From positions 186,001 to 250,000 of the forward strand of contig PLCN01000014.1 of assembly GCA_003134785.1 (NCBI GenBank): DNA of 64,000 nt. The letters are read 5' to 3'. This stretch comes from Spartobacteria bacterium (GTDB lineage Bacteria > Verrucomicrobiota > Verrucomicrobiia > Chthoniobacterales > UBA10450). Below are positions 1 to 64,000 of this stretch, in pieces (the stretch's first letter is position 1; every line of letters starts with the position of its first letter). The notes beneath the pieces were generated by a model. That model saw only the letters and a list, made by a program, of their open reading frames with translations. It did not search any database and was not told the DNA's origin. The position numbers and the translations under genes were made by a program.

Positions 1-600
1 GATCGGCATATTCGAGAAGGCGGTGAAGGTGGCCGGCACAATAGTCGTCAGGCGAAACTTCGCCCGGAAAGCCGGTTCGTCCCAGCAAGGGAAGAGCCGG
101 CGGGCATCGGTGGCTTCCATCTGAGTGCCGAGCATTGTCTTTTTGGCCCCGCTCGCTTCTTCCTGATAGGTCGCGTAGAAAAGTCCCTGGCCGGATTGGT
201 TGATTGTGCCGGAGAACTCGAGCGAGAGCCGATAGGCGCCGGGGGTGATTTCCTTCGGAAAGGTCAGCGTCGCGGTCTGCTGGCTCACGTCGATCTTAAT
301 AATCGCCACTTGTTCGGCCTGACCATTAGCTCCAAGTAACTTCGCCGAACCAATCGCCATGGCGTTGGCGTTCAGCGTGATCGTCTTTGCCGCCTTCCGA
401 ACATCGAGCGCTATCGTTTCAGAACCAGCAAAGGTGCGCTTCTCGACATTCGGTTTGATCTTGATGTCGTAACTGATGGGCACGACATCCTTCGAGAGTT
501 TGCCCGGTGTGGCGGCGAAATTGAAGGGAGCTTCGGCGCGAAGCATGATTGGCACGAGCAGCGCGAACAGCGCCACCATGAAACGAGATCGCGAGGACAT
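1..600 (-). CDS. M1 family metallopeptidase (aminopeptidase N-like), 5' part only
   Basis: The reading frame is open from an ATG at 600 to the window edge (200 codons, C-terminal part missing). It begins with a signal peptide (Arg-rich start, hydrophobic core FMVALFALLVPIML, likely cleavage near ALRA-type residues 19-22). The rest is the N-terminal beta-sandwich domain of M1 aminopeptidases; the conserved stretch MEATDARRLFPCWDEPAFRA near residues 160-180 is diagnostic of that family. The zinc site (GAMEN and HExxH) would lie beyond the edge and cannot be checked. Role inferred from the family: exported removal of N-terminal residues from peptides. No in-frame ATG lies further upstream. Confidence 0.85.
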   Translation of the reverse strand, partial: MSSRSRFMVALFALLVPIMLRAEAPFNFAATPGKLSKDVVPISYDIKIKPNVEKRTFAGSETIALDVRKAAKTITLNANAMAIGSAKLLGANGQAEQVAIIKIDVSQQTATLTFPKEITPGAYRLSLEFSGTINQSGQGLFYATYQEEASGAKKTMLGTQMEATDARRLFPCWDEPAFRAKFRLTTIVPATFTAFSNMPI

Positions 601-813
601 GGGGCAGACTGGCTGTCCGTCGTGCGATTGTCGAGCGCAAGCAGGCTGCCGCGCGAGGACCGCTGCGCACGGCGCACCCTGCGCTCCGACACCGACGATC
701 AGGACATTAATGTTTTCTTCATGACTCAATCATCGGACAGGATGGAAAGAGGGTTTTAGAAATTGGAAAACCAATCCAGTGAATCCCGATCCGTCCGCGA
801 TTGATGGTGCGCG

Positions 814-1116
814 ATGCAGAGTTCGGTCTACACCTCCGTCGCCATCGCTCGGCAAGGTGACAAGGCAGTCGAAGGCCGTATCGTTCGAACGATGGGAGAC
901 CATACGGAAGATGATGCAGGTTGGCGAGAGCAATGCCGCCACCAACTCGACCGCGATGTCGTGACACGGATCCGGTATGGTTTTTGCCACGTCCACAAGC
1001 CGGTGCTCGATGACGTTCCCGTGCGCGCGTTTGCGACCATGGCGGAATATCGTCGCTGGTGTGACCAGGCGTTGCCCTCCTATCTCGGATATCGGCTCGC
1101 CGTAGGCGATCGATAA
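814..1116 (+). CDS. Small conserved-looking protein paired with the downstream nucleotidyltransferase-like gene
   Basis: About 100 aa. The N-terminal half is unremarkable and the start is uncertain (an internal ATG at 892 is possible). The C-terminal end, with TMAEYRRWCDQALPSYLGY, has the look of a short conserved tail that I associate with small Verrucomicrobia proteins, but I know no function. The stop lies 5 bp before the next ATG, so the two genes look co-transcribed. Such pairs with MNT-like nucleotidyltransferases are often toxin-antitoxin-like; that is inference only. Confidence 0.4.
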   Translation: MQSSVYTSVAIARQGDKAVEGRIVRTMGDHTEDDAGWREQCRHQLDRDVVTRIRYGFCHVHKPVLDDVPVRAFATMAEYRRWCDQALPSYLGYRLAVGDR

Positions 1117-1121
1117 AGTCC

Positions 1122-1601
1122 ATGCCGCAAAGCAAATTCACGCCGGCGCAGGCGGAAGAGTTGGCCACTGCCTTCGCCCGCGAGGAAGTTGATTATCTCT
1201 TTATCGGCAAGAGTGGCGCGATCCTTCTGGGGTACCCGGAAACGACGCAAGACGTAGACATTTTTCTGCCCCGTTCCCACGAAAATGCCGAACGAGTTCT
1301 GCGCGCGCTGCGGACGCTTGGGTTCGAGTTGGACGCAGCGTTAACTGTCTCGATTTTGACCGGCAGCGAGATCGTCCTTTTGAAATCAGGACCGTTCGCC
1401 CTGGATTTGATTCACGCGCCGGATGGCATCGAGAGTTTCGAGCTCGCCAAAAGCCGCTCCGTTCTGGAAGGGGGCCGCTTCCCAGTCGCATCGCTGGACG
1501 ACATCATCGCGAGCAAGCGCGCGACGGGACGGGAAAAGGACATTTACGATGTGCGCCGCCTTGAGCAGTTCAGAATTGAATATGTCCGGCGGAAGCAATA
1601 A
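1122..1601 (+). CDS. Nucleotidyltransferase-like (MNT/AbiEii-type fold) protein
   Basis: 159 aa. Residues 24-50 carry a helix, GKSGAILLGYPETTQDVD and IFL, which matches the G-(S/G)-x-A-x-x-(L)-x-G...T-x-D-(I/V)-D pattern of minimal nucleotidyltransferases that bind metal through the two Asp residues. A later Asp in ALDLIH (about residue 94) would be the third acidic residue. The C-terminus (VASLDDIIASKRATGREKD) is typical of these proteins. The family includes toxin or antitoxin components and tRNA/protein-modifying enzymes. The stop codon lies directly against the 3' end of the oppositely oriented tRNA-Val gene. Confidence 0.7.
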   Translation: MPQSKFTPAQAEELATAFAREEVDYLFIGKSGAILLGYPETTQDVDIFLPRSHENAERVLRALRTLGFELDAALTVSILTGSEIVLLKSGPFALDLIHAPDGIESFELAKSRSVLEGGRFPVASLDDIIASKRATGREKDIYDVRRLEQFRIEYVRRKQ

Positions 1602-1673
1602 TGCGCGATGCAGGGTTCGAACCTGCGACTTCTTGCGTGTGAAGCAAGCGCTCTACCACTGAGCTAATCGCGC
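1602..1673 (-). tRNA. tRNA-Val (anticodon CAC)
   Basis: Read on the minus strand, the sequence folds as a full cloverleaf. It has a 7-bp acceptor stem GCGCGAT/ATCGCGC with discriminator A, a D arm containing AGCTCAGTGGTAGAGC, an anticodon stem CTTGC/GCAAG with loop TTCACAC (anticodon CAC, reading GTG), and a T arm with GGTTCGAACCC. CCA is not encoded. The 3' end touches the stop codon of the convergent nucleotidyltransferase-like gene. Confidence 0.95.
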
Positions 1674-1978
1674 GAACGCGGGGAAGAGAACGGCGGCCAG
1701 CATAAAGTGCGAGCGTTCGCTTTCCAGAAAAAACTTAAGGTGACGAGCCTTCGCTGCGCCGGAGCAGCTACGGCTGCGCAGGCGAGTGACGAGTGACGTG
1801 TCAAGAAACCGTGAATCGAGCCACGGAAGATTCGGCGGTCATAGACCGTCGGCTACAGGGGCAGATTCACAGATCAATTCTTTGCTTTTGATCCGGGCCA
1901 TCCGCGTAATCCGCGGTTAACAGCTTCCCGGCAAAGCGCGTCGCTTGCCCTGCCATAGCAAGCATTCTATTAAGAAGC
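1674..1978. other. Intergenic stretch with repeat fragments, no gene seen
   Basis: About 305 bp without a convincing coding frame. It contains a solitary half of the GTAG-type palindrome (1833-1858). It also holds the short motif ATCCGCGTAATCCGCGGT (about 1901-1918), which recurs upstream of the glycyl-tRNA synthetase gene (about 2498-2515). Confidence 0.6.
1833..1858 (-). repeat. Solitary GTAG-type palindromic repeat (family A half element)
   Basis: The sequence CGGCGGTCATAGACCG followed by TCGGCTACAG is one arm of the element seen in full at 9964-10034, 32173-32264 and 55301-55373, with a single-base difference. Read on the minus strand it starts CTGTAGC, then the GGTCTATGACC palindrome. 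Confidence 0.75.
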
Positions 1979-2425
1979 ATGTCCGAACACAAAGTTACGC
2001 TTATCTGGCAACGCGGGGAGACGCCGTTCGAATATCAGAAATATCCGCGCGATCACACTTGGAAATTCGATTGCGGCCACGAGATGGACGCGACGGCCGC
2101 TCCGGCTTATCTCGGCAACCCGAAGTTCGTCGACCCGGAGGAAGCATTTGTCGCTTCGCTCTCGAGCTGCCACATGCTCACGTTCCTCGCCGTCGCCTGC
2201 AAAAAGAAGTTCGTGCTCGACGAATATTCCGACGACGCCGTTGGTCACATGGAGAAAAACGAGAACGGCAAGCTGGCGATCACGCGCGTTGAGTTGCATC
2301 CGAAGCTCAAGTTTTCCGGCGAAAAGCAACCGACCGAGCAGGAACTCGACGAGATGCACCACTTCGCGCACACCGAATGTTTCATCGCGAATTCGGTCAA
2401 GACGAAGGTCACGGTCGAGAAATAA
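1979..2425 (+). CDS. OsmC family peroxiredoxin-like protein
   Basis: 148 aa, the usual OsmC length. Two conserved cysteines are placed as in the family: Cys64 in the helix SSCHMLTFL and Cys134 in HTECFIANSV. In OsmC/Ohr proteins this pair reduces organic hydroperoxides with dihydrolipoyl or similar thiols, in the cytoplasm. The glycine/alanine-rich YLGNPKFVDPEEAFVASLS segment before Cys64 is typical of the OsmC sub-branch rather than Ohr. It stands alone; a small hairpin follows at 2431-2448. Confidence 0.88.
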   Translation: MSEHKVTLIWQRGETPFEYQKYPRDHTWKFDCGHEMDATAAPAYLGNPKFVDPEEAFVASLSSCHMLTFLAVACKKKFVLDEYSDDAVGHMEKNENGKLAITRVELHPKLKFSGEKQPTEQELDEMHHFAHTECFIANSVKTKVTVEK

Positions 2426-2430
2426 ATTAA

Positions 2431-2448
2431 CCCCGAATGCTTTCGGGG
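2431..2448 (+). terminator. Short hairpin after the OsmC gene
   Basis: CCCCGAA TGCT TTCGGGG forms a perfect 7-bp stem six bases after the OsmC stop codon. No T-tract follows, so it is at best a weak intrinsic terminator or a 3'-end stabiliser. Confidence 0.4.
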
Positions 2449-2531
2449 ATAACGCGGATGTTTTTCAGTCTGGAATTTTCGTTTCTTCATCCGTGGCATC
2501 CGCGTAATCCGCGGTCGCCCTCTTTGTCATC

Positions 2532-3893
2532 ATGAGCGACAAGACTGACCCGCAGCGGATGGAAAAAATCGTCAGCTTGTGCAAGCGACGGGGATTCATT
2601 TTCCAATCGAGCGAAATCTACGGCGGGCTGAATGGCTGCTGGGATTACGGCCCGCTCGGGGTCGAGCTGAAGAATAATCTCAAGCAATATTGGTGGCGAG
2701 TGATGGTGCGCGAGCGCGATGACGTGGTGGGAATGGACGGGTCGATCTTGACCCATCGCGCCGTGCTGAGGGCAAGCGGACACGAAGACACCTTCAGCGA
2801 TCCGATGGTGGATTGCCGGACCTGCAAAGCGCGGTTGCGCGCGGATCAACTACCGGAGAAAAGCGGCGTCAAACAATGTCCGAATTGCGGCGGCAAAGAT
2901 CTGACCGAAGCGCGTCCGTTCGATCTGATGTTTTCGACGCAGATGGGTGCGTCGGCTGATCCGGAATCGATTGCCTATTTGCGCCCTGAAACGGCGCAAT
3001 CGATCTTCGTCCAGTTCAAGAACGTGCTCGATACATCGCGGAAGAAGCTGCCGTTCGGTATCGCGCAGATCGGGAAGGCTTTTCGCAACGAAATCAATCC
3101 GCGCAATTTTACTTTCCGCTCGCGCGAGTTCGAGCAGATGGAACTCGAATATTTCTGCCGGCCGGAGCAGGGGATGGAGTTGCTCGAATACTGGAAGGAG
3201 GAGCGGGTAAAATTTTACGAGAACATCGGCATCCCGCGCGAGAAGCTTCACGTGCTAACCGTGCCAGACGCGGATCGCGCCTTTTATTCCAAGGGGACGT
3301 ACGACATCGAATATGACTTTCCATTCGGGATGCAGGAGCTGGAAGGCGTGGCGTATCGCACCGATTACGATTTGAAGCAGCACCAGGAGGCGAGCGGAAA
3401 GCCCCTGGATTATTTCGATGAGGAAACGAAGCAGCGTTTCATCCCGCACGTGGTCGAACCGAGCGCCGGTGTGGATCGGACGGTGCTCGCGCTTCTCTGC
3501 AACGCGTATGATGAAGAGACCGTCACGGACGAAAAGGGGAAGAGCGAGACGCGCATCGTCCTGCGTTTCCATCCGCGCATGGCGCCGATCAAGGTGGGCG
3601 TGTTTCCGCTGCTGAAAAACAACGAACAGCTTGTAGCCAAGGCGCGCGAGATCCAGGCGACGCTGCGCCCGCACATGAATGTTTTCTACGATGAGACCGG
3701 TGCGATTGGCCGGCGGTATCGGCGTCAAGATGAAGCAGGAACGCCATTCGGCATCACGGTCGATTTCGAGACGCTCGGCGAGAAGGATGCGACTCTGCTC
3801 GATACCGTCACGTTGCGGCATCGCGATTCGATGAAGCAGGAGCGAATAAAGATCAGCGAGCTTTTGACCGTTCTACTGCCGCAAGTGCAATGA
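2532..3893 (+). CDS. glyQS: Glycyl-tRNA synthetase (single-chain, class II)
   Basis: 453 aa, matching the eukaryote/Thermus-type alpha2 enzyme rather than the bacterial alpha2beta2 form. Visible parts: the N-terminal motif FIFQSSEIYGGLNGCWDYGP; a zinc-binding insertion with two Cys pairs (CRTC near 96 and CPNC near 116); motif 2 around FRNEINPRNFTFRSREFEQ; motif 3 near VVEPSAGVDRTVLALL; and a C-terminal anticodon-binding domain from about 345. It attaches glycine to tRNA-Gly in the cytoplasm. The ATG is supported by the start of homology a few residues in. No operon partner. Confidence 0.97.
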   Translation: MSDKTDPQRMEKIVSLCKRRGFIFQSSEIYGGLNGCWDYGPLGVELKNNLKQYWWRVMVRERDDVVGMDGSILTHRAVLRASGHEDTFSDPMVDCRTCKARLRADQLPEKSGVKQCPNCGGKDLTEARPFDLMFSTQMGASADPESIAYLRPETAQSIFVQFKNVLDTSRKKLPFGIAQIGKAFRNEINPRNFTFRSREFEQMELEYFCRPEQGMELLEYWKEERVKFYENIGIPREKLHVLTVPDADRAFYSKGTYDIEYDFPFGMQELEGVAYRTDYDLKQHQEASGKPLDYFDEETKQRFIPHVVEPSAGVDRTVLALLCNAYDEETVTDEKGKSETRIVLRFHPRMAPIKVGVFPLLKNNEQLVAKAREIQATLRPHMNVFYDETGAIGRRYRRQDEAGTPFGITVDFETLGEKDATLLDTVTLRHRDSMKQERIKISELLTVLLPQVQ

Positions 3894-3914
3894 TGTTTAT
3901 ATGCTTCCGTCCTT

Positions 3915-4343
3915 GTGATTTTCGCTTTCGTCGTTCGAAACTTCAGATGGCTCGCCAAGGTGCCGGGCGCACCGCAGATATTTGATGCGGTGTTGTTAGG
4001 TTCAACCGCGCTCTTTTCTCCGAGCCGTTTAAGCGCGATCAGCGCCGTGGAAAGGGATGCGCAACGGTTACCAGAAGTGAACCTTGGTGTGCATCGCTTT
4101 GGCGGAATCGGTTTCTTCTATCGTGGAAAAGAGATGAGCCACATTCACGGAAACGGCCTGCTCGATTGCTTTGTTGGGCGGACGAATCGTGACCTGATTG
4201 TGCGGGAACGCAGCGGCGTGACGGCTCATCATGTTTTTCCGAGTTCCGGCTGGATCAGTTTTTTCGTCAAGAGTCCGGACGATGTTGAGCGAGCGCTCGA
4301 GCTGATTCAAATTGCCTGCGCCTATCGCGGGAGTGCCGAATGA
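3915..4343 (+). CDS. DUF5519 (luciferase-domain-like) protein
   Basis: 142 aa with GTG as likely start. The pattern HRFGGIGFFYRGKEMSHIHG and LLDCFVG, followed by HHVFPSSGWISFFVKSPDDVERALELI, matches the small DUF5519/luciferase-domain family, which has no established biochemical role. It is predicted cytoplasmic. The stop codon overlaps the next ATG (ATGA at 4340-4343), so it is translationally coupled to the YjbR-family gene. Confidence 0.75.
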   Translation: MIFAFVVRNFRWLAKVPGAPQIFDAVLLGSTALFSPSRLSAISAVERDAQRLPEVNLGVHRFGGIGFFYRGKEMSHIHGNGLLDCFVGRTNRDLIVRERSGVTAHHVFPSSGWISFFVKSPDDVERALELIQIACAYRGSAE

Positions 4344-4687
4344 ATATCGAGAGTTTTCGAGAGTATTGTCTGAAGAAACCAGCGGCGATTGAGACGACGC
4401 CTTTTGGTCCCGACAACATCGTGTTCAAGGTCGAGGGCAAGATGTTTGCGCTCGCGGCCCTCGACGAAGTGCCGACCGCCGTGAATCTAAAATGCGATCC
4501 CGACCTCGCGCTCGAACTGCGAGATCGCTATGAACAAGTGCGGCCGGGTTATCACATGAACAAGAAGCATTGGAACACGGTTGAGCTGGACGGCGTGATT
4601 CCGGAGAGGGAGATCAAAAAAATGATCGACCATTCCTACGAGCTGGTCGTGCAGAGTCTGCCGAAATCCAAACAGCCACGAAGCTAG
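4340..4687 (+). CDS. MmcQ/YjbR family DNA-binding-fold protein
   Basis: 115 aa, full length for the YjbR family. Visible signatures are the N-terminal ESFREYCLKKPAAIETTPFG, the FKVEGKMFALAAL strand pair, and the C-terminal RPGYHMNKKHWNTVELDG with IKKMIDHSYELV. The fold is a double-wing CyaY-like domain. DNA binding has been suggested for the family but the cellular role is unclear. Coupled by a 4-bp overlap to the preceding gene. Confidence 0.88.
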   Translation: MNIESFREYCLKKPAAIETTPFGPDNIVFKVEGKMFALAALDEVPTAVNLKCDPDLALELRDRYEQVRPGYHMNKKHWNTVELDGVIPEREIKKMIDHSYELVVQSLPKSKQPRS

Positions 4688-4714
4688 CGGTGGCGCGCGT
4701 GGAAGGAGATCTCT

Positions 4715-4854
4715 GGGGAGCGCAGGTTGCCAGCCTGCCCGTCTCGGCAGCTTGCCGAGACGCGTGATTTAGCGCAACCCTGAAAACCCTTTGTGCGTCG
4801 CTCGGTGTTGCCGGCAAGCTGCCGGCAACTGCAGGCTGGCAGCCTGCGCTCCCC
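4715..4854. repeat. Palindromic repeat family C, copy 1
   Basis: A compound inverted repeat. The outer arms are GGGGAGCGCAGGTTGCCAGC and its inverse ending in GCGCTCCCC. Inside are two smaller hairpins, CGTCTCGGCAGCTTGCCGAGACG and GTTGCCGGCAAGCTGCCGGCAAC. A second copy at 13420-13561 has the same layout. It lies between the convergent YjbR and ftsY genes and could act as a bidirectional terminator. Confidence 0.85.
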
Positions 4855-4886
4855 GGAGAAAATCGCCCGCTCAGCGAAGCTCGACG

Positions 4887-5735
4887 CTAAACCATCTGCT
4901 CGATGAACTTCGGGCCGTCGAAGAGTTCGAGGTCTTCGAGCTTTTCACCGGTGCCGACAAAGCGCGTCGGAATTCCGAGTTCATCTTGGATCGCGATCAC
5001 GATGCCCCCTTTGCCGCTGCCGTCGAGTTTCGTCACAATCAAACCGGTGAGGCCGACCGATTGATGAAACTCACGCGCTTGCGCGAGCGCGTTGCTCCCG
5101 GTCGTCGCATCTACCACGAGCAGCGTCTCGTGCGGCGCTTTCGGATCCTGTTTCGCGAGACTGCGTTTCACCTTGCCCAGCTCCGCCATCAAATTGCTTT
5201 TCGTGTGGAGCCGGCCCGCGGTATCGCAAATTAGAAACTCGATGTTCCTCCGATCGGCGGACTCATAGGCTTCGTAGCAAAGCGCGGCGGGGTCCGCATT
5301 GTATTGACCGCGAATCATCTCGACCCCGAGCCGTTCGGCCCAGATGCCGAGCTGCTCGATCGCCGCCGCGCGGAACGTATCCGCGGCCGCGAGCAACACG
5401 CTGTGGCGTTTTCGTTTGAAGAAATGGGCGAGCTTCGCGGTCGAGGTCGTCTTGCCCGTTCCGTTTACGCCGACGATCAAGAGCACTTTGGGCTTGGCCG
5501 GCAGTGGCGTGATCGGAACCGGAGCGATCGGCAGAATTCGCCCCATTTCTTCTCGCGCCACTTCCGCGATGTCCGCGGCCGTGATCGCGGAAAGTTGCGC
5601 GCGTTCCTGAAGCGCCTTCATAATCCGGAGCGCCATCGGCACGCCGAGATCGGCGCGAATGAGCGATTCCTCGAGTTCATCCCAATCGACCGGTTTGCCA
5701 GTAAATTTTTGGACTAGGGACTTGAGGAAATTCAT
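4887..5735 (-). CDS. ftsY: Signal recognition particle receptor FtsY
   Basis: 282 aa, an NG-domain-only FtsY lacking the long acidic A domain of enterobacterial FtsY. The four-helix N domain spans about 1-75. The GTPase G domain has P-loop GVNGTGKTT (89-97), DTFRAAAIEQL (119-129), DTAGR (171-175), TKLDGSGKGG (235-244) and the closing GTGEKLEDLE. It docks ribosome-SRP complexes at the inner membrane for co-translational insertion. It is the last gene of a minus-strand run ribBA-ribH-nusB-ftsY, separated from nusB by about 90 bp of repeat. Confidence 0.95.
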   Translation of the reverse strand: MNFLKSLVQKFTGKPVDWDELEESLIRADLGVPMALRIMKALQERAQLSAITAADIAEVAREEMGRILPIAPVPITPLPAKPKVLLIVGVNGTGKTTSTAKLAHFFKRKRHSVLLAAADTFRAAAIEQLGIWAERLGVEMIRGQYNADPAALCYEAYESADRRNIEFLICDTAGRLHTKSNLMAELGKVKRSLAKQDPKAPHETLLVVDATTGSNALAQAREFHQSVGLTGLIVTKLDGSGKGGIVIAIQDELGIPTRFVGTGEKLEDLELFDGPKFIEQMV

Positions 5736-5751
5736 TTTGTTTGAGGATCAA

Positions 5752-5838
5752 GACAGGATTAACAGGATTGGGCAGAAAGAAAGGCAGCGGCGGGCGCAGC
5801 TTTTCTCTGCAATCCCGGAAATCCCGTTAATCCTGTCC
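5752..5838. repeat. Inverted repeat overlapping the 3' end of nusB
   Basis: The arms GACAGGATTAACAGGATT and AATCCCGTTAATCCTGTCC face each other across about 50 bp between nusB and ftsY. The right arm contains the final codons and the TAA stop of nusB, so the repeat has supplied that gene's end. Confidence 0.75.
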
Positions 5839-6282
5839 ACCTTCCTCTGGCTTCGCCGGCGCCGCTTCGCGTAGTGGCCGCGTCAGATCGTCTTTCACGC
5901 GGTCGAGAATGCCATTCACGAATCGGCCCGAATCCTGTCCACCAAAAGTCTTGGCCAGCTCGATCGCTTCATTGATGGAAACGACTGGCGGTATGTCGTC
6001 CCGGTGAAGCATTTCGTAAATCGCGAGGCGAAGAACATTGCGATCCACTGCTGAAATGCGGTGAAACTCGTAATTGTCGCAATACTTGCGGATCCGATCA
6101 TCGATCTCCGGCAGGTGCGCGATCATCCCGTCGATGAGCGGTTGCGCGAACTCGCGCACGCGCGGAGTCGCGGGGCAAAATTCCCAGAATTCGTCCATGC
6201 GTTCCGGGGCGCCATCACCATGCAGATCGCGCCAGAAATGAAATTGAACCGCCGCCTGCCGGGCGAGTCGCCGTTTTCCCAT
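5827..6282 (-). CDS. nusB: Transcription antitermination factor NusB
   Basis: 151 aa. The all-helical NusB fold is indicated by the N-terminal RRLARQAAVQFHFW, the central VDRNVLRLAIYEML and the DIPPVVSINEAIELAKTFGG and FVNGILDRV segments, which are the conserved RNA/S10-binding and C-terminal helices. NusB with NusE (S10) binds boxA RNA in antitermination of rRNA transcription. It starts 6 bp after ribH, so the two are co-transcribed; the riboflavin-nusB linkage is common in bacteria. The last residues (GGQD) and stop are encoded by an inverted repeat. Confidence 0.93.
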   Translation of the reverse strand: MGKRRLARQAAVQFHFWRDLHGDGAPERMDEFWEFCPATPRVREFAQPLIDGMIAHLPEIDDRIRKYCDNYEFHRISAVDRNVLRLAIYEMLHRDDIPPVVSINEAIELAKTFGGQDSGRFVNGILDRVKDDLTRPLREAAPAKPEEGGQD

Positions 6283-6287
6283 ACCAG

Positions 6288-6764
6288 TTATCTAGCGCGC
6301 AAATCTCCCATGACCTTCGCGATCTCAACCGCCGCCCGCGCCGCTTCCGTACCGCGGTTGATCTCCGATCCGAGGCAACGCTCTTGCGCCTGGGCTTCGG
6401 TTTCGAGACTCAAGACCGCATTGATGACAGGAGTGCCGTGCTCGAGCGCGATCTGCTGCAACGCGTTCGTGACAGATCGGGCGAGATTCTTCGCGTGACT
6501 GGTTTTCCCCTGTAGGATGACGCCGAGAGCGAGAATAGCGTCCGCCTTCTGCTGAAGCGCCAGCTCCCGCACGACGACTGGAATTTCAAATGCGCCAGGG
6601 ACTTGATGGAGCGAAATGGTCGCGTCGGGGGCCAGCGACTTCAGTTCGTCAGTCGCATGATCGATGAGGCCTTGGACATATTGCCCGTTGAACAAGCTCG
6701 CGACGATAGCGAACTGGCGCTTCTCTCCGGGGTCACGCGAGCGGGTCGGGGCAAGATTCGACAT
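6288..6764 (-). CDS. ribH: 6,7-dimethyl-8-ribityllumazine synthase
   Basis: 158 aa, normal length. Motifs: FAIVASLFNGQYVQGL at the N-terminus, the substrate loop PGAFEIPVV (about 55-63), the catalytic-His segment GKTSHAKNLARSV (about 85-98; the more usual text is GxTxHF) and the C-terminal NRGTEAARAAVEI. It condenses 3,4-dihydroxy-2-butanone 4-phosphate with 5-amino-6-ribitylaminouracil, the penultimate step to riboflavin. It lies 29 bp downstream of ribBA, the source of one of its substrates. The GCCTAACGA 9-mer (minus strand) sits in this gap. Confidence 0.93.
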   Translation of the reverse strand: MSNLAPTRSRDPGEKRQFAIVASLFNGQYVQGLIDHATDELKSLAPDATISLHQVPGAFEIPVVVRELALQQKADAILALGVILQGKTSHAKNLARSVTNALQQIALEHGTPVINAVLSLETEAQAQERCLGSEINRGTEAARAAVEIAKVMGDLRAR

Positions 6765-6793
6765 TTTCGGAACTCGTTAGGCGAAAGCCGAAC

Positions 6794-8011
6794 TTAGAGA
6801 AGATGCCCCATCTTGGTCCTCTTGGTCTCGAGGTATTTCGCGTTATGCGGATTTGCTTCAGTCCGAATGGGGACCTGCTCCACCATCTGGATTCCGTAGC
6901 CCTCCAGACCGACGACCTTTTTGGGATTGTTCGTGAGGAAACGAAACTTGCGCACGCCGAGATCGAAGAGAATCTGCGCCCCTAGCCCGTAATCGCGCAG
7001 ATCGGTCGCGAAGCCAAGCCGCGCGTTCGCTTCCACGGTATCGAGACCCTCCTCCTGCAATTTGTAAGCGTGAATTTTCGCGGCGAGACCGATCCCGCGT
7101 CCTTCCTGCCTCATATAAAGCAGGACGCCATTTCCTTCGTCGGCGATCTGTCGCAGCGCGGCGTGCAATTGATTTCCGCAATCGCAGCGGCGCGAGCCGA
7201 ACACGTCGCCAGTCAAACATTCGCTATGCACCCGCACCAGGGTGGGGTGCGTTTTTGAAATCTTGCCTTTCACCAGCGCGAGGTGATGCGCGCCATCCAG
7301 CGTCGAGCGGTAAAGATGCAGATCGAAGTCGCCGTAATCGGTGGGCAGCTTCACGATCTGTTCCGCTTCGATCAGCTTTTCCTTGAGACGGCGATAGGCG
7401 ATCAAACTCTGGATGGTGCAGATGCGCAGTCCGTGTTTCTTCCGGAACTCCATTAGCTCCGGCAGCCGCGCCATCGTGCCGTCGTCGTGCAAAATTTCGC
7501 AAAGCACTCCGGCCGGCTGAAGGCCCGCCATGCGCGCCAGATCCACGGCCGCTTCCGTGTGGCCCGCGCGTCGCAACACTCCGCCGTCCTTGGCGCGCAG
7601 CGGAAAAACGTGGCCCGGCTGCACCAAATCTTCCGGCCCAGATTCCGGTTTCGCGATGATCTTGATCGTTGCCGCGCGATCGTGCGCGCTGATGCCGGTG
7701 GTCACGCCGCGCGCCGCATCCACTGAGACGGTGAAATCGGTGCGATACATTTCGCGGTTCTGTGCCACCATCCGCTGCAAACCGAGTTGCTCCGCGCGAT
7801 CGTTCGAGATCGGCACACAGATCAAGCCGCGGCCGTGCATTGCCATAAAGTTGATGGCTTTTGGCGTTGCCTTTTCCGCGGCCATGACGAGGTCGCCCTC
7901 GTTTTCGCGATCGGCATCATCCGTTACGATCACGATTTTGCCGGCGGCGATATCGCACACGACATCGTCGATCGTATCGAATTCAAGGTTTACCGGCGCT
8001 TCCGCGATCAC
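6794..8011 (-). CDS. ribBA: Bifunctional DHBP synthase / GTP cyclohydrolase II
   Basis: 405 aa, standard for the fusion. N-terminal DHBP synthase (about 1-205) shows the acidic loop DDADRENEGDL and HTEAAVDLARMAG. The C-terminal GTP cyclohydrolase II (about 206-405) has the zinc site HSECLTGDVFGSRRCDCGNQ and RQEGRGIGL. It makes both precursors of riboflavin, from ribulose 5-phosphate and GTP. First gene of the ribBA-ribH-nusB-ftsY run. I saw no FMN riboswitch in the 138 bp before the start. Confidence 0.96.
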   Translation of the reverse strand: MIAEAPVNLEFDTIDDVVCDIAAGKIVIVTDDADRENEGDLVMAAEKATPKAINFMAMHGRGLICVPISNDRAEQLGLQRMVAQNREMYRTDFTVSVDAARGVTTGISAHDRAATIKIIAKPESGPEDLVQPGHVFPLRAKDGGVLRRAGHTEAAVDLARMAGLQPAGVLCEILHDDGTMARLPELMEFRKKHGLRICTIQSLIAYRRLKEKLIEAEQIVKLPTDYGDFDLHLYRSTLDGAHHLALVKGKISKTHPTLVRVHSECLTGDVFGSRRCDCGNQLHAALRQIADEGNGVLLYMRQEGRGIGLAAKIHAYKLQEEGLDTVEANARLGFATDLRDYGLGAQILFDLGVRKFRFLTNNPKKVVGLEGYGIQMVEQVPIRTEANPHNAKYLETKRTKMGHLL

Positions 8012-8149
8012 CCGATACCATTACTTCCGGCCTTCGCCTGAGCAACGTCTATTCCGTTTGCGGAGGAATGTGGGAAGGACCTCAGTGTCCCGACTCTGCC
8101 TTCAAGACAAAGCTTTTTAGGACGAAGCGCGCAGTGCTACAATCCCGTC

Positions 8150-8512
8150 ATGTTGACGAACGTTCTTGGGACCGAACTCCGCTGTTGTTGTCGCGATCCG
8201 ATGACTGGATTTTTTCGCGACGGGTATTGCCGGACTGGTCCGGAAGACATTGGTCAGCACACGGTTTGTGTGAAGGTGACGCGGGAATTTCTCGACGATT
8301 CTGTTTTTCAAGGGAACGATCTCGTGACGCCGCATCCGGAGTGGGGTTTTCCCGGTCTCGAGCCCGGCGACAAATGGTGTCTTTGTGCGTCGCGTTATCA
8401 GGAAGCGCTGCGCCGTGGGGTCGCGCCGCCCGTAGATCTCGAAGCTACGCACTCGTCCGCGATCGAGTTCGTCACGCTAGAGGATTTGAAGGCGCACGCG
8501 ATCAAGAGCTGA
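8150..8512 (+). CDS. DUF2237 family protein
   Basis: 120 aa, full length for DUF2237. Signature text: CCCRDPMTGFFRDGYCRTGP, GQHTVCVKVTREFL, TPHPEWGFPGLEPGDKWCLC and the C-terminal LEATHSSAIEFVTLEDLK. Several cysteines and a His are conserved. The family's biochemical function is unknown, but it is widespread as a single-domain cytoplasmic protein. It is transcribed divergently from ribBA. Confidence 0.9.
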   Translation: MLTNVLGTELRCCCRDPMTGFFRDGYCRTGPEDIGQHTVCVKVTREFLDDSVFQGNDLVTPHPEWGFPGLEPGDKWCLCASRYQEALRRGVAPPVDLEATHSSAIEFVTLEDLKAHAIKS

Positions 8513-8517
8513 TCTTT

Positions 8518-8605
8518 TCCTCCTGCTCCTGATCCTTTTGAAGACGCCGTGATCAGAAAAGAAGATCAGGATTAGGATCAAGATCAGGAGCAGGAGGAGG
8601 AACGG
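8518..8605. repeat. Long imperfect inverted repeat after the DUF2237 gene
   Basis: CCTCCTGCTCCTGATCCTT on the left faces AGGATCAAGATCAGGAGCAGG on the right across about 40 bp. It starts just after the DUF2237 stop codon and ends about 60 bp before the permease start. It could form a stable transcript hairpin. It has no GTAG end and so belongs to a different class from families A and D. Confidence 0.7.
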
Positions 8606-8665
8606 ATAACCGCTGCAATTTCCGTTCTGGAAAAGCTGCGCGTTCCCCGCCACCGTATCCGCGAT

Positions 8666-9958
8666 TTGAAACTGCCCTTCAGCTTCTTCCTTGCGCTTCG
8701 CTATCTCAAACCGAAGCGCACCTTCGTCTCGATCATCACCCTCATTTCCATGGCGGGCGTGATGCTCGGCGTCACCGTCCTCATCCTGGTCATTTCGGTC
8801 ATGACCGGATTCGACCGCGAGCTGCGGCAGAAAGTCGTCGATTGGGACGCGCACATTCTCGTCGGCTCCGAAGACGTTTTGCACGATTGGCGCGATCTGA
8901 CGGTTAAAATCCGGAACACGCCCGGCGTGATCGGGACCGCACCTTACGTGCAAGGCCCGGTCATCGTCGAATTCCAACAGCAGCGGCTCGCTCCGATGAT
9001 TCGCGGAATCGATCCGGACGAGGAAGAGAAAGTCGTGCCGCTGAAAAGGTTCATCAAAAAAGGCGCGCTCGATCTCGAGGGCGAGTCAGCTGTGCTCGGC
9101 GTGGAGTTGGCCAGAAGGCTTCACATCGATGTCGGCGACAAGTTGACGGTCTATTCTCCGGGCAATCTCGGCCAGATCCTCGATGGCATAAAAGAACTCG
9201 AGAAAACCAAGGGCCAGGACGAACGCAAAGCGATCGATAAATTACGTGAAGTCGTCCTGCCGAAAGAATTGACCGTCACCGGAATTTTCGAGACCGGCCA
9301 CTATCTGCACGATTCGGAATTCCTGCTCGTGCCTCTTTACGTGGGCCAGGAACTTTACAATCTGGGTGACGCGCTTCACGGCATCACGGTCAAGACGGAC
9401 GACCCGTACGGCGCTGAGCGGGTGAAGCGCGAGATCGAGAAGTTTCTCCAGCCGCCGGAATACGCCCAAACGTGGATCGACATGAACAGCCAGTTTTTCG
9501 AGGCCGTGCGCCTGGAGCGCACCGTGATGTTTTTCCTCCTCTTCTTCATCGTGGTCGTCGCGGCCTTCGGCATCATGAACACGCTCATTACCGTCACCGT
9601 GCAAAAGACGCGCGACATCGGCATCATGAAAGCGATCGGCGCCAATATCTGGCAGATCGTCTGGGTCTTTCTCGGTCAGGGCGTAGTCGTGGGAGTTTTT
9701 GGAACGCTGACCGGTCTTGGGTTGGGCATGACGCTGATTCGCTACCGGAACCCGGTCAGCCACTGGCTCGCGAGCACGTTCCATATCGAAATCTTTCCGA
9801 AACAGGTTTATCAGTTCTCGGAAATTCCGGCGGAAGTCGTTCCGCGGGACGTGGCGATCATCTGCCTGAGCGCCTTTGTCATTTGCTGGATCTTCGCGCT
9901 TATTCCGGCGTATCGCGCCGCGCGCCTCGATCCGGTGAAAGCGTTGCGTTACGAGTGA
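8666..9958 (+). CDS. FtsX/LolC-type ABC transporter permease
   Basis: 430 aa with TTG as likely start. The N-terminus (FFLALRYLKPKRTFVSIITLIS, then a membrane helix to about residue 45) is typical of LolC/LolE lipoprotein-releasing permeases. A large periplasmic MacB-like domain follows (about 50-280), then three more membrane helices (about 290-310, 335-360, 390-415) with the FtsX signature QKTRDIGIMKAIGAN. LolCDE extracts lipoproteins from the inner membrane. No LolD-type ATPase lies nearby, so the partner must be encoded elsewhere. Confidence 0.88.
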   Translation: MKLPFSFFLALRYLKPKRTFVSIITLISMAGVMLGVTVLILVISVMTGFDRELRQKVVDWDAHILVGSEDVLHDWRDLTVKIRNTPGVIGTAPYVQGPVIVEFQQQRLAPMIRGIDPDEEEKVVPLKRFIKKGALDLEGESAVLGVELARRLHIDVGDKLTVYSPGNLGQILDGIKELEKTKGQDERKAIDKLREVVLPKELTVTGIFETGHYLHDSEFLLVPLYVGQELYNLGDALHGITVKTDDPYGAERVKREIEKFLQPPEYAQTWIDMNSQFFEAVRLERTVMFFLLFFIVVVAAFGIMNTLITVTVQKTRDIGIMKAIGANIWQIVWVFLGQGVVVGVFGTLTGLGLGMTLIRYRNPVSHWLASTFHIEIFPKQVYQFSEIPAEVVPRDVAIICLSAFVICWIFALIPAYRAARLDPVKALRYE

Positions 9959-9963
9959 AGGCC

Positions 9964-10034
9964 CTGTAGCGGCGGTCTGTGACCGCCGATCGATCTGAGT
10001 GAAATCGCTCGGCGGTCATAGACCGCCGCTACAG
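9964..10034. repeat. GTAG-type palindromic repeat pair, family A
   Basis: Two facing arms, CTGTAGCGGCGGTCTGTGAC and its inverse ending GACCGCCGCTACAG, are separated by about 20 bp. Each arm holds its own palindrome (GGCGGTC-n-GACCGCC). The arrangement resembles paired REP elements (BIME). It lies between the permease and gamma-glutamyltransferase genes. Confidence 0.9.
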
Positions 10035-10084
10035 AAGAAGCTCCGCCTTCCAATCTCCATCACATCGTCTTACGGTTGCCAATC

Positions 10085-11806
10085 ATGCGCTTCATCGCCT
10101 TTTTGTTCTTTCTCTTGGCCCAGTCTCTCCCGGCCCAAATCGACCGCATCACCGGGAAGCCCTTCGCCACGCGCTCCGAAGTCATCGCCCGTCACGGAAT
10201 GGTTTGCACCAGTGTGCCGCTCGCGACCCAGGTTGGACTCGACGTTTTGAAACGCGGCGGCAGCGCGGTCGACGCCGCGATCGCGGCTAACGCGACGCTC
10301 GGATTGATGGAGCCGGTTTCGAACGGAATCGGCGGCGATCTCTTCGCGATCGTTTACAGCGCGAAGGAAAACAAACTCTATGGCCTGAACGGCAGTGGCC
10401 GTTCCCCGCTTGGCCTGAGCTACGAGCAGATGAAAGCAGAGCTCGACAAGTTGCACCGCAAGACAATTCCGCCGCGCGGCATGCTGCCCATCAGTGTGCC
10501 GGGAACGGTGGATGCATGGAGCGAGCTGCATAAAAAATTCGGCAAACTCACGCTCAGTGACGATCTCGCCCCCGCGGCTAAATATGCCGAGGAAGGTTTT
10601 CCGGTTACCGAGCTCATCGCGTTTTATTGGCACTTCGGGCCGGAACTTTACAAAGATTTGCCCGGAGCCTTTCTCGAGACTTACACGCTCGACGGCAAAG
10701 GGCGCACGCCGGCGAAAGGCGACATCTTCAAGAATCCAGCGCTCGCCCACAGCCTGCGCCTGATCGGTGAGAAAGGCCGGGACGCTTATTACAAAGGCGA
10801 GATCGCGGACAAGATCGACGCGTTCATGCAGGCGAACGGCGGCTACCTGCGCAAAGCTGATTTCGAAAAGCATACTTCGACCTGGGTCGATCCGGTGTCG
10901 GTGAATTACCGCGGCTACGATGTCTTCGAGTTGCCGCCGAACGGGCAGGGGATCGCGACGCTCCAGATCCTCAACATGCTGGAAGGCTTTGATCTTCGCG
11001 CGATGGGTTTCAATTCGCCGCAGGCCTTGCACGCCATGGTCGAAGCAAAAAAAATCGCGTGGGCCGATCGCGCAAAGTTTTACGCCGACCCGGCGTTCTC
11101 GAAAATTCCGCTCGCGGGTCTGCTTTCGAAATCGTACGCCGCCGAGCGCCGGAAGTTGATCGATCCCGAACACGCCGCCCGCAAAATCGCTCCCGGCAAT
11201 CCGGCGCTGAAGGACGGTGACACCATTTACATGTGCACCGCGGATGACGAAGGCAACATGGTCAGCCTCATCCAAAGCAATTACAGCGGCATGGGCAGCG
11301 GCATCGTGGTTCCCGGACTCGGCTTCATGTTCCAGGATCGCGGCGAATTATTTTCCGTGGAGCCTGGTCACGCGAATGTTTACGCGCCGGGCAAGCGCCC
11401 ATTTCACACCATTATTCCCGGCTTCGTGATGAAGGATCAAAAGCCGTGGCTGGCGTTTGGCGTGATGGGTGGCGGAATGCAACCGCAGGGACACGTCCAG
11501 GTGTTAACCAACTTGATCGACTTCGGGATGGGCGTACAGGAAGCCGGTGATGCATCTCGCTGGCAACACGAAGGCGACAGCGAACCGACCGGCGAAAAAC
11601 TGACGGAAACGGGCGGATACCTGAACGTGGAGAGCGGCGTGCCGTATGAAACCGTGCGCGAACTAAAGAGGAAAGGTCACGACGTTCGCTTCGATGTCGG
11701 CGGTTACGGCGGTTATCAAGCGATCAAAGTAGAGATGCACGATGGCCAGCGCGTCTACGTCGGCGCGAGCGAAGGCCGCAAGGACGGGCAGGCGGCGGGG
11801 TATTAG
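10085..11806 (+). CDS. ggt: Gamma-glutamyltransferase (secreted)
   Basis: 573 aa from the ATG; a TTG nine bases earlier is also possible. Signal peptide MRFIAFLFFLLAQSLPAQ. The large-subunit region has GLDVLKRGGSAVDAAIAANA and EPVSNGIGGDLFA. The autoprocessing site is near DTIYMCTADDEGNMVSL, where the Thr would become the nucleophile; the usual TTH is TI here, as in the YwrD-like branch. GMGSGIVVPGLGF follows. It hydrolyses or transfers gamma-glutamyl groups from glutathione-like peptides outside the cytoplasm. Confidence 0.92.
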   Translation: MRFIAFLFFLLAQSLPAQIDRITGKPFATRSEVIARHGMVCTSVPLATQVGLDVLKRGGSAVDAAIAANATLGLMEPVSNGIGGDLFAIVYSAKENKLYGLNGSGRSPLGLSYEQMKAELDKLHRKTIPPRGMLPISVPGTVDAWSELHKKFGKLTLSDDLAPAAKYAEEGFPVTELIAFYWHFGPELYKDLPGAFLETYTLDGKGRTPAKGDIFKNPALAHSLRLIGEKGRDAYYKGEIADKIDAFMQANGGYLRKADFEKHTSTWVDPVSVNYRGYDVFELPPNGQGIATLQILNMLEGFDLRAMGFNSPQALHAMVEAKKIAWADRAKFYADPAFSKIPLAGLLSKSYAAERRKLIDPEHAARKIAPGNPALKDGDTIYMCTADDEGNMVSLIQSNYSGMGSGIVVPGLGFMFQDRGELFSVEPGHANVYAPGKRPFHTIIPGFVMKDQKPWLAFGVMGGGMQPQGHVQVLTNLIDFGMGVQEAGDASRWQHEGDSEPTGEKLTETGGYLNVESGVPYETVRELKRKGHDVRFDVGGYGGYQAIKVEMHDGQRVYVGASEGRKDGQAAGY

Positions 11807-11827
11807 TCCGTGCCGGTTCTTGCGCGT

Positions 11828-11980
11828 GTCATCCCGAGCCGCGTAGACGGCGAGGGACCTCCCCATCGCAGGAAGGTCACGCAACGGAGAGATCGCGTCG
11901 TCCGATGGTCACGTCCAATGGAGCGCGAAAGCGATTAAGCACGTGCGAGGTCCCTCGCCGTCTGCGCGACTCGGGATGAC
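11828..11980. repeat. Family B inverted repeat (about 150 bp), copy 1
   Basis: Outer arms GTCATCCCGAGCCGCGTAGA...GGGACCTC and the inverse GAGGTCCCTCGCC...CTCGGGATGAC enclose a less conserved spacer of about 85 bp. Further copies are at 29465-29618, 33322-33480, 38283-38404 and 48987-49148. It lies between convergent genes here. Confidence 0.9.
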
Positions 11981-12000
11981 ATCGGTCTCGCGCTACGTGA

Positions 12001-13380
12001 CTACGCGATCGACACCGTTTTGATGTTCACAAACTCGCGGATGCCTTCCGCGGCAAGCTCACGGCCAAAACCGGAGCGCTTCGCTCCGCCAAAGGGCAAC
12101 CGTGGATCGGAAGCCACCATGCTATTGATGAAGACCATCCCGGTCTCCAACTCCGAGGCGAAGAACTGCTGCTCGGACGCATCGTTAGTCCAAGCGCTCG
12201 CGCCTAAACCGAACGAACTGTCATTCGCAATTTTGATCGCTTCCGCCGCGTCCGACACGCGAAAGAACGACGCCACGGGACCGAAGATCTCTTCTCGGTA
12301 GGCCGGCGATTCGACCGGAATGTCTGTGAGCACGGTGGGCTCATAGAAAAATCCCGCGCGTTCAATTCGTTTCCCACCGGTGAGCAATTTCGCTCCCGCG
12401 GCGATAGACGCCTGTACTTGCTCATCCACGCCGCGCAAAATCGCTTCGCTCGCCAGTGGCCCGATTTCGGTCGCTGCTTCGAACGGATCTCCAATCTTGA
12501 GCGACCGCATTCGCTCCACAAATCTCGGCACGAACCGATCGTAAATCCGATCCGATAAGATGAAACGTTTCGCGGCGATGCAGGATTGGCCGGTGTTAAT
12601 CGTGCGCGCTGTGACGCCGGTTGCCATCGCCGCTTCGAAGTCGGCGCTCGGCATGACAATGAACGCATCGCTTCCCCCCAATTCGAGAACGCTCTTTTTG
12701 ATCTGACGTCCGGCGGCGCTCGCGACTTCGCTGCCCGCGCGTTCACTGCCGGTCAGCATCACCGCCTTCACACGTGGATCATCAATCAGGCCACGCGTCT
12801 GTTCCGCCTCGATGAGCAAGGTCTGGAAGGCGCCGTCCTCGAATCCGGCGCGTAGAAAAATATCTTCAATCGCCAAGGCGCATTGCGGAACGTTAGCCGC
12901 GTGTTTGAGCAGACCTACGTTGCCCGCCATCAACGCGGGCGCGGCAAAACGGAAAACCTGCCAGAAGGGAAAATTCCACGGCATGATCGCAAGCACGGCG
13001 CCGATCGGCTCGTAGCGCACGTAGCTTCGAATTGCATCGGTCGGAACAATTTGATCGCCCAGAAAACGCTCGGCGTTTTCCGCGTAGAAGCGGCAACCCT
13101 TTGCGCATTTCGTGATCTCTTCGATTCCGGCGCGTAGGAGCTTTCCCATTTCGAGCGTGATGATCCGCGCGAGCCGTTCCTTTTCCTGCTCGAGCAATTG
13201 CGCGGCGGCCAGCATCCATTCAGCGCGTTGAGTGAATGATGTTCGACGATGTCGTTCGAAGGCTGCGACCGCCTTCGCGAGCTTCTCTTCGATTTGCGCC
13301 GAAGCCAGCGCGCTAAATTCCCTCAACATTTCGCCGGTGGCCGGATTGATCGATGCGATCGGCATTTTTGAATCTGGCAT
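12001..13380 (-). CDS. NAD(P)-dependent aldehyde dehydrogenase (succinate-semialdehyde type)
   Basis: 459 aa, the length of the GabD/Sad branch. Motifs: MPWNFPFWQVFRFAAPALMAGN (cofactor binding; proline/tryptophan loop), LELGGSDAFIV with the general-base Glu (about 240), and NTGQSCIAAKR with the catalytic Cys (about 274). FGPVASFFRV lies near the C-terminus. It oxidises a small aldehyde, probably succinate semialdehyde, to the acid in the cytoplasm. Substrate is inferred from family resemblance only. Single gene with repeats on both sides. Confidence 0.88.
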   Translation of the reverse strand: MPDSKMPIASINPATGEMLREFSALASAQIEEKLAKAVAAFERHRRTSFTQRAEWMLAAAQLLEQEKERLARIITLEMGKLLRAGIEEITKCAKGCRFYAENAERFLGDQIVPTDAIRSYVRYEPIGAVLAIMPWNFPFWQVFRFAAPALMAGNVGLLKHAANVPQCALAIEDIFLRAGFEDGAFQTLLIEAEQTRGLIDDPRVKAVMLTGSERAGSEVASAAGRQIKKSVLELGGSDAFIVMPSADFEAAMATGVTARTINTGQSCIAAKRFILSDRIYDRFVPRFVERMRSLKIGDPFEAATEIGPLASEAILRGVDEQVQASIAAGAKLLTGGKRIERAGFFYEPTVLTDIPVESPAYREEIFGPVASFFRVSDAAEAIKIANDSSFGLGASAWTNDASEQQFFASELETGMVFINSMVASDPRLPFGGAKRSGFGRELAAEGIREFVNIKTVSIA

Positions 13381-13419
13381 AGGAATGGAGAGCCGCGAAA
13401 AGGATCATTGATCTCTTCG

Positions 13420-13561
13420 GGGGAGCGCAGGCTGCCAGCCTGCTCGTCTCGGCAGCCTGCCGAGACGCTTCGCCCGACTTCGCCTTGCTCGAAAATAATG
13501 CGCGCCATTCAATGTTGCCGGCAGGCTGCCGGCAACTGCAGGCTGGCAGCCTGCGCTCCCC
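13420..13561. repeat. Palindromic repeat family C, copy 2
   Basis: Same structure as 4715-4854: outer arms GGGGAGCGCAGGCTGCCAGC and the inverse ending GCGCTCCCC, with inner hairpins CTCGGCAGCCTGCCGAG and GTTGCCGGCAGGCTGCCGGC. It lies between the minus-strand osmoprotectant transporter genes and the aldehyde dehydrogenase gene. Confidence 0.85.
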
Positions 13562-13602
13562 AGAATTCGCGTCCGACCTGGATCTCAGCTCGCGCCGTGC
13601 AC

Positions 13603-15165
13603 CTACAATCGCAGACCCTTCGGAATCAAAAACCGGTCGAGCAAATCAAAACTCCATTGGACCAGCAGCGCGAGAACGGCAGCCGGAATTGCGCCCTGTA
13701 AGATCGTCGCGTGGTCGTTCAAGTTCAGGCCACTCAAAATCGGTTCGCCCAGACCGCCGGCGCCGATGAGTGCAGCAAGTGTGGCTGTACCAATGTTAAT
13801 GACGGCGCTCGTTTTTATTCCGCCCAGGATCGTGCGCGACGCGATCGGCAGATAGATTTTCCAAAGACGCGCGGATGGTTCGAGACCAAGCGCGATCGCC
13901 GACTCGCGCACCGGCTGCGCGATATCCTGCAACCCGGTCGCGGTGTTGCGCACAATCGGAAGCAACCCATAAAGAAAAAGCGCGGCGATGGCGGTGCGCG
14001 GACTGATTCCGAAAAACGGAACGGGAACGAGCAAGGCGAGCAGCGCCAACGATGGAATCGTTTGCACGGCGGCGGTCACGGCCAGAATCGCCTGGCCGAT
14101 TGCGCCGCCGCGGCTGGCTGCGATGCCAAGCGGAATGCCGACGATAATTGAAAGAAGGAGCGAGATGCCTGCCAGTTCGAGATGGCGCGAGGTCCATCGG
14201 ATCAGCTTGTGCGTCAGAGATTCGCCACTTCGCGGTTGGCGCGGGGAAGCGTCGTTTTGAAAATAGAGATCGGCCGCGCGCGTATAATTTTTGGTCCGCT
14301 CCGCTTCCGCGTTCAGTTGGATCATCCGCTTTTCGTCCAGGGTGCCTTCGAGTTTTCGCAGCACCGCGATCACATTTTCTGGCAGCGTTAGGCGATAGAG
14401 AAACACAGCTTTGTATTGCGGGAAGAACTGGAGATCATCTTGCAGCACAACCAGATCGTTTTCGCCGATCTTTGCGTCGGTCGAATAGGCGTCTTTGACG
14501 TCGATCGAGCCATTTCGAAGCGCGCCATAACCGAGACCATGATCGATACCGGAAATATTTTGCGTTGGGAGCTGATACCTCTCCGCAAGCGGCTGCCAGC
14601 CATCCCGTCGATCGATAAATTCGTGGGTTAATCCGAATTTAAGTTCCGGATGATTTCGCAAATCGCTGATCGTATGGATTTGCAAGCGCTCGGCCGTCGT
14701 TCGCTGCATGACCAGCGCGTAGGTATTGTTGAAACCAAGCTCGCCCGTCATGCCGACTCCAGATTTTTCCAGCCGGGCTCGCATGTCTGCCGTGGAAGTG
14801 GAAGGTGATGCTTTGAGAATTTCCTCGCCGATGGTGCCGGTGTATTCCGGGTAGAACGCAATTTGATTGGTCCGAAGCGCTTCCCAAAGAATGATGGTCC
14901 CCCCCATTCCTTGACGGTGTTCCGCTGGGACCCCCGCGTCTTCGACTGCGCGTTTCGCGATCTCCGCCAGGACGTACGATTCCGTGAATTTCTTCGAGCC
15001 AATGATGATGATCGGGGCGGCGGAAACGGAGACAGAAGAGAAAATAATCAGGAAGGCAGGAACACAGGAAAAAAAAGATAAAAGGAAGCGATGAATGGGG
15101 CGCGATGTCGGGACACAAAGGTCCCTCCTACTTTCCTGTTTTCCTGCTTTCCTGATTCGTCTCAT
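13603..15165 (-). CDS. Osmoprotectant ABC transporter: fused substrate-binding protein and permease
   Basis: 520 aa. After a signal-anchor segment (about 28-50), residues 52-300 form an OpuAC-type binding domain (GSKKFTESYVLAEIAKRAVE, ALRTNQIAFYPEYTGTIGEE). Residues about 315-515 form a ProW/OpuB-type permease with five or so helices and the EAA-like IALGLEPSARLWKIYLPIA. It takes up glycine betaine, choline or similar. Its ATG overlaps the ATPase stop (ATGA). The first 45 codons coincide with an inverted repeat (15046-15157), which gives the unusual N-terminus. Confidence 0.9.
   Translation of the reverse strand: MRRIRKAGKQESRRDLCVPTSRPIHRFLLSFFSCVPAFLIIFSSVSVSAAPIIIIGSKKFTESYVLAEIAKRAVEDAGVPAEHRQGMGGTIILWEALRTNQIAFYPEYTGTIGEEILKASPSTSTADMRARLEKSGVGMTGELGFNNTYALVMQRTTAERLQIHTISDLRNHPELKFGLTHEFIDRRDGWQPLAERYQLPTQNISGIDHGLGYGALRNGSIDVKDAYSTDAKIGENDLVVLQDDLQFFPQYKAVFLYRLTLPENVIAVLRKLEGTLDEKRMIQLNAEAERTKNYTRAADLYFQNDASPRQPRSGESLTHKLIRWTSRHLELAGISLLLSIIVGIPLGIAASRGGAIGQAILAVTAAVQTIPSLALLALLVPVPFFGISPRTAIAALFLYGLLPIVRNTATGLQDIAQPVRESAIALGLEPSARLWKIYLPIASRTILGGIKTSAVINIGTATLAALIGAGGLGEPILSGLNLNDHATILQGAIPAAVLALLVQWSFDLLDRFLIPKGLRL
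15046..15157. repeat. Inverted repeat inside the 5' end of the osmoprotectant transporter gene
   Basis: The left arm AATCAGGAAGGCAGGAACAC and right arm TTCCTGCTTTCCTGATT (inverse AATCAGGAAAGCAGGAA) enclose about 60 bp. The arms encode part of the hydrophobic segment and the residues IRKAGKQES. A related pair of arms lies in non-coding DNA at 26639-26702. Confidence 0.8.
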
Positions 15166-15905
15166 ACGAGGGCGAGTCCTCGTTGAGCGTTGATGAATTC
15201 GGTGACGAATTTGGCCGCCGGTTTGGTGCGCAGATCTTCCAGCGTTCCAATTTGGACGACGCGCCCCTCATTCATGAGCACGATCACGTCGCCGAGGTAG
15301 GCGGCTTCGGCCAGATCGTGCGTGACAAGAATGGCGGTTTGCTTCAGCCGCGCGAAAATTTCTTTCAGATCTTTTTGTAACGCGGCGCGGACGAGTGGAT
15401 CGAGCGCGCCAAGCGGTTCGTCGAGCAAAAGCAACTCCGGCGAAAGCGCGAGCGCGCGCATGAGACTGATGCGCTGACGCTGGCCACCCGAAAGCTCGAT
15501 GGGATAACGATCGAGCGCCGTCTGGGGAAAGCGCGTCAACGCGCAGAGCTCTGTGAGTCGTTGATCCATCTCTGCGGCCGGCCGTTTCAGATGCATCGAC
15601 ATCAGGAGCACGTTCTGGCGCGCGGTGAGATGAGGGAATAAGCCGCCGTCTTGAATGACGTAACCGATCCGTCGTCGAAGGTCGGCGATGTTTGCGAAGG
15701 TGGTCGGCGCGCCTTCGAATTGAATGATACCGTCATCCGGTTCGAGCAGGCCGATGATCAAACGCAAGAGCGTGGATTTTCCGCAACCGCTGGGCCCGAT
15801 CAGGACGGTGGTTTTTGCACGCTCGAAAGCGATGTCAGTCGAATGAAGCGCGGCGGCGGCGCCGAACGTTTTGCTAACGCCGCGAAGCTGAACGAGCGCA
15901 GTCAC
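15162..15905 (-). CDS. Osmoprotectant ABC transporter ATP-binding protein
   Basis: 247 aa. Walker A GPSGCGKST (37-45), Q-loop in GYVIQDGGLFPHL (81-93), signature LSGGQRQR (138-145), Walker B with LDEPLGALDP (161-170) and H-loop in VTHDLAEA. It matches the OpuCA/ProV-type ATPases of glycine betaine/choline uptake but lacks their C-terminal CBS domains. It powers the fused permease encoded directly downstream, with which it overlaps by four bases. Confidence 0.93.
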   Translation of the reverse strand: MTALVQLRGVSKTFGAAAALHSTDIAFERAKTTVLIGPSGCGKSTLLRLIIGLLEPDDGIIQFEGAPTTFANIADLRRRIGYVIQDGGLFPHLTARQNVLLMSMHLKRPAAEMDQRLTELCALTRFPQTALDRYPIELSGGQRQRISLMRALALSPELLLLDEPLGALDPLVRAALQKDLKEIFARLKQTAILVTHDLAEAAYLGDVIVLMNEGRVVQIGTLEDLRTKPAAKFVTEFINAQRGLALV

Positions 15906-15956
15906 GATTTGCTTCTAATCGAGGTTCAATCGAGCGCGAAGATTTATTCTGTTGCC

Positions 15957-16064
15957 CTGTAGCCGCTGCGCTATGCGAAGCGTGAGATTGACTCGAATGC
16001 CGCTCCCCGCGCCGCACACCCGACTTCGCCTTGCTTCGGCGGGCAAGCAGGGCGGCGGCTACAG
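15957..16064. repeat. GTAG-type repeat, family D, copy 1 (ends on the egtD stop)
   Basis: Starts CTGTAGCCGCTGCGCTATGC and ends GGCGGCGGCTACAG. The terminal CTA on the plus strand (16059-16061) is the TAG stop codon of egtD on the minus strand. The left end is not a gene end in this copy. Other copies: 36409-36521, 47349-47462, 61700-61809. Confidence 0.88.
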
Positions 16065-17023
16065 GATGGTGAAATGGAAAACGGCAAACAATTGCTGCGG
16101 ATCGGTCCAGACGCGTGCGAGGCGGAAGCCAGCCGAAACGGCGAGGCGGACGAATCCTTCCTGCGTGTACTTGTAGGAAAACTCGGTGATGATTTTCTCG
16201 CCGCGCGAAAAATGAGATTCCGCACCGCCGACGTGAACTGTTTGGTCCGCTTCGCTAATCAGGTGCATCTCGATCCGGCCGTGGCGCTCATTGTAAACCG
16301 CCTGATGGCGCCAGAGCGGCAGATCGAAATCGGAGCCGAGTTCGCGGTTCGCCCGAACGAGAAGATTCAAATTGAATTCCGCGGTGACGCCGGCCCTGTC
16401 GTTATAGGCTGCTTCCAAAACGGCGCGGTCCTTTTGAAGATCGACACCGATAATCAGGCCGCCGTTTTTACCGCACAACCGGCAGACGCGCCGAAGAAAA
16501 TTCGCGGCGATTTCCGGCTCCAAATTTCCGATGGTCGATCCGGGAAAATAAACGGCGACATGTTCCGGTTTCCGGCGCGATTTTGGAAGTTGCAGCGGCT
16601 GGAGATAATCGGCGCAGACCGGAAGGATATCGAGCGCGGGCATGGCGCGGCTCAGTTCCGCGGCGGAATCCGTAAGCCGCTGTTTGGAAATATCCACCGG
16701 GACGTAAGCGATCGGATTCTCCAGATGTTCGAGGAGCATCCGCGTCTTCACGCCGGCGCCGGTCCCGAAGCCGATCAGCTCCGCATTCGCGCCGATCGAT
16801 TCCCCCATTTCGCTGCCATGGCGCCGCAACAGCTCCGTCTCGGTGCGTGTAATGTAATACTCCGGCAGCTCAGAGATCTTTTGGAACAACTCAGCGCCGC
16901 GTTCGTCGTAAAAAAATTTGCACGGCAGCGAGCGCGGCGAACTGGAGAGACCGTCGACGACTTCGACGAGAAAATCCTCACTGACCGGCTCGAGATCGAG
17001 CACGTTGACCCCGCCGGGTCCAC

Positions 17024-17027
<4 letters not shown>
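16059..17027 (-). CDS. egtD: L-histidine N-alpha-methyltransferase (ergothioneine synthesis)
   Basis: 322 aa from the ATG at 17027, which overlaps the egtB stop (ATGA); a longer open frame upstream is only the egtB shadow. The N-terminus has LPCKFFYDERGAELFQKISELPEYY ITRTE in two parts, diagnostic of EgtD. The SAM motif is LIGFGTGAGVKTRMLL, followed by YVPVDIS and YFPGSTIGNLEP. It trimethylates histidine to hercynine, the first step to ergothioneine, in the cytoplasm. The TAG stop belongs to a GTAG repeat. egtA/C/E partners are not present. Confidence 0.95.
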
Positions 17028-18364
<1,337 letters not shown>

Positions 18365-18368
18365 GGAG

Positions 18369-18758
18369 TCAGTTCTTTTCCTGTTCGAGTTCTTCCTTGC
18401 GGGCTTCGAGCATCTGATCGTGCACCGCTTCTTCTATTCCGTCGCTCACCAGTTGCTCGCCAAGATTTTCGTCGTCTTCTACTCGAGGGGCGCGATGCCC
18501 GGTGGAGGAAGCGACGACGTTCCATTCCTCAACCACCTCGGCGTTCGCCTCGGTTTCCTCGGGCGCGGTAGTGGCTTGAGTGCCGAGTAATTCCCGGCGA
18601 GCCTGGTCCCAGTCGGTGTCGGTAAATTCGTCTGGCTCACGTTCCGCGATCATCGCGATCTCGCGGGCTCGTTTCTCCACGGCATCTGGCGATGGCACGC
18701 CCACTCCGTTGCCGTGAACTGAGATTTTTCCGGTCGCTGGATGCGAATGATCGTTCAT
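18369..18758 (-). CDS. Small acidic conserved protein upstream of egtB
   Basis: 129 aa from the ATG at 18758, chosen because AAAGG lies at RBS distance; an earlier in-frame ATG at 18839 exists. The middle part VEKRAREIAMIAEREPDEFTD and DWDQARRELLG looks like a short helical domain reminiscent of DUF2934. The rest is acidic and low in complexity, ending with coiled-coil-like EARKEELEQEKN. Function unknown. It lies 4 bp before the egtB start, so it may be co-transcribed. Confidence 0.65.
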   Translation of the reverse strand: MNDHSHPATGKISVHGNGVGVPSPDAVEKRAREIAMIAEREPDEFTDTDWDQARRELLGTQATTAPEETEANAEVVEEWNVVASSTGHRAPRVEDDENLGEQLVSDGIEEAVHDQMLEARKEELEQEKN

Positions 18759-18886
18759 ACCTTTAATACGCAACGCAGATGCCTGTTGTTCGCATGGAGA
18801 ACTATTTATCTGGTTGAAGGTGGAAGCAAACGAATGCACGCGATTCTGCTAAGTGCGATCGTGCGCCGCCGCCATTAGGCTGTCAC

Positions 18887-19759
18887 ATGAGCGGCGAGCG
18901 ACAGATTTTCTTGCGGGAAAACGGCGCGGCTGTCGCCTTCAGCGAGTACGGCGATCCGCAGGGCGCACCGGTCTTTTTTTGCCACGGCTGGCCCAGCTCG
19001 CGCACGATGGCGGAGTTAACGGATGAAGCGGCGAGGGAACTCGGGGTGCGCATCATCTCGCCGGATCGTCCCGGCATTCGCGATTCGAAGTTCGATCCGA
19101 ACCGCACGCTGCTGGATTGGCCGCCGTTGCTCTCCGAATTCGCGGCGCATTTGCAGATCGATAAATTCAAGGTCCTCGCGATTTCCGGCGGTGCGCCTTA
19201 TGCCTATGCCGCCGCGTGGATGATCCCCGAGCGAGTGGAGGCGATTGCGGTCGTGAGTGGTGCGCCTCCCATCGTAGAGCTTGAGGACCGCAGCGGCATG
19301 CTCAGGCTTTACAATCGGCTGCTCGCGTTGCGCGGGTCGCGACCGGGCTTGTTGCGGGTCCTGTTTCACATCGCGCGGCCGTTCGCGTCGATGAAGCTGC
19401 CGATTCGTGTGCGCCCGCTCCTGCTCAAGGTCCTGCAGCCCTGCGATGCAAATGTTCTGCGCGACTCGAAATCGTTCGAGGCTTGTTTCGAAAGCGCCCG
19501 CCAGGCGTGGCGCTCATCCGCCACCGGCGTGATGACCGATGCTGAGATCTATGCAAATCATTGGGGTTTTCCGCTGGAAGAAGTGCGGGTGCCGGTTCGG
19601 CTTTGGCACGGGAAAAAAGATCGCACCTTTTCGTTTCGCCTCGCCGAGCAAGTCGCGACCCGGCTCCCGAATTGCGAATTTCATCTGGTTGACGATGCCG
19701 GCCACTATTCCCTGCCAATCCGCCACACGTATGAAATCCTCACCGATCTCATGAGATAG
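18887..19759 (+). CDS. Alpha/beta hydrolase fold protein
   Basis: 290 aa. Oxyanion-type motif HGWPSS (33-38), nucleophile elbow LAISGGAPYA with Ser100 (AxSGG rather than the usual GxSxG), acidic residue in GKKDRTF (about 246), and catalytic His in DDAGHYSLP (about 273). An alpha-helical cap (about 135-215) lies between. No signal peptide, so cytoplasmic. The substrate cannot be told from the sequence. Confidence 0.85.
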   Translation: MSGERQIFLRENGAAVAFSEYGDPQGAPVFFCHGWPSSRTMAELTDEAARELGVRIISPDRPGIRDSKFDPNRTLLDWPPLLSEFAAHLQIDKFKVLAISGGAPYAYAAAWMIPERVEAIAVVSGAPPIVELEDRSGMLRLYNRLLALRGSRPGLLRVLFHIARPFASMKLPIRVRPLLLKVLQPCDANVLRDSKSFEACFESARQAWRSSATGVMTDAEIYANHWGFPLEEVRVPVRLWHGKKDRTFSFRLAEQVATRLPNCEFHLVDDAGHYSLPIRHTYEILTDLMR

Positions 19760-19851
19760 CGCACAACGGACATGCTTCCGCATGCCCTCAAAATTCTCTG
19801 CGCGCCCAAATTATTTCGTGCGCGCGGCACGCGCTCAGCCGAAACTCTCCG

Positions 19852-20928
19852 GTGGAAGATTTCACCGCAGGCGCGACCGCCAGTCAGCCGACACGCCGCC
19901 AATCAACCATCGATCCGCCTTTTGATGAGCGCGTGCGCCAGCTGGTGGCCGATTGGGGAACGGAAAAATCTCCAGAGCTGATCGAAGAAATCATCATCAC
20001 CGCGCTCAAAATGGCGCGCGACAAGATGGGCACCGGCGACCTGAAGCTGATGAACCGGTCGCTCAGGGAAATGCGCTATGCGGCGAAAGTGTTTTCGGCC
20101 TACCGCCAGTTTCGCAAAGTCTGCGTCTTCGGCTCCGCCCGGACGCCTCCCAGCGAAGCGCAGTACAACGTCGCGGAAGAATTCGCGCGAGAAATGGTCG
20201 CGCACAAATACATGGTCATCACGGGCGGCGGCGATGGAATCATGGGCGCGGCGCAGAAAGGAGCGGGACGGGAAAACAGTTTCGGCCTGAACATTCGCCT
20301 TCCGTTCGAGCAGCACGCCAACGCCACGATCGAAGGCGATCGGAAGCTGATCAATTTCAATTACTTCTTTACCCGCAAACTGAATTTCGTGAAAGAGACG
20401 CACGCGTTCGCGCTTTTCCCCGGCGGTTTCGGGACGATGGACGAAGGCTTCGAGGTGCTGACTCTCATGCAAACCGGCAAAGGACGCATCATTCCGGTGG
20501 TGTTGCTCGACCGTCCCGGCGGTACCTACTGGCAAACCTGGTTGAAATTTCTCACCGATCACCTCTTCAAGCTTGGGTACATCGGGCCGGAAGATTTTCA
20601 TCTTTTCAAGATCGTGCCGAACGTCGCCGAGGCCGTGGAGGAGATCCTGCACTTCTACAGCGTCTATCAATCTTCGCGCTGGGTCGGCGAACAGCTCGTT
20701 ATTCGCCTCAGCCGAAAACTTTCTTCCGCGGCGCTCGATGAACTAAATCGAAAATTCTCCGATGTCGTGCGCACGGGTGAGATCATTCAATGCGGGGCGC
20801 TGCGCCAGGAGAAGAACGAGCCCGAGATCTGGGACTTGCCGCGGCTTGTCCTCACACCTCACCGCCGCAGCTTCGGCCGCTTCCGACAATTGATCGATGC
20901 CATCAATGCGGCAGGCGAAAGCTTGTAA
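19852..20928 (+). CDS. LOG family protein (nucleotide 5'-monophosphate nucleosidase type)
   Basis: 358 aa with GTG as likely start. The Rossmann-like LOG core shows KVCVFGSARTPPSEAQYN, ITGGGDGIMGAAQKGAG and FPGGFGTMDEGFE, the PGGxGTxxE active-site motif. About 90 residues precede and 80 follow the core, as in the longer YgdH/PpnN-like branch. Enzymes of this family hydrolyse nucleotide monophosphates or cytokinin ribotides to base and ribose phosphate; older labels as lysine decarboxylase are unsupported. Confidence 0.88.
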   Translation: MEDFTAGATASQPTRRQSTIDPPFDERVRQLVADWGTEKSPELIEEIIITALKMARDKMGTGDLKLMNRSLREMRYAAKVFSAYRQFRKVCVFGSARTPPSEAQYNVAEEFAREMVAHKYMVITGGGDGIMGAAQKGAGRENSFGLNIRLPFEQHANATIEGDRKLINFNYFFTRKLNFVKETHAFALFPGGFGTMDEGFEVLTLMQTGKGRIIPVVLLDRPGGTYWQTWLKFLTDHLFKLGYIGPEDFHLFKIVPNVAEAVEEILHFYSVYQSSRWVGEQLVIRLSRKLSSAALDELNRKFSDVVRTGEIIQCGALRQEKNEPEIWDLPRLVLTPHRRSFGRFRQLIDAINAAGESL

Positions 20929-20945
20929 GCTGCCGCGCGATAAAT

Positions 20946-21009
20946 GTAGAGGCGTTTGTGCCAAACGCCTGTTGCGTCGTGACTAGGCGCTTGGCACAAA
21001 CGCCTCTAC
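20946..21009. repeat. GTAG-type palindromic repeat (family E)
   Basis: GTAGAGGCGTTTGTGCCAAA on the left and its inverse ending GGCACAAACGCCTCTAC on the right, about 20 bp apart. It lies between the convergent LOG and acyl carrier protein genes and could terminate both. Confidence 0.85.
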
Positions 21010-21030
21010 ATCATCGCAGCGGCAGGCCAA

Positions 21031-21297
21031 TTAAGCAGCCGCTCGCTTCTCGAGGATGTAATCGCGGATGGTGTTTACTGTCCGCAACGCCTTCGCTGCG
21101 ACCTCGGAGTTCGGAACGCCGACGCCGAAAGTTTTTTCCATGCTGACGACCAGCTCGAGCGCGTCGATGGAATCCAGTCCCAGGCCCCCCGGGCCGAAGA
21201 GCGGCAGGTCATCGCCAATCTGATCCGCCGTCGTCTGCAGCATCAGGTTCTTCACCAGCATCTCTTTGATCTGGAGGCGAAGGTCGGAGTCTGACAT
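21031..21297 (-). CDS. Acyl carrier protein
   Basis: 88 aa. The phosphopantetheine attachment site is LGLDSIDALELV with Ser43 (DSI in place of the commoner DSL). The surrounding four-helix pattern is normal for ACPs. Isolated from any fatty acid synthesis genes, so it may be a secondary ACP for a special lipid or polyketide rather than the housekeeping AcpP. Confidence 0.88.
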   Translation of the reverse strand: MSDSDLRLQIKEMLVKNLMLQTTADQIGDDLPLFGPGGLGLDSIDALELVVSMEKTFGVGVPNSEVAAKALRTVNTIRDYILEKRAAA

Positions 21298-21385
21298 GTG
21301 TGAAGGTAGCGGTGACGCGTCGGCTGTTGGTCACGCGCGAGTCGCGACTGTGTCGCAACGCCGGGCAAAGTCAATAGCCGCAGGG

Positions 21386-21715
21386 CTAGACTTGGTCGGC
21401 TTTGTCGCCGGGCATGCGCGCCTGGTCGTCGCGCCGGATCTCGCTGGCCGTCGAAGCAGTCGGCACGTTCTCGATCCGCGGAACGGTGGCCGCAGGGGGG
21501 CGGACATCTGGTTTGGCGTCGACCGGATCCTTCTTAGCCGCGGAGTTAAGCTCGTCGCTGAATTCGTCCTTGGCCTTCTGGAATTCCTTGATGGCCGAGC
21601 CCATTCCGCGCGCCAGCTCAGGAAGTTTCTTAGCGCCAAACAAAACGAGGATGATCAGGAGGATGACGATCAAGTCGGGTCCCGCCAAATTCATGAAACT
21701 GGCCAAGAAGTTCAT
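21386..21715 (-). CDS. tatA: Twin-arginine translocase subunit TatA/TatE
   Basis: About 109 aa from the ATG at 21715; the open frame continues further upstream but without homology. One N-terminal membrane helix ([15 protein letters not shown]) is followed by the hinge [14 protein letters not shown] and an amphipathic helix [13 protein letters not shown], the TatA signature. The C-terminal tail is Pro/Ala-rich and variable. TatA forms the export pore for folded proteins. No tatB or tatC is nearby. Confidence 0.92.
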
Positions 21716-21882
21716 AGGTGAGACAACCCTCTGCCCATCGCGGGAAGTTGCAAGGTATTTCATGGGTGACGCGGTTGGGGCCGTATGTAAAAGTTCCGGC
21801 AGCGCGAAGCCAGCATTCCCTCTTCCTACCTTTCTCCAATTGGAGGTCGGGGTGAAGAATTGCTCGTAGTCAGTCACCGTCA

Positions 21883-22635
21883 ATGCAATCTCGTCTCGCA
21901 GAAACTCATTCTAAACCCAAACGCGATTTCGTGACGCGTGCGGGACAGCAACTGCGGTCGCTCTTCGACAAACAGTACCGTCGTGCGTTTCGAAACCTGC
22001 GGCATTTACCTCGATTGGAATATCGTTTCGTGATCGACGGCGGCGCGAACCGTGGAGCGTTCACCGATGCCTTTCTCCAATTACATCGGCCCGAAAGGTT
22101 GGTCCTAGTGGAGGCGCTGCCGGACCTCGCGGAAAGGTTGCGGGCGCGATATTCTGGCAAGCCTGGTCTCTCTGTCGTCTCTGCTGCGCTGTCCGACAAG
22201 AATGGCGAGGCGCAGTTTCAGATTAATCGGTCCGAGGCTTCGAGCTCATTGCTGCCGATCGACCCCCGTAACACCGCGTGGTTCGGCCGCGATCTCACCG
22301 TCGCGCAAACAATCCGAGTGCCTACGATGACGCTGCCTGCGTTGATGGAAGAGCAGCGATTGGAAACAGTCGATCTGCTAAAGCTCGATCTCCAGGGCGC
22401 CGAACGCTTCGTGCTGTCGGGTGGAGAAGCTGTGCTCGAACGCGTTCGAGTTATCTACACCGAGGTTTTCTTCGAGCAGCTTTATGACGGCGCGTGGCTT
22501 TTTTCGGAGATGAACGAATTTTTGGCCGCCCGCGGACTCAAACTTTGTGGATTGTCGAATATCGTGCACGCGCGCGACGGCGATCTCGTTCAGGCGAACG
22601 CGACGTTCCGCCGGACAGGCACACGGCGAAAATAA
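21883..22635 (+). CDS. FkbM family methyltransferase
   Basis: 250 aa. The SAM-binding motif [17 protein letters not shown] (about 47-63), [18 protein letters not shown] and the C-terminal [19 protein letters not shown] (the DxEG-like motif) are those of FkbM methyltransferases, which O-methylate sugars or other natural-product groups. The N-terminal 40 residues are basic. Not in a biosynthetic cluster here, so the substrate is unknown. Confidence 0.88.
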
Positions 22636-22674
22636 GACTCTGGACAATGCTGCTTACTCCAATTCATTTGTCCC

Positions 22675-23493
22675 GTGACGCAATCAGTCCGATTCATTGC
22701 CATTCTCAGCGTCGTATTGCCCTGCTTATTGTTTGCCGGACTTAGTCACGCCGCAACGCTCGCAGGCAAGCCGGTGCAGGCGGGGGGGATGGTCGAGATC
22801 CAATTTCCCATCCCGAAAACATTCCAGGACCTGGCCGCAGAAGGCGGCAATCCCCGCCCGGATACAGGCCGCGCGGTTCTGATGTTTCCGCCTGGATTCG
22901 ATCCTGCGCGCCGCTGGCCTGTTCTCGTAGTCACCTCGACGAGCGACTTTAATCGCACCAGCGTGATGGACGCGGACTGGTATCGCAAGCCGGCGACCGC
23001 GGAAGGTTGGGTGGTTCTCGGTTCCGACGCCAGCATTAGCCCGCGCCTCGATTCCACCCAATGGCGACTCGCGATGCTGGCGGCGGCGCTGGAAGCGGTT
23101 CGAAAGGATTGGCCGCAAGCGGCCAAGTGGCCCCTGGCTTTCGCGGGCTTTTCCGGCGGCTCAAAACGCAGCGGCGTTTTGGGAGTTATGCTGGCCAGGA
23201 CCGGATCGGTCAGGATTTGTGGCTTCTTTCTTAGTGGTATCAACGAGGACCGTTTGGGAGAGGCCTATAAGACCTATCAGCCCGGCAAAGGTCTGCTCGA
23301 AGTGCCAGTGTGGCTCAGCAGCGGAGATTCCGACCCCATAGCGACGCCGCAAAATCACAACCTCGTTAGAGCGTCACTGGAGCGGACCGGATTCAAACGC
23401 GTCAGGCTGGAACAATTTGGCGGCGGGCACCAATTGAAGATGTCGGAGGTTCAGCGCGCGCTTCAGTGGTTCCGGCAGCTCGGAAACTTCTAG
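22675..23493 (+). CDS. Secreted alpha/beta hydrolase-like protein
   Basis: 272 aa with GTG as likely start. Signal peptide: FIAILSVVLPCLLFAGLSHA. The mature part has a nucleophile-elbow motif FAGFSGGSKRSG (about 158-169), an acidic residue in LSSGDSDPIA (about 220) and a His in FGGGHQLK (about 252), which form a plausible triad. It resembles esterases of the PHB-depolymerase/Est type only loosely. Exported; substrate unknown. Confidence 0.7.
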   Translation: MTQSVRFIAILSVVLPCLLFAGLSHAATLAGKPVQAGGMVEIQFPIPKTFQDLAAEGGNPRPDTGRAVLMFPPGFDPARRWPVLVVTSTSDFNRTSVMDADWYRKPATAEGWVVLGSDASISPRLDSTQWRLAMLAAALEAVRKDWPQAAKWPLAFAGFSGGSKRSGVLGVMLARTGSVRICGFFLSGINEDRLGEAYKTYQPGKGLLEVPVWLSSGDSDPIATPQNHNLVRASLERTGFKRVRLEQFGGGHQLKMSEVQRALQWFRQLGNF

Positions 23494-23551
23494 CTGAGGG
23501 CCAATCTAGGACGGCCGCACGGGCAACGAAGCTTCAAGCACTCAATAAGGC

Positions 23552-23722
23552 CTATGGCGCATGATATCGCTCTCCCTGAAGCTCTTCCAATCGCGCCTTG
23601 TGGGAAGCTCGCAATTTATGTTTTCGGAACGCGATAACGCCGGCCAGGATAACAAAGGGAAGAGAATACAGTAAGAGAACTACCAGGATCACTATGAGAT
23701 CAACGGGATCTGGCGAACTCAT
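23552..23722 (-). CDS. 56-aa single-pass membrane protein downstream of the MATE gene
   Basis: Too short for usual ORF lists. Translation gives MSSPDPVDLIVILVVLLLYS, then a continuing membrane segment to about residue 31 and a basic/charged tail RKHKLRASHKARLEELQG ending in YHAP. The start codon lies 10 bp after the MATE stop and is preceded by GGAG at a good distance. I recognise no family. Coding character is supported by an intact frame, RBS and the positive-inside charge pattern. Confidence 0.6.
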   Translation of the reverse strand: MSSPDPVDLIVILVVLLLYSLPFVILAGVIAFRKHKLRASHKARLEELQGERYHAP

Positions 23723-23731
23723 GCGTCTCCA

Positions 23732-25120
23732 CTAACCGATCGATGCCGCGCCACCGCTTGCTACGGCAAGGCCCGGTGTTTCCTCGAAGACAAGTTTCCT
23801 TCGAAACTCGCGCTGGATAAGTAAGAGATTCGCCACGGCTTGGAACAAGGTGGAAACTACCGATAGATACCAGACATATCGGATCTGAAAGTCGGGCCGG
23901 TGTGATAGTACCACCGCGGGTAGCGCAAAAAGAAGCAGGCGTGTCATCGAGCTTACTAATGGCGGGACAGTATTGCCTATGCCTTGGAAGACGCTGGAAG
24001 TGGTAAACGCAATTCCAACGGCTACGAAATTGAAGGAGATGATTCTCAAGTAATCGCCTCCAAAGGCGATGACCCCCGGGTCCTTGGAAAAAGCGCGGAT
24101 CAAGAGCGCTGGGGCAATCTGTGCGATCAGCGTTAATAGGACCATCAGGACAGTGGAAATTCCGAGCGCGGAATAGAAGGAACTGCGCACGCGATCAGCG
24201 CGCCGGCCGCCAAAGTTTTGTCCTACCACCGGACCTACCGCAAAGCTCAGCGCCATCGTCGGCAGAAACATGGCTTGCATCACTCTCGCTCCCACACCAA
24301 ATCCCGCCTGCGCTTCGGCGCCGAAACGCCGGATGATTGCGTAAACGAGCACGATATAAACGGACATCAGCGCGAATTCCGCGCCGGCGGGCAAACCGAC
24401 TTTCAGCATGGCCCACCAGATCTTGATTTGGGGGCCAAGCAGCGAAAAGCGGAACCGCAGGTAGCGATAGCTGCGCACGTAATACGCAGCCAGGAGCACG
24501 TTCGCCACCAGGACGGAAAGGAATGTCGCCAGGGCCGCGCCGGCGACGCCAAGCCTTGGCACCGGCCCCAGGCCGAAAATGAACAAAGGCGCCAGCGCGA
24601 TGTTGAGCAGCACACTAAGCACCTGGACGGCGACAGCGGGTTTGACTATTCCCGTGGCTCTCAGCGCAGAACCTAAGGCGACCAGCGGAAACTGGAGCAT
24701 AAGCGCCGGGATGAACCACGACAGGTAGCTTTTGGTTAAGGCGGCGGTCGGTGCATCCGCGCTAAGTGACCTGCCATACCAATCTCGCAAGAGGAAGGCG
24801 CAAATCGAAAGAGCCAGCCCTACTAGCATCGATAGGACGAAGGATTGATTGAACACCAGCTCCGCCCGCGCCTGGTCTTTCTGGCCGGCCGCATGGGATA
24901 TGACCGTGGTCGTTCCTACCCCAAGCGTTTGGGTAACCGCCAGCACCACCATCATCAACGTGCTGGAAAGACCTACTGCGGCGATCGCCTCCTTTCCGAG
25001 CGATCCCACCCAATAAAGGTCCGCCAGCAGATAAAGCGTTTGCACCAGCATGCTCACGAAAAGAAAGGCGGACATTTGCAGCAAGTGCTTGGTCACCGAG
25101 CCCTGGGTCATGTCTTTCAT
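23732..25120 (-). CDS. MATE family efflux transporter
   Basis: 462 aa with twelve predicted membrane helices in two repeats of six, the MATE architecture. Helix-rich motifs such as YWVGSLGKEAIAAVGLS near residue 40, and QNFGGRRADRV near 275 match the MatE signature. It exports cationic drugs or metabolites using a Na+ or H+ gradient. It is followed by the small membrane-protein gene at 23552-23722. Confidence 0.93.
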   Translation of the reverse strand: MKDMTQGSVTKHLLQMSAFLFVSMLVQTLYLLADLYWVGSLGKEAIAAVGLSSTLMMVVLAVTQTLGVGTTTVISHAAGQKDQARAELVFNQSFVLSMLVGLALSICAFLLRDWYGRSLSADAPTAALTKSYLSWFIPALMLQFPLVALGSALRATGIVKPAVAVQVLSVLLNIALAPLFIFGLGPVPRLGVAGAALATFLSVLVANVLLAAYYVRSYRYLRFRFSLLGPQIKIWWAMLKVGLPAGAEFALMSVYIVLVYAIIRRFGAEAQAGFGVGARVMQAMFLPTMALSFAVGPVVGQNFGGRRADRVRSSFYSALGISTVLMVLLTLIAQIAPALLIRAFSKDPGVIAFGGDYLRIISFNFVAVGIAFTTSSVFQGIGNTVPPLVSSMTRLLLFALPAVVLSHRPDFQIRYVWYLSVVSTLFQAVANLLLIQREFRRKLVFEETPGLAVASGGAASIG

Positions 25121-25144
25121 TAGCTTCCTTCAAATCGAATGCGT

Positions 25145-25289
25145 CTACGACATTACCACTGGACGCAACAGTGTGACAAGCTTCTCCGAAAAGATCGGGC
25201 GCCGTGTGAGCACCAGGACCCATAGGGTGATCGCCAGCGCGTAGCTAAAGCCAGCGCGAATGTTCACCGTGAGCCAGAGCGCGGGATGC
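25145..25289 (-). pseudogene. Possible C-terminal remnant of a membrane-protein gene
   Basis: On the minus strand an open frame ends in TAG at 25145 and reads LWLTVNIRAGFSYALAITLW, VLVLTRRPI and FSEKLVTLLRPVVMS. That is a typical hydrophobic helix with basic flank. There is no start codon; the frame runs into the palindrome at 25290-25353 and then a stop. It may be the tail of a gene truncated by the repeat, but it is short enough to be chance. Confidence 0.3.
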
Positions 25290-25353
25290 AAGGAGAGGCG
25301 GTTTACAAACCGCCTTTTGTCTTAGGTCGGCGGTTTGTAAACCGCCTCTCCTT
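25290..25353. repeat. Palindromic repeat (family E-like, without GTAG)
   Basis: AAGGAGAGGCGGTTTACAAA and its inverse ending GTAAACCGCCTCTCCTT form a long near-perfect inverted repeat; each arm is itself palindromic (GGCGGTTTAC-AAACCGCC). It lies in the 300-bp gap between MATE and the Csp-like gene. Confidence 0.85.
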
Positions 25354-25418
25354 ATTTGCGAGACCGTTACGGGCGGCAGACAATGCGTGCTCTGCGACCC
25401 GAAAACGGACTAAGTGCC

Positions 25419-25766
25419 TCAGGCTTTTCTTTTCTGCTTGGCCAGCTGGGCGCATTCCTCGGCGCACTTGCGGCAAGCTTCGGCGCAACGGGAGAAAGCG
25501 TCGATCTTGGGATGCTTCGCGCACGCTTTCGCCAGTTCGTCACAGGCCTGCGCGCAAACACCGCAAATCGGATAGGCGTATTTCGAGCCACGCTCCAGGA
25601 GCTGGCTGGTCAAAGTCGTGATCCGCGCCACGTCCCGCGCGACCACGATGACCTGCGTGACTTTATTGACATCAGGCTGGGCCAGGCCCGCCGTCACCGC
25701 ACGTTCACACCGGCGTCGTGCGACATTACAAGCTTCGATAGCATCACTAAATTTCGGCGGCCACAT
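25419..25766 (-). CDS. Cys-rich four-helix bundle copper-binding protein (Csp/DUF326-like)
   Basis: 115 aa with cysteines spaced along helices: C13, C20, then C68, C71, C75, C82 and CAEACRKCAEEC near the C-terminus. The CxxxC and CxxC pattern matches copper storage proteins and DUF326 proteins, which bind many Cu(I) ions inside a four-helix bundle. The N-terminal helix keeps only two cysteines, fewer than typical Csp proteins, so Cu capacity would be lower. No signal peptide; cytosolic Csp3-like. Function inferred. Confidence 0.75.
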   Translation of the reverse strand: MWPPKFSDAIEACNVARRRCERAVTAGLAQPDVNKVTQVIVVARDVARITTLTSQLLERGSKYAYPICGVCAQACDELAKACAKHPKIDAFSRCAEACRKCAEECAQLAKQKRKA

Positions 25767-26032
25767 AAAATAATTCCTCGGTTAATGTTTCTCTCAATGA
25801 TCCCTTATTACCCTTGATCTTACAGTAGAGAAAAATTTGCTTCCGAAGCAAGAGTTTATTGAGCGGAAAGGTGCCGGCTGCCGGGGGACACCCCGCTAAT
25901 TCGGTCGGAGGCAAAGGTCGCGGTCCTGTTTCTGAAAAGGCGGACAAGCAAACCGACCCCGATCAGTATTTCCAGCAATGGTATGACGCAAATCTCTTGG
26001 AGTGGATAAGCCCGTTTAGAATAGGCAGAAGA

Positions 26033-26596
26033 TCAATGTGTGCCATCATGCAGGCCATAGGTGAGCGACACAATCCCGCTCGGCAACGTCTTGTTTGCAA
26101 TCAAGCGCAAGGAAGGTGAGCGCGCGCCCGCGGGTAATAGCGGAACGCCCTCGCTCAGGAGAATCGGTATAACAGTCACCTCGATGAGATCAACCAGGTT
26201 TGCGTCCAACAGGCTTCGGAACAACCCTCCGCCGCCAAAGAGCCAGATGTCCTTTCCCGGCTTCGCCTTTATTGCTGCGATTGTCGCGGCGCCGTCAGTC
26301 GAAATCGTAACAGTTGGGTGATCGCCTGGACGCAGGGTCCGCGAGAACACGATCGTTTCCGTGCCCTTCATCTGGCCGGCACCTCCCTGTTGAACTAGCT
26401 CGAAAGTCCGCCGTCCCATGAGAACTGTATCGAATTCTTTGAAGAAGGCCGCGAAGTCGATCGCAGGATCCATCACGATCCAGTCGAACTCACCCTTTGG
26501 TCCAGCGATGAAGCCGTCCAAACTCATCGCTACGCTGTATCTCACGCGTCGCGTGTTGCCGCCCTTCGAATCGATTCTCTTCTTTTTACTCTTCAC
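26033..26596 (-). CDS. Dihydrofolate reductase family protein (RibD C-terminal domain)
   Basis: 187 aa. Text such as SVAMSLDGFIAGPKGEFDW, DTVLMGRRTFEL and DIWLFGGGGLFRSLLDANLVDL is characteristic of the small RibD-C/DHFR-like proteins. They share the DHFR fold and bind NADPH but mostly have no known substrate. It does not carry a deaminase domain, so it is not a RibD enzyme. Basic N-terminal 14 residues may be upstream of the true start. Confidence 0.85.
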   Translation of the reverse strand: MKSKKKRIDSKGGNTRRVRYSVAMSLDGFIAGPKGEFDWIVMDPAIDFAAFFKEFDTVLMGRRTFELVQQGGAGQMKGTETIVFSRTLRPGDHPTVTISTDGAATIAAIKAKPGKDIWLFGGGGLFRSLLDANLVDLIEVTVIPILLSEGVPLLPAGARSPSLRLIANKTLPSGIVSLTYGLHDGTH

Positions 26597-26638
26597 TATC
26601 GCAGTGATCTATTGACTCGGAGCGGATGAGATTAGATG

Positions 26639-26702
26639 AATCAGGAAAAATAGGAACAGAGGGAAAATCAGGTTCCCTTCCTTGTCTCCTGCTTTCCTAA
26701 TT
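26639..26702. repeat. Inverted repeat, same family as 15046-15157
   Basis: AATCAGGAAAAATAGGAACA on the left and CTCCTGCTTTCCTAATT on the right. The right arm ends at the stop codon region of the cupin gene. It lies between the cupin and DHFR-like genes. Confidence 0.65.
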
Positions 26703-27181
26703 CATTCTTCGCCATCGAAGTAATCGAGATTCTCAGATCGAATAAGCGCGCGCTGGGGAGAGCGCACGAGCCATTTCTTGCTATCCTCAAAATAGGATGA
26801 CTCGCCGATCGGATTATCGGTTACAACATACAAGATAAGGTCCTCAGTGCCGTCGTTAGTAAGCTGGTGAGGCTCGTCCGGTCGGAAGAGGAATGCATCG
26901 CCTGTCTCGATGGCGGTCGTTCCATCCTTGTGCCGGACGATGCCTTTGCCGGAAATGACGTGGTAAAACTCCCATTGTGCGCTGTGGGAGTGATAAGGGT
27001 AAGGGGTTTTTCCTGGAGGGATTCGGCAGATCTCGACATCAAAAGGATGTCTCTCCTTGAGGTCGGTCGAGAACGGTTTTCTGCCCAGCGCCTCCGAAAC
27101 CTGTTTGCCTGCTCCGGCAAACGTTCCTTTTGGGGAAGACCAGGATAACTCCGTCATGTCTTTCGTGTTTACTTTGCGCAT
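26702..27181 (-). CDS. Cupin domain protein
   Basis: 159 aa from the ATG at 27181, preferred because GGAG lies 8 bp upstream; the open frame extends 24 residues further. A single cupin domain has motif 1 as YPYHSHSAQWEFYHVISGKG (metal-binding His/His/Glu) and motif 2 as GDAFLFRPDEPHQLTND. The C-terminus has SKKWLVRSP. Such proteins bind a metal and small acidic ligands; the role is unknown. Confidence 0.85.
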   Translation of the reverse strand: MRKVNTKDMTELSWSSPKGTFAGAGKQVSEALGRKPFSTDLKERHPFDVEICRIPPGKTPYPYHSHSAQWEFYHVISGKGIVRHKDGTTAIETGDAFLFRPDEPHQLTNDGTEDLILYVVTDNPIGESSYFEDSKKWLVRSPQRALIRSENLDYFDGEE

Positions 27182-27379
27182 AAGGGTTTCTCCGAGAGGA
27201 CAACCAAGATCATTTTCGAAAGATCCCGATTGCCCGGTGGTAAGGCATGTCATCCGCGTGTGATTCCAACCGAGGGACGTCTTCCATGGTCGCGCACAAC
27301 AAGAACCGTATCCTGGACGACGCGAAACAGAAACTATTCCAACGTTTTCCGGGGCAGCTGCATGAAGACCAGCTAACTG

Positions 27380-28801
27380 TTAAACGTCGTAATACATCGC
27401 GAACTCGTACGGGTGCGGGCGAAGACGAAGGGCGTCGTATTCCTTTTGCTTCATCTCGATCCAGTTCGCGACGAAGTCGGCGTTGAAGACGTCGCCTTTG
27501 AGGAGAAAGTTGTGATCGTCACTCAAGGCCTTGATCGCGCCGCTGAGGGAATCGGGGACGCTTGGAACGTGCGCTAACTCTTCGGGCGGAAGTTCGTAGA
27601 GGTTCTTGTCTAGAGGATCGCCGGGGTCGATGCGGCTTTGGATTCCATCGAGGCCGGCGAGTAACAAGGCGGAGAAGGCGATGTAGGGATTGGCGGCGGC
27701 ATCGGGTGTGCGGAACTCGATCCGTTTTGCTTTTGGGTTCGCGGAGTAGGTAGGAATGCGGATGGCGGCGGAGCGGTTGCGCGCGGAGTAGGCCAGGTTC
27801 ACGGGCGCTTCGAAACCGGGCACGAGGCGTTTGTAGCTGTTGGTCGTGGGGTTGGTAATGCAGGTGAGCGCTGGCGCATGACGCAAAATTCCGCCGATGA
27901 AGAAGAGCGCCATCTCGCTCAAACCGGCGTAACCGTTCCCGGCAAAAAGTGGTTTGCCATCCTTCCAGAGCGACATGTGGGTGTGCATGCCAGAGCCGTT
28001 ATCGCCATAGAGAGGCTTGGGCATGAAGGTGACGGTTTTGTTGTGCTTCTTCGCCACGTTCCGGACGATGTATTTGTAATACTGGAGGTGGTCGGCCATC
28101 ACTTTCATCGGCGCGAAGCGGATATCGATCTCCGCCTGTCCGGCGGTGGCGACTTCGTGATGTTGCCGCTCGATTGGAATGCCGGCTTTCTCCAGCTCGA
28201 GGCACATCTCGTTGCGGATGTCCTGCAAGCTGTCGGCCGGCGCGACGGGGAAGTAGCCTTCTTTCGCGCGAATTTTGTAACCGAGGTTCGGGAATTCTTC
28301 GCGTGCGCTATTCCAATGGCCTTCCGCGCTATCGACGAGATGGAAAGAGGAGTTGCCGCTGTAGCTGTAACGGACTTCGTCGAAAATAAAGAATTCAGCT
28401 TCCGGTCCGAAGAAGGCGGTGTCGGCGATGCCGGTACTTTGGAGATACGCTTCCGCTTTTTCGGCGACGCCGCGCGGGTCGCGATCGTACGGTTCGCGCG
28501 TGATCGGATCGACGATGGTGCAAATGAGGCTGAGGGTCGGCTCGGCGTTGAAGACATCGATCCAGGCCGTGGTGGGATCGGGAATGACGAGCATGTCGCT
28601 GGCGTTGATCGCGCGCCAGCCGCGAATGCTGGAGCCATCGAACCCGAGGCCATCCGTGAAAATCTCTTCGTTATATTCGGTGAGCGTCGTGGTGAAATGT
28701 TGCCAGGAGCCCGGCAGATCGGTGAACTTGAAGTCCACGAGTTTGACCTCGTGGTCCTTGATCATTTTGCTGACATCGGAAGCGGTTTTGTCTTTGGCCA
28801 T
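27380..28801 (-). CDS. glnA: Type I glutamine synthetase
   Basis: 473 aa, standard GSI-beta. Motifs: DGSSIRGW (55-62), [11 protein letters not shown] (131-141), the ATP-binding [25 protein letters not shown], and the adenylylation loop NLYELPPEE (400-408), Tyr402 being the modification site. It forms glutamine from glutamate and ammonium. A PII gene lies 153 bp upstream in the same direction, consistent with nitrogen control. A GlnE adenylyltransferase is not in the window. Confidence 0.97.
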
Positions 28802-28954
28802 TGGGTTAGGTTGATGGTTGAGCGTTGATGGTTGATGGACGGAGTGGGAAATCGCTAGGTCACTAGATCGTTAATTCGCTAAATGGCGAACGCCGGAATT
28901 CGGCGTCGAGGGAAGAGTGGCGTGAGAAGTCGGGCGAAAGTTGGCGTGATTTCG

Positions 28955-29696
<742 letters not shown>

Positions 29697-32600
29697 ATGC
29701 CTTCGGACTCCTTCGTTCACCTCCACCTCCACACGGAATATTCCTTCCTGGATGGAGCGGTGCGAATGAAGGAGCTGATGAAAAAGGCGACGGAATTCGA
29801 GATGCCGGCGGTGGCGATCACCGACCACGGGAACCTGCACGGGGCGATCGAATTTTACCAGGAAGCGACGAAGAGCGGAATCAAACCCATCATCGGTTGC
29901 GAGGCGTACATGGCGCCGGGAGCGATCAAGGACCGGCCGAATAATCAACGCGACGCCGCTTATCATTTCACTCTGCTCGCGAAGGACGAGACCGGATATC
30001 GCAATCTCGTGAAGCTGATCTCTACCGCGCATCTGGACGGCTTCCATTACAAACCGCGGATCGACAAGGAACTGCTCGCGGCGCACTCAGCGGGATTGAT
30101 CGGTTTGAGCGGTTGCCTCAAAGGCGAAATCAACATGGCGATCCAGTCGGACAACCTCGCCAAGGCGCGGCGGAGCGTGGCGGAATTTCGCGACATCTTG
30201 AGCGCGGAAAATTTCTTTCTCGAGATGCATGACCACGGCATCGAGGCACAACACAAATGCAACCAGATGCTGCCACGTCTCGCGCGGGAATTCGGGCTCG
30301 GACTCGTCGCGGCCAACGATGTGCATTTTCTGGAGCGGAGCCATCACGAGACGCACGACGTGATGGTTTGCATCGGCACCGGCAAGATGGTGCAGGACGA
30401 AAGGCGGATGCGCTATCCGCCGGAGCTTTACTTCAAATCGGCGGATGAAATGCGCGCGCTCTTTCCGGATCAGCCCGAGGCGATCACGAACACACTCGAG
30501 ATTGCCGATCGCATTAATCTCGCGCTGGAGTTTGGCGTTTCGAAGTATCCTGAATACCCGGCGCCGGAAGGCAAGACGCGCGAGGTCTATTTGCAAGAGC
30601 TTTGTAACAAGGGACTGCACGATCGTTATGGCGAGCGCGCTGGGACCGACGCGGAATTGATTAAGCGGCTCGATTACGAACTCGGTGTGCTCGAAAAATC
30701 CGGATTCGTCAGTTACATTCTGATCGTCTGGGATTTCATCCATTTCGCGAAGCAGCGCGGAATTCCGGTGGGGCCAGGCCGCGGTTCCGCCGCCGGCTCG
30801 CTGGCGGCTTACGTGCTGGGAATTACCGACATCGATCCGTTGCAGTTCGGACTCATCTTCGAGCGTTTCTTGAATCCGGAGCGGGTCTCGCCGCCCGATA
30901 TCGACGTCGATTTTTGCAAGGATCGGCGCGGCGAAGTGCTCGAATATGTCCGTCAAAAATATGGCGAGCGCCGAGTCTCGCAGATTGTGACCTTCAACAA
31001 GATGAACGCGAAGAGCGCGGTGCGCGATGTCGGCCGGGTGATCGGACTTTCCTACGGTGAGGCCGATCGGCTTGCGCGCATGATCCCAGCCGGGCCGGGC
31101 CAGCAAAATATCACGCTTGCGGATTCAGCAGCGGCGAATCCGGAATTGCGCCGCGCGATCGATACGGAACCGGCGACCCGACAATTGTGGGACCACGCAA
31201 CATTGCTGGAAGGGCGCTCGCGCAACTTCGGAGTGCACGCGGCCGGTATCGTCATTGGCGATCGCGATTTGTCGGAATACGTGCCGCTCCGCCGCGATCC
31301 GAAAGAGAAGGAAGTCATCACGCAATATCCGATGGGACCGCTGAACGACCTCGGTTTGCTCAAGATGGATTTCCTTGGGCTGCGCACGCTCACGGTTCTG
31401 CACGACGCGACTGAGTTGATCCGGCAACGGATTCCGGATTTCTCGCTCGATCATATTCCGATGGATGACGCGGCCACGTTCGCTCTGCTGAACCGCGCCG
31501 AAACCATTGGTATCTTCCAGTTGGAAGGCGGCATGACCGGCTTCTGCAAACAATTCGATTTCAAATCGATCGACGACATCATCGCCTTGAGCGCGCTGTA
31601 TCGGCCGGGGCCGATGGATCTGATCCCGGATTACATCAAGCGGAAGAAAGGTCTCGCGAAGATCAAATACGAGCACCCGCTCCTCGAAGAGGTCTGCGCG
31701 GAGACGTACGGCGTCATGATTTACCAGGAGCAGGTCATGGCGGCGGCGAGCCGGCTGGGCGGCTACTCGTTAGGCCAGGCCGATTTGCTGCGGCGGGCGA
31801 TGGGGAAAAAGGATCGGGTGAAGATGGCGGAAGAGCGGGCCAATTTCATCGAGGGCTGCGCGCGCACGAACAAGATTGCGGAGAAAAAGGCGAACGCGAT
31901 TTTCGATCTGTTGGAGAAGTTTGCCGGCTACGGATTCAACAAGAGCCATAGCGCGGCTTACGGGCTGATCAGTTATCAGACCGCGTATTTGAAAGCGAAT
32001 TACCCGGTCGAATTCATGGCCGGTCTGTTGAGCAATGAGATCAACAACACAGACAAAATTTCGACCTTTGTCGGGGAATGCAAGCGAATGGGCATCCCGA
32101 TTCTGCCGCCAGACGTGAACCGGAGCGATTTGAAGTTCAGCCCGGAAGCGACTGCAGTCGCGGCCCCTTCTTCTGTAGCGGCGGTCTATGACCGCCGAGA
32201 GCATGGTGCCAACCAGAAGTTGCCACAGGAAGAAGGGGACGTCGGTCATAGACCGCCGCTACAGGGGGAGGCGAATGCAATTCGCTACGGGCTTGCCGCA
32301 ATCAAGAATGTCGGGCAGGGCGCGATGGAATCGGCGATTCGGGAGCGGGAAGCGAGGGGAGAATTCGCTTCGCTGGAAGATTTTTGCCGCCGGGTCGATT
32401 CGCGCATCGCGAACCGCAAGATCCTCGAAAGCCTGGTGAAATGCGGCGCGTTCGATTTCCTCGGACGCGAGCGAGCGGAGTTGTTTGCTTGCATCGATGA
32501 ATCGCTCGCCGCGGCGACGGAGTCGCATAAAGATCGGGCCAGCGGACAAGTCTCGTTGTTCGACGACTTGCCGCCGCCCGCCTCGAAACCGAGCGCGCGT

Positions 32601-33299
32601 CGAGTGATTCCATGGACCGAGCACGAGAAGATGTCGTACGAAAAAGAGCTGCTCGGGTTTTATGTCACCGGGCATCCACTCGATGCGTATGCCGCACTGC
32701 TCGCCGACGGGAAATATCAAACCATTGCATCGCTCAATGAGCTGCCGGACCGCGCGTCGTTTCGGATCGCCGGCGCCATCGTGCAGGTGGACAAGAAGTT
32801 CACCAAAAAAGAAGGGAAACCATTTGCGGTGGTGTGGCTCGAGGATCTGAGTGCGACACTAGAAGTGGTCCTTTGGAATGAAGTCTACATGAAAGTCGCG
32901 GACGCTCTCGTGCTGGGCCGCGTCATTGCAGTCCAGGGTACGCTTGATCGGCGGGATGATGCTCTCCGCGCGGTGGCGCAAAAGGCAAAGGTCTTGACGG
33001 CAGCGGATGGTCAGGCGCGTTCGCCTAACGAGACAAATGGCAACGGAAGCAAGGAAAGTGAATCGCCTTTGGTGCTCCGCTTCTCGGCGACGGCGAACGC
33101 GGAGGAGCTGCGGCAGGTGCAATCTTTTCTGGCGACGTCGCCGGGCTCATGTCCGGTGAAACTAATGTTCTGCCGGGCCGATGGAGAATCGTTGGCGATC
33201 GAGGCTGGCGTGACCTTTCGCGTCAACCTAACGCCGGAGTTGCGCGACAAACTCGCTCCGTGGTTGCAGCGGGAGGAGATGGCGGTCGAGGCAAGCTAG
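29697..33299 (+). CDS. dnaE: DNA polymerase III alpha subunit
   Basis: 1200 aa. N-terminal PHP domain (HLHLHTEYSFLDGA at 8-21), then the polymerase core with GPGRGSAAGSLAAYVLG and the catalytic PDIDVDF (about 397-403), fingers and HhH regions (GYGFNKSHSAAYGL), and the C-terminal OB domain (about 1000-1090). Replicative polymerase. A GTAG-type palindrome is inserted in frame at 32173-32264 (residues about 826-856), between KFSPE and AIRYGLAAIKNVG, adding some 31 extra residues in a region where relatives have none. The gene otherwise seems intact. Confidence 0.97.
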   Translation: MPSDSFVHLHLHTEYSFLDGAVRMKELMKKATEFEMPAVAITDHGNLHGAIEFYQEATKSGIKPIIGCEAYMAPGAIKDRPNNQRDAAYHFTLLAKDETGYRNLVKLISTAHLDGFHYKPRIDKELLAAHSAGLIGLSGCLKGEINMAIQSDNLAKARRSVAEFRDILSAENFFLEMHDHGIEAQHKCNQMLPRLAREFGLGLVAANDVHFLERSHHETHDVMVCIGTGKMVQDERRMRYPPELYFKSADEMRALFPDQPEAITNTLEIADRINLALEFGVSKYPEYPAPEGKTREVYLQELCNKGLHDRYGERAGTDAELIKRLDYELGVLEKSGFVSYILIVWDFIHFAKQRGIPVGPGRGSAAGSLAAYVLGITDIDPLQFGLIFERFLNPERVSPPDIDVDFCKDRRGEVLEYVRQKYGERRVSQIVTFNKMNAKSAVRDVGRVIGLSYGEADRLARMIPAGPGQQNITLADSAAANPELRRAIDTEPATRQLWDHATLLEGRSRNFGVHAAGIVIGDRDLSEYVPLRRDPKEKEVITQYPMGPLNDLGLLKMDFLGLRTLTVLHDATELIRQRIPDFSLDHIPMDDAATFALLNRAETIGIFQLEGGMTGFCKQFDFKSIDDIIALSALYRPGPMDLIPDYIKRKKGLAKIKYEHPLLEEVCAETYGVMIYQEQVMAAASRLGGYSLGQADLLRRAMGKKDRVKMAEERANFIEGCARTNKIAEKKANAIFDLLEKFAGYGFNKSHSAAYGLISYQTAYLKANYPVEFMAGLLSNEINNTDKISTFVGECKRMGIPILPPDVNRSDLKFSPEATAVAAPSSVAAVYDRREHGANQKLPQEEGDVGHRPPLQGEANAIRYGLAAIKNVGQGAMESAIREREARGEFASLEDFCRRVDSRIANRKILESLVKCGAFDFLGRERAELFACIDESLAAATESHKDRASGQVSLFDDLPPPASKPSARRVIPWTEHEKMSYEKELLGFYVTGHPLDAYAALLADGKYQTIASLNELPDRASFRIAGAIVQVDKKFTKKEGKPFAVVWLEDLSATLEVVLWNEVYMKVADALVLGRVIAVQGTLDRRDDALRAVAQKAKVLTAADGQARSPNETNGNGSKESESPLVLRFSATANAEELRQVQSFLATSPGSCPVKLMFCRADGESLAIEAGVTFRVNLTPELRDKLAPWLQREEMAVEAS
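32173..32264. repeat. GTAG-type palindromic repeat (family A) inside dnaE
   Basis: CTGTAGCGGCGGTCTATGAC and its inverse ending GACCGCCGCTACAG, with a 40-bp spacer, lie in the dnaE reading frame. The encoded peptide includes SVAAVYDRREHGANQ, the same first residues as the translated copy at 55301-55373. The element is in frame with no stop on the coding strand. Confidence 0.93.
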
Positions 33300-33321
33300 A
33301 TTGGGTGTGGCGAAGATGCGT

Positions 33322-33480
33322 GTCATTCCGAGCCCGCGCAGCCTCCTGCGCGCCAAAGCGCTTCGGCGGCGGCGCGACGGCGAGGAACCTCCCAATCAGA
33401 GATCGGTCACTCTTCGGTACAAGAAAGCGTGATTGCAGTTGTGGAGGTCCCTCGGCGCGCTTCGCCAGCCTCGGGATGAC
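33322..33480. repeat. Family B inverted repeat, copy 3 (variant)
   Basis: Arms GTCATTCCGAGCCCGCGCAG and the inverse CAGCCTCGGGATGAC. The left half carries an extra segment (CGCCAAAGCGCTTCGGCGGC) not in other copies. It lies between the convergent dnaE and AsmA-like genes. Confidence 0.82.
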
Positions 33481-33526
33481 AACGAGAGGTCGCGCTCCGA
33501 CTCCAGACGTTCCATCACAGCCCTCG

Positions 33527-36319
33527 TCACCGAGAGAAAATCCGTTCGGCTCGGAGCGTGAGGGTTTCCCCTTGCGCCTGGTCTTCCTGACAAAGCGGAA
33601 ACGTGCGTGGTGAACTCACCGGCGTCGCCACAGGCTCGTCCCCGCGTTCTTGACTCAAAGAGATCGTCCAGGCCGGAGCGAAAAGGCTTCCGCGAAAATC
33701 GATTCGCTGCACTGGCCGGAACGGCATGGCCTTCCCGGGGATGGCGAAGAATTCCAGGGCGGAAACACAGTCGCCCGGTTCGAGAGAGGTTGATTCGAGC
33801 AACGGCGCGCTCGGAAAAAGTTTCAGGGCGAGATCGTTTAGATCATGGAAGTCAATTTCTCCACGGGCGGAGAGCTGAGCGCCGTTTTGCTTCAGCTGCG
33901 CGAAATCGATTGTGGCGGTTTGGCCTACGAACATCAGGCGGGTGGAGAGCGATGCGCCGACGGCGAATCTCCCGCCGATCAAGTGGAGGTTGCCGAGGAT
34001 TTGCGGGTGGCCTAACGAATCAGAAATTGCCAGTTGGCCGCTGAGAATGCCGTCGCTGAAAATTCCGCGCGAGATATAGCGCGGCAATTTGGCCAAAAAG
34101 ATCGCCGGAAAATTCAACGTGGCGGAGACCGGTCCTTCGGCTTTGAGAACATAGCCCGCTTCCCGTTTTTCGAGCTGGAGCGGGATCGTCGCCTCGAGCT
34201 TCAACGGATCCGAACCTGACGCGGTCGCGTCCGCTTTCACGTTGAGGTGTCCAGCCGCGAGTCGCGCTTCGAGATCGGCGGAGAGGCGCATCGCATTTTC
34301 CCAAACGAAATCCCGCGAATGGAAATCCAATTTGCCTTCGAGCGAGGCGGGCGTCCCGTGAATTTCGATCTTGCCCGCGGCCAGCCCCGACATGTTCGGG
34401 CGGGGGATGACCGCGCCGGTGAGCTCCGCGAGATCGATCGAATCGAGCGTCACATCGAGATCGAAATTGGGATCGGCGTTAAAGGCGGTCAGCCAATTGT
34501 TTCCGGCGAGAATTTTCGCAAGCGACAAGGGGCCGAAGATGTTGCCTTGCAGTTTCGGTTTCCCGTTCAAATCCATACGCAAGGTTTGCAGTTGGAAATA
34601 ATCTTTCGCGACCATGACGAAGGCGCTGAAGTCCGCGTGCTGATTCGAGAGGTGGAATTGGCGAAAGAAAATATTGTCCGGCCCGTAGTCGCCTTCGAGT
34701 TCCGCGTCGAAGGGCAGAACGGGAGATTGCAGCGGATGAAGTCCGCGCCCACGCGCATGGAAGGTGCCGGAATGCGCGGTGGCGGTTCCGCGTCCTGTCC
34801 AGTCGAGATCGAGGCTTCCGCCCAGCTGGAACCTCGCGAACCACTCTGGCATCAAACCGGCGTACTCAGCGGCATCACTGATGGAGCTTTTAAACGTGGC
34901 CGAGTACCGATGTTCGTCGCCGAGCTCGATGCTGCCCTGGCCGCTGAAGGAATCGCCTTTCCGCTTCAGCTCGAACTGCTCGACCTCCAGTCGCGTTTCC
35001 TTTAAAGCGACCCGGGCATTCAGCGATTCAACCGGCGCTCGAAAAAGGACCAGCGAATCGCCGGAAACCGCGAGCGTGCCTCCAAGCTTTCGTTCGCGCG
35101 CATTAAGGCTTCCGTTAATCGCCACCTTGCCAGAAAAGTCCGACGGACTTGCGCCGAAGAGCCGTGCGAAATCGCCGAGATCATTGATGGAAGCGGAGAT
35201 GTCACCCCGGAAGTCGGGCTTGAGCCAATCAGCTGTTTGCTGCGGAAGAGCAAATTCGCCGGTGAGCGTAAGCTGGTTGTTACGCTGCTTGACGTAGAGC
35301 TGCTCGATCTGCACCGCGTGGTTGTAGAGCGACGCGCCGATCATGATGGTGTCCGCGGTGCGATCCCGCCAGGTCAGCCCGGTGACCTCGGCCCAGACGG
35401 TGGCGGTGGCTTCGCGAAGGTTCGTCACTTCGCCGCGGAAAGTGAATCGCGAAGCATGCAACGAACCGCGAGCCCGATCGGTGAAATCGAGCGCGTCCGA
35501 CATTTGCGCGAGAGAAATATCTTTGGCGTTTCCCGCGACATCCCAAGTGCGCCGGTCTCCGCGGTCTTCACTGGTCACACGGGCGCGGAGTTTCCCTCCG
35601 AACGCGTCCAGGCTCATTTCGAGATCGATCCGGCTTTCGCTGATGTGCGCGAGATCGATGCTGATGGCGTCGAGATCGAGACCGCGCGTGAGCGTGATGG
35701 CGCCGAGCGTCAGCCGGCTCTCCTGCCATGAGGTGGCGCCGCGGAGAAGGGAGAAAGTTTTGCGCAGCCAGGGCGAAGCGACCGTAACTTCCCGCGCGGT
35801 GAAAACGCCGGCTTCGATCTGAGCGCCCGAAAGCGTGCCGTCGCGCAAATCCACGATCGTGTCTCCATTTTCGATGTGGAGCTGGACGCCGGAAAGTTTG
35901 AAATTGTCGGAGAGCAAATCTTCGACTACTCGCCAGGCGAATCGTGAGCGCGAGGCCGACTGCGAATTCCGTCGGACGTCGATAGAGATTGCGTCGGCGG
36001 AGAGAGCATGGAGCAGGCGGCCTTGCGCCCGGCCGAAAAGAGCCGCGAGGTTAAGAGCAAGCTCGACGCGCGGGGCTTCGATGGTCACGCGGAACGGAGC
36101 ATCTGGCTGGGTGGCGATCCGAAGATTCTGTATAATCACGGGGCGCCAGAGCGGTGCTTCGATTTTTCCCAGCTCGATACTCAACCCTTCCTGTCGCGCA
36201 GTGCGCGCGACCCACAGGCGCAATCCGCCCGCGACGATCAACGGAGCAAGGCAGACCACGAGAACGCCGGCGACCAGTAGAGACGCGCAAAAAAGAATGA
36301 GAAATTTCTTCGGCCGCAT
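33527..36319 (-). CDS. AsmA/TamB-like inner-membrane-anchored envelope protein
   Basis: 930 aa. An N-terminal membrane anchor (LILFCASLLVAGVLVVCLAP, residues 8-27) is followed by about 880 residues of beta-rich repeats exported to the periplasm, with many alternating LxLxG/DLxL strands and repeated A/VxxxxGxLxxR patterns. This is the architecture of AsmA-like proteins that bridge the inner and outer membranes and are linked to phospholipid transport. The exact subfamily is not clear. It is distinct from the tamB gene at 49254. Confidence 0.7.
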   Translation of the reverse strand: MRPKKFLILFCASLLVAGVLVVCLAPLIVAGGLRLWVARTARQEGLSIELGKIEAPLWRPVIIQNLRIATQPDAPFRVTIEAPRVELALNLAALFGRAQGRLLHALSADAISIDVRRNSQSASRSRFAWRVVEDLLSDNFKLSGVQLHIENGDTIVDLRDGTLSGAQIEAGVFTAREVTVASPWLRKTFSLLRGATSWQESRLTLGAITLTRGLDLDAISIDLAHISESRIDLEMSLDAFGGKLRARVTSEDRGDRRTWDVAGNAKDISLAQMSDALDFTDRARGSLHASRFTFRGEVTNLREATATVWAEVTGLTWRDRTADTIMIGASLYNHAVQIEQLYVKQRNNQLTLTGEFALPQQTADWLKPDFRGDISASINDLGDFARLFGASPSDFSGKVAINGSLNARERKLGGTLAVSGDSLVLFRAPVESLNARVALKETRLEVEQFELKRKGDSFSGQGSIELGDEHRYSATFKSSISDAAEYAGLMPEWFARFQLGGSLDLDWTGRGTATAHSGTFHARGRGLHPLQSPVLPFDAELEGDYGPDNIFFRQFHLSNQHADFSAFVMVAKDYFQLQTLRMDLNGKPKLQGNIFGPLSLAKILAGNNWLTAFNADPNFDLDVTLDSIDLAELTGAVIPRPNMSGLAAGKIEIHGTPASLEGKLDFHSRDFVWENAMRLSADLEARLAAGHLNVKADATASGSDPLKLEATIPLQLEKREAGYVLKAEGPVSATLNFPAIFLAKLPRYISRGIFSDGILSGQLAISDSLGHPQILGNLHLIGGRFAVGASLSTRLMFVGQTATIDFAQLKQNGAQLSARGEIDFHDLNDLALKLFPSAPLLESTSLEPGDCVSALEFFAIPGKAMPFRPVQRIDFRGSLFAPAWTISLSQERGDEPVATPVSSPRTFPLCQEDQAQGETLTLRAERIFSR

Positions 36320-36408
36320 TTGTGTCCAAATGCTTTAGCCGGAAACCAATGGCGCTGAAAGCGGTAAGGTGAGCCCCGACGCTTAAGTTGCCCGTCGTGC
36401 GAAACTCT

Positions 36409-36521
36409 CTGTAGCCGCCGCCCTATGGGTCGGCGTGAGAATGGGCCCGGCCAACATGACCGCATCGTTTTGCGCGAATCCGAGCGTCCCTCTCACGCTT
36501 CGCATAGCGAAGCGGCTACAG
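36409..36521. repeat. GTAG-type repeat, family D, copy 2 (ends on the DUF4230 stop)
   Basis: Starts CTGTAGCCGCCGCCCTATGG and ends CGCATAGCGAAGCGGCTACAG. The CTA at 36516-36518 is the TAG stop of the minus-strand DUF4230 gene. The left end lies 90 bp upstream of the AsmA-like start and is not a gene end. Confidence 0.88.
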
Positions 36522-37202
36522 CTTTGGGGTCGCGTCTTGGAAGACGATATGCACGGGCCTCTCGGCGTGGACTCGCTCTTCGAGCTGCTTCTGCAAAGCG
36601 GTTTCCGCTTCGGCGAGGATTCCGCTCTCGGCCGCTTTCTGGCGCGCGAGCTCGGGCAGGGCCGCCAGTTCGTTCTCGAGGTCCGCCGCCGAGATCCGAT
36701 TCCAAAGTCCATTTTCGAAAGCGAGCACCTCCGTCTGTTTTTGTTCGACGCCGAGAATCGACGCGTGCGGCAACCGCACCGCGATCTCATCCGGGCGCAG
36801 ATCGACCGTGACGTCCTGCTGCAAATCGAAACCGGCCTTCGCGGTAAAAGAGCCGTGAAGCTTGATGCGCTTGGTGCTCCCGACCCAGGTATGGAGCAAT
36901 TCGTGATCGACCTCGATTTGTCTCGAAAGAATGGCGAGCTCAGCCGTGGCCGTCGTTTTCTCGAGATAGACGCGATTGTTGATCAGGATGCGAGGCTGCA
37001 AATGCGCGACTTCCACAAATGCGTCCCGCACATCGCGGCCCAGCCGCTCGATCTCATTGGCGCTTTGTTTCGCGGTGCGACCGGGCCAGCTTTCCAGCCG
37101 AAGAAAAATGATCGTTACCAGCCCCGCGGCAATGAGGACGATAAGGGTGAATGCCAGCGGCCAGGAGAATTTGCGACGAGGTTGAAACCGATCCGGACTC
37201 AT
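36516..37202 (-). CDS. DUF4230 family membrane-anchored protein
   Basis: 228 aa. N-terminal anchor FTLIVLIAAGLVTIIFLRLE (about 18-37), then a DUF4230-type domain with IEVDHELLHTWVGSTKRIKL, AKAGFDLQQDVTVDLRPDEIAVRLPHASIL and a C-terminal helical stretch. Orientation predicts a periplasmic domain. Family function unknown. The start is at 37202; GGGGA lies 10 nt before it and overlaps the T-tract of a hairpin. The stop is provided by the family D repeat. Confidence 0.82.
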   Translation of the reverse strand: MSPDRFQPRRKFSWPLAFTLIVLIAAGLVTIIFLRLESWPGRTAKQSANEIERLGRDVRDAFVEVAHLQPRILINNRVYLEKTTATAELAILSRQIEVDHELLHTWVGSTKRIKLHGSFTAKAGFDLQQDVTVDLRPDEIAVRLPHASILGVEQKQTEVLAFENGLWNRISAADLENELAALPELARQKAAESGILAEAETALQKQLEERVHAERPVHIVFQDATPKL

Positions 37203-37211
37203 TAGTCATGT

Positions 37212-37330
37212 CCCCAAAAAAGTACCGCCCCCCACGTCCGATGGACGTGAAGGGCGGCTGTTCCCCCCAGAACATTTTTTGATCTGCCGACGTAGTAACC
37301 GAGCTTGCGCGCGGTAGCAACAGATTTCTT
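37212..37330 (-). ncRNA. Candidate structured RNA or leader with terminator upstream of DUF4230
   Basis: Read on the minus strand from about 37330: first a stem ATCTG/CAGAT with an inner CCG/CGG, then hairpin GTTCTGGGGGGAAC, then a strong stem CCGCCC-TTC-ACGTCC-ATC-GGACGT-GGG-GGGCGG followed by TACTTTTTT. The last is an intrinsic-terminator shape, ending about 10 nt before the DUF4230 start codon. It could be an attenuator/riboswitch-like leader or a free small RNA. No known family recognised. On the plus strand GTTCCCCCCAGAAC + T6 is also terminator-like. Confidence 0.45.
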
Positions 37331-37377
37331 TTGGGATCTTTGCGACGCCGGGGAGGGAATGCAATAAGTTCTTTTTC

Positions 37378-38229
37378 GTGAAACTCGGACTGCGCTACCA
37401 AACGACCTACCGCTACGATGAGCCGGTCGGCTTTTCGCCGCACGACGTGCGGCTCTTTCCGCGGAGCGATCGGTTCAGCCGCGTGCGCCGGCTTGATTTC
37501 ACCACGGCGCCGAAAGGGACGGTGCGATATTCGCGAGACGTTTTCGAAAACACCGTTGCGTCCTGTTATTTTCCGGAGCGCTCGAAGGAGCTCGAGTTCC
37601 GGCTCGCGATCAATTTGGACCTCGACGAAAAAGATCCGTTCCATTTCATTCTCGAGAGCAGCGCGGTCCAGTCACCATTCGACTATGATCCGGCGATTGC
37701 AAAGCTGCTCGCGCCCTATCGCGAGAGGCGCACGAAAGATCGGCTGGTCGTGCCGGGTTGGGAGCCGCCGACAAGCCGAAAGCGCCGGGACACAGTGAAG
37801 ACACTGGTCGAACTCAACAAGACACTGCATGAATGCATCGGTTACCAGCGGCGCGAGGAGGGCGCGGCGCTGTCGCCGGCGGAAACGCTGCGGCTCGGAC
37901 GTGGAGCCTGCCGCGATGTGACGGTGTTGCTGGCGGAGATCCTGCGGCAGATGGGATTCGCGGCGCGCCTAACGAGTGGTTATCTGCGCGAGAGCGATGC
38001 GGAAACGCGGCGGTCGGAAGGTTCGTTGCACGCGTGGACGGAAGTTTATCTTCCCGGCGCAGGCTGGGTGGGCCTCGATGCGACTAACGGCGTTTTCTGC
38101 AATCACAACTTCATCGGGGCCGCGGTCGGTCTGACGCCGGCCGACATCACGCCGATCAGCGGCGTTTATTTCCACAAGAAACGAATCCCCGCACAAATGA
38201 TGAGCCGGTTGGAATTGATCAACTTGTGA
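37378..38229 (+). CDS. Transglutaminase-like protein
   Basis: 283 aa with GTG start. N-terminal bacterial transglutaminase-like domain (LGLRYQTTYRYDEPVGFSPH, 1-80). The core has catalytic Cys in RLGRGACRDVTVLLAEILRQMG (about 172-193), His in GSLHAWTEVYLPGAGWVGLD (about 217-236) and Asp in DATNG. It belongs to the cysteine protease/transglutaminase group, usually linked with peptide cleavage or cross-linking. No signal peptide. It is divergent from the DUF4230 gene. Confidence 0.85.
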   Translation: MKLGLRYQTTYRYDEPVGFSPHDVRLFPRSDRFSRVRRLDFTTAPKGTVRYSRDVFENTVASCYFPERSKELEFRLAINLDLDEKDPFHFILESSAVQSPFDYDPAIAKLLAPYRERRTKDRLVVPGWEPPTSRKRRDTVKTLVELNKTLHECIGYQRREEGAALSPAETLRLGRGACRDVTVLLAEILRQMGFAARLTSGYLRESDAETRRSEGSLHAWTEVYLPGAGWVGLDATNGVFCNHNFIGAAVGLTPADITPISGVYFHKKRIPAQMMSRLELINL

Positions 38230-38282
38230 TCGGCGTTGGGAACGCCGGGAGCGCTCGTCTAGTGGGTATCGAATGAATGCGT

Positions 38283-38404
38283 GTCATCCCGAGCCGCGCA
38301 GACGGCGAGGGACCTCACAACTGTTATCGATCACGCTGGCTACCGCGCGTGTGAATGAATGTACGAGTGGGAGGTCCCTCGTCGTCTGCGCGACTCGGGA
38401 TGAC
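38283..38404. repeat. Family B inverted repeat, copy 4
   Basis: Arms GTCATCCCGAGCCGCGCAGA and the inverse GCGACTCGGGATGAC; the spacer is shorter (about 50 bp) than in the other copies. Lies between the transglutaminase-like gene and recF. Confidence 0.88.
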
Positions 38405-38442
38405 AGGCGTTTGAGTTTGAATAACTAATTCGACGCTTATCT

Positions 38443-39492
38443 ATGCTCTCCGACCTTCAGTTGCGAAATTTTCGGTGCTTCGAATCGCTTGGGGTCGAAC
38501 TTTCGCCCGGCTTCAATTTTTTCATAGGGCGAAACGGGCAGGGAAAAACATCAATTCTTGAAGCCGCCTGCGTGCTCTTGCGGCTGCAATCGCAACGCAG
38601 CTCGACGCTCCTACCGGTTGTGCGCTTCGGAGAGAAATCTTTTGCGGTTTCCGGCCACCGGGCAAGTCATCTGCTGGATTTCCGCTACAGTCCGTTGCGC
38701 CGAAAAGTTGCATTCGATCACGTGGAACAGCGGACACTGGACGAATACCTCCGGATCGCCCGCGTCGTCTCGTTTGCGAATACGGACATCGAACTCGTGC
38801 GCGGCGGGTCGGAAACGCGCCGCCGTTATCTCGACTTTCTCGCGGCGCAGATCGATCCCCAATATCGTCCGACTCTCCGCGCCTACGAACGGGCTCTTCG
38901 TTCACGCAACGCGCTTCTCAAATCGCCTCACCCGCGTCCGCGCGAGCTTGCGGCTTACGATCCGCCGCTGCTGGAACACGGAGCGAAGTTATCCGAGATG
39001 CGAGCACGTTTGGTCGCACGCTTGGCCCCGGTCGCGAGCGCAGCCTATGGCGAGATCAGTGGCAACGCAGAGATATTGCAGCTCGAGTTCGCACCGGGAC
39101 ATGGCGGCGATTTCGCGCGAGAACTCACTGAATCAAAACCGCAAGAGTTGCGTCTTCGCCAGACGGTGGTCGGTCCGCATCGGGACGACATCCAAATGCT
39201 GGTGGCGGCGAAGGCTGCAAATCAATACGCCTCCGAAGGTCAGCAGCGCACGGTTGTTCTAGCCCTGAAAATCGCGCAGTCGCGAATCTTCATGACGGAA
39301 GAGGGAACGACACCGCTGCTTTTGATCGACGACATTTTCGGCGAGCTTGATCCGATGCGGCGCAATTCGCTTTTGCAACATTTGCCACCCGAGGCGCAAA
39401 AGCTGGTCACGGCTACGAGCATGCGATGGCGTGAGAATATTGGCGACGGGCCAGTGTGGGAATTAAAGGATCGCGCGTTGGTGCGCAGGTAG
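38443..39492 (+). CDS. recF: DNA replication and repair protein RecF
   Basis: 349 aa. Walker A GRNGQGKT (29-36), the RecF/SMC signature SEGQQRT (264-270) and Walker B LLLIDDIFGELD (292-303) are present, with the typical N-terminal LRNFRCFESLGVEL. RecF binds single-strand gaps with RecO/RecR and loads RecA. The usual dnaA-dnaN neighbours are absent here, so recF has been separated from the replication origin cluster in this genome. Confidence 0.95.
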   Translation: MLSDLQLRNFRCFESLGVELSPGFNFFIGRNGQGKTSILEAACVLLRLQSQRSSTLLPVVRFGEKSFAVSGHRASHLLDFRYSPLRRKVAFDHVEQRTLDEYLRIARVVSFANTDIELVRGGSETRRRYLDFLAAQIDPQYRPTLRAYERALRSRNALLKSPHPRPRELAAYDPPLLEHGAKLSEMRARLVARLAPVASAAYGEISGNAEILQLEFAPGHGGDFARELTESKPQELRLRQTVVGPHRDDIQMLVAAKAANQYASEGQQRTVVLALKIAQSRIFMTEEGTTPLLLIDDIFGELDPMRRNSLLQHLPPEAQKLVTATSMRWRENIGDGPVWELKDRALVRR

Positions 39493-39529
39493 GGGTTGCG
39501 AAAAACCTGCCCGCAGCTTCTACTTTGCC

Positions 39530-40090
39530 ATGCGCAACCTCGGAGATGGCATGCCGCTCAATCTGGCGGGTTCGCTGCTGGTGGCCCATCCGAACATGCT
39601 CGATCCGAATTTCCGAAGAGCTGTGCTCTTTATTTATGAGCACGACTCGCAGGAAGGCGCAGGCGGCCTCATCATCAATCGTCCTCTTGATAAACAGGTG
39701 ATGGATTTGGTCAACGAAGCCCCGCCAGAAGGTCTCGCCGATGTGCCGGTATTTCTCGGCGGTCCGGTCGGAAAGAACCAGTTGATGTTCGCGGCCTTCG
39801 AATGGGAAGCGGGCGAAGGCCTGAGACTCAATCATAATGTCGGCGTGGACGAAGCTCATGAACGCGTGGGCTCCGATCCCGCTTCTATTCGGGCGTTTGT
39901 CGGTTATGCCGGTTGGAGCGCGGGTCAGCTCGAGGAAGAGATGAAGCAAAAAGCCTGGATCCGGCAGAAGCCCACTCGCGCCGCGCTCGCGCCAGCCCGG
40001 CTGCCGAAACTTTGGTTCGAAATCATGCGCGGTCTGGGCCCGTGGTATAAAATGCTGGCGGCGGCGCCGGATGATCCGTCATTGAATTGA
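39530..40090 (+). CDS. UPF0301 (YqgE/AlgH) family protein
   Basis: 186 aa, standard length. Text such as LAGSLLVAHPNMLDPNFRRA, GGLIINRP, FLGGPVGKNQLMF and VGYAGWSAGQLEEEMKQKAW are hallmarks of YqgE/AlgH proteins. They are often associated with transcriptional regulation of alginate in pseudomonads but the biochemical role is unclear. It starts about 40 bp after recF. Confidence 0.93.
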   Translation: MRNLGDGMPLNLAGSLLVAHPNMLDPNFRRAVLFIYEHDSQEGAGGLIINRPLDKQVMDLVNEAPPEGLADVPVFLGGPVGKNQLMFAAFEWEAGEGLRLNHNVGVDEAHERVGSDPASIRAFVGYAGWSAGQLEEEMKQKAWIRQKPTRAALAPARLPKLWFEIMRGLGPWYKMLAAAPDDPSLN

Positions 40091-40176
40091 AAAAAAGTGA
40101 CGAGGCACCAGAAAAGAAGCGCACTCGCATTTTTTAGCTTGCCACTTGTCACTCGTCACTTGTCACTCTCTTTCGC

Positions 40177-41274
40177 ATGATCATCGGAGTTCCGAAGGAG
40201 ATTAAAGAGCAGGAAAATCGAGTCGGACTCCTGCCCTACACGGCCCAATCACTGACTCGAAAGGGGCACACCGTTCTCGTGCAGAAGAACGCGGGTGTGG
40301 GCTCCGGTTATCCCGATGAAAATTACGTCCAGGCCGGCGCGAAGATCGTCGAGAAAGCCGAGGACGTTTTCGCCCAGGCCGAGATGATCGTGAAAGTGAA
40401 GGAGCCGCTCAAGGCTGAGTGGGGCTTGCTGCGCAAAGGTCAGATTCTTTTCACTTATCTCCATCTCGCGGCGAGCAAGGAACTGACGGAAGCGCTGATT
40501 AAGTCAGGTGTAACCGGCGTCGCATACGAAACGATCCAGGTGGGAAATAAGTTGCCGTTGCTCGAGCCCATGAGCGAGATCGCCGGCCGCATGTCCGTGG
40601 TGATGGGCGCATATTTTTTGGCCAAGCACAATGGCGGCAACGGCGTTCTGCTCGGTGGCGTGCCGGGTGTGTTGCCGGGAAAAGTGGTCGTGCTCGGCGG
40701 CGGAACGTCCGGTGTTAACGCCGCGCGTATGGCCGTGGGACTTTGTGCGGATGTGACGATCCTCGAAGTGGACGGCGAGCGGATGCGTTTTCTCGATCTG
40801 ACGATGCCGAATGCGAACACGCTTCATTCCAACGAAGCGCATCTGCATGAATTGATGCCGACGACCGACCTATTGATCGGCGCCGTGCTCGTGCCCGGCG
40901 CAAAAGCGCCGAAGCTAATCACGCGCGAGATGTTAAAGAAAATGCGACCCGGCAGCGTGCTCGTGGATATTGCGATCGACCAGGGCGGTTGCGTGGAGAC
41001 ATCGCGCGCCACGACGCACCTCGATCCGGTCTACGTGGAAGAAGGCGTTACCCACTATTGCGTCGCGAACATGCCCGCGGCTTATGCGCGTACTTCCACG
41101 CAAGCGCTGACTAACATCACTTCGCGCTACGTGGAATTGCTCGCGGATCTTGGATTGGAAGGCGCGTGCAAGAAAGTTCCCGCGCTGACCGGCGGCATCA
41201 ACACCCGCGACGGAAAGGTCACGTATGCAGCGGTCGCCGAAGCGCACGGATTGAAATTCGAACCGCCTTTCTAA
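40177..41274 (+). CDS. ald: Alanine dehydrogenase
   Basis: 365 aa. N-terminus IIGVPKEIKEQENRVGLLP, catalytic-site TYLHLAAS, the NAD-binding VLGGGTSGVNAARMAVGL (about 169-186), and C-terminal AGGV-like PALTGGINTRDGKVTY. It catalyses the reversible deamination of L-alanine to pyruvate and ammonium with NAD. Start ATG is well placed. Monocistronic in appearance. Confidence 0.95.
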   Translation: MIIGVPKEIKEQENRVGLLPYTAQSLTRKGHTVLVQKNAGVGSGYPDENYVQAGAKIVEKAEDVFAQAEMIVKVKEPLKAEWGLLRKGQILFTYLHLAASKELTEALIKSGVTGVAYETIQVGNKLPLLEPMSEIAGRMSVVMGAYFLAKHNGGNGVLLGGVPGVLPGKVVVLGGGTSGVNAARMAVGLCADVTILEVDGERMRFLDLTMPNANTLHSNEAHLHELMPTTDLLIGAVLVPGAKAPKLITREMLKKMRPGSVLVDIAIDQGGCVETSRATTHLDPVYVEEGVTHYCVANMPAAYARTSTQALTNITSRYVELLADLGLEGACKKVPALTGGINTRDGKVTYAAVAEAHGLKFEPPF

Positions 41275-41383
41275 ACGAGTCGCGCAAAGGCAGATGCCGG
41301 CGAAAGGCAAACTTCCGCAAGGCCGGAAAGTCGCGTAGTTCCGATTCAGGCTTAGTCCCAAGACGGGCAACCAATCCACAACT

Positions 41384-41638
41384 ATGAAAAAATTAATCTG
41401 CATTCTGGCCAGCGCCGCGCTTCTCGGAGCGTGCGAACAAAAGACCGAAACCGTTGCTCCCGCTGCCCCCGCTTCGCCGGCGGAGAAGAAAACTGAAAAT
41501 AACACGACCGTCGTAAATCCTCCCGCCACCACGGAAAAGACCAAGGAAACCAACACGACGACGACAGTCCCAGCCAACACCCCAGCGACGGAGAGCAAGA
41601 CCGAGACTACCACGACGACCACGAGCCCGAGCCCGTAG
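41384..41638 (+). CDS. Small Thr/Pro-rich lipoprotein
   Basis: 84 aa. A lipobox LLGAC lies after a short hydrophobic leader (MKKLICILASAALLGAC), so Cys17 would be lipidated. The remaining 67 residues are low in complexity, dominated by Thr, Pro, Glu and Lys (for example TTTTTTSPSP at the end), without a recognisable fold. Probably a surface or periplasmic lipoprotein of unknown role. A terminator hairpin follows at 41662. Confidence 0.75.
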   Translation: MKKLICILASAALLGACEQKTETVAPAAPASPAEKKTENNTTVVNPPATTEKTKETNTTTTVPANTPATESKTETTTTTTSPSP

Positions 41639-41661
41639 TCCTAACGCGCGCCTTTCACTCG

Positions 41662-41697
41662 AAGTCTTCCCGCGGCTTTGTCCGCCGGAAGACTTTT
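41662..41697 (+). terminator. Intrinsic terminator after the lipoprotein gene
   Basis: AAGTCTTCC and GGAAGACTTTT form an 8-9 bp stem with a loop of about 15 nt containing GCGG/CCGC, ending in four Ts. It lies 24 bp past the stop codon. Confidence 0.7.
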
Positions 41698-41764
41698 GCT
41701 GTACGGGCTGAAAACGCTGCGGGGAAACGGCGGGGCGAACGCTTTGTGATATGGTGTGCGCGTC

Positions 41765-42139
41765 ATGCCGTCCGCGCCGAAGTCGCACCACTTTTCCTTT
41801 TCGAAAAGCAAACGGCTCACCGATCCGATCGAGTTCAAGCGGGTGAAGAACGAAGGAAAGGCGCAGGGCGGCGCGCTCTTGGTTATCGGCGCGCTCCGCA
41901 CCGGCGAGGAAAATATTTCCAGGGCGGGCTTCGTCACCTCGAAGCGGCTCGGAGGCGCCGTGGTGCGAAATCGGGTGCGGCGCCGGTTGCGCGATATTGT
42001 GCGGACGCAACAGGCACGGTTGCGGAAAGGATTTTGGTTCGTCGTCGTTGCGCGGCCCGCAGCGGCGCGCGCCACTTATGGCGCGCTGAAAGATGAGTGG
42101 TTGCGCCTCGCGGAGCGCGCTTCTATTTTAGCGCCCTGA
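41765..42139 (+). CDS. rnpA: Ribonuclease P protein component
   Basis: 124 aa from the ATG at 41765; a GTG at 41756 would add three residues. The RNase P protein signature is seen in [41 protein letters not shown] (the RNR motif, about 70-90) and [18 protein letters not shown]. It assists RNase P RNA in 5' tRNA processing. The stop overlaps the yidD ATG. The usual rpmH gene (L34) is not upstream, replaced by a lipoprotein and a terminator. Confidence 0.93.
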
Positions 42140-42444
42140 TGCTTCTCCTCATGCGTCTTCTCATTCGCGGTTATCAACTTACGGTTTCGCCCGTGTTGTC
42201 TTTTCTGGGCGGGCCGGCTTCGGGATGCAGATTCCAACCGAGCTGTTCGGCCTACTTCTTGCAAGCGCTCAAGACGCACGGTTTTTGTCGTGGAAGTTGG
42301 TTGGGATTGCGGCGTCTCGGCCGTTGTCATCCCTGGGGCGGGCAGGGTCACGATCCCGTTCCGCAAAGTGGGAGGGGCCTTAGCGCCCCGACTGTCGCCG
42401 CACCAAGGCGACGGCCACATCCCCATCACCTCGTTTGTGAATAG
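42139..42444 (+). CDS. yidD: Membrane protein insertion efficiency factor YidD
   Basis: 101 aa from the ATG at 42139, which shares one base with the rnpA stop (TGATG). Text: LIRGYQLTVSPVLSFLGGPA, GCRFQPSCSAYFLQALKTHG and RRLGRCHPWGGQGHDPVP, the YidD signature with three conserved Cys. The C-terminus after PVP is a variable tail. It helps YidC-dependent membrane insertion. Part of rnpA-yidD-yidC-jag. Confidence 0.93.
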   Translation: MLLLMRLLIRGYQLTVSPVLSFLGGPASGCRFQPSCSAYFLQALKTHGFCRGSWLGLRRLGRCHPWGGQGHDPVPQSGRGLSAPTVAAPRRRPHPHHLVCE

Positions 42445-42461
42445 CCTCGCCGGCTTCGCTT

Positions 42462-44210
42462 ATGGATCGACAAGCATGGATTGCCATTGCGCTTTGCATT
42501 CTCGGACTCATCGGGTGGCAAGTTTATACGGTCAGTCATCCGCCCGCGCGGGTTCAGGCAGTCGCTTCGCCGACGGCAACCCCGGCGAGTGCTAACCAAA
42601 CATCGACCACCGCTTCACCGGCGCCATTCCTCAGTCCCGTTCCTGGCGCGGTCTCAACGCCCACGCCCGTTGCTTCGGTCCCGCCTTTCGCCGAAAAAAT
42701 CGAGCCGTTGCGAAACTCCGACGTCGAGCTTCGCCTAACAAATCGGGGCGCCGGGATCAGCGAAGCGGTTTTGCTCCATCACACGATAGGAGACGGCCAG
42801 CACGTCGTGTTAAATGCGCCGGATCGCACGCCGATCGGCGCGATCGTCGACCAACCTGCGGCACCTTCGCTCCCGGAGTTTACCATCGTGGGTCAGAACG
42901 ACGGGACTGTGCAGTTCGAGCGTAAGACTCCCGAAGGCGTAAACGTCCGGAAGAAATTTTTCTTCCCGCCGACGACGGAGAAAAAGGACAACTTCGTCGC
43001 AGAAATGGACGTCGATTTCCGGAACGACGGCGCGCAAGCCTACACGAATCCAGGGTATTTCATTTCGCTCGGTTCCACGCGACCCCTCCATCCCAGCGAC
43101 ATGCCTTCATACACCCGTCTGGTCTGGTGCATCGACGGCAAACCGAAAGCGACCGACGTGAGCTGGTTCGCAGCCCAGAACTATCCGCTTGTGGGAGTTC
43201 AAAAACGCGCAGCCCAGCCGACCTTTCAGGAAAAGGTGAACGGCGCGGAATGGTCGGCGATGACGAATCAGTTTTTCACCACCATCCTGGTACCGCTCAA
43301 CGCGAAGGTGGTCGAGACCTGGGCCCAGCCCTTCGAAATCAAGCGGCCAGATGGCCCGTCGTTGCAAGGTATAGATGGCGCGATGGGTATGCCCGGTTTT
43401 CAACTCCAACCCGGCCAGACCGCCTCGCTCCGTTTCCAACTTTACACCGGTCCGAAAATTTACGGCCGACTCGCAAAGCTCGAGCACGACGAAGCCGAGA
43501 TCATGAACTTCGGGATGTGGAAATTAGTCAGTCAGGCGCTGCTGAATTTCATGAACCTGATCTACGGATGGGTCCACGATTATGGCGTCGCCATTATTCT
43601 CCTGACCGCGTGCGTCAAAGGTGTGCTCTGGCCGCTGCAGAACAAGGCGAACAAATCGATGCGCCGGATGTCGGCGCTCGCGCCGAAAATGCAGGAGCTG
43701 AAGGAAAAATACAAAGACGATCCGACGCGGATGAACCAGGAGGTGATGAAGCTCTACAAAGAGCACGGGGTGAATCCGGTCGGCGGTTGTTTGCCGATGA
43801 TGATTCAAATTCCGATCTTCTTTGGCTTGTTCAGCATGCTTGGACAGGCGGCGGAACTGCGAAACGCGTCATTTCTCTGGGTGCACGATCTTTCCCAGCC
43901 GGACACGATTGGCATCATCCCCGGCCTCGGTTGGAAGATAAATCTTCTGCCGCTCATCATGGGAGCGACCAATTTGTGGCTCATGCGCATGACGCCGAAG
44001 ACGGGCGACAGCACGCAACGCCGGGTCATGATGTTCATGCCGCTGATCTTTTTATTTTTCTGCTACAATTTCGCGGCGGCACTGGCATTATATTACACGA
44101 CGCAGAACCTCTTCACGATTCTGCAGCTTTATCAGAACCAGAAACAGCCGTTGCCGGTTCTGGAGAAAGTTGCGCCGGCGGGGAAGAAGTCGCGCAAAGG
44201 ACGACCATGA
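42462..44210 (+). CDS. yidC: Membrane protein insertase YidC
   Basis: 582 aa, Gram-negative type. First helix at 6-22; a long Pro/Ala/Thr-rich linker to about 70; a large periplasmic beta-sandwich domain (about 80-340); then the five-helix Oxa1-like insertase core with GWVHDYGVAIILLTACVKG, NPVGGCLPMMIQIPIFFGLF and the C-terminal positively charged tail. It inserts inner-membrane proteins alone or with SecYEG. Its stop overlaps the jag start by four bases. Confidence 0.97.
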   Translation: MDRQAWIAIALCILGLIGWQVYTVSHPPARVQAVASPTATPASANQTSTTASPAPFLSPVPGAVSTPTPVASVPPFAEKIEPLRNSDVELRLTNRGAGISEAVLLHHTIGDGQHVVLNAPDRTPIGAIVDQPAAPSLPEFTIVGQNDGTVQFERKTPEGVNVRKKFFFPPTTEKKDNFVAEMDVDFRNDGAQAYTNPGYFISLGSTRPLHPSDMPSYTRLVWCIDGKPKATDVSWFAAQNYPLVGVQKRAAQPTFQEKVNGAEWSAMTNQFFTTILVPLNAKVVETWAQPFEIKRPDGPSLQGIDGAMGMPGFQLQPGQTASLRFQLYTGPKIYGRLAKLEHDEAEIMNFGMWKLVSQALLNFMNLIYGWVHDYGVAIILLTACVKGVLWPLQNKANKSMRRMSALAPKMQELKEKYKDDPTRMNQEVMKLYKEHGVNPVGGCLPMMIQIPIFFGLFSMLGQAAELRNASFLWVHDLSQPDTIGIIPGLGWKINLLPLIMGATNLWLMRMTPKTGDSTQRRVMMFMPLIFLFFCYNFAAALALYYTTQNLFTILQLYQNQKQPLPVLEKVAPAGKKSRKGRP

Positions 44211-44677
44211 CGCCGAAGGAATTACTCGACACGATCCTCGGTTATCTCGGCTTCGTTGTGCAGATCGACGAGACGCAAAGCGAGGGGGGAAATCCGACGC
44301 TGCAGATTTACATGGAGGAAAGCCACACGCTCATCGGCCGCGATGGCGAGACGCTGGAAGCGATTCAGTTTCTGCTCAACCGTCTGATTCAATCGAGGGA
44401 CAAGGAAGCGCCGAAAGTGATCGTAGATTGCGAGCATTACCGCTCAATGCGCGAAGATAGAATCGTGCAGCGCGTGAGGGAACTGGCAGAGCGCGTGCGG
44501 ATTTCGGGGCGTTCGCTTCAACTCGAGCCGATGAATTCTTACGAACGCCGCATCGTGCACAACGCTTTCAAAGACGATCCCGATGTGGCCACGTGGAGCC
44601 CATCCGATTCCGCGCGGATCAAGCAGATCACGCTGTTGAAGCGCCAGCCGAAACACGAAGCCGCGCCGCAGCAGTAG
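44207..44677 (+). CDS. jag: Jag/KhpB-type KH-R3H RNA-binding protein
   Basis: 156 aa from the ATG at 44207, overlapping the yidC stop (ATGA). KH domain with LIGRDGETLEAIQFLLNRLI (about 43-62), then the R3H domain ending in RERxxxH-like MNSYERRIVHNAFKDDP (about 119-135). It lacks the Jag-N domain, like many short homologues. KhpB binds RNA and influences cell division and wall growth. Its link to yidC/rnpA is the ancestral order. Confidence 0.93.
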   Translation: MTPKELLDTILGYLGFVVQIDETQSEGGNPTLQIYMEESHTLIGRDGETLEAIQFLLNRLIQSRDKEAPKVIVDCEHYRSMREDRIVQRVRELAERVRISGRSLQLEPMNSYERRIVHNAFKDDPDVATWSPSDSARIKQITLLKRQPKHEAAPQQ

Positions 44678-44762
44678 GGGAGCTGCTTCTACGCCCCGAC
44701 TGAGCGGGGCGGCTGCAGCGCGGCGAGATCAGCGTGGTCTGCGACAGTGCAACGCGCAAAAT

Positions 44763-44799
44763 GCTGTAGCCACGTCGCTCTGTCGACGTGCTGAGCGCC
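44763..44799. repeat. REP-like palindrome next to the RAYT gene (left)
   Basis: GCTGTAGCCACGTCGCTCTG followed by TCGACGTG: a GTAG tetranucleotide followed by a short imperfect hairpin. It is placed two bases from the RAYT stop codon. Confidence 0.65.
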
Positions 44800-44800
44800 A

Positions 44801-45232
44801 CTAGAACGCGATGCTTACAATCTCTCCCTGATACGGCCACTGCTCTGGCCCTTCGCACAAGCCCGCTCGCACCGGATTCATCCGGACATATTCCCACTTC
44901 TCCGAATAACTTTCGGCGCTGCGCAAGACGTGATCAAAGAATCCTTCCTGCCAATGCGGCTTCTGAGTTCCGAGCCCAAGCAATTGCTTTCCAATGACGG
45001 TTTTCAATGCCTTGACCCATTTAGGCAACGTTATTCCTTCTGGCGGGAACGCGACGAACAGGTGCACGTGATCCGGCATTATGACGTACCGGCCAACGGC
45101 TATATCGTATTCTTGTGCACCTTCGCAAAAGGAACGGAAGGTTTCATGGATGTCAGCGCGCGCGAGTGAATGCAATCGCTCGTGACTGTTGAACGTAACA
45201 AAATAGAAGGGCCGAACTGATGAGAAGAGCAA
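44801..45232 (-). CDS. rayT: REP-associated tyrosine transposase (RAYT, TnpA_REP)
   Basis: 143 aa. The Y1-type HUH nuclease motif is DHVHLFV with His55 and His57 (part of MPDHVHLF), and the tyrosine helix is ESYSEKWEYVRMNPVRAGL (candidates Tyr109 or Tyr115). This is the IS200-derived, domesticated family that acts on REP palindromes carrying GTAG next to a hairpin. No terminal inverted repeats typical of an IS surround it; instead four REP-like palindromes flank it. It looks intact. Confidence 0.9.
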   Translation of the reverse strand: MLFSSVRPFYFVTFNSHERLHSLARADIHETFRSFCEGAQEYDIAVGRYVIMPDHVHLFVAFPPEGITLPKWVKALKTVIGKQLLGLGTQKPHWQEGFFDHVLRSAESYSEKWEYVRMNPVRAGLCEGPEQWPYQGEIVSIAF

Positions 45233-45262
45233 TTCAAGTCGTCGCGGACGTTTCGGAAAGCG

Positions 45263-45293
45263 CCGCTGTAGTTGCGGCGCTCGGTCGGCGCGT
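45263..45293. repeat. REP-like palindrome near RAYT (right 1)
   Basis: GCCGCTGTAGTTGCGGCGCT followed by CGGTCGGCGC: GTAG followed by imperfect hairpin arms. Confidence 0.5.
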
Positions 45294-45323
45294 TCTAGGG
45301 TGTGGTCATGACATCATGCGCAG

Positions 45324-45357
45324 GCGCCTCGACAGAGCGAGGCGGCTACAGCGCTGA
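45324..45357. repeat. REP-like palindrome near RAYT (right 2)
   Basis: GCGCCTCGACAGAGCGAGGC followed by GGCTACAGCGC. On the minus strand it begins GCTGTAGCC, opposite to the neighbouring copy at 45413. Confidence 0.55.
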
Positions 45358-45412
45358 GGCTAATTCAGCGCGGAGCTCAGCCGCAATGCGAAAGCCCAAA
45401 CCAGAAAAGCGT

Positions 45413-45442
45413 ACGCTGTAGCGACGGCGCTCTGTCGCCGTT
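45413..45442. repeat. REP-like palindrome near RAYT (right 3)
   Basis: CGCTGTAGCGACGGCGCTCT followed by GTCGCCGTTT: ends two bases before the stop of the MDR gene. With the copy at 45324 it forms a facing pair around about 55 bp. Confidence 0.6.
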
Positions 45443-45444
45443 TC

Positions 45445-46440
45445 CTAAGCGTCGAATCGGAACACGATCTTTCCGCTGCGTTTAGCTTGCGATGCGTGCG
45501 CGACGGCAGCTTTCGCTTCAGCCAACGGATAGGTCTTCTCCACTTTCGCGCGAAGCAGCCCGCCTTGCGCCATTTTGAAGAGCGGCGCAAAAGTATCGGC
45601 GCGTTGCTGCGCCGTCGCGCCGTCGTACCACTTGTTCACCCAAAATCCGGTGAAGCGCAGGTTCTTGAAAATGAGCATTCCATTTGGAATGCACATCGGC
45701 TGCAAACTCATCGCCCCGTAGGTCACGGTCGTTGCCTCCGGCGCCAGCGTCTTCGCCATGCGCAACGCGCTCTCGCCGCCGACCGCATTCAAAGCCAATC
45801 GAATCGGCGCGCGCTCCGTTTGCGCGGCCACCTCCTCGCGGAGGTTGTCGCCATCCACCAAAACCACATCGCCGCCCTCGGCGCGAAGTTCTTCCACGAG
45901 TTCCGCGCGGCGAACAATGTTGACGCTCCTGTAACCCAGCTCATGCGCGATCTGAATCGCAGCGAGGCCCGCGCCAGAATTTGCCGCATTTTGAATCACC
46001 CAATCGCCCGCCTGAAGCGAAACAAAATCATGAAGCATTCGCCACGCAGTCACCGGGTTTACCTTTAGCATCGCCGCCTGGGTCGGTTCGATTCCGTCGG
46101 GAACGACAACCAACTTCTCCGCCGCTACCGCGCACGCCTCACGCCACGTTCCCAAATTGTGCGGCAAGATCACCAACGCGCCCACTTCCAGATTCCTTAC
46201 GGCAGACCCGACTTCAACGACAGTACCCGCGCCCTCCATTCCGGGCGTCGCCGGCAGCGGCGGGCGCACCGGATACTTCCCTTCGATCGCGTTCAGATCC
46301 GCCGGGTTGATCGGAGCCGCCGCCACCTTCACCACCACTTCATCTGACGCAGGTTTCGGCCAGGGTTGCTCGACGATTCGCAGGACTTCCGCCGGAATGC
46401 CGTGCGTTTCGTAGATCGCGGCCTTAAGACTTTTGCTCAT
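45445..46440 (-). CDS. Zinc-less MDR family reductase (trans-2-enoyl reductase-like)
   Basis: 331 aa. Resembles the MECR/ETR branch of medium-chain dehydrogenases: NPADLNAIEGKYPVRPPLPATPGMEGAGTV (two parts), the nucleotide-binding region QNAANSGAGLAAIQIA and a tail GKIVFRFDA. No structural-zinc cysteine cluster is seen. Enzymes of this branch reduce 2-enoyl-CoA/ACP or quinones with NADPH. Substrate is inferred from family resemblance. It is transcribed divergently from the cation transporter gene. Confidence 0.85.
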   Translation of the reverse strand: MSKSLKAAIYETHGIPAEVLRIVEQPWPKPASDEVVVKVAAAPINPADLNAIEGKYPVRPPLPATPGMEGAGTVVEVGSAVRNLEVGALVILPHNLGTWREACAVAAEKLVVVPDGIEPTQAAMLKVNPVTAWRMLHDFVSLQAGDWVIQNAANSGAGLAAIQIAHELGYRSVNIVRRAELVEELRAEGGDVVLVDGDNLREEVAAQTERAPIRLALNAVGGESALRMAKTLAPEATTVTYGAMSLQPMCIPNGMLIFKNLRFTGFWVNKWYDGATAQQRADTFAPLFKMAQGGLLRAKVEKTYPLAEAKAAVAHASQAKRSGKIVFRFDA

Positions 46441-46442
46441 AG

Positions 46443-47354
46443 ATGCCGCAGGCTTTCCATCCTACATCGAACGATCCCGCCAGCAATATGCAAACGGGCG
46501 CGCGCGTCGCGTTGGCGGGCATGATCGTGAACGTCCTGCTCGCGGCCGCGAAAATCACAGCAGGGCTGCTCGGAAATTCTTATGTGCTGATCGCCGACGG
46601 AATCGAATCGGTGCTTGATATCGGCGGCTCAGCGGTCATCTGGGGCGGTCTCAAATTTGCTTCGCGTCCACCCGATGCGACGCACCCGTACGGTCACGGA
46701 AAAGCGGAGCCGCTGGCTGCCGGAGTCGTCGCAGTGGGTGTGCTTGTGGCCGCGCTGGGTCTTGCAGTCCAAAGTGGACGCGAGATTTTTCTGCCACACC
46801 ACGCGCCCGCGCCTTTCACCTTGATCGTTCTGGTCGTCGTGATCGCCGTGAAGGAATTTCTTTATCGCTCCGTCATCCGCCTGGGAAAAAATGTGGAGAG
46901 CACTGCCGTCCAAACCGATGCGTGGCATCATCGCGCGGACGCAATGACCTCCATAGCCGCTTTCATCGGCATTTCGATTGCCTTGATCGGCGGCGAACGC
47001 TGGCAAAGCGCGGATGCCTGGGCTGCGCTTTTCGCCTGTGCCATCATCGGCGCGAATGGCTACCGGCTCCTTTTTCCCGCCTTGCATGAGATGCTCGACA
47101 CCGCGCCGCGCGGCGAGATCGTCGCCACGATTCAGCGTGCGGCTGGTTCGGTTCCGGGAGTTCGTGAAGTGGAGAAATGTCTGGTGCGCAAAATGGGCCT
47201 TTCGTTTTACGTCGATCTGCACATCCGCGTGGATGGTGCGATTTCCGTCCGCGACGGGCATCACATCGCGCATCAAGTCAAGGATGCCATCAAACGATCC
47301 GATTCGCGAATCGCCGATGTGCTCGTGCATGTCGAGCCGGCGGATTCTCTATAG
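46443..47354 (+). CDS. Cation diffusion facilitator family transporter
   Basis: 303 aa. Metal site residues in ADGIESVLDIGG (51-62), HPYGHGKAEP (81-90) and WHHRADAMTS (161-170), with six membrane helices across about 20-215 and a cytoplasmic C-terminal CDF dimerisation domain (about 225-303, DLHIRVDGAISVRDGHHIAHQV). Exports divalent metals such as Zn2+, Fe2+ or Mn2+ with proton exchange. The TAG stop belongs to the family D repeat that separates it from the convergent nucleosidase gene. Confidence 0.9.
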   Translation: MPQAFHPTSNDPASNMQTGARVALAGMIVNVLLAAAKITAGLLGNSYVLIADGIESVLDIGGSAVIWGGLKFASRPPDATHPYGHGKAEPLAAGVVAVGVLVAALGLAVQSGREIFLPHHAPAPFTLIVLVVVIAVKEFLYRSVIRLGKNVESTAVQTDAWHHRADAMTSIAAFIGISIALIGGERWQSADAWAALFACAIIGANGYRLLFPALHEMLDTAPRGEIVATIQRAAGSVPGVREVEKCLVRKMGLSFYVDLHIRVDGAISVRDGHHIAHQVKDAIKRSDSRIADVLVHVEPADSL

Positions 47355-47462
47355 CCGCCGCCCTGCTTGCCCCGCCGAAGCAAGGCGAAGGCGGGTAGGC
47401 GGCGCAACGCGATCTTGAAGGGCGCGTCGTCCTCGGCGCTTCGCATAGCGAAGCGGCTACAG
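47349..47462. repeat. GTAG-type repeat, family D, copy 3 (both ends are gene stops)
   Basis: Starts CTATAGCCGCCGCCCTGC and ends CGCATAGCGAAGCGGCTACAG. The left TAG (47352-47354) ends the CDF gene and the right CTA (47457-47459) is the TAG stop of the nucleosidase gene on the minus strand. Left end has ATAG in place of GTAG. Confidence 0.9.
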
Positions 47463-48170
47463 CGGGAGCAAATCGGCGCGCAAGATTTTTTCGAGCGCCT
47501 TCGTAAGAGAATTACGGGCGAGCCCAATTCGCTGACGGAACAGATTCAGCCGGCTGACGGCGCCGGGGTGTGTCGATAAGTAAAGCGCCAGGCGCATGAA
47601 GTTCGTCTTCTGTTTCTCCAAGTCGAACAAGACATGTGACGGAGCGGGCAAAGGTTTCGTGGGCGTATCGCTGATAACACGCAGCGACAACACCGGCAGC
47701 TGATGACCGGCGCAGGCTTCCGCTATGAACTCCGTTTCCATATCGACCGCCACCGCGCCGCTTTCCTTCGCCAATTGAGCACGCTCCGATTTGGAATCGG
47801 TTATCCAAGGAACCGTGACCAGCTTCCCGAGAAAGAGCGCATCGTCCGCGAATTCGAGGTGCGGCGAACCCAGAAGTCCCGGGCTCGAGAAATTTTCGGA
47901 GAGCAGCAGGTTCCCGATCTGCAACTCATCGTCCAGTGCGCCCGCGAACCCTGCGCTAATCAGATAATCGAATTGTTGACGGCGCAGGAAACTTTCAATT
48001 TGCGCCCGGCAACTTTTCTCGCCGACGCCGGTGTGAAGGACCGCGACCGATCGGCCGTGAATCTGTCCGCGGAGGGATTCGACGCCTTCGCGAGAATTGA
48101 AACTCGGCTTCTGCAGCAACCGAATGAACTGAGAGCTTTCCGCGGGCAAAGCGAACGTGATCGCAATCAT
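47457..48170 (-). CDS. Nucleoside phosphorylase/nucleosidase family protein
   Basis: 237 aa. PNP/UDP phosphorylase fold: LHTGVGEKSCRA near 46-57, SAGFAGALDDELQIGNLLL (72-90) and the substrate motif VDMETEFIA (142-150), followed by RVISDTPT. Similar to MTA/SAH nucleosidase and the hopanoid-associated phosphorylase (HpnG) group. Exact substrate uncertain; no hopanoid genes are in this window. The TAG stop comes from the adjoining repeat. It lies 39 bp downstream of the anti-sigma-like gene. Confidence 0.8.
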   Translation of the reverse strand: MIAITFALPAESSQFIRLLQKPSFNSREGVESLRGQIHGRSVAVLHTGVGEKSCRAQIESFLRRQQFDYLISAGFAGALDDELQIGNLLLSENFSSPGLLGSPHLEFADDALFLGKLVTVPWITDSKSERAQLAKESGAVAVDMETEFIAEACAGHQLPVLSLRVISDTPTKPLPAPSHVLFDLEKQKTNFMRLALYLSTHPGAVSRLNLFRQRIGLARNSLTKALEKILRADLLPL

Positions 48171-48209
48171 CGTCTGGCCTCGAATTACAGCGACGGCGCC
48201 AGCGTCCGA

Positions 48210-48905
48210 TCAGGGGTTCGGAGAACGCGGAGCTTCTGTGATCCGCACGTAGATATTCTTTTTTCCGCCGGGGATGGCTGGCTTCTCATTGGTGGGGCTC
48301 GGGGAGGGAGGATCGGTCTGAGCAAGCGGAGCGATGGCTCGACGGAATTCCTCCGCACGCTCAGCGGGAATCTGAGCGAGAACCGTGGTGCCGCTTTCAT
48401 CGGGTGGGGCCTTTGCGGCCGATCCGCCGCTCTGACTCGCCAGCAAAACGACATTGTTAGCCAGTGAATCGTGCTCCTTCAGCGGCGCAAACAACCGGAT
48501 TTCGTCGCCTCCCAGGGTAGGGGGCGGCATCGTGCGTTCCGCCACGCTCTTGAGCGACGATTCCACTTGCTCGTGAAGAGCCGCTTCCCTGGCGTGGTCA
48601 TCGCTTTTCACGCGCTGTTTCTTGCCGACGATGAACAAAATTCCCACGATGACATTGAGCAGAACCAGCGCAGCGAAAGCGGTGGCTACCCGGCGTCCGA
48701 GTTTCGCGCCCGCGTCCGATGGAATTTCCAGATCCTCGTTTTCTCCGAGAACTTCCCGCGATCCGCGCGAACGCTCATGCATGGCTCGGGCGATCGCGAG
48801 CTCGCGTTGTAGTTGAGGATCTGTCATCAGTTGCGCTTCGAGCTCTGCGCGCTCGGCCGTGGGAAGATTTCCTTCGAGATAATCGAAAAGCTTTTCGGGA
48901 TTCAT
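48210..48905 (-). CDS. Single-pass membrane protein, anti-sigma factor-like
   Basis: 231 aa. N-terminal MNPEKLFDYLEGNLPTAERAELEAQL, then one membrane helix (about 74-93, FAALVLLNVIVGILFIVGKK), then a Pro/Glu-rich periplasmic region. The N-terminal helix pattern resembles anti-sigma and zf-HC2-type proteins but the HCC zinc residues are not visible. No sigma factor gene adjoins it, so the call is tentative. Upstream lies a repeat-filled gap before the divergent tamB gene. Confidence 0.5.
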   Translation of the reverse strand: MNPEKLFDYLEGNLPTAERAELEAQLMTDPQLQRELAIARAMHERSRGSREVLGENEDLEIPSDAGAKLGRRVATAFAALVLLNVIVGILFIVGKKQRVKSDDHAREAALHEQVESSLKSVAERTMPPPTLGGDEIRLFAPLKEHDSLANNVVLLASQSGGSAAKAPPDESGTTVLAQIPAERAEEFRRAIAPLAQTDPPSPSPTNEKPAIPGGKKNIYVRITEAPRSPNP

Positions 48906-49253
48906 GCGACAGAGGGAAGACGGTCATGCCGGGCCACTTCATGCGCAAATCGCAAGTGTGAACCAAGCGATGCCACCGTTCGCGATGTCATCCCGAGCCG
49001 CGCAGACGGCGAGGGACCTCTCAGTTACTCGACTGGTCACTCAAACCAGAATAGGCGTGGCGTCAGCGCCGATGTTGTGCGGCGTAACGTTCAAGACGCG
49101 CAAAATGCTATTGCGAGGTCCCTCGCCGTCTGCGCGGCTCGGGATGACCCGCTCTTAGTGGTACCGTTATCTTGTCGCCAAATCTGCGCTCCGGGGCGCG
49201 CCACCCGCTTCGGGTATTGCTCTTTACCTGCGTAGAAATAGATTACCGCCCTG
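48906..49253. other. Intergenic region upstream of tamB
   Basis: About 350 bp between divergent genes. It contains a family B repeat (48987-49148) and little else that I can support. No clear promoter was found. Confidence 0.6.
48987..49148. repeat. Family B inverted repeat, copy 5
   Basis: Arms GTCATCCCGAGCCGCGCAGA and the inverse GTCTGCGCGGCTCGGGATGAC. Each arm reaches a GGGACCTC or GAGGTCCC inner end, with a spacer of about 90 bp. Nearly identical to copies 1 and 2. Confidence 0.9.
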
Positions 49254-52200
49254 GTGGATGAAAACGGCAAGGCACTACCCCAAAGACGTCGGCGCTGGCC
49301 CCGTCTCGTACGGCGGAGCCTGCTTCTTTTGCTCGCGCTCGTCCTGATCTTTCATCGTCCGATCATTTTTCATGTCGGTGGCGTGATCGCGAATAACTAC
49401 GCCGCCAAAGCCAATCTGAAGATTAATTGCGCCTTTGAAGGTTCAATTTTCACGGGGCTCATCGTAAAGAATCTTCACGTGGTGCCGGTTGGTCCCACCA
49501 TCGTCGAGTCCATCGACGCCGATTACATTCGCGCGGATTACAGCCTGATCGATCTCTTGCGGCATGGCGCGACCGAAGTCTTGAAAAACGCCGAGGTGCG
49601 GACCGCCCGGATCGTTCTCAATCCGGCCAAGGCCTCTTTGAAACCCAAGGTCCCGCCGCCTAACGAGCGGATCACCTTGTTCCCGGTTTTCCCCGAGCGC
49701 CTCCGCCTTTTCGACATCAATCTCCGCGTCCGCTCGACGACTGAGAAGCAGGATTTTGTTCTGGAACATTTCGACGTCGATTTCGACCCGAAGAACCCCG
49801 GGAAGCTTCATTTGGCCACGCTGCAAATTCCGAACGCTCCGCCCTGGAAGAACATTTCCGCGCAAACTTCCTACACCAACAAGAATCTGATCCTGAGCGG
49901 TCTGGTGCTCGACGCGGACAATCAGATCCGCCTGATCGCGGTCGATGCCTCGCGCATTGCAACTAAATCGCTCGAGATCGTGCTCGACGCGACCCTCGCT
50001 CACGGAACTGTGGCCGGTTCGGTCGCACTTCGCGAGACGCCGCATTCCCTCGATACGAAACTCCGGTTGGTAGCGGAAAACGTTTCGCTCGATACCCTGC
50101 GCGGTTATCTCGGGAGACCGCCGGAATTTCTCGCGGGTGATGTGCAGCGACTCTCGATCGAGTCGAGCGGCGCGATCGATTCTCCGCGAACGTGGGATGT
50201 CAAGGTCGAGGCGGAGGTCAATAATTTGCGGCAGGGAAATTTCTCTTTCGAGCATTGTGTCGCGAACGTGACCGCGCACGGCGGGATTGCGACTTTGAAT
50301 TCCGGCGAAGCAACTCAAGGACAGAACAAGATCGAGATGAAAGGGACGGCCGAGCTGCCAACGGAGGTGCGTTTCTTCGGTCAGAGTCCCGCGACCTTCG
50401 AGATCACCGCGTCGCTGCCTGATCTGCAATCGATCACCGCCAGCTTCCCTCAGCCGCTGACCGGTGCGGCGATGGCGAATGGTCGCGCTGAAATCAAAGA
50501 TGCGGTTCTCCACGCTGATCTGCGCTTTAATGGCGGTCCGATCGGCTTCGATAACTCCACCATCGCGCAAGTAAACGGAAGCCTCGTCGCTTCCAGGAAG
50601 ATGCCGCCGGCCGATCAGCAAAAAGTTTATTACGCTGATCTCCAATCAGAAATTCATCTGGAAATGACCGATCTGCGCTCCGGGGATTACCTCATGGATT
50701 CCGTGCACGCGGACCTGAGAAGTGACGGGGCCGCGGCCAAGATCGAGCGCGTCGCCGCGGTACGGAATCAGAACAACTTCATCGTCACGGGCGAATACCG
50801 ACTGCCGGATGACTTCATCGCCGCGCGAACGCAGCCGGCCAGATTCGAGGTGTCGTTAGGCGCGCCGAACCTGGCTGATTACTGGGCTGATGATGCGCAG
50901 AACAAGATCACAGGTCTGCTTCAGATCACGGGTGAGGTGGCCCTTCGCGATGGCAAGGCCCAGGGGCAACTCTCCGTTTACGGATCGAATTTGAAGTCGC
51001 GCAACCTGGCCATCCCGCGGCTCAGTGCGGAAACCTCGATCTGGAACAACGTTGTTTATCTGAACGATTTCACCGCCAATCTCAACGAACGCGATTACGT
51101 CGGCGGAAACGGAACCCTCTCCCTCGAGAAACCGTTTCACTACAGCGGCAAATTTTTCGTCAACGTGGCCGATCTCGCGCGGCTGAAGCCAATCCTGGTT
51201 GCCGCTGGAAACAACAATGAGATCGCGGGTTCACTCTTGATCGACTGGCAGGGAAGCGGCGAGGCAGCTGACGTGAAACATTCCGGCGCGCTCAAGCTGA
51301 AACTGGAGAAAGGGCGGTACGCAAACCTGCAAGCGCTCCAGGCAAACGTCGACGCGCACTATTCCCCCGACGGTCTCGACATTCCGACCATCTTCCTCGG
51401 CAGCGACAAGATGGATTTCCAAGCCATCCTCACCGCGAAAGGCTCCACGCTAGAAATCACAAAAATCCAGGTTGACCAGGGCCAGGCCAAATACGCGTCG
51501 GGTTATGTTTCGCTGCCATTCGTCTGGAAAAACCTGGGCACGAGCGAGCCACTCTTCCCTTCCGACGGAAAAGTGCTGGTGAGCTTTCAGTCCGAGAACC
51601 TGGACATGAAAAAGCTTTTCGAAGATCTCGGAACAAAACCGATGGCAACCGGATTGATTACAGTGAAGCTCGATGCCCAGGGCACGCTGGCGCAGTTGGG
51701 CGGCCGGCTCGATGTGCAAATGCGCGATCTGCACAGCGCAGATTATCCGAAACTCGAGCCGGCCACTTTCGATCTCGCGGCCGAGCTGCAAAACAATCAG
51801 CTCGCTTTCAACGGCAAGTTGCAGCAGACCAAAATCCAACCGCTCCAGATCACGGGCAACCTTCCCTTCGATTTTTCGAAAATGACCGCTGAGAGGAAAT
51901 TCGATGAGGAGACGCCGTTGACCGCGAAGGTGCAATTGCCGCGCAGTTCCGTCAATTTCCTCCGGCAATTTTTGCCGGGCATCACTCAGCTCGATGGCGA
52001 CCTTGCGCTGGACGTGAATGTGAGCGGCACAATCGCGAAGCCCGTTCTGAGCGGCGCGGGTGATATCACGATCAACATGGCGCGTTTCACCAACGCCACG
52101 CTGCCTTCGCTGAGCGGATTTCACTCGCGCATGGTTTTCGATCGCGACGTGCTGAACTTCGAGCGCTTCAACGGCGATCTGGCCGGCGGTCCGTTCACCA

Positions 52201-53141
52201 TCTCGGGCCGCGTGACCTTTCCGAAGCTGACCGATCCAAATCTCGATTTCCAATTGAAGGCGCAAAGCGTTCTCGTGGCCCGCAACGATTCGCTGACCGC
52301 GCGAGCCGATGCCGATGTCAAAGTGACCGGCCCGCTCAAGAGCGCGACGGTCACCGGCAACGTCGCCCTAACGAACAGTCAGTTCCTCAAGAATATCGAT
52401 TTGCTTCCGATCGGCCTGCCGGGACGTCCGGCGCCGCAACCGCCCACCGACCGCCCCGATTTTTCCGTTACGGAACCGCCGATTCGCGATTGGAAATTCG
52501 ACATCTTTATCAAGACGAAAGATCCGTTTCTGATTCGCGGGAATCTCGCGAATGGCGGAGCGATCACCGATCTGCACGTTACCGGAACGGGATTGCGCCC
52601 GGAGCTGCAGGGCACGGTCCGGCTCGAGAACGTGGAAGCGACGCTGCCTTTTAGCCGGCTGGAAATCGCCCAGGGCTTTCTTTATTTCGATCCGAGCGAT
52701 TCATTCAATCCGAAGATCGATTTGCAGGGCACGTCGCTGATCCGTGATTACACGGTCCACGTTTATGTTTACGGCACGTCGCTCGCTCCCGAGGCTATTT
52801 TCACGAGCGAACCGCCCTTGCCGCAGGAGGAAATCATTTCGCTCCTCGCAACGGGGGTGACGCGCGGAGAACTGATCGGAAACAATAACGTTCTCGCCGG
52901 GCGCGCCGTCATGCTGCTGGTGCAGCAGCTTTACCGGAAGGTTTTCAAGAAAGGCCAGGCGACGAAGGGCACTTCGGTTTTCGATAGGTTGCAGATGGAC
53001 GTCGGCCAGATCGATCCGCGCACGGGGCAGCAAACTATGACCGCGCGGTTCAAGGTGGACGAGCATTTTGTCCTCATCGGCGATCTGGAAGTGGGCGGAG
53101 ATTTTCGCGGCATGGTGAAGTACGTGCTTCGATTCAAATGA
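49254..53141 (+). CDS. tamB: TamB-like translocation and assembly module protein
   Basis: 1295 aa with GTG as likely start. N-terminal anchor (LLLLALVLIFHRPIIFHVGG, about residues 23-42), a very long beta-helical repeat region, and a C-terminal DUF490/TamB domain with GTSLIRDYTVHVYVYGTSL, FTSEPPLPQEEIISLLATG and ILVGDLEVGGDFRGMVKYV-like end. TamB spans the periplasm with TamA and also moves phospholipid. The next gene encodes an Omp85 barrel, in line with a TamA-TamB pair. Confidence 0.92.
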   Translation: MDENGKALPQRRRRWPRLVRRSLLLLLALVLIFHRPIIFHVGGVIANNYAAKANLKINCAFEGSIFTGLIVKNLHVVPVGPTIVESIDADYIRADYSLIDLLRHGATEVLKNAEVRTARIVLNPAKASLKPKVPPPNERITLFPVFPERLRLFDINLRVRSTTEKQDFVLEHFDVDFDPKNPGKLHLATLQIPNAPPWKNISAQTSYTNKNLILSGLVLDADNQIRLIAVDASRIATKSLEIVLDATLAHGTVAGSVALRETPHSLDTKLRLVAENVSLDTLRGYLGRPPEFLAGDVQRLSIESSGAIDSPRTWDVKVEAEVNNLRQGNFSFEHCVANVTAHGGIATLNSGEATQGQNKIEMKGTAELPTEVRFFGQSPATFEITASLPDLQSITASFPQPLTGAAMANGRAEIKDAVLHADLRFNGGPIGFDNSTIAQVNGSLVASRKMPPADQQKVYYADLQSEIHLEMTDLRSGDYLMDSVHADLRSDGAAAKIERVAAVRNQNNFIVTGEYRLPDDFIAARTQPARFEVSLGAPNLADYWADDAQNKITGLLQITGEVALRDGKAQGQLSVYGSNLKSRNLAIPRLSAETSIWNNVVYLNDFTANLNERDYVGGNGTLSLEKPFHYSGKFFVNVADLARLKPILVAAGNNNEIAGSLLIDWQGSGEAADVKHSGALKLKLEKGRYANLQALQANVDAHYSPDGLDIPTIFLGSDKMDFQAILTAKGSTLEITKIQVDQGQAKYASGYVSLPFVWKNLGTSEPLFPSDGKVLVSFQSENLDMKKLFEDLGTKPMATGLITVKLDAQGTLAQLGGRLDVQMRDLHSADYPKLEPATFDLAAELQNNQLAFNGKLQQTKIQPLQITGNLPFDFSKMTAERKFDEETPLTAKVQLPRSSVNFLRQFLPGITQLDGDLALDVNVSGTIAKPVLSGAGDITINMARFTNATLPSLSGFHSRMVFDRDVLNFERFNGDLAGGPFTISGRVTFPKLTDPNLDFQLKAQSVLVARNDSLTARADADVKVTGPLKSATVTGNVALTNSQFLKNIDLLPIGLPGRPAPQPPTDRPDFSVTEPPIRDWKFDIFIKTKDPFLIRGNLANGGAITDLHVTGTGLRPELQGTVRLENVEATLPFSRLEIAQGFLYFDPSDSFNPKIDLQGTSLIRDYTVHVYVYGTSLAPEAIFTSEPPLPQEEIISLLATGVTRGELIGNNNVLAGRAVMLLVQQLYRKVFKKGQATKGTSVFDRLQMDVGQIDPRTGQQTMTARFKVDEHFVLIGDLEVGGDFRGMVKYVLRFK

Positions 53142-53142
53142 A

Positions 53143-55290
53143 ATGAGCCGCGCGTTTCTGATCATCCTTTCTTGCGGCGTCCTGTTCAGTGGCACCGCCT
53201 TGTCTCAAACCGCGGTGAAGGTGCCGAAACCCGAAGAGAAAGATCGCGCGCAACGCGCGGTCGCCAAGGAGCAGGAGAAGGAGGCGCAGGGCACGAGCGT
53301 GATTGAGTTCCGCGGCCAGGCCGCTTTCGACGAAAAGCTCCTGCGCTCACAACTAAAGGAACAGATCACGACGATCGCTCAATACGGATTGACTCCCGCG
53401 CGCGGGGACGACGCCGCATTTTTTCTCGAGCTGTTTTATCGGAAGCAGGGTTACGCGAAAGTGACCGTGCGTTATACGATCGAATCCGGCAATCGCCTGC
53501 GCCTGGACATCAATGAAGGTCCGCTCGTCACGCTCGGTTTGGTGAATTTCGTCGGCAACCAGCACCAGCCGGCCGAAGTCTTGTTCGATTACGCCGTCGG
53601 GCCAACGCGCGAACGCTACTCTTCGCTCCAGAAGAAACTTCCTTTCGTGGCGTCCGACGTGGAAGAAGGCGCGGACCTCGTCCATCGACTCTACGTTTCG
53701 CAGGGTTTCCTGGAAGCGAAGGTCGATCCGCCCATTTACCACTACGCCGAGGACCGCTCGCACGTCGACGCGACATTCCCGATCACGGAAGGACGGCAAT
53801 ATTTTTTCGGTGAGCTCACTTTCGTGGGTGACAACATCTATGGCGCCGAGGCATTGCGCGGGCAAATGCTCGATCTGCTCGAGCAGCCCTATACGGAAAG
53901 CCGCGTCTCAGACATTCCGCGCCGGATGCAATCGTATTTCCGAACGCGCGGCTACTACGAAGTGAAGGTCGACGCGACGGGTAACCCGGAGGCCGGGCGC
54001 AATGGCCACGTGCCGGTGCAAATCTCGATCACGCCCGGCCCACTTTATCATTTCGATGGCATAACCGTGAAGGGACTCAATCGTCTTCGGCCGAGTTATC
54101 TCTCTCGTCGCTTCAGTAAATTCAGCGGCAAGACCTATAGCCCCGAGGTGGTCGACGAGAAATTCCGCGAGTTGATGCGCTCCGGGCTGTTCACCGTCCT
54201 GCAAATCAAACCGACGCCGATTGGTGGCAACGCGTTGCGGCTCGATATCTCAGCCGAGGAAGCGAAGAGCAAAGAGCTCGGGCTTTTACTTGGTTACGGC
54301 TCCTACACCGGGCCAATCGTCGGCGTGAGCTTTCGCGATCGCGACCTCTTCGGGTACGGCCGGCCGCTAACCACTTCGGTGGAATTATCAGGCCGCGGCT
54401 ACAAGGGAGAGATTCTTTGGGAGGATCCCTATCTTTTCGAGACGGATTTTGGTTTCAAGGCGCGGCTCTCCGCGCTCACTTTTGATTTCGATGGCTACAC
54501 GAAGTTCGAAGTCGGCACACGATTCGACCTAACGAGAAAGATTACGAAGCAATATGAGGTCGGGTTGGTGCTCACCGAACGGCATGTCGAAGTCACGAGC
54601 GCCTCGATCTCGCCGCAATTTCTCGGGCGCACCTCCTATTTCGTCAGCTCGATCGGGCTCACGCAAACGCTCGATCTCCGTGACAGCAAGGTGAATCCAA
54701 GCCGCGGCCTGATCTTCGATAGCACCGTCGATTTTGCCTCGAGCGAGATCGGCAGCCAGATCGATTTCATCCGCAGCACCGCGCGGGCGACCTACTTTCT
54801 GCCGATCGGCCAGGAGCCGAAGCCGGGACAGACGGACCGCCGCACGCTGCTGGCGCTCGGCGCGCGGGCCGGCATCATTCGCAGCTTGGGCGGCGACGAC
54901 ACCGTTGCGGAACTTCCGATCGACGAAAGATTCTTCAATGGCGGCAGCACCACTGTGCGCAGTTTCACCGAACGCGATCTCGGGCCACACGACGGTGGCA
55001 ATCCGATCGGGGGAGAATTCTTCACCGTCTTCAACGCGGAGTACACCTTCCCGATTTACGGCGAACTCCAGGGCGCGGTCTTTTTCGACGCCGGTAATCT
55101 GTTGCCGAGCTCGGGGGATCCGTTTACCAGGGTCACGGCCGGTCTGGATGACATGCGTTACGCGATCGGGTTGGGTCTCCGCTACAAACTTCCGATTGGT
55201 CCAGTGCGGATAGACTACGGTTACAATCCCGACCGTCGATCGGGTGAAGACATTGGCGCGTTCAATTTCAGCTTTGGTTTCGCCTTTTAG
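53143..55290 (+). CDS. Omp85 family outer-membrane protein (TamA/BamA-like)
   Basis: 715 aa. Signal peptide MSRAFLIILSCGVLFSGTAL-type; then about five POTRA-like repeats (roughly 50-370), for example FFLELFYRKQGYAKVTVRYT and FRTRGYYEVKVDATGNPEAGR; then a 16-stranded bacterial surface antigen (D15) barrel with the closing LPIGPVRIDYGYNPDR and a final GFAF. It starts two bases after tamB, so the two are coupled. The gene order B then A suggests TamA function rather than general BamA. Confidence 0.88.
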   Translation: MSRAFLIILSCGVLFSGTALSQTAVKVPKPEEKDRAQRAVAKEQEKEAQGTSVIEFRGQAAFDEKLLRSQLKEQITTIAQYGLTPARGDDAAFFLELFYRKQGYAKVTVRYTIESGNRLRLDINEGPLVTLGLVNFVGNQHQPAEVLFDYAVGPTRERYSSLQKKLPFVASDVEEGADLVHRLYVSQGFLEAKVDPPIYHYAEDRSHVDATFPITEGRQYFFGELTFVGDNIYGAEALRGQMLDLLEQPYTESRVSDIPRRMQSYFRTRGYYEVKVDATGNPEAGRNGHVPVQISITPGPLYHFDGITVKGLNRLRPSYLSRRFSKFSGKTYSPEVVDEKFRELMRSGLFTVLQIKPTPIGGNALRLDISAEEAKSKELGLLLGYGSYTGPIVGVSFRDRDLFGYGRPLTTSVELSGRGYKGEILWEDPYLFETDFGFKARLSALTFDFDGYTKFEVGTRFDLTRKITKQYEVGLVLTERHVEVTSASISPQFLGRTSYFVSSIGLTQTLDLRDSKVNPSRGLIFDSTVDFASSEIGSQIDFIRSTARATYFLPIGQEPKPGQTDRRTLLALGARAGIIRSLGGDDTVAELPIDERFFNGGSTTVRSFTERDLGPHDGGNPIGGEFFTVFNAEYTFPIYGELQGAVFFDAGNLLPSSGDPFTRVTAGLDDMRYAIGLGLRYKLPIGPVRIDYGYNPDRRSGEDIGAFNFSFGFAF

Positions 55291-55300
55291 TTTTTCTTTC

Positions 55301-55373
55301 CTGTAGCGGCGGTCTATGACCGCCGAATCGAATTCACCACCGGCTCTCCGGCGGTCATAGACCGCCGCTACAG
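55301..55373. repeat. GTAG-type palindromic repeat pair, family A
   Basis: CTGTAGCGGCGGTCTATGAC and its inverse ending GACCGCCGCTACAG, the closest match to the element inside dnaE. It lies just after the Omp85 stop codon. Confidence 0.92.
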
Positions 55374-55519
55374 AAAGCAAGGCTCTGCACTCTCGCCAAT
55401 TCATGACAGCAACTATTCTTCTGTGGAAACGTCAGCGATAAAGTCTTGTCGAACGGAATCGGACGGGATTGGGTAAGTAGTGACAGAGCCGCTGTGAATG
55501 CGGTGCGCCAGCCTAACGA

Positions 55520-56977
55520 ATGAAGCAATCCCCAAGAAACGCCATTCCGGAGTTCGGCGACATTCCGCCGGACGTTTTGCGCAAACACCTTCACGAAGTA
55601 GCCGACTGGATCGCGGATTACCGCGAAAACATTTCCACGCGTCGGATTTCTCCCACCGCCAAGGCCGGCGCGATTCTCAAGGCCTTGCCCGCGAGTCCGC
55701 CTGAAGACCCTGATCCGCTCGATGGAATTTTCGCCGATTTCGAAAAGTTCCTTCTCCCCGGCGTGGTGCACTGGGCCCATCCTCAGTTCATGGGCTACTT
55801 CGGCTCGACCACGACCGGGCCTGGGATCCTGGCCGAAATGATTGCTGCGGCGCTCAACGTCAACGCCATGACCTGGCGCACCTCACCGGTCGCCACGGAA
55901 CTCGAAACGGTCGTGCTCGATTGGTTGAGGCAATGGCTGAAATTGCCTAACGAGTTCTCGGGAGTGGTTTACGACACGGCGTCGATTTCAACCATGCACG
56001 CCCTGGCGGTCGCGCGCGAAGAAGCGAGCACGTCTGTTCGCACGCTCGGTTTGTCCGGAAGATCCGAGCTGCCGATCTTCCGAATTTACGTTTCGGATCA
56101 GGCGCACAGTTCCATCGACAAGGCGGCGATCGCGTTGGGCCTCGGAGAACACAACGTCCGAAAGATCGCGAGCGATTCCGAGTTCCGGATGAATATGGCC
56201 GCGTTGCGCGATGCGGTCGTGGCCGATCTCCGGCATGGATTCAAGCCTTTGGCTGTCGTCGCCACCGTCGGGACGACTTCCACCGGCAGCGTGGATCCGG
56301 TGACCGAAATCGCGGCGATCTGCGCTCAGTATCAGATGTGGCTGCATATCGATGCGGCCTACGGCGGCGGTCTGGCGGTCCTCCCGGAATGCGATTGGGT
56401 CACGCAAGGTTGGAGTGCCGCCGACTCGCTTGTGATCAATCCGCACAAGATGCTCTTCGTGCCATTCGATTTCAGCGCTCTTTACGTAAGCGACATTCAA
56501 CGCCTGCGGCGCGTCTTCACTTTGGTCCCCGAGTATTTGCGCGGCGACGCCGCCGGCGCGGAGATCAACTACATGGATTACGGCGTGCAACTCGGCCGCC
56601 GCTTTCGCGCGCTGAAAGCCTGGATGGTTTTTCGAACATTCGGACGAATCGGACTGGCTGCTCGCATTCGCGACCATTTGAGGCTCGCGCAAATTTTCGC
56701 CGGGTGGATACGGGACGACGCGCTCTTCGAGTTATCCGCGCCAGTTGTCATGGGCGTGGTTTGTTTTCGATTCCGATGTCCCGATGACGCCGAGTCCGAC
56801 CGCAAGAACGCGAAGATCGTCGAGACCATCAACGCAGGAGGCGAAGCCTATCTGATGCAGACCAAACTGCGCGGCCGGGTGGTCATGCGTCTCGGCTTGG
56901 GGAATCTGCTCACGACCGAGCAGCATCTGCAAAACGTCTGGAAAATTATCAGGGAAGCCGCGGACTCTCAGTCTTAG
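55520..56977 (+). CDS. Pyridoxal-dependent aromatic amino acid decarboxylase family protein
   Basis: 485 aa. Conserved group II decarboxylase features: HWAHPQFMGYFGSTTTGPGILAE (two parts), QAHSSIDKAAIALG with His195, WLHIDAAYGGGLA (274-286), and the PLP Lys310 in LVINPHKMLFVPFDFSA. Closest in style to tyrosine/DOPA/tryptophan decarboxylases. It produces a biogenic amine from an aromatic acid; here it sits immediately upstream of tyrosine degradation genes. ATG at 55520 directly follows a GCCTAACGA motif. Confidence 0.9.
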   Translation: MKQSPRNAIPEFGDIPPDVLRKHLHEVADWIADYRENISTRRISPTAKAGAILKALPASPPEDPDPLDGIFADFEKFLLPGVVHWAHPQFMGYFGSTTTGPGILAEMIAAALNVNAMTWRTSPVATELETVVLDWLRQWLKLPNEFSGVVYDTASISTMHALAVAREEASTSVRTLGLSGRSELPIFRIYVSDQAHSSIDKAAIALGLGEHNVRKIASDSEFRMNMAALRDAVVADLRHGFKPLAVVATVGTTSTGSVDPVTEIAAICAQYQMWLHIDAAYGGGLAVLPECDWVTQGWSAADSLVINPHKMLFVPFDFSALYVSDIQRLRRVFTLVPEYLRGDAAGAEINYMDYGVQLGRRFRALKAWMVFRTFGRIGLAARIRDHLRLAQIFAGWIRDDALFELSAPVVMGVVCFRFRCPDDAESDRKNAKIVETINAGGEAYLMQTKLRGRVVMRLGLGNLLTTEQHLQNVWKIIREAADSQS

Positions 56978-56993
56978 AAGCGCGGCCGCTTGA

Positions 56994-57209
56994 TCAAATA
57001 ATTCCGCTGACCGAGCCGCACTTCCAGCAGGTGAACCACGACTGATTTTCAGGGATGGAACATTCAGCGCCGCACTTCCAGCAAGTGAAGACCACTCCTC
57101 CCTTGCGTCCGCCAACTTCCTGTTGATCGGCTGGAGAAGTGCTCATTCCGCCGCTGCCTTCAGGCGTTCCTTCGCCTTCCCATTTCTCCGCTCTCTTTTC
57201 TGCTTCCAT
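56994..57209 (-). CDS. Small zinc-ribbon-like protein with two FTCWKCG motifs
   Basis: 71 aa from the ATG at 57209, favoured by an AGGG RBS; the open frame extends further upstream. N-terminal Glu/Lys/Gly-rich region, then VVFTCWKCGAECSIPE and SWFTCWKCGSVSGI: two CxxC pairs in identical context, likely one zinc. No known family. It is convergent with the decarboxylase gene. Confidence 0.6.
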   Translation of the reverse strand: MEAEKRAEKWEGEGTPEGSGGMSTSPADQQEVGGRKGGVVFTCWKCGAECSIPENQSWFTCWKCGSVSGII

Positions 57210-57508
57210 ACCCTGTTTCTTTCTTGGTTTCTCGAATCTCCGAGTTATGCGGCGATGTCGAACGACGTTTTGCATCGTGTTCGACGAGCAGAATCGCGCA
57301 TCTTGCGTTTCCGCCGGTCGCCGGAGTAGTTGGTGACAACCGGCCGGAGAGGTCAAGGTTCTTTCTTCGGTCGACTAACCAGACTCAGCGGGCATCCTCC
57401 ACACCAAGCCGCCACGAATCAGCCGTGACCGGATCCCTCCGCATGCCAGCAGTTTGAAAGCTGAGCTTGGTGGGTTACCGTAACCGGTCGAAAAAAATCT
57501 ATATCGCC
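57210..57508. other. Intergenic region before the tyrosine degradation genes
   Basis: About 300 bp between divergent genes. The plus frame in front of the HPPD start is open for 14 codons with a TTG but without homology. No repeat arms found here. A promoter for the hppD-hmgA-folE-PTPS run must lie here, but I could not place it. Confidence 0.5.
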
Positions 57509-58642
57509 ATGGAAACAACAATCGCCGCTCCGAAAGCCAGATCGTCCGCTGAAACCGATTTTCTGCCCCTGCAGGGCACCGATTATGTGGAGTTTTACGT
57601 CGGAAATGCCAAACAAGCCGCGCACTTTTACAAGACCGCTTTCGGTTTCCAAAGTCTCGCCTACTCCGGTCCGGAAACGGGCACGAAGGAGAAGGCGAGT
57701 TACGTCATTCGTCAAAATAAACTGACTTTCGTTCTTACCACCCCATTGAGATCAAATAATCCGATTACGGAGCACATTCACAAACACGGCGATGGCGTGA
57801 AGGTGCTCGCCTTGAAAGTGAAGGACGCCACGTCGGCGTGGGAGGAAACGACCAAGCGCGGCGGGAAGAGTTATCTCGAGCCGGTCACGCTTTCGGATGA
57901 CGACGGCGAGCTAGTCATGAGCGGCATCCATACCTATGGCGATACCGTTCACCTCTTTATCGAACGCGGTAACTATCGTGGCGTCTTCATGCCGGGTTTC
58001 CGTAAATGGGAGTCCGCCTACAATCCGCCTGAGACTGGCCTCCTCTACGTGGATCATTGCGTGGGCAATGTCGGCTGGAACCAGATGAACCCGTGGGTGA
58101 AATTTTACGAAGAGGTTATGGGATTCCGCAATATTCTGACCTTCGACGACAAGGACATTTCGACGGAATACTCGGCCCTGATGAGCAAGGTGATGAGCAA
58201 TGGAAACGGTTTCGTGAAGTTTCCCATCAACGAGCCGGCCGAAGGCAAAAAGAAGTCGCAGGTAGAAGAGTATCTCGACTTCTACAACGGGGAAGGGGTC
58301 CAGCATGTAGCGGTCGCGACGAATGACATCGTCAAGACCGTGACGGATCTGCAAAAGCGTGGCGTGGAATTCTTGAAGATACCGGCGAGCTATTACGCCA
58401 CGGTCCTGGACCGGGTGGGGCACATCGATGAAGACCTCGAGCCCCTGCAGCAGCTGGGTATTCTGATCGATCGCGATGAAGAGGGTTATTTGCTCCAGAT
58501 CTTCTCCAAACCAGTGGAAGACAGGCCGACGCTCTTTTTCGAAATCATCCAGCGCAAAGGCGCGAAGAGTTTCGGCAAAGGTAATTTCAAAGCGCTCTTC
58601 GAAGCGTTGGAGAAAGAGCAGGACGCAAGGGGCAATCTCTAA
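57509..58642 (+). CDS. hppD: 4-hydroxyphenylpyruvate dioxygenase
   Basis: 377 aa from the ATG at 57509; a TTG start would add 14 residues. Two VOC domains; the C-terminal one holds the Fe(II) triad in YVDHCVGNVGW (His183), VQHVAVATNDI (His266) and LFFEIIQRKGA (Glu345). It converts 4-hydroxyphenylpyruvate into homogentisate. A strong AGGAGG lies between it and hmgA. First clear gene of the tyrosine degradation run. Confidence 0.96.
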   Translation: METTIAAPKARSSAETDFLPLQGTDYVEFYVGNAKQAAHFYKTAFGFQSLAYSGPETGTKEKASYVIRQNKLTFVLTTPLRSNNPITEHIHKHGDGVKVLALKVKDATSAWEETTKRGGKSYLEPVTLSDDDGELVMSGIHTYGDTVHLFIERGNYRGVFMPGFRKWESAYNPPETGLLYVDHCVGNVGWNQMNPWVKFYEEVMGFRNILTFDDKDISTEYSALMSKVMSNGNGFVKFPINEPAEGKKKSQVEEYLDFYNGEGVQHVAVATNDIVKTVTDLQKRGVEFLKIPASYYATVLDRVGHIDEDLEPLQQLGILIDRDEEGYLLQIFSKPVEDRPTLFFEIIQRKGAKSFGKGNFKALFEALEKEQDARGNL

Positions 58643-58648
58643 AGGAGG
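58643..58648 (+). promoter_or_regulatory. Strong ribosome binding site of hmgA
   Basis: AGGAGG at 5-6 bp from the ATG at 58654, immediately after the HPPD stop; the best Shine-Dalgarno seen in this window and support for the chosen start. Confidence 0.8.
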
Positions 58649-58653
58649 AAGAC

Positions 58654-59838
58654 ATGCCGTATTATCAGAAGCTCGGTCAGATTCCGAAGAAGCATCACAT
58701 TTGGTTCCATCGCAACGGAAGCGGGCCTTCCTTTAAGAATGAGGGCATCGCCTACGAGCACGTCATCACGACGGAGGGTTTCAACGAAGCCTACTCGATC
58801 ATTTATCATCTCCGTCCGCCGACGCGCGTGCGGAACGTGGAGCTGATCAAGTATTGGGCGCCGAAGAAAGTGACGGAGAGTCCGCTGCGGCATCACCACA
58901 TCAAGACCGCGGAGATTCCGCGCCGTGGCGATCTCTATACGGGCCGAATCCCGATGCTCTTCAACGCGGACATGACCGCCTATCGCGCCCGACCGGAGAA
59001 GGCGTACGGGAAATTTGAGTATTACAAAAACGGCGGCGCCGATGAAGTCATCTTCGTGTTTCACGGCGGTGGGACGCTCGAAACGGTTTTCGGCAAGCTG
59101 CGTTACCGCGCGGAGGACTACATCGTCATCCCGCGCGGCATCACCTATCGGCTCGTGCCCGACAAAGTGGAGGAAGAGGATTACCTCATATTGGAGTCAG
59201 CCGGTCCCGTCCGAATTCCGCAGCGTTACCTGAACCACGAGGGCCAAATTCGGATGGGCTCGCCCTATTCGGAACGCGATTTCCACGGGCCGAGTGAAAT
59301 GCTCACAGTCGATCGCGAAGAAGACGTGGAGGTTTTGGTGAAGGACGGGCCGCGCCTGACCCGCGTTACGCTAGCGCATCATCCATTCGATGCGCTCGGT
59401 TGGGATGGGTATCTCTATCCGTTTACTTTTAATGCGGCCGACTTCGAACCGATCACCGGCACGGTGCATCAGCCGCCGCCGATTCATCAAACGTTTGAGG
59501 TTCGCGGTTATGTCATCTGTACCTTTGCGCCTCGGTTGCTCGATACCCACCCAGAAGCGGTCAAAATTCCGTGGGTGCACGACAACGTGGAAGCCGACGA
59601 AGTTTTATTTTACGTGCGCGGAAATTTCGGATCGCGGCGCGGCATCGAGAGTGGATCGATCACGCTGCATCCACGCGGGATCCCACACGGGCCGCATCCA
59701 GGCACGATCATGGCGAGCAAGGATGCGCTTCGCACCGAAGAGTTGGCGGTAATGTTCGACACCGCGCACACTCTCGAGCTGACCGAGGAATCGCTCGCGC
59801 TCGACGATCCAAAATATCCGCTGAGCTGGCTGGATTAA
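58654..59838 (+). CDS. hmgA: Homogentisate 1,2-dioxygenase
   Basis: 394 aa. Conserved parts: [19 protein letters not shown] at the N-terminus, the cupin-like [13 protein letters not shown], the iron-site region [20 protein letters not shown] (about 309-328) and the closing [10 protein letters not shown] (about 348-357). This is the bacterial short type. It opens the ring of homogentisate to maleylacetoacetate. Follows hppD at 11 bp with a consensus RBS. Downstream isomerase and fumarylacetoacetase are not in the window. Confidence 0.95.
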
Positions 59839-59845
59839 TAATCAC

Positions 59846-60475
59846 GTGGCCCTGCAAAATCACGAGACCGAGCTGCAGGCCGCGGAACGCCGGATCGGAG
59901 CATTGCCTCGTTGCGGTGCCGCCAAACTCGCGGGGATGGAACGCTCGTTCCATGATTTGCTCGAAGCGGTCGGCGAAGATCCGCAGCGGCAGGGTCTGTT
60001 GAAGACGCCCAGTCGCGCGGCGCGAGCGTTCGAATTCCTCACGAACGGCTACCGGCAGAGCCTGGATGATGTCGTCAATGGCGCCATTTTTGATTCCGAC
60101 GCGAGTGAGATCGTTCTGGTCAAGGACATCGAGCTTTACTCGATGTGCGAACATCATTTGCTGCCGTTCATCGGCAAAGCGCACGTCGCTTACATCCCGA
60201 ACGGAAAAGTCATCGGGCTTTCCAAAGTGGCGCGCATTGTCGATGTCTTCGCGCGCCGGTTGCAAATCCAGGAGCACCTCACGTTGCAGATCGCGGATGC
60301 GCTAATGAAAGTGTTGCATCCTAATGGGGTAGCCGTGGTCATCGAGGCGAAACACCTTTGCATGATGATGCGGGGCGTCGAGAAACAGAATTCGGTCATG
60401 AAAACGTCGTGCCTCCTCGGCTCCTTTAAAGAGGACGCGCGGACGCGGTCCGAATTTCTCGCCCTGCTGGCCTAA
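59846..60475 (+). CDS. folE: GTP cyclohydrolase I
   Basis: 209 aa with GTG start, 7 bp after hmgA. Zinc ligands Cys101 and His104 in [11 protein letters not shown] and Cys172 in [12 protein letters not shown]; also [21 protein letters not shown] and [11 protein letters not shown]. It converts GTP into 7,8-dihydroneopterin triphosphate. Here it is directly followed by a PTPS-type gene, so its product probably feeds a tetrahydropterin cofactor for phenylalanine hydroxylase as well as folate. The stop codon TAA lies in a GCCTAACGA motif. Confidence 0.95.
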
Positions 60476-60490
60476 CGAGCGGTAGCGTCC

Positions 60491-61705
60491 ATGCTCCTGA
60501 CGGTCAGCAAACGACTCGAATTTTCCGCCTCCCGGCGTTTGTTCGTAAAAGAGTGGAGTGAGGCCGAGAATCTGGCGGCTTTCGGGCCGGAGACTTCGGC
60601 GCGCTACGGTACCGGGCGGAACTACGTCGCGTATTTTATTTTCTCCGGCACTGTTGATCCCACGACCGGGATGCTGATGAACATCAGCGAAATCAAGGAA
60701 CGGGTCGATCAAGTCTTGCGCGATGGTTTCGACCACAAATTCTTGAATGAGGACAACAAGACATTCACTACTATTCCTCCGACCACGGAAAACATCGCTC
60801 GCCAGCTTTTTATCGATGCCGCGCCACTTTTCAGCAGCACGAGCGCGCAACTCGTGGCGTGTCATTTGTCGGAGTCGGAGGAGCGGAGCGCCACCTACTT
60901 CGGAACCGGAACGGTGGAGTCGAATTACTGGCTCGAGTTTTCCGCGGCACGCCAAACGACGTCGCCGCGCCTGACGGCTGAGGAAAATCAAAAACTGTTT
61001 GGTGTGGCTGCCTCTCCGTTTGGGCATGGGCACAATTATCGAGCCCGGTTGACCTTCGGAAGTGACTCAGATCCAAGCGGCCTGCCATTGGTCCGGTTTG
61101 CCGACATCCAGAGCTGTCTGGAATCGTTGCGAAAAGAACTCGATCACAAGAATCTGAATCAAGAAGTGCTGGCCCTGATCGACCAAGCGATCACGACCGA
61201 GAATCTCGCGCGTCACATTCACGAACGTGTCAGGGAAAAACTGCGGATTGGTCGCGTGCGGCTGCACGAGCGCAGCGATTTTTTTGCCGAGCATTGGGAC
61301 GGGGAAAAATATTTTCTGGGCATGCAGATTCCATTTAGCGCCGCGCACCGATTGCACGCCGCTCTTTCCGACGAAGAGAACCTCGCGCTTTACGGCAAAT
61401 GCAATAACCCGCTCGGGCACGGCCACCGTTACCTGACGGAAGCGACCATCAGCGGGCCGTTCGACGAACGGAGCGGCGCTCTGATGGATTTCGCGGCGTT
61501 CCAAACCGCAATCGCCGAGGCGGTGCAACCGTGGGAGGACAAGCACTTGGATCTGGAGATCGACGAATTTCGAGACAAGCCCTCCACGGGTGAAAACATC
61601 GTGCAAGCGCTCTGGCCGCGGTTTGATTCGCGATTGGACGGACGATTAGTTCGCCTTCGTCTTTGGGAAACCGCGAACAACCGTTTCACGCTTCGCAAAC
61701 TGTAG
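60491..61705 (+). CDS. Three-domain 6-pyruvoyltetrahydropterin synthase/QueD-like protein
   Basis: 404 aa, about three times a single PTPS. Domain 1 (1-125): FSASRR (11-16), YGTGRNY (39-45), FDHKFL (80-85). Domain 2 (145-258): FSAARQ (150-155), GHGHNY (178-183), LDHKNL (217-222). Domain 3 (275-395): FSAAHR (282-287), C304, GHGHRY (309-314), EDKHLD (349-354). Only domain 3 has all three Zn histidines plus the Cys; domains 1 and 2 keep the DHK motif. Probably one polypeptide acts as the trimer. The TAG stop is from a family D repeat. Confidence 0.85.
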   Translation: MLLTVSKRLEFSASRRLFVKEWSEAENLAAFGPETSARYGTGRNYVAYFIFSGTVDPTTGMLMNISEIKERVDQVLRDGFDHKFLNEDNKTFTTIPPTTENIARQLFIDAAPLFSSTSAQLVACHLSESEERSATYFGTGTVESNYWLEFSAARQTTSPRLTAEENQKLFGVAASPFGHGHNYRARLTFGSDSDPSGLPLVRFADIQSCLESLRKELDHKNLNQEVLALIDQAITTENLARHIHERVREKLRIGRVRLHERSDFFAEHWDGEKYFLGMQIPFSAAHRLHAALSDEENLALYGKCNNPLGHGHRYLTEATISGPFDERSGALMDFAAFQTAIAEAVQPWEDKHLDLEIDEFRDKPSTGENIVQALWPRFDSRLDGRLVRLRLWETANNRFTLRKL

Positions 61706-61809
61706 CCGCCGCCCTGTGGGCGGCGTGGAGGTTGACGTAGCAACGACTACATCGTCGTTCGAAAAGTAGGGGGCCTTCTCTCGCGCTTCGCACAGCGAAG
61801 CGGCTACAG
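61700..61809. repeat. GTAG-type repeat, family D, copy 4 (both ends are gene stops)
   Basis: Starts CTGTAGCCGCCGCCCTGTGG and ends CACAGCGAAGCGGCTACAG. The left TAG (61703-61705) is the stop of the PTPS-like gene; the right CTA (61804-61806) is the TAG stop of phenylalanine hydroxylase. The repeat alone separates the two convergent genes. Confidence 0.92.
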
Positions 61810-63591
61810 CGGCCGTTCGGCGGGCTCGAGACTTGTCTTGTGATAGGTGACAAGCCGGAAACCCCACTCGATCAGCGTGGCGTTTTCCTTGTCCATCGTC
61901 TTCCTGCCGTTCAGAAACGTCATGACCTGTTGCTTGAGCGCGTTCTGCCGGCCGGTTTCATCAAGAATCTCGAAGATCTCCATCGAGAGGAGCCAATCGT
62001 CGGCATGCTCCTTTTGTTGTGTCTCCCAAATTTCGCCGAGACGCTCGTATCCAACCTTCCGCTCGCGGATATCGCGCACTTGCGCGTAGAGACTTTCCAG
62101 TCGCTTGCGCTTCGGATCCGACGGCGATTTGATCGTTCGTTCGCGCGGAATCAATGCGACTTGATTGTAAGCATCCTTGTCGGCCGCGCCGTTAAACACC
62201 GACGCGACCCGCGCGCCCACCGCCATATCGAAATTGCCCCACGCCGGCTCGAACAAGACGCGATCGCCGAAGGTGACGCGGCAATTCGTGAAAGTGATGA
62301 GCAACAGCTTGCCTTCGCGCCGCAAAATGTTTTCGACGTGGCCGCTAACGACAACGCCGCTGGCGAACTCGATCTTAGCGTCGCTACCGGTCGCGACTCC
62401 CACCGCCGACAGGTCTTCGTCGCTGAGCGTTTCCGGTGATTTGTTCGTCGATTTCCAATTGCCGATCGGCGCGCCAAAACCTTCCGCATGGTAATCAATC
62501 CCATGCCCGGGAAGTTCCTTGTTCGCGAAAGCGAGCGCGCTCGGTCCAGTCGTGCGTAGGTAAATTGCGTCGCCGTGGGGCGTGATCACTTCGGTGAAAA
62601 CACCCGAGACTTGCAACCCGGACGAATACTCACACGTCGCCGTGTTCTTGCATTCGATAGCCTTCGTAATTCCCTCGAGACCGCCGACACGAAACGCCAT
62701 CTTGCTCGCAAATTCCTCCAGGACTTCAGCGAGTTGCTGGAAATCGCGCGTAACAAAAAGCTGCGGCTGTTTTGTCGTGATATCGAACGGCACGTTCGTC
62801 GCATCGATCGAGTAGGGAATCTTCTTCACTTTCGGTTCGAGGCAGCTCACCGATTCGCCGATCGAGGAAAGCAGACCGGCGCCGTAAATCTTCGGTTTAT
62901 CGAGCGGCCCAATCAGGCCGTATTCCACCGTCCACCAATGCAGCCGGGAGAGCAGCGCCATTTCAGACGGCTCGCCCAAATTTGTTTGCCGCTCCTCCAC
63001 CAGCTTCGTCGCTTTATTGAGTGCCTCGGGATCAGGATTCGGCTGCTCCTTTAAGATCGAAAGATGCCGGATCGCCTCGTAAAGCTCGAAGTCTTTCTTC
63101 GACGACATCGCCTTCGCGCCGACCTCTCCGAAACGTTGTAAGTAATCGGCATATTCCTGATCGACGATGATGGGCGCATGCCCCGCGGCTTCGTGGACGA
63201 TATCGGGCGCCGGCGTGTACTCGATGTGATTAATTTGGCGCATATCGCACGCAATCACCAGCACCCGGTACGCTTGGAACTCCATGAAGGCTGCCGGCGG
63301 AATGAAGCCGTCCACCGCCACGCCGCCCCAGCCGATCTTGCCCAGGATCTCGTTCATCTCTTCGATCCTCGGAATGCGGTCGAAAGAAATGCCGGTATTG
63401 AGAAGACCCTGGAAGTAGAGCTTGTGCGCGTATTCGCGCAGGAAAAACATATTCTGCCGCATGATGAAGCGCCAGACCGCGTGATCGACCGACGTGTATT
63501 CGTCGTAGCGCTGGTCGACAGCGAACTGAAGCAGATGTTTCGGAAGCGCGGCCACCGCCTTGTTGTTCGTCGAAATGGAATTTGATTTCAT
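61804..63591 (-). CDS. Aromatic amino acid (phenylalanine) hydroxylase, long form
   Basis: 595 aa. Iron ligands His133 and His138 in PDIVHEAAGHAPII, and Glu223 in WWTVEYGLIGPL; further conserved IYGAGLLSSIGES. Compared with animal PAH, about 45 extra residues lie between the His pair and the Glu, and about 250 extra residues follow the catalytic domain. Pterin-dependent conversion of phenylalanine to tyrosine. Convergent with the folE/PTPS genes that would supply its cofactor. The stop is within a repeat. Confidence 0.93.
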   Translation of the reverse strand: MKSNSISTNNKAVAALPKHLLQFAVDQRYDEYTSVDHAVWRFIMRQNMFFLREYAHKLYFQGLLNTGISFDRIPRIEEMNEILGKIGWGGVAVDGFIPPAAFMEFQAYRVLVIACDMRQINHIEYTPAPDIVHEAAGHAPIIVDQEYADYLQRFGEVGAKAMSSKKDFELYEAIRHLSILKEQPNPDPEALNKATKLVEERQTNLGEPSEMALLSRLHWWTVEYGLIGPLDKPKIYGAGLLSSIGESVSCLEPKVKKIPYSIDATNVPFDITTKQPQLFVTRDFQQLAEVLEEFASKMAFRVGGLEGITKAIECKNTATCEYSSGLQVSGVFTEVITPHGDAIYLRTTGPSALAFANKELPGHGIDYHAEGFGAPIGNWKSTNKSPETLSDEDLSAVGVATGSDAKIEFASGVVVSGHVENILRREGKLLLITFTNCRVTFGDRVLFEPAWGNFDMAVGARVASVFNGAADKDAYNQVALIPRERTIKSPSDPKRKRLESLYAQVRDIRERKVGYERLGEIWETQQKEHADDWLLSMEIFEILDETGRQNALKQQVMTFLNGRKTMDKENATLIEWGFRLVTYHKTSLEPAERPL

Positions 63592-63678
63592 AACAGTGGC
63601 TCCTTCGCGCGACGCAGTTTAAAATATGAGCGATTGGAAACTGAGCAAGCGCATTCAAGAGCCACCTATCCGCTATCC

Positions 63679-64000
63679 GTGGGTAGGGACGCCGCGCTGC
63701 GGCGTCCGCGGACGGCGCAGCGCGCCGTCCCTGCCAGGCATCAATCACCGGCCATCTGGCTTAATCTGGTTTGTCTCGACGCTCCACTCGTGTCTCTCGC
63801 CTGGCTCTGGCTCTTCGCCAGATCCTCTCACGTTGCGGTCAATCTTGTTAACGGCGCCGCGCTGTTTCTCACCGCGTGGCTGATTTATCTTGCTGATCGC
63901 CTGGCGGACGGTTACTCGCTCCCAAATTACGGCCCGCGATCGCTGCGCCACGAATTTTGTCTTAATCATCGCCAGATCTGGATCGTCACGCTGGCTGTGG
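63679..64000 (+). CDS. Membrane protein, 3' part missing, start uncertain
   Basis: An open frame continues to the edge and reads LNLVCLDAPLVSLAWLWLFA, then LFLTAWLIYLADRLADGY and RHEFCLNHRQIWIVTLAV, which look like helices of a multi-pass membrane protein. The C-terminus is outside the window. No ATG in frame; a GTG at 63679 is possible. The palindrome at 63683-63737 occupies the first codons, and a different frame starts at an ATG at 63626 (MSDWKLSKRIQEPPIRYPWV), so the repeat may have displaced the original start. Confidence 0.5.
   Translation, partial: MGRDAALRRPRTAQRAVPARHQSPAIWLNLVCLDAPLVSLAWLWLFARSSHVAVNLVNGAALFLTAWLIYLADRLADGYSLPNYGPRSLRHEFCLNHRQIWIVTLAV
63683..63737. repeat. GTAG-type palindromic repeat (family G) at the 5' end of the last gene
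   Basis: GTAGGGACGCCGCGCTGCGG and the following CGTCC-GC-GGACG, then GGCGCAGCGCGCCGTCCCTG: an inverted repeat with smaller palindromes in each arm and GTAG at the left end. Confidence 0.8.

Follow-up and report, generated by a model that had tools for sequence, protein, structure and literature searches.

How does an essential replicative polymerase come to carry a palindromic repeat within its reading frame, and is this a single case? The question is raised by dnaE in a 64,000-nucleotide stretch of the genome of a soil member of the Spartobacteria (G000:C9:186001-250000; 4.39 Mb in 25 contigs), referred to here as the window. A preliminary description, made from sequence alone, had placed a palindromic repeat within dnaE at 32173-32264, without a stop or frameshift, and had reported similar copies near 9964 and 55301. 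All of this held: the coordinates were exact, the dnaE frame was open over all 1200 amino acids with zero internal stops, and both further copies exist and lie between genes.

An in-frame REPIN in dnaE

The features of the locus and the two related copies in the window are as follows.

29697..33299, plus strand: dnaE, replicative DNA polymerase III alpha, 1200 amino acids (Pfam domains, structural relatives)
32145..32279, plus strand: whole variable loop, residues 817-861 (E817-A861, 45 residues), between strands 815-819 and 859-863 (79 family loops and AlphaFold model)
32173..32264, plus strand: family A REPIN, in frame, CTGTAGCGGCGGTCTATGACCGCCG...CGTCGGTCATAGACCGCCGCTACAG (CTGTAG...CTACAG), residues 826-856 (sequence, genome matches)
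32175..32197, plus strand: left REP, GTAG head and hairpin CGGCGGTC-TAT-GACCGCCG, translated VAAVYDRR (sequence, motif counts)
32240..32262, minus strand: right REP, inverted, with the CTAC head at its outer end, translated GHRPPLQ (sequence)
32164..32173, plus strand: left arm CCCCTTCTTC of an extra inverted repeat running from the flank to the REPIN spacer (sequence)
32229..32238, plus strand: right arm GAAGAAGGGG of that repeat, within the REPIN spacer, complementing 32164-32173 (sequence)
9964..10034, no strand assigned: intergenic family A REPIN copy, no spanning open frame (genome matches)
55301..55373, no strand assigned: intergenic family A REPIN copy (genome matches)

Each half of the REPIN consists of a GTAG head, an 8-bp GC-rich stem and a TAT loop, the halves being mutually inverted, and the 10-base inverted repeat between flank and spacer is additional to it. 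The 23-base REP motif had 180 genome matches at one mismatch or less while the reversed control had 0, and the 92-base element used as a query had 126 genome matches; the element is therefore not a chance palindrome. There were 31 inverted REP pairs among the sampled family A copies, and 43 of 44 sampled copies lay outside gene bodies. The element thus meets the criteria for a REP, namely a GT(A/G)G head followed by a GC-rich imperfect palindrome, high copy number and, for family A, a mostly extragenic location, as well as that for a REPIN, two inverted REPs forming a single hairpin unit. Only 20% of family A REPIN frames were stop-free, and 2 of 186 also had a length divisible by three, which is consistent with just one of the 44 sampled copies being in a gene body.

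The DnaE protein has the Pfam domain order PHP, DNA_pol3_alpha, finger, HHH_6 and OB-fold, and its closest solved structures are those of Pol III alpha (2hpi, 7pu7 and 5fku). The REPIN splits HHH_6 (residues 799-929). No intact spare dnaE, and no second replicative polymerase gene, was found in the genome, where the sole other DnaE-like protein is of a second type and 34% identical. In Taq Pol III alpha (2hpi), 4 residues lie between the aligned flanking positions, compared with 45 in the dnaE product. An AlphaFold model built from 24 sequences had a mean pLDDT of 83, with strands 815-819 and 859-863 on either side of the insert placed confidently and residues 821-857 below 50, at about 30 in the insert. 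The model thus predicts that the insert prolongs the tip of a beta-hairpin of the HHH_6 region as a disordered segment. The preliminary description had proposed checking for absence from close relatives and for exposure on a structure model; the insert is missing from some close relatives (G003, G006), and what the model predicts is disorder rather than exposure as such. The DNA of the loop folds strongly (z = -7.9, against a median of -0.13 for dnaE control windows).

Other classes of element were also considered. A classical MITE would show a target-site duplication, and inspection of the sequence revealed no direct repeat at 32173/32264. The CGTC end tag of a Rickettsia palindromic element is lacking, the head being GTAG. 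An intein or translational bypass, in which the product of the insert is removed and its frame is free, was set aside on the family-wide survey described below, in which 65 of 65 inserts were in frame and stop-free. The same observation suggests that the insert residues are translated, an inference from sequence in which the product itself was not examined.

A RAYT gene is linked to family A in the same genome. A Y1_Tnp (RAYT) ORF of 163 amino acids (G000:C3:211405-211893; L034/L221) has family A REPs on both sides, and so fulfils the criterion that the RAYT gene be bracketed by inverted copies of the same REPs. RAYTs were likewise flanked by family A in G012 and by family W (GTGGGAG...) in G007, and no RAYT flanked by family B was seen in G019. 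While the flanking is shown, movement of the REPIN by a RAYT is inferred, as the link is by association only.

The window contains further repeats and a further transposase. A second RAYT-like Y1_Tnp ORF of 170 codons (44804-45313, minus strand) has a different GTAG-type repeat on either side (CTGTAGCCACGTCGCTCTGTCGACGTG and, inverted, CGCCTCGACAGAGCGAGGCGGCTACAG) and is apparently another REP-flanked transposase, likely of a separate family. Four intergenic inverted-repeat copies of the GTCATCCCGAGCCGCG family were found (11824-11989, 29461-29627, 38279-38413 and 48983-49157), with one copy of this family just upstream of dnaE, and a C-type sequence related to it fills the DnaE loop in G031 and G072. 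Two copies of another long palindromic repeat family (GCAGGCTGCCAGCCTGC; 4710-4859 and 13416-13565) are 88-92% alike and lie outside long open frames.

Loop contents and their turnover across the family

The DnaE loop was read in 79 sequences from the same bacterial family. Fourteen loops were short (5-11 residues) and the other 65 held inserts of 13-80 residues. The preliminary description had the element adding about 31 residues, which held in part: the element itself corresponds to residues 826-856, but the protein has gained about 34-40 residues, since its loop has 45 residues and those of short-loop relatives have 5-11. Insert types were assigned by hand and grouped by DNA into families A (GTAGCGGCGGTC), W (GTGGGAGGGACC), B and B2 (GTAGCCGG/GTAGCCGC) and C (GTCATCCCGAGC), along with one GGACGTGC type, other GTAG/GTAACACAG palindromes and nine unassigned loops (type U), which were treated as missing in conservative counts. 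At least six unrelated palindromic repeat families fill the loop. Taken as a set, the loops were far more structured at the DNA level than windows from the same genes (median z of -3.2 against -0.13, p = 1.5e-17). Outside the loop, no insertion of 6 or more residues was found over approximately the first 1020 residues of DnaE, the C-terminus being uncovered in many rows.

Families W and B were multi-copy where they are carried in DnaE and were absent from the short-loop genomes G012 and G017; family B was also absent from G000. A strict link between a short loop and a lack of repeats can be rejected, as G012 has a short loop despite its numerous family A REPs and a RAYT locus of that family. 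In the most sampled genus, g5, there was no short loop among those read. The start positions of inserts varied by a few to about 30 bases, and nested or compound inserts were present in G005, G065 and G100.

Two metagenome contigs terminate at the DnaE loop (L278, G069:C463; L273, G025:C155), suggesting that the assembler encountered variation between strains or a repeat at this point. At the same DnaE loop, an insert of approximately 60 residues unlike these repeats is present in three records (L089, L090 and L107), which are labelled Prosthecobacter, Chthoniobacteraceae and Spartobacteria.

The contents of the loop have changed repeatedly. When loop types were placed on a dnaE phylogeny from which the loop itself had been left out (85 rows, IQ-TREE quick search), at least 31 changes of type were needed with unassigned rows excluded, 28 after branches under 95 were collapsed, and 22 when B and B2 counted as one type and only branches with full support were retained. 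Shuffled labels needed about 45 changes, and the smaller observed number therefore points to some inheritance of insert type as well. Near relatives with different loops included G078 (W) and G084 (B), G058 (W) and G059 and G060 (both short), and G066 (W) and G034 (B2). The dnaE insert in the window is one of many invasions of this loop by unrelated families.

In ten pairs sharing an inherited insert, pooled dN/dS was 0.53 for the loop and 0.063 for the flanks, from few counts and with pairs that share taxa. This shows relaxed constraint rather than strict neutrality, and a value below 1 from few sites leaves room for mild selection. Sharing an insert type did not go with greater identity in the flanking 90 bases to the left and right of the loop (difference of +0.0009 between genera, with p = 0.33; p = 0.86 overall).

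Inserts in other core genes

DnaE is not the only core protein affected: similar inserts occur in further core genes, which rules out a one-off or DnaE-only event. We examined 23 distinct B-type elements in the relative G019, where 19 were in open frames and 15 were in genes that could be recognised (by Pfam or as DnaE). Their hosts were UvrD, YchF, AlaRS, RimO, MiaA, DnaE, PurL (two), a 2-oxoacid dehydrogenase protein (two), and ACS-GNAT, HDAC-like, ABC-F-like ATPase, lipoate ligase-like and Rieske oxygenase-like proteins. The proposition that REP families always avoid genes is therefore true for family A in G000 (1/44) and false for family B in G019 (19/23). As family B is mostly intragenic in G019, a genome in which no B-flanked RAYT was seen, gene bodies may keep fossil elements there, where the frame must hold.

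In AlaRS, one spot had 34 residues when filled and 26 when short, and was filled in about seven of 30 genomes. In IspG, a single loop was occupied by W, C-type or NDEARMTNDE-type repeats, or by others, and was short in other relatives. W repeats were found within IspG in G000 and within MetH in G007. The overall pattern is thus that several core proteins have permissive loops. The IspG (GcpE) gene of G000 (L326, G000:C25:498123-502170) has its in-frame W-type repeat at 2001-2054, within the loop that several repeat families have also refilled in relatives. A helicase-like protein in G016 (L305, G016:C13; ORF 670-3597, minus strand) apparently contains repeats of both family A and family B, along with a W-like peptide, all in one frame.

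Explanations and known systems

We favour a reading in which REPINs are inserted at random by RAYTs and filtered by tolerance, with continued turnover, and consider it likely (probability of roughly 0.72). A REPIN, as an inverted pair of GTAG-headed REPs, would be moved as single-stranded DNA by the RAYT (Y1) transposase. One copy would have landed in dnaE at a beta-hairpin tip in the HHH_6 region. It would owe its survival to a length and frame that left the gene uninterrupted and to added residues that formed a disordered, tolerated loop. The insert would be translated and probably functionless for the host; its neutrality is inferred. The DnaE loop would be one of few permissive sites in core proteins, where several unrelated repeat families keep inserting and in-frame deletion and decay balance them, a balance that is likewise inferred. 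Such repeated refilling would lead close relatives to hold different elements. Several observations count against this reading. When an old element is replaced, it usually leaves no trace, an outcome not predicted by insertion alone, so frequent deletion must be assumed; in addition, none of the g5 loops read is short, a target duplication is not visible and no B-flanked RAYT was seen in G019.

The alternative that remains possible and is not excluded is targeted refilling, in which the loop is a preferred landing site and new REPs replace old ones in place, attracted by the resident hairpin in replicating single-stranded DNA or by a nearby CTAC (ATTCGCTACGG of IRYG). Many independent events at one DnaE position and in single loops of IspG and AlaRS support it, as do the nested or compound cases (G005, G065 and G100) and clean swaps in closely related genomes (W in G078 but B in G084, for example). 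Against it, the same loops are used by families without GTAG heads (C-type and NDEARMTNDE-type), and start positions are spread by a few to about 30 bases. A bolder version, which is conceivable, holds that a few core-protein loops are true landing pads, with hairpin DNA in the loop or the replicating strand attracting elements. If so, unrelated selfish repeats would compete for protected niches in essential genes, old and new elements would be exchanged cleanly, and indel decay would be slowed by the frame requirement.

Inserts might instead be under selection for an effect on the polymerase, such as a change in fidelity or in the binding of partners. It has been speculated in print that REPs change the activity of the replication and repair genes they occupy (PMC3733652), and a loop dN/dS below 1 and the presence of inserts in all g5 loops read are in line with such selection, but this explanation seems unlikely given that loop contents are unrelated sequences of 13 to 80 residues, several relatives have no insert, constraint is relaxed about 9-fold, the insert is predicted to be disordered and unrelated enzymes are affected in the same manner. 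Homologous exchange of dnaE segments between species could spread loops among soil relatives able to swap DNA, and the same types do recur in distant genera. Local flank identity gave this no support, as same-type pairs showed no excess (p = 0.33 between genera; p = 0.86 overall), and we regard it as very unlikely. An assembly artefact from collapsed repeats is the least likely of all: metagenome assemblies do break at repeats, and contigs of G069 and G025 end at the loop, but 65 in-frame, stop-free inserts with dnaE on both sides come from many separate assemblies. A chimera is unlikely because so many independently assembled genomes have in-frame inserts at the same position.

REPs are generally regarded as extragenic. 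Under random insertion filtered by tolerance, an essential and highly constrained polymerase tolerates a hypervariable loop of selfish DNA that differs among close relatives, and PurL, AlaRS, IspG, UvrD, MiaA and RimO have the same kind of insert. Some essential proteins are thus recurring landing sites for mobile DNA, and linker length in such proteins is unreliable as an evolutionary or functional signal. The family offers a natural replicate experiment in how mobile DNA supplies new protein segments and in the way RAYT elements select their sites and depart from them. The same system bears on whether gene bodies shield fossil repeats from deletion.

In-frame REPs in genes are already known, including one in a Rickettsia DnaE. 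Di Nocera 2013 (PMC3733652) reported intragenic GTAG and CGTC REPs, many in replication and repair genes, the verrucomicrobium O. terrae having the most intragenic GTAG REPs. The same paper describes a REP within the DnaE of R. conorii and notes that two Xanthomonas species have different REPs at approximately one position in recB. The inserts described here are similar in their GTAG or GTGG heads, in being in-frame dimers encoding 20-30 residues and in occurring in replication and repair genes. Whereas that study catalogued single genomes, the present analysis traced one loop through 79 sequences of a family; the insert type changed at least 22-31 times, at least six repeat families were involved, and IspG and AlaRS showed similar behaviour. 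We found no account in that study of one loop repeatedly refilled across a family, and the open-licence literature, which leaves most subscription papers outside the search, had nothing on Udaeobacter and palindromic repeats.

The repeats also resemble published REPIN/RAYT systems (PMC3116915; PMC2817692) in the GT(A/G)G head, palindrome, inverted doublets and REP-flanked RAYT. Family W can be likened to the P. fluorescens REP GTGGGAGGGGGCTTGCCCCCGAT, and the RAYT loci match published RAYT loci (PMC2817692) and REPINs (PMC3116915). In those studies REPs were described as extragenic, whereas copies here are in frame within core genes. Rickettsia RPEs, which the preliminary description had cited as the precedent, are similarly palindromic, in frame and tolerated in essential proteins, although the intragenic GTAG REPs of PMC3733652 make the precedent broader. 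R. conorii RPE sequences terminate in CGTC (PMC3733652), whereas the repeats here have GTAG or GTGG heads and RAYTs flanked by the same repeats, a distinction drawn without sequence comparison with RPEs. The view that this is an in-frame palindrome in a replicative polymerase, distinct from the Rickettsia elements, is supported, as it is GTAG-headed rather than CGTC-tagged and is RAYT-associated.
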